Source of the DNA: Elusimicrobiota bacterium
Lineage (GTDB): Bacteria > Elusimicrobiota > Elusimicrobia > F11
Direction of reading: 5' to 3'
Length of the DNA: 11,666 nucleotides
NCBI GenBank assembly: GCA_022709485.1
Contig: JAKLIS010000018.1
Span: forward strand, 1 to 11,666
Numbering within the stretch: the first letter of the stretch is position 1; the number at the start of each line of letters is the position of its first letter. This document shows positions 1-11,666 of the stretch, piece after piece. A program made the translations under genes and the position numbers. The notes beneath the pieces are model-generated. The model had not been told where the DNA came from and did not search any database. It worked only from the letters and a program-made list of their open reading frames with translations.

Positions 1-80
1 AATATAGCCGGCTCGCACTGAACATCGTCTTTGGCCCCGCAAAGGGCTTCTAAAAGCATTTCAGAGACTTTAGAGAACAT
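1..80 (-). CDS. Start of an unidentified gene, cut by the left window edge
   Basis: Reading the minus strand, an ATG at 80-78 opens a frame that stays open to the window edge. It gives 26 residues beginning MFSKVSEMLL and containing two cysteines (EALCGAKDD, VQCEP). A strong purine-rich Shine-Dalgarno sequence, GGGGGAAG (91-84), lies 3 nt upstream. A regulated promoter candidate with a four-repeat activator array precedes it (112-166). No signal peptide or membrane segment is visible in this short piece and I do not recognise the family. That it is a real gene start rests on the ribosome binding site, the promoter and the shared orientation. The product is unknown. Confidence 0.6.
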   Translation of the reverse strand, partial: MFSKVSEMLLEALCGAKDDVQCEPAI

Positions 81-83
81 ATA

Positions 84-91
84 CTTCCCCC
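84..91 (-). promoter_or_regulatory. Ribosome binding site of the left-edge gene
   Basis: The minus strand reads GGGGGAAG, then tat, then ATG at 80. This G-rich Shine-Dalgarno sequence is what decides the start codon of the partial gene. It contrasts with the giant gene, which has none. Confidence 0.55.
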
Positions 92-111
92 TTCTTTGAA
101 ATCCGGCCTTG

Positions 112-166
112 AGAGTACAAAACGCCAGATTAAGATTTGATTAAGTTTTGGTTAAGAAATGGTTAA
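112..166 (-). promoter_or_regulatory. Array A: four 11-bp-phased PhoB/PhoP-like repeats plus -10 (left-edge gene)
   Basis: On the minus strand the hexamers TTAACC (166-161), TTAACC (155-150), TTAATC (144-139) and TTAATC (133-128) are spaced by exactly 11 bp. Each is preceded by C, giving 7-bp units CTTAAyC with 4-bp A/T spacers. Ten bases after the last repeat is TACTCT (117-112), a candidate -10. Transcription would start near 105, giving a 25-nt leader that holds the GGGGGAAG ribosome binding site. The E. coli Pho box also uses 7+4 units ending about 10 bp before the -10, and Bacillus PhoP sites are TTAACA-like hexamers every 11 bp. Binding by a PhoB/PhoP-type regulator is inferred; another OmpR-family regulator is possible. 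The periodicity itself is directly seen. Confidence 0.7.
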
Positions 167-228
167 GCCGGTCGGGGTGGACTTAAGGCCATTTTGCTTC
201 TCTTTGAAGGACCATCTGTGTCTGACAT
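163..228 (-). CDS. Possible 21-codon small ORF between arrays B and A
   Basis: An ATG (228-226) begins a 21-residue frame (MSDTDGPSKR...RPA). Its TAA stop (165-163) falls inside the first repeat of array A. The predicted array B transcript start (near 242) would give a leader of about 13 nt, with a weak GAAG as the only ribosome binding signal. The peptide is hydrophilic, Lys/Arg/Pro-rich and unrecognised. A 21-codon frame can easily arise by chance, so this is only a candidate. The same interval could instead be an untranslated leader or a small RNA. Confidence 0.15.
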   Translation of the reverse strand: MSDTDGPSKRSKMALSPPRPA

Positions 229-248
229 CACTGAAACTTCTTGATAGG

Positions 249-303
249 AATGTACCAGGTATAAGATTAAGAACGCCTTAACGAATGGTAAATAAGATGT
301 AAA
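249..303 (-). promoter_or_regulatory. Array B: four 11-bp-phased PhoB/PhoP-like repeats plus -10
   Basis: The minus-strand hexamers are TTTACA (303-298), TTTACC (292-287), TTAAGG (281-276) and TTAATC (270-265), each 11 bp apart. TACATT (254-249) follows after exactly 10 bp as a candidate -10, so transcription would begin near 242. An A6 tract lies directly upstream (309-304). The hexamer order matches array C at 5650-5688, and the 14-mer gtaaattttttaag is identical in both (299-312 and 5684-5697). The array sits just after the giant gene's stop and about 100 bp before array A. It could be a second promoter for the left-edge gene or could drive a small RNA or short ORF between B and A. Confidence 0.65.
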
Positions 304-332
304 TTTTTTAAGCCAAAAAACTGAGGAGGCTG

Positions 333-3300
333 TTAGGCTTGGGATTCAGCTAACCTTCTGAAGAAGTCCATTTGGTGAAGATTGGTGGTAAGACGAACAG
401 CAAAAGCGTAGGAAATAAGGGATTCGAGAATATATATATGAAGTCGATCCTTGAAAGATTCGTCATTCTGCAATTCTGACAAGGCTTCAACTAAGAAAAC
501 CGGCAGATCGGGCCCCTGCCGTGTTAAAAAGACGTTAATTTTCCCTTGAATAGGGCCATTTTCAGAAGAAATCAATAAATCCTTGGCGGCTTGAGGGGAG
601 GAGAGATTGTCTGAGAATAAAATCCGCGGATGATGAAGGTCATCGACCTTCAATAGTTCTCTGACTTCCGAGCGCAAAGAGGAAAAGACGATGTCCATTT
701 TTGCTTTCTTTTTAATGGCTTGGTCCCAGAAAGGCAGTCCTTGGTAAGCTTTTAATTGTTCGCGGGCTTCTGAAATTGTGTCTCCTCGAATGACCATAAC
801 AATCCTGTCTTGTTGGGTTAAAGGGTTGGGGTCAGGAAACAAATAATTCACGCCAATTAGATTTTTTTTATCTGGAAGGACTTCAAATAAAAGCAAATAC
901 ATTAGGTCATAAAAATTTTGAGGTTTAAGAATTTTTTTATCGGGCAAATGGATCTGAAAAAAATAAGCGTATCGACTGCCGCTCATTAACCCCAAAGGGT
1001 CGACGCCTTCAATTTTTTCCAAAATTTGAAAGATACCTACTTTATTGCTCAGAATCTTTTGTAAGTCAGACGCCAGAGCCGGGCCAAGAACAAGAGATTC
1101 TTCTTCCGACCAAAACATGTTTTCCATGAACTGTTGATTTAAGGCATGCAGTTTCTCTTTGACCTCCTCAGCCAAAATTTCAGCTCCTTTTTTTGAATTA
1201 AGGTGCTTTTCGAGGCCTTGCCCATTGGGATGATTTGTTTTTTCAAATTCAACCAACACGGCCAGGGCGTTAATTATATTTTGGCGCATTAACATCCAAC
1301 CCTCTTTTGTTCGGTTTTCCTCATCGAATTCAATAAACCAATCGATAAAAACCTCAAAGGTCTTTAAGGGTTTCTTAGCGAATGGGGAGATAAATGCCGG
1401 CATCCATTCATGTTGAGCATAGGCCAATTTTTGATGGTTGGAATGCCCATTCATATGGGCCATAAAAATCTTTGAGAGAATGAATTTTTTCTGGGCGTTT
1501 GATAAGGGGGCGTCAGTTAACAAATTAGATAACTCAGTGAAGCCCGAGAGCTCCCCCCTGAAAATCTTAATCTCCGCGTCTATAACAGCCCGATGAATGC
1601 CTTTTTTTATAAAAACAAAATTAATCCCTCCATGCACCAATCCGCCAGCCACAATCGCAATGATTAAAAATATCGACGAGGCCAAAATGGAATTGGAATA
1701 AAGCGATGCGATAATAAATGGATAACCCGCGACCATCCCAACCATCGCGTACAAGGTGGCCTTAGCGGCTTGTCCCCAAGTCGGTTGGGCGTTGAGGGAG
1801 CCGTCCGGATTGACGATGCCTGAATATTTATGACCGAGTAAAAATAGAACGGCGATAGCAGAAAAAATAAGGATGGCGGGAATCAAAATAGGATAAAAAG
1901 AAGAAAGGAAGAAAAAGCTGTTTATGGAGGGCGGCGCCATCGAATGAATGCCGGCCCACCAGAATAACGCCTTGGCAATGGTGACTCCCATCAATATTTC
2001 AAGGAGGCCGATAACAGGTGTGTTATTTAATCCAAACCGTTTCCATACCCCCATAGCGCCGCTTTGGACCCCCTGTGGAGCGCCTTCCCAATTCCAATTG
2101 CAATCCTTCATTTGGTGAGAATTAAACCACGCGAAAAAGAGTCTTGAAGCCGCAGAGAATTTTTCTATCCCCTCTTTATCAATCGGGAGAGGGACTTCGA
2201 AACCCGAAGGCACGGCAAATACAGTGGCTCCATAGGAGCCCGGGGCCATATTCTCATCCATCAAGACATTCGCGCTTAATAAATAGGAGCCTTTTGTTTT
2301 CCTAGGATTAAACATTTGTTTCAACTTCATGGGGACCACTTTCCATTGTTCGCCATTCTGGGCATGGCCCCAAAAAAGGTAATAGTCCGCCCTCAATAAT
2401 TTCTTACTGACAAAAGGCAGTTTCAATCTAAAGTCAAGTTGGGGACCTCTTCGAAAAAGTTTTAGTCTCCCAGGATATAACGACTTGGCAATTTGAACCG
2501 TCTCATAGAGAAAGAATCCCGGATTTAATTCTTGAGGAGGTTTTCCCGCCTCTGAGCTATCCCCATCCTCTGAGCGGAGGAGGTCTCTCAAAGCCCGAAA
2601 AAGAGTCTTTCGGCTTGAAACGGACCAATCATGGTTTTTCGAATTAAATTGTTCAGCCGATCTTGAAATTGCGACTGTCACCTTTTGCGCGTCAAACTTC
2701 AGAGATTCAAGCAATTCATTCAGGTTGAGATCGGCTCCCAATTTCAAAGCTTCATTTAGGGAAGGATCTTGCCAAGTGAAAACAACTCGTTTTTTAATGC
2801 CAGAACTTTTTTTGATCTGAGTCAATTCATTGACAACCGCTAAAAGAAGCTCCACTTGAGCTTTTTCAAAATCCTTTATTGCTACCCCGGAATAAATAAA
2901 TTGAACGGCGTCGTCCCAAACGTTTCTGACAAATTCTGCCACCCGGTTGTGACTAACATACTCCCTTGCCAATCCAGCCGCATACTTTCTTAGATTAACC
3001 AAGTATCTTTTTTCCGCGGCAGGATCATGGTGGTCATATTCCGAATTTTCAAGAACAAATTCATTCAGACGGGCCAAAACTTCCGCAAGATGTTCCCCAA
3101 AGATGGGGGCAAGAATTTGCCCGTCTTTTTTAACCCGGCCCGTCCAAAACACCGTAAAACTCTCCTCGCTTAAAAGGTCCGGAAGAAGAGCCTGGGAAAT
3201 CTCCTCTATGACTGTGTCCAAACCATCAATTCTTTCTGGTAATTCCATTCCAGTGAATAAACCCCAATCCAATTTCAATTGGCCGTAAGATTTAAAATCC

Positions 3301-5627
3301 GCTTCCAGTAATTTGTTTTCCTTCGACAATCGAAGAAGCTCTTGAAATTTCTCCACAAATTGCTGACGGACTCTGTCGCGCGTCATAACAAGGGCGTTCT
3401 CCCTAAAAAAACGCCGAATCTCCACAAATTGCGTTTCTGAAATAGCGGTTTCAAGGGATATCTCTTCTCCAGCCAGGTCCGCAGATGGGGTATCCGTGGG
3501 GTCTAAAACACTGGCAATGCCTCCTCCCTTTGCCTCACCTAGAAACTTATCCAAAATGTATTTTATTGGGGCTATTATCCCGACCAACAAAAGAAAAGAA
3601 TTCATATCGGGAGAAATTAGCAGGCGCAGTATTCCTATGATCATAAACCCGACTAACCCCCCCCATTCCCATTTGAGAAGGGGCAAAATTTTATTGAAGG
3701 CGAAATCTTTGTATTCCCCGTAAAAAGCCACGACGCGGTTTCCGATTTTAAAAGGCTTTCTCAGCAAATATTGCCCTAATTGTGTGACACTCCCTAAGAA
3801 GCGGATGGTTACTTTTCTATTTCCCACCACCCAATGGGCTTCTTTTCCACCTTTTTCCAATTGAGGGATCGCTTTTTCAAATATGGAAAATAATCGGTTG
3901 GGATAATTGGAATCAGGTCCCCCGCCCATATGTGTCCGGGAGTTCATAACAGATAATCTTTTCACCTCAAACAACCTTTCTAATGGGCATTTTTCGCGGG
4001 TAAATAATGATAAATACTCCGTCCCCTGGTCGGTTTCAATTTTTGTGATTTTGGGCGCGTAAACCTGATAAGGCATATCTCTCTCACGAAGAATTCTCGC
4101 GATTTGAGGAGTATGGAATCCTCCTGTAAAAAGGACAACGCTTTGGGCCGGCATGAGGGGATTCCGGGAAATGGCATGGAAAAGGTTTTTAACCATTTTC
4201 TCACTGCGCGTTTCAGCTTCTTGGTAAAAATTCTCAAAAACAGATAAAGAAGCGGAAGACCAGCCGAACGGAGATGTGGATTGTTCCTTTTTGTACTCAT
4301 CCCATTCGCTGGGGACCATCGCCATTCGAATCAATTTCTCTTTCAGATACACCCAACGCGTCCAACGCACAAGTTGTTTTTCTCCGGGAGCCCTCGCCCG
4401 ACGAAAAACCATGGCTAAGGAAATTTTATGGACTTCCGCCAAAAGCGCGTCCAAATCGATCCCATCGGTTAAAAAGACGTAATAGAGATAATCCGCGAAG
4501 GCCGGATAGTTTTTAAGGTCAATTTTCTCTTTGGAAAAGAATTTCAAAAGCGATTTATTAAGGTCCGCGAAGGATAGATCCCCATTCTGGTAGGAAGCCA
4601 CCGCCTCCAAAAGAATGGATATTTCTATGGGCTCCAGCTTCTGTCCTAATCTTGATAGGACAGCGGCCCGCTCCTTTTCAGCCCGCGGAAAATCTAACGT
4701 CTTCTCAATTCGGTAAGACTCCAGGAAAGGGGCAATTTTCGGATTGAACTGAATTTGAGATTTCTCTTTCGGAGTGCCCGACTTAACCAGGGCATTCAGA
4801 TAATTTCCAAGATCCATTCTCCCTTGAACAAAATCCGAATTCAAAACGTCGATGGCGGTGAGGGAGGGACCAAACAGCTGTTTTTTTAAAGCGGCAAGCT
4901 TATTTTTTTCGTCGGATAGGGCCGCGAGATATTTGTTTCTTTCTTTTTCACCCAAAAAGATGGCTTGGACGTTCAAATCGTAATGGGTTTTATCATCGAC
5001 TCCGATAAAAGGTGGGATATTATTGTCAGCGACGACTCCCACATAGGAGGGAGCTCCTATTATTCCCTCTTCCAAAAAGCAATCGGCGATTTCCTTTTTC
5101 AGTCGCTTATTAGAGCCCGTTCGAAAGGGTGAGAAATTAAATTTTCCAAAAGCCCCTTCGACGCCAACCAACCCGATTTTTCTCTGATTAATCAATGAAA
5201 TTAATCCTTGGGCGATATTTTTCTGCGCTTCAAAGTTTTGGTGGACATCTTGAATCAAAATGATTTTGGGCCCCTGAGATCCCACAAAAGACTCCCGTGT
5301 GTTAAAAAATTGTAACGGATTGGAAATTCTGGACGGGGGGTTGGAAATTAATTTTGATGAAGGGTCTAGGAAGGAGGGAGGATTGGCAAATCGGGGAATT
5401 TGAATATCGGAAAAGGAATTTGGATTTGTGGGCGGTTTGGGGAGAGAAGCAAGCTGAGGGGGTCTCTCCATCGAGGACGACCCTCTTAATTTTCGGGTCC
5501 GTTCAGCCCAAAAGACTTTTTCAGGTTGCGTGGCGAAAAGGATTTGAGAAAAGAAGAATACGGGAATAAGAAGGCAGGTGAAGCTTCGAAAAGCATTGAA
5601 TTTTCGGCACGAACTTTTAAGGTTCAT
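333..5627 (-). CDS. Giant (1764 aa) exported/membrane protein with N-terminal ChaN/TraB/Tiki-like domain
   Basis: The start at 5627 gives a good signal peptide or N-terminal anchor: Arg/Lys at 8-14, hydrophobic core about 17-31, A32. Then comes a Pro-rich stretch (about 56-108). Residues 120-530 form a likely domain. It opens with KIILIQDVHQNFEAQKNI (H129, E133) and VGVEGAFG (E157), and closes with VVLFTGGFHTPQIARIL (H505). A strand with an acidic/His motif at the start and a GG/GxxH motif at the end is the pattern of the ChaN/TraB/EreA/Tiki group of putative metal-dependent hydrolases or proteases. I associate this version with Omnitrophota. Hydrophobic segments at about 652-690 and a cluster at about 1203-1338 suggest membrane anchoring. 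The parts at 720-1170 and 1345-1764 are unrecognised. There is no Shine-Dalgarno sequence and the predicted transcript start lies on the ATG. The gene stands alone between non-coding stretches and is preceded by regulatory array C. The substrate is unknown. That it is a real gene is near certain; the function is weakly supported. Confidence 0.85.
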   Translation of the reverse strand: MNLKSSCRKFNAFRSFTCLLIPVFFFSQILFATQPEKVFWAERTRKLRGSSSMERPPQLASLPKPPTNPNSFSDIQIPRFANPPSFLDPSSKLISNPPSRISNPLQFFNTRESFVGSQGPKIILIQDVHQNFEAQKNIAQGLISLINQRKIGLVGVEGAFGKFNFSPFRTGSNKRLKKEIADCFLEEGIIGAPSYVGVVADNNIPPFIGVDDKTHYDLNVQAIFLGEKERNKYLAALSDEKNKLAALKKQLFGPSLTAIDVLNSDFVQGRMDLGNYLNALVKSGTPKEKSQIQFNPKIAPFLESYRIEKTLDFPRAEKERAAVLSRLGQKLEPIEISILLEAVASYQNGDLSFADLNKSLLKFFSKEKIDLKNYPAFADYLYYVFLTDGIDLDALLAEVHKISLAMVFRRARAPGEKQLVRWTRWVYLKEKLIRMAMVPSEWDEYKKEQSTSPFGWSSASLSVFENFYQEAETRSEKMVKNLFHAISRNPLMPAQSVVLFTGGFHTPQIARILRERDMPYQVYAPKITKIETDQGTEYLSLFTREKCPLERLFEVKRLSVMNSRTHMGGGPDSNYPNRLFSIFEKAIPQLEKGGKEAHWVVGNRKVTIRFLGSVTQLGQYLLRKPFKIGNRVVAFYGEYKDFAFNKILPLLKWEWGGLVGFMIIGILRLLISPDMNSFLLLVGIIAPIKYILDKFLGEAKGGGIASVLDPTDTPSADLAGEEISLETAISETQFVEIRRFFRENALVMTRDRVRQQFVEKFQELLRLSKENKLLEADFKSYGQLKLDWGLFTGMELPERIDGLDTVIEEISQALLPDLLSEESFTVFWTGRVKKDGQILAPIFGEHLAEVLARLNEFVLENSEYDHHDPAAEKRYLVNLRKYAAGLAREYVSHNRVAEFVRNVWDDAVQFIYSGVAIKDFEKAQVELLLAVVNELTQIKKSSGIKKRVVFTWQDPSLNEALKLGADLNLNELLESLKFDAQKVTVAISRSAEQFNSKNHDWSVSSRKTLFRALRDLLRSEDGDSSEAGKPPQELNPGFFLYETVQIAKSLYPGRLKLFRRGPQLDFRLKLPFVSKKLLRADYYLFWGHAQNGEQWKVVPMKLKQMFNPRKTKGSYLLSANVLMDENMAPGSYGATVFAVPSGFEVPLPIDKEGIEKFSAASRLFFAWFNSHQMKDCNWNWEGAPQGVQSGAMGVWKRFGLNNTPVIGLLEILMGVTIAKALFWWAGIHSMAPPSINSFFFLSSFYPILIPAILIFSAIAVLFLLGHKYSGIVNPDGSLNAQPTWGQAAKATLYAMVGMVAGYPFIIASLYSNSILASSIFLIIAIVAGGLVHGGINFVFIKKGIHRAVIDAEIKIFRGELSGFTELSNLLTDAPLSNAQKKFILSKIFMAHMNGHSNHQKLAYAQHEWMPAFISPFAKKPLKTFEVFIDWFIEFDEENRTKEGWMLMRQNIINALAVLVEFEKTNHPNGQGLEKHLNSKKGAEILAEEVKEKLHALNQQFMENMFWSEEESLVLGPALASDLQKILSNKVGIFQILEKIEGVDPLGLMSGSRYAYFFQIHLPDKKILKPQNFYDLMYLLLFEVLPDKKNLIGVNYLFPDPNPLTQQDRIVMVIRGDTISEAREQLKAYQGLPFWDQAIKKKAKMDIVFSSLRSEVRELLKVDDLHHPRILFSDNLSSPQAAKDLLISSENGPIQGKINVFLTRQGPDLPVFLVEALSELQNDESFKDRLHIYILESLISYAFAVRLTTNLHQMDFFRRLAESQA

Positions 5628-5633
5628 GCATAT

Positions 5634-5688
5634 AGGCTATTACTTCGGAGATTAATTTTTCCTTAAGATCCTGTAAACAATTCGTAAA
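5634..5688 (-). promoter_or_regulatory. Array C: four 11-bp-phased PhoB/PhoP-like repeats plus -10 of the giant gene
   Basis: The minus-strand hexamers TTTACG (5688-5683), TTTACA (5677-5672), TTAAGG (5666-5661) and TTAATC (5655-5650) are 11 bp apart. TAGCCT (5639-5634) follows after exactly 10 bp. Six bases separate that -10 from the ATG at 5627-5625, so the expected transcription start coincides with the start codon. An A6 tract lies upstream (5694-5689), as in array B. TAATAG three bases earlier is an alternative -10 that would leave a leader of a few nt. The regulator identity (PhoB/PhoP-like, OmpR family) is inferred from spacing and sequence. Confidence 0.7.
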
Positions 5689-5753
5689 TTTTTTAAGAAG
5701 GGGTCAGGTCGCACCAGAGGGGAGAAGGTGCCGGTGCTGCAAGATTGGCTGTC

Positions 5754-5778
5754 ATGCCGAGAATTTTCTGCTCGGCAT
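5754..5778. repeat. Perfect hairpin, 8-bp stem and 9-nt loop
   Basis: atgccgag (5754-5761) and ctcggcat (5771-5778) are exact reverse complements around an A/T-rich loop. It lies about 70 nt past the stop of the operon's last gene. No U-tract follows on either strand, so it is more likely part of a palindromic repeat than a classical intrinsic terminator. Confidence 0.6.
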
Positions 5779-5781
5779 CCA

Positions 5782-5793
5782 GGGATTAATCCC
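5782..5793. repeat. Perfect 12-bp palindrome
   Basis: gggattaatccc is identical on both strands and lies 3 nt after the hairpin, inside the intergenic repeat. It could be another short stem of the same element or, less likely, a binding site for a dimeric protein. Confidence 0.5.
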
Positions 5794-5844
5794 GTGCAAA
5801 AACATCGCGGGATGAAGAAAAAGTTTAACGGTGCCAGCGCCTTC

Positions 5845-6807
5845 TTACTTCTGGTTCAGGACCAATCGGGTAACGTTGCCTCTGTCGGATAATTTTTCGA
5901 TCTTATGGCGAATGTCCACACCCGGGATATTGGTCGCATCGGAAATCATATTGATGATTTTCTGGCGCCTCTCTTCCTCAATGGGCGCCCGAGTGTTTTC
6001 CACGTACATTTCCACGGTGAGCGGTTGATTGGAATTTTCGCGGATGACGTCAATGGCGCGATCCCAAAGGCTTTGAATGTTCGGCTTCAAATCAGCGGTT
6101 CCGGCAACGAAAAGTTTTTCATTGGAGAATTCGATGCACAATTTCCGTTTTTGTTTAAACATGAGAGCGTCCAATTGAAACGGATCGCCCGGAAAGGTAT
6201 GAACGTTTTCATGCTCATCGAATGTCAGGAATTGATAGGAATACAATGTCCCCACCGCGATATATTCTCCCCGCTCGTTTCGACCGTCCCAATTGATTTC
6301 TCTAGGGGGCACGCCTTTCCCTTGAATAATCTTTACATTTTCGCCGGTCTGGTCAGACACGCGGAATTCCCATCTTTTGGAAGCCACTTTCGCCAACCCC
6401 GGTTTGAAGCTCACAAGCGGCGGCTCCGGGATGAGTGATTTCCAAGGTCTCAAGACTTGGTTGGAATCAATGACGGAGTAATGTTGAAAATCTTCTTCCG
6501 AGGGGATGGGCCGCGTTTCCTGCATAACGTGGTCGGTCTGCGCCGTGCCGCTTTCAATGATTTCTTTGACGTCTAAATCGATGGATGGAGGAGGTTTCTG
6601 AATATCCAATTGCTCTTTTACTTCCCCTTTGATGGTTTCAGAAAGCGGAGCGGATGATTGTCCGGGGGCCGGGGTCTTCGTTGCAGCCGATTTTGAAGTC
6701 GGCTGGGACTTTGCTGGTGCCGCAGATTTTGCATCCTGGGCTCCCCAAACCAATCCCCCCACCAGAAAAACCGCCGCCAAACAAGTCAAATTTTTAGATA
6801 ACCGCAT
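5845..6807 (-). CDS. Exported protein with FlgD-like Ig fold and degenerate OmpA-like C-terminus
   Basis: 320 aa. It has a signal peptide (K5, hydrophobic 8-20, likely cut near WGA at 21-23), then a low-complexity Ala/Pro/Ser/Lys linker (about 25-57). Residues 145-195 contain INWDGRNERGEYIAVGTLYSY, matching the WDG...G..v..GtY.Y signature of FlgD-type Ig-like domains. Residues 230-315 resemble the OmpA/MotB C-terminal fold (LFVAGTADLKPNIQSLWDRA, then EERRQKIINMI like the SERRA..V helix). However, the usual peptidoglycan-binding Asp of the GxTD region is not evident (VENTRAPIEE instead). The start is supported by AAAGGAG, inside the end of the preceding tonB-like gene, 7 nt before the ATG; the gap is 2 nt. 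As last gene of the proton-channel/TonB operon it is probably a periplasmic or outer-membrane partner, perhaps in the place of Pal. Domain calls are by eye. Confidence 0.85.
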   Translation of the reverse strand: MRLSKNLTCLAAVFLVGGLVWGAQDAKSAAPAKSQPTSKSAATKTPAPGQSSAPLSETIKGEVKEQLDIQKPPPSIDLDVKEIIESGTAQTDHVMQETRPIPSEEDFQHYSVIDSNQVLRPWKSLIPEPPLVSFKPGLAKVASKRWEFRVSDQTGENVKIIQGKGVPPREINWDGRNERGEYIAVGTLYSYQFLTFDEHENVHTFPGDPFQLDALMFKQKRKLCIEFSNEKLFVAGTADLKPNIQSLWDRAIDVIRENSNQPLTVEMYVENTRAPIEEERRQKIINMISDATNIPGVDIRHKIEKLSDRGNVTRLVLNQK

Positions 6808-6809
6808 GA

Positions 6810-8168
6810 TTACACTCCTTTAAAGGTGAAAATAATGACCCCTTCCTGAACTTCCTTGGATCGCTCAGGGGGTAGCTTGGTGAAAAGCCATTGCTGAAGG
6901 GCCGCCATCACTTTTTTATCATAGCTTGGATAACCGGACCCTGTTTCAATGAGAGTCGAAATGACGTTTCCTTGAGAATCAACTTGGAATCGAATCGCCA
7001 CGCGGCCGTCCACTTCATAGACCGGGAGAACTTTCTTTACGATCGGCCGATTGGCCAAAGGTCCCATAATTTGGAATCCCGCCCCGCTGGAGGAACCTCC
7101 TTCTGACCTTGAAACCACGGGCTCCGCCGCCACTGTACGCCTGGGAAGCATCGCGGTGGATCCGCCCCGTCCGCCGGCTCCGGTGCCAAATCCATATCCG
7201 CTTCCTCCACCCGACCCGCCTCCCGATCCAAATCCTCCGCCAGCCCCTTGTCCTTGCGCTCCGGGAATCATCCCACCCCCTCCAGGGCCAGACCCGGAAA
7301 TGCCGGTTCCAATGCCTCCGCCGCCGATAGGAGCGGCGCCGCCGCCTCCCATCCCCGAGGTGGACAGCTCATCTCCGCCCTTCCCGCCTCCCCCACGGCC
7401 GCCCCCGGCGCTACCGCCAAAACCACCGGCCGAAGACCTTGAAGAACTCAATTCTTTTCCTTTCAAGGCAGGCAGGGCCACAGGCCCCCCGGCCGCGGGC
7501 ATGTCCAACGATTTCACGGTTCGATCTGTTTTATTTCCCACCGCCATTGGAACCATATTAATATTGGAGAGTGTGTCGATTTCTTGCGGTTTCGAAATTT
7601 GAAAGGGCATATCCTTCCTCGCCACTTGATAAACTTTTTCTTTTAAATTGGATTTGGCAATGGGCTCGGTTCCCATAGAGGAAACTTTATTGATGGGAGA
7701 TTTGGCTAAATTGGCAGAGGCCAGGAGAGATTCTTGCTTATCTTTGGAACTGACGAATTCCTTTTTCGCCGTAAAGTCTTTGTTCGTCAAATTATCTCCC
7801 ACCGTCTTAAAAAGAGGCATGTCAGCGGCAATTTTATCTTCCGCTTGGCCCATGGCGATATCATCGGCCTCTTTGGCGGGTGTTTTCTTCGCGGTTTGCG
7901 TGAAAAATTTAACCATTTTTCTCAACACGCCTTTTTTGGCGCCTGGCCGGCCGGGCGCTCCCGGTTCGGGGTAGGAAGGAACCTCCGTCTGGTAGCCCAC
8001 CACCACCAGCGCCTCTCCAATATCGCCGCCTTGGGGTGTTAACAAATCCATCACTCCCCCCTTCCAAAGGAAAAGAAGCAAATGAACGGACAAAGCGACA
8101 GTGAAACAAACCGCTTCGCGGTGATTCACCTCAAAAATACCTGTTTGAATTAGGGGGCCTTTCATCAT
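6810..8168 (-). CDS. TonB-family energy transducer with glycine-rich linker
   Basis: 452 aa. After a short cytoplasmic end comes one membrane helix (about 20-37) with the TonB-like SVHLLLFLW, including a His (H29) in the helix. A long periplasmic linker follows, Lys-rich at 78-185 and strongly Gly-rich at 247-338. The C-terminal TonB domain is at about 367-452: YEVDGRVAIRFQVDSQGNV, then ETGSGYPSYDKKVMAALQQW and a final IIFTF strand. TonB normally has a Pro-rich rigid linker, so the Gly/Ser-rich one is unusual and implies a flexible spacer. ATG overlaps the stop of the upstream exbD-like gene (ATGA). It is expected to be energised by the TolQ/ExbB and TolR/ExbD proteins encoded just upstream and to act on an outer-membrane or wall-bound partner. 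No TonB-dependent receptor is in the window, so the target is unknown. Confidence 0.88.
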   Translation of the reverse strand: MMKGPLIQTGIFEVNHREAVCFTVALSVHLLLFLWKGGVMDLLTPQGGDIGEALVVVGYQTEVPSYPEPGAPGRPGAKKGVLRKMVKFFTQTAKKTPAKEADDIAMGQAEDKIAADMPLFKTVGDNLTNKDFTAKKEFVSSKDKQESLLASANLAKSPINKVSSMGTEPIAKSNLKEKVYQVARKDMPFQISKPQEIDTLSNINMVPMAVGNKTDRTVKSLDMPAAGGPVALPALKGKELSSSRSSAGGFGGSAGGGRGGGGKGGDELSTSGMGGGGAAPIGGGGIGTGISGSGPGGGGMIPGAQGQGAGGGFGSGGGSGGGSGYGFGTGAGGRGGSTAMLPRRTVAAEPVVSRSEGGSSSGAGFQIMGPLANRPIVKKVLPVYEVDGRVAIRFQVDSQGNVISTLIETGSGYPSYDKKVMAALQQWLFTKLPPERSKEVQEGVIIFTFKGV

Positions 8169-8593
8169 TGTTGCACCGGTTCAATCGCCGCTGCTCTTTG
8201 CCGGGTTCCCACTGCGACAGGGAATTTCCCGGCATTGCGATTGACGACTTTAAGGAGTTTATCGACCGCCCCGTAGGGGAGGCTTTTATCGGCCCGGACG
8301 ATGACCACAATATCTTCCCGGCCCTCAAGCGTTTTTCTGAGCTTCCACGGTAGGTCTTTAAATTCGACGCGGTCATTATCAATTGAAATGAAGCCTTCCG
8401 CCGTTAGCGTAACACTAACATTTTGATCCTTTGTCTCTTTGGTCATGGCTTCCGGGAGATCCACCGGCAGGCTGGGGAGATTCACGATGGGGCTCATGAC
8501 CAATAGGATCACCAATAAAACGAGCGTCACGTCGATGATAGGAACAACGTTCACCCCTGTGACAGCTTCCTCAGTCGGCTTTAATTTTTTCAT
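8165..8593 (-). CDS. ExbD/TolR-family proton channel subunit (second copy)
   Basis: 142 aa, the usual length for ExbD/TolR. NVVPIIDVTLVLLVILLVMSP (15-35) is the single membrane helix. D21 corresponds to the proton-carrying Asp of ExbD (D25) and TolR (D23). It is followed by SLPVDLPEA (41-49), very similar to the ExbD vnLPkA motif, and by a periplasmic domain with VIVRADKSLPYGAVDKLLKVV (97-117), the family's final conserved block. The start has AGGA 5 nt upstream. The gap to the preceding tolR-like gene is 16 nt, and the stop overlaps the tonB-like start by 4 nt. It resembles ExbD more than its neighbour does. It works with the MotA/TolQ/ExbB-type subunit in the inner membrane. Confidence 0.92.
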   Translation of the reverse strand: MKKLKPTEEAVTGVNVVPIIDVTLVLLVILLVMSPIVNLPSLPVDLPEAMTKETKDQNVSVTLTAEGFISIDNDRVEFKDLPWKLRKTLEGREDIVVIVRADKSLPYGAVDKLLKVVNRNAGKFPVAVGTRQRAAAIEPVQQ

Positions 8594-8609
8594 GATTTCC
8601 TACATCCCC

Positions 8610-9047
8610 TCAACCGTTCGCGGCGGCTTCTTTTCTGCGAGGAACCAAAGACAAACTCTGGGCCCCGCTTTGTTTGGCGATATCCAAAATTCTTATGACT
8701 TCTTGATATACCACATCCTCGGCTGATGAAATAAGAACCGTCCGTTCCCGCATCGTGGAGAGGTTTCTTTGCAGGAGCCGGAAGAGTTCATACTCCGTCG
8801 TTAGAGGTTGTCCGTTCACCTTGAAACCACTCCGTGTGATATCAATAAAGAGAGGTTTTTCCCCTTTTGCGACCGATGACGGGGCTTCCACGGCTTGAGA
8901 CGGCTGAACTTGCAGCATGGACTGCATTATCATGGGGGAAATTACCATGATAATAATGACCAAAGTCAGACACACATCCGCCAGCGGAATAATGTTGACT
9001 TCGGCTAAAGTCTCTTCTTCGCCTTCTCTAATGTGACGTTTTGGCAC
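8610..9047 (-). CDS. ExbD/TolR-family proton channel subunit (first copy), probable GTG start
   Basis: 145 aa from GTG at 9047. VNIIPLADVCLTLVIIIMVISP (17-38) is the membrane helix, with the proton-relay Asp at D24. The periplasmic part ends in RTVLISSAEDVVYQEVIRIL, the usual C-terminal block. An upstream ATG at 9128 is in frame but would overlap the channel gene by 101 nt, add a basic tail unlike the family and lack a ribosome binding site. GTG gives a 20-bp overlap and the usual short N-terminus. No strong Shine-Dalgarno sequence precedes either, so the start is moderately certain and translation is probably coupled to the upstream gene. It pairs with the TolQ/ExbB subunit. It is well diverged from the second copy, so the two may form mixed dimers or serve different states. 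Confidence 0.85.
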   Translation of the reverse strand: MPKRHIREGEEETLAEVNIIPLADVCLTLVIIIMVISPMIMQSMLQVQPSQAVEAPSSVAKGEKPLFIDITRSGFKVNGQPLTTEYELFRLLQRNLSTMRERTVLISSAEDVVYQEVIRILDIAKQSGAQSLSLVPRRKEAAANG

Positions 9048-9711
9048 GGATTTCGCTCGCTTTCGGCTGCGCGGGTTTTTCTCCCACGGGCTCTCCCCCG
9101 TAAATGAGAATAATGATTTCCTGCGCATAATTATTTAGCTTTGTAACGATGCCGCGTAATTTGTACGTAAACATGTTGTAGAAAACGGCGGATGGAACAG
9201 CCACAATGATACCCATCGCCGTCGCAATCAAAGCCTCTGAAATTCCCGCCGCCACGATATTGGCACCTCCAGACCCGGATTTGGCCAAGTCATGGAAGGC
9301 CTGCATGATTCCAGTCACGGTTCCCAGGAGTCCGATAAGGGGAGACACGAACGAGAAGGTGGCGAATATGCCAAGCCTTTTCCGAAGAACGTCCTGTTGG
9401 TTTTCTTTCTCGATTTGCACCAAGTCTTCATTATCAGCCCGGGTGAGATGGGTATTGCTGATGGCGGTAAAAAAAACCTTAGCAAACACGTTATTCTTCT
9501 GGGAACACATCGCTCTGGCTTCATGGAGACGGCCGGCCGCGACGGATTGTTTCAATTTTTCCCAAAATTTTTCGCTCCAGCTGCCTATCGTCAAGTACGC
9601 CCAAATCCGCTCGATAAGAAACGTCAACATAATCACCGAAAAAATCAACAAGGTGATGATGATAGCCGGATTGACTTTGATAATTCCCATGAAACCCATT
9701 TCCATTAGCAT
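9028..9711 (-). CDS. MotA/TolQ/ExbB-family proton channel protein
   Basis: 227 aa, the usual TolQ/ExbB length. It has three membrane helices at about 15-37, 115-138 and 156-180, with a cytoplasmic loop between the first two. The conserved GLLGTVTGIMQAF (127-139) and GISEALIATAMGIIVAVPSAVFYN (156-179) are the core channel helices of the family. The protein forms the inner-membrane ring around a TolR/ExbD dimer and lets protons drive its rotation or conformational change. The start is fixed by GGAGG at 9723-9719, 7 nt upstream; M3 is an alternative. It lies 40 nt after the TPR gene and overlaps the next gene. Sequence alone does not separate TolQ from ExbB; a TonB-like gene nearby and no TolA, TolB or Pal favour an ExbB-like role. 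Confidence 0.93.
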   Translation of the reverse strand: MLMEMGFMGIIKVNPAIIITLLIFSVIMLTFLIERIWAYLTIGSWSEKFWEKLKQSVAAGRLHEARAMCSQKNNVFAKVFFTAISNTHLTRADNEDLVQIEKENQQDVLRKRLGIFATFSFVSPLIGLLGTVTGIMQAFHDLAKSGSGGANIVAAGISEALIATAMGIIVAVPSAVFYNMFTYKLRGIVTKLNNYAQEIIILIYGGEPVGEKPAQPKASEIRAKTSH

Positions 9712-9718
9712 ATGCTCG

Positions 9719-9723
9719 CCTCC
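9719..9723 (-). promoter_or_regulatory. Ribosome binding site of the proton channel gene
   Basis: GGAGG on the minus strand, 7 nt before the ATG at 9711. It is the best Shine-Dalgarno sequence in the operon and lies in the 40-nt gap after the TPR gene, which holds no clear terminator or promoter. Confidence 0.6.
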
Positions 9724-9751
9724 ATTTTTCTATGTCCCGAATTTTGTTGCG

Positions 9752-11666
9752 TCATTTTATTTCTGACCTTAAAGCTTTTGCCCGATCCAATGCCGCCTGG
9801 CGCCACTCCGAGTTTTGCGCGTTCTTGGCAATGTCGTCATAAACCTTGATGGCCTCGTCGATGCTTCCGGCTTCTTGATAAATTTCCGCCAAGGTCACCA
9901 TTCCCGTGAGCCGGACCTCATCGCTCTTGGGTTCTTTGGCGCGGAGTTTTTCAAACATCTGCATCTCTTTGTTGGGCATCTTCATCACCCGATAAAGCTG
10001 CGCCTTGGAATTGAGGGCTTCAAAAGACTCGGGGGCGCTATCGGGAACTTTGTCATATAATTTCAAAGCCTTCTCATAATCCTTATCTTCTTCGCTCAGT
10101 TGTCCCATCTGGAGAAACACCTTGGCGAGCTGGGCATCGTTTGGATAATGATTTAGGAATTTTTCATAGGCGCCCAAAGCTTCCTTGTTCTGCTTCATTT
10201 TCTTATAGCTCAAGGCGATGTTCATCATCGCGTCCCGGGTTAACGGTCCGTTTGGATCTTCCTCCGCCAAATCATTAAAGGAAATCACCGCTTCGCTGAA
10301 ATTGCCCGTTTGGAAATGGCTCACCCCCAACCGAAACATGCTTTGGTTTCGGTTCGGAGATTTGGGGAAATTCAAGATGAAGTTTTTATACGCCGTGACG
10401 GCTTTGGGAAATTCATCCAGATTGAAATGGCATTCGGCCATGTAATAATAGGCTTCCTCAATTTGTTTGGCTTCGGGGAATTCCCCCACCAATTTCTGGA
10501 AATACATGAGAGCCGGCTTATATTGCTTTTGATTGTAGGCATCGGCGCCCATCTGCCAATAAATATCGGCATTCAGTTTGCTCGAGGGGAATTTTTTGGT
10601 CAAAGCCATCATATCCCCCTGCATTTTCCCCTGCCTGTAATGCGCCATCTGGAGAAGTTCCATGACGTCTTTGGACTTGGGATCTTTCGGGTAGTTGTTT
10701 AAAAATTCCTGAAGTTTGGTTCCCGCCAAATCAAACCGCCCCTCGTTATAGTAGCTCTGGGCAATCATAATACGGGCTTCTTTGGCGTTGGCGTACTGGG
10801 GGTATTTTTCTAGGAGAAGCTGAAATTGCTTGGCGGAGTTATCATAATCCCCCAAGCCAAAATTCGTTTTGGCGATTTGATAGAGCGCCATCGGAGCCAG
10901 TTCATGATTCGGATAGCCGTCCGCCACCCGCTTCCAGCGCTTGTTGGCCTCTGAATAATACTCGAGGCGGTAATAACACATGCCGGCTTGGTAAAGGGCA
11001 TGCGGGACCATCGCATCGTCTGGATACCGGTTGGCAAATTCATCAAAATAACCCATGGCTTTTTCGTATTTCTTTTGAGAAAAAAGAACCTGGGCAGTGT
11101 CGAGAAGGACGCCCCGTTCTACTTCTTTGCTCTTTATTTCTCCCGCGGCCGCCATCGCTCTTTCATAAGCCATTCCGGCTTCGTCATTCAAACCCGCTTT
11201 GGCCATCGATGCCGCCACCCCCAAAAGCGCATAGGCATATTTCGGCGAATCCTTATAATTATCCACCACCAATTGGAACGTGCGCCCCGCCGCTTCATAT
11301 TGATCCAGGGCAAAATAGGCTTCCGCCACCCAAAGGTAGCTTTCCGCCTGCCACCGGCTGGGACTCACAGGGGACAGCTTAAGCTGGGAATTCAAACTCG
11401 TCACGATTTCAGCCAACTGATTGTTTTGAAAGAGAGATGTGGACATTAAATAAATGGCTTTTTCAGAAAAGGCAGAATTACCAAACTGGTCGATGACAAT
11501 CTGGTATTCCTGGTTGGCTTCCCGGTGTTTTTTCATCCGCTGAAGGCAAACACCTTTGAGTAAATGCGTCTTCGCGGCCAATTCTCCCCATGGATAATCT
11601 TTAAGGAATTGTTCCGCCCGGGCCACAGCGGTTTCATCCTGTTTTTGCTGGGCCAAACACCAGATG
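9752..11666 (-). CDS. Long TPR-repeat protein (CpoB/YbgF- or BamD-like), 5' end beyond the window
   Basis: The frame is open to the right edge. A TTG at 11656 could be read as a start, but the frame continues upstream and TTG has no visible ribosome binding site, so the gene is treated as partial. The visible 637 codons are made almost wholly of TPR helices of the YP......A......Y...g.y..A...f type seen in outer-membrane lipoprotein BamD and in CpoB/YbgF. Counting from the TTG, the helix-turn Tyr/Phe-Pro sites fall at 211, 248, 285, 322, 356, 393, 430, 467 and 504, nearly always 37 residues apart, and weaker repeats lie on both sides. The protein is probably periplasmic, but its signal peptide would lie outside the window. 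It leads the operon, with the proton channel gene 40 nt downstream, like CpoB beside Tol-Pal genes. It is a scaffold for protein contacts; the partner is unknown. Confidence 0.88.
   Translation of the reverse strand, partial: IWCLAQQKQDETAVARAEQFLKDYPWGELAAKTHLLKGVCLQRMKKHREANQEYQIVIDQFGNSAFSEKAIYLMSTSLFQNNQLAEIVTSLNSQLKLSPVSPSRWQAESYLWVAEAYFALDQYEAAGRTFQLVVDNYKDSPKYAYALLGVAASMAKAGLNDEAGMAYERAMAAAGEIKSKEVERGVLLDTAQVLFSQKKYEKAMGYFDEFANRYPDDAMVPHALYQAGMCYYRLEYYSEANKRWKRVADGYPNHELAPMALYQIAKTNFGLGDYDNSAKQFQLLLEKYPQYANAKEARIMIAQSYYNEGRFDLAGTKLQEFLNNYPKDPKSKDVMELLQMAHYRQGKMQGDMMALTKKFPSSKLNADIYWQMGADAYNQKQYKPALMYFQKLVGEFPEAKQIEEAYYYMAECHFNLDEFPKAVTAYKNFILNFPKSPNRNQSMFRLGVSHFQTGNFSEAVISFNDLAEEDPNGPLTRDAMMNIALSYKKMKQNKEALGAYEKFLNHYPNDAQLAKVFLQMGQLSEEDKDYEKALKLYDKVPDSAPESFEALNSKAQLYRVMKMPNKEMQMFEKLRAKEPKSDEVRLTGMVTLAEIYQEAGSIDEAIKVYDDIAKNAQNSEWRQAALDRAKALRSEIK

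Follow-up and report, generated by a model that had tools for sequence, protein, structure and literature searches.

The window analyzed here, an entire contig of 11,666 bases (G000:C90), carries three arrays of four hexamers repeated every 11 bp, each with a -10-like element downstream. Arrays of this geometry stand before genes of an expanded family of giant proteins in many genera and are absent from within those genes. As judged from sequence and position, they are probably the operator-promoters of one regulon under a regulator of the OmpR/PhoB family, whose binding and effect on expression are predicted.

Three arrays in one contig

All three arrays lie on the minus strand. Array 1 (positions 128 to 166; genome match G000:C90:115-167) is composed of TTAACC, TTAACC, TTAATC, and TTAATC in 11-bp steps, with the -10-like hexamer TACTCT (112 to 117) 10 bp past it. 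Array 2, the distal array of the tandem pair (265 to 303; genome match G000:C90:249-303), reads TTTACA, TTTACC, TTAAGG, and TTAATC, and TACATT follows after another 10 bp (249 to 254). Array 3 (5650 to 5688; genome match G000:C90:5635-5688), which precedes a giant gene, reads TTTACG, TTTACA, TTAAGG, and TTAATC, followed at the same distance by TAGCCT (5634 to 5639). The 12 hexamers and the three -10-like hexamers are all, in coordinates and letters, as the original prediction had them. A search for four TTWA units at each spacing between 7 and 15 bp gave perfect matches in the window at 11 bp only (n = 4), namely, the three arrays and, since TTAA is a palindrome, array 1 again on the plus strand. 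Of the 11-bp matches in the window, 4, 1, and 5 had 0, 1, and 2 mismatches, respectively, against means of 0, 0, and 0.1 over 40 dinucleotide shuffles; no shuffle contained an array with 0 or 1 mismatch. Neither Rfam nor tRNA scans found anything in the window.

Behind arrays 1 and 2 lie the first 26 codons of a gene (3 to 80, minus strand) with a purine-rich, ribosome-binding-like stretch directly upstream. This gene is broken off because the window is the whole contig, and a fuzzy peptide search of the collected loci returned only the query itself and two chance matches. Array 3 precedes a gene for a protein of 1764 amino acids (333 to 5627, minus strand) with an N terminus that appears signal-like by eye. 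Sequence comparison placed it in a paralogous family with 28 matching stretches at 24 places in the source genome, the paralogues being 22 to 37% identical to the window's giant protein. The mRNA of the giant gene is probably leaderless or nearly so, given that only 6 bp separate TAGCCT from the ATG.

The giant family shares an N-terminal domain (3900 to 5366, minus strand) that is possibly ChaN/erythromycin-esterase/Tiki-like, with a helical insertion. Its best structural neighbors belong to that superfamily, and the His motifs QD.H and GGFH are both invariant in it. A Foldseek search of the domain against the PDB returned nothing at an E value of ≤0.001, ChaN-like folds being grouped only on a second look. 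In one relative (P0013), Pfam PF04187 reached 27.3 bits, below its cut-off of 27.7, and it did not match the window's giant protein. The putative kinship with ChaN, erythromycin esterase, and Tiki proteins has a sequence match that stays below threshold, and the family differs from them by a large helical insertion and by fusion to long, variable C-terminal parts.

Arrays in the source genome and in relatives

The source genome has about 30 arrays in total. An array lies upstream of all 19 paralogue loci that have upstream DNA (leave-one-out scores, 19 to 44); at the remaining 5 of the 24 loci, the family match lies 70 to 153 bp from a contig end. Not one of the 30 best array matches falls inside another gene, and the genome encodes five OmpR-family regulators (PF00486 matches), so that the two observations named beforehand as speaking against the original prediction, arrays equally frequent inside coding sequence and a genome devoid of PhoB/OmpR-family regulators, were not made. 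Twenty of the top matches precede family genes, 18 of these being training sequences. Genes for PorV-like outer-membrane proteins are also preceded by an array, and 5 of the 30 catalogued arrays precede genes that belong to none of the named groups. Two further matches at an E value of ≤0.001, on C146 and C136, lie outside the catalogue of 30, the one on C136 being family locus L012.

A matrix built from the source genome was applied to 80 loci, less 2 duplicates and 4 loci whose upstream DNA was too short. At a score of at least 10, it placed an array upstream of 58 of 67 distinct homologues from other Elusimicrobiota genomes and inside the gene, on either strand, in none of the 67, and the antisense strand of these regions upstream reached the threshold in 4 of the 67. 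Since none of the seven Omnitrophota/Auribacterota homologues had an array upstream, the description of the array as a lineage-specific version is upheld. The value of 58/67 is the clean figure because its matrix came from the source genome only, unlike matrix P2, which was trained partly on loci of genomes that it then scored and which underlies the results given here for sites near the candidate regulators X and Y (see below), f4 units, genome G017, array-less loci, re-found arrays of relatives, and pst/porin promoters. Profile R1 (E ≤ 0.001) detected arrays in 11 of 60 genomes of the class, all 11 among the 20 family-bearing genomes, among the matches listed. The R1 genome counts were obtained under stricter filters, at the loss of weak matches, and are too low in f4 genomes because the arrays there diverge. 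Examination of 26 loci re-found 25 R1 arrays of relatives outside the training set, of which 20 precede family genes and none lies within another open reading frame. Family genes devoid of an array occur in G023 (2 of 3 examined), G039 (2 of 2), and G007 (one), and in G027, which has no family gene, array-like sites (scores, 17 to 33) lie near X as well as near Y.

Array layout and proposed mechanism

The array consists of two KTTACA units, two TTAAG/TTAATC units, a gap of 9 to 10 bp, and TANNNT, with no -35 element. In 63 of 65 arrays, the -10 element starts 9 or 10 bp past the fourth unit, and 62 of the 65 match TTGACA at no more than 3 of 6 positions. Head-to-tail repeats at about 10 to 11 bp, a fixed register to the -10 element, and the lack of a -35 element are the layout of OmpR/PhoB-type operators, and the arrays fit an activator of this family standing in for the -35 element, both the protein class and the activation being putative. 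We propose that a phosphorylated OmpR/PhoB-family response regulator would bind the four 11-bp units head-to-tail as two dimers, on one helix face, with the two KTTACA units distal and the two TTAAG/TTAATC units proximal. The bound regulator would then hold sigma-70-type RNA polymerase at a promoter having a -10 but no -35 element, and a single two-component system may in this way turn on the giant, presumably exported family together with the PorV-like outer-membrane proteins.

Direct repeats are a feature of OmpR-family operators, which the available part of PMC4415409 describes as bound head-to-tail by winged-helix domains; what differs here is that one type of array recurs at 16 to 43 places in each of seven array-rich genomes, among the matches listed, mostly before one protein family. 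That most arrays precede one gene family might also suggest an ancestral family promoter that was copied as the genes duplicated, no special regulator being involved. This is very improbable, and we rejected it on the pairwise identities of 20 arrays of the source genome, which average 0.78 in the units and fall to near-random values in the spacers (0.32) and flanks (0.26) among paralogues as divergent as those described above; arrays are also found ahead of PorV-like genes and, in G008, of a kinase operon. The fixed distance to a -10-like element could be expected of an alternative sigma factor's promoter or of a DNA-bending tract, a reading that we find hardly credible because four same-orientation, sequence-specific repeats at 11 bp combined with a sigma-70-type -10 element are not known as a sigma-factor layout.

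Phosphate control as an unsupported alternative

The original prediction had likened the arrays to OmpR-family sites such as the Pho box, and for the four-unit layout the likeness holds, whereas a phosphate role found no support. According to the accessible text of PMC1906773, the PhoB box of Escherichia coli consists of 8-bp tandem repeats with a 3-bp linker and lies 10 bp upstream of TAN3T/A; for cyanobacterial SphR, the unit given there is CTTAACCT. As far as this text and that of PMC4415409 go, the arrays share with PhoB/SphR Pho boxes the head-to-tail 11-bp units some 10 bp upstream of TANNNT, and their unit sequence is close to that of SphR; they differ in being asymmetric four-unit forms, in having giant and PorV-like proteins, not phosphate genes, as identified targets, and in the array-like sites of G017, in which neither PhoB nor PhoU was found. 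The anticipated enrichment before pst, phoU, phoB/R, or phosphatase genes did not materialize: the genes following 55 arrays (30 in the source genome and 25 in relatives) are not all identifiable, and none was recognized as pst, pho, or a complete phosphatase gene. The gene at the array-preceded locus L151 of G022 has fn3-like domains at its start, among them a match to a purple-acid-phosphatase N-terminal domain.

It is quite unlikely that the arrays serve the PhoB orthologue on G000:C179 as Pho boxes and that cells produce the giant proteins when starved of phosphate. Besides the published geometry and the SphR-like units, such control would agree with the PhoB/PhoR-like pair of the source genome, with a PhoB recognition helix that is conserved too, with an array and a giant gene directly after phoU of a phoB-phoR-porin-pst-phoU cluster in G006 and G015 (both f4), and with array-like sites composed of TTTAC units (scores, 21 and 24) in the pst/porin promoters of G047 and G049, which lack the family. 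A giant gene is also divergent from the pst operon in G001, but this gene is one of those that have no array. Against phosphate control, family searches matched neither PhoU nor PstS in the source genome (85% complete). G017 is 100% complete and has neither a detected PhoU nor, among the matches listed, a regulator above 41% identity to the PhoB of the source genome, yet it keeps array-like sites at all five family loci examined (scores, 9 to 35, two of them weak). G002, G016, and G032 (71, 81, and 85% complete) likewise combine arrays or array-like sites with no PhoB match above 41% among the matches listed. Conversely, among the matches listed, many genomes with a PhoB orthologue are without an R1 array, so that the presence of PhoB does not track the arrays. 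Finally, in family-bearing relatives, seven stretches of pst/porin promoters (G001, G006, G022, G007, and G028) carry GTCA-type units at 11 bp instead, and an eighth (G008) has no clear units of this type. The PhoU and PstS family searches, the distribution of the PhoB orthologue, and ten pst/porin promoter stretches, taken together, leave the phosphate reading unsupported.

Candidate regulators

For the regulon proposed above, the best candidate is the kinase/regulator pair X on G000:C521, a choice that we hold tentatively. Regulators were gathered from listed matches only, and among these X occurs in 14 of 20 family genomes and in 1 of 40 others. An array with a large gene lies near X in G008, G028, G017, G006, and G015, those of the first three being family genes by profile, and the recognition helix of X is alike in f1, f4, f6, and f12, where the arrays keep the same first two units. 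Among the matches listed, X falls below the cut-off in G007 (92% complete), G023 (96%), G032 (85%), G035 (80%), G036 (59%), and G042 (73%), and the last four of these have arrays. The regulator might otherwise be PhoB, at the low likelihood given above, or another protein, or pair Y, on C401. Pair Y is less probable than X but more so than PhoB, and would act in the same mode through an OmpR-type regulator encoded in an FtsH-like/HlyD/kinase/receiver operon. The family is present in each of the 10 genomes where Y reaches at least 55% identity, and if matches of 44 to 48% are also read as Y, it occurs in 16 of the 20 genomes with the family and, outside these, in G027 alone, in both cases among the matches listed. 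In G008, the gene for the Y kinase is preceded by an array; in G001 (weak; score, 17) and G003, the Y operon is directly followed by an array and a large gene; and in G016 and G031, the contig with Y also carries arrays. However, the Y contig of the source genome has no array, and the recognition helix of Y is strongly altered in f4 (GTIDVHIRHLR to STVYTHIERLR-like), yet f4 arrays retain KTTACA. Array densities near X and Y (2.7 and 2.5 per 100 kb) are less than twice the rate in the source genome (about 1.5 per 100 kb; 32 in 2.1 Mb), 5 of 13 X loci have a nearby array, and the co-occurrence of X and Y with the family is confounded with descent because both follow the clade of the family. With somewhat less than even confidence, we suggest that a dedicated, non-phosphate two-component system commands most giant exported ChaN/Tiki-type proteins of Elusimicrobiota through the asymmetric four-unit array, about 16 to 43 promoters in a cell being coactivated in one physiological state, for example, on touching another cell or a surface.

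Implications

Very long predicted proteins, like those of the giant family, are enriched in Elusimicrobiota and Omnitrophota according to the available parts of PMC11573180 and PMC10066038, the former counting Elusimicrobiota among the phyla richest in huge proteins and reporting these to be without COG assignment. The same parts describe neither a shared N-terminal domain nor a common promoter, and our literature searches, covering sources available in part, found no published account of a regulon or common promoter of giant proteins. A well-defined common operator would provide a handle on when the huge proteins of Elusimicrobiota are made. The array also predicts additional members of the regulon, for example, the PorV-like proteins, and it narrows the regulator to a few proteins, for which in vitro assays require no culture of the organism.

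Results

The original prediction of three arrays, all on the minus strand (array 1, 128..166; array 2, 265..303; array 3, 5650..5688), agreed exactly with our rereading of the sequence: each consists of four TT[AT]A-type hexamers (units 1 to 4) at 11 bp, followed by a -10-like hexamer. Over all spacings from 7 to 15 bp, perfect four-unit arrays occur in the window at 11 bp only, and in 40 dinucleotide shuffles the mean count of arrays at this spacing with at most one mismatch was 0. Arrays 1 and 2 lie in tandem, 137 bp apart, upstream of a gene truncated by the contig end after 26 codons; tandem arrays are also present in relatives, for example at 57110 and 57206 of G003:C12 (own-genome profile R1, among the matches listed). 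Array 3 precedes a giant gene of 1764 aa (333-5627, minus strand), whose protein had no match among the models of Pfam (at E 0.001) or NCBIfam (at 0.01).

Preceding array 3 and sharing its strand, a Tol/Ton-like operon (5845-11665) encodes a TPR protein, TolQ/ExbB, two ExbD/TolR, a glycine-rich TonB-like protein and a 320-aa protein with no Pfam match; perhaps it energises export of the giant proteins. Directly upstream of array 3 is an intergenic repeat (5751-5815), on which the majority of the at least 47 genomic matches to the 150-bp stretch 5697-5846 fall (itself included; E <= 0.001, 70-100% identity). Copies also occur near arrays on contigs C49 and C161, and the repeat resembles a small mobile element or one of REP type.

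As contig C90, the window belongs to a genome (2.1 Mb, 531 contigs, 85% complete) that holds 28 stretches matching the giant gene, in 24 places. Leave-one-out matrix scoring found an array at 19 of these 24 loci, and at the other five the match lies only 70-153 bp from a contig end. The 80 named homologue loci point to Elusimicrobiota, since 71 belong to that phylum (counting Ca. Obscuribacterium magneticum, which we take to be a member), 8 to Omnitrophota and 1 to Auribacter. Among the matches listed, 20 of the 60 class genomes carry the family, a single genome having up to 35 matches, and relatives carry very long members, the longest frame reaching 12,118 aa (G002:C49).

A sequence-only profile built from 20 own-genome arrays gave 32 matches listed at E <= 0.001, namely 12 new ones and the 20 training arrays, which match by construction. 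Of the best 30, 20 are upstream of family genes (18 being training arrays), three precede PorV/UPF0164-like proteins (two passing the Pfam cut-off), arrays 1 and 2 account for two, and the last five are followed by other genes (N-acyl amino acid synthase-like [FeeM], TPR and three with no Pfam match). None of the best 30 is inside another gene; the sole flagged overlap is an upstream extension of the array's own downstream frame.

Elsewhere, R1 arrays at E <= 0.001 were found in 11 of the 60 class genomes, all among the 20 family-bearing ones (among the matches listed). With a matrix from the own genome alone, 58 of 67 Elusimicrobiota homologues in other genomes have an array upstream and none of the 67 has one inside, nor is one seen for any of seven Omnitrophota/Auribacterota homologues. 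Of the 25 arrays re-found in relatives, 20 have a family gene behind them; the remainder comprise one each before a UPF0164/TraF-like gene (sub-threshold), a TPR gene and a gene that begins with fn3-like domains, among them a purple-acid-phosphatase N-terminal match, and two with no named target. Family genes with no array include two of three examined in G023, both of those examined in G039, one in G007 and the one adjoining pst in G001.

The wider matrix P2, partly trained on relatives' own loci, also detected array-like sites in the family-less genomes G027, G047 and G049. In G027, family-less by N-terminal search, these sites (L313 and L428 [G027:C37]) stand beside the regulators X and Y discussed below and before other large genes, from which the regulon may predate the spread of the giant family.

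In a set of 65 arrays (20 of the own genome and 45 of relatives), the usual sequence is TTTACA or GTTACA for units 1 and 2, TTAAGG for unit 3 and TTAATC or TTAAGA for unit 4. Unit 4 is followed at 9 or 10 bp by the start of the -10 hexamer in 63 of the 65, and TTGACA at the proper distance is matched at three or fewer of six positions in 62. Between own-genome arrays the units are 78% identical, the spacers 32% and the flanks 26%, a pattern that looks like protein binding under selection rather than recent copying.

Discussion

The original prediction likened the arrays to Pho sites, and the likeness of layout holds: as described in PMC1906773 and PMC4415409, the Pho box shares the array's arrangement, including the 10-bp distance, and cyanobacterial SphR boxes resemble its units in sequence. 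A PhoB/PhoR-like pair is present in the own genome, and in relatives G006 and G015 the gene right after phoU of a phoB-phoR-porin-pst-phoU cluster is a giant gene with an array (L126:4319-19003, and L127). TTTAC-type array-like sites also occur in pst/porin promoters of family-less G047 and G049 (L135:14838 and L136:12817), and these are possibly true Pho boxes of the class and the ancestral form of the array. Nevertheless, it is unlikely that the arrays are Pho boxes of the PhoB orthologue (G000:C179). The PhoU and PstS families were not found in the 85%-complete own genome, and the distribution of PhoB does not match that of the arrays: among the matches listed, R1 arrays are absent from many genomes that have a PhoB orthologue, whereas the 100%-complete G017 has no PhoU and, among those matches, no PhoB orthologue, yet carries array-like sites, two of which are weak, at all five of the family loci inspected. 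Moreover, GTCA-type units at 11 bp are present in seven pst/porin promoter stretches of family-bearing genomes (G001, G006, G022, G007, G028), and an eighth stretch, from G008, has no clear ones. Given the Pho-box layout and the pst and PhoB evidence on both sides, we take the array to be an offshoot of a PhoB-type operator used by another regulator.

Two OmpR-type regulators other than PhoB track the family: X, from a kinase/regulator pair (G000:C521), in 14 of 20 family genomes, and Y (G000:C401) in 16 of 20, the latter count taking in 44-48% matches read as Y by judgement; both also occur in G027 (among the matches listed). The Y operon (L299:1595-8421) encodes an FtsH-like AAA/M41 protein, an HlyD-type protein, a histidine kinase and further receiver proteins. 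An array with a large gene lies near X in G008, G028, G017, G006 and G015; an array is upstream of the Y kinase operon in G008, and downstream of it in G003 and, weakly, G001. Array density per 100 kb is 2.7 near X, 2.5 near Y, 0.95 near PhoB and 0 near 21 loci of other regulators, weak evidence for X or Y because the genome's own rate is already about 1.5. X keeps a similar recognition helix across families f1, f4, f6 and f12, and PhoB keeps its own across f1, f4, f5 and f6, whereas that of Y is altered in f4, where the first two array units are unchanged; inferring from helix to site, this favours X over Y.

Together, our results provide good support for a regulon of arrays, for which there are candidate regulators. 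The operator is of a type already known, and the set of targets that it serves is unexpected.
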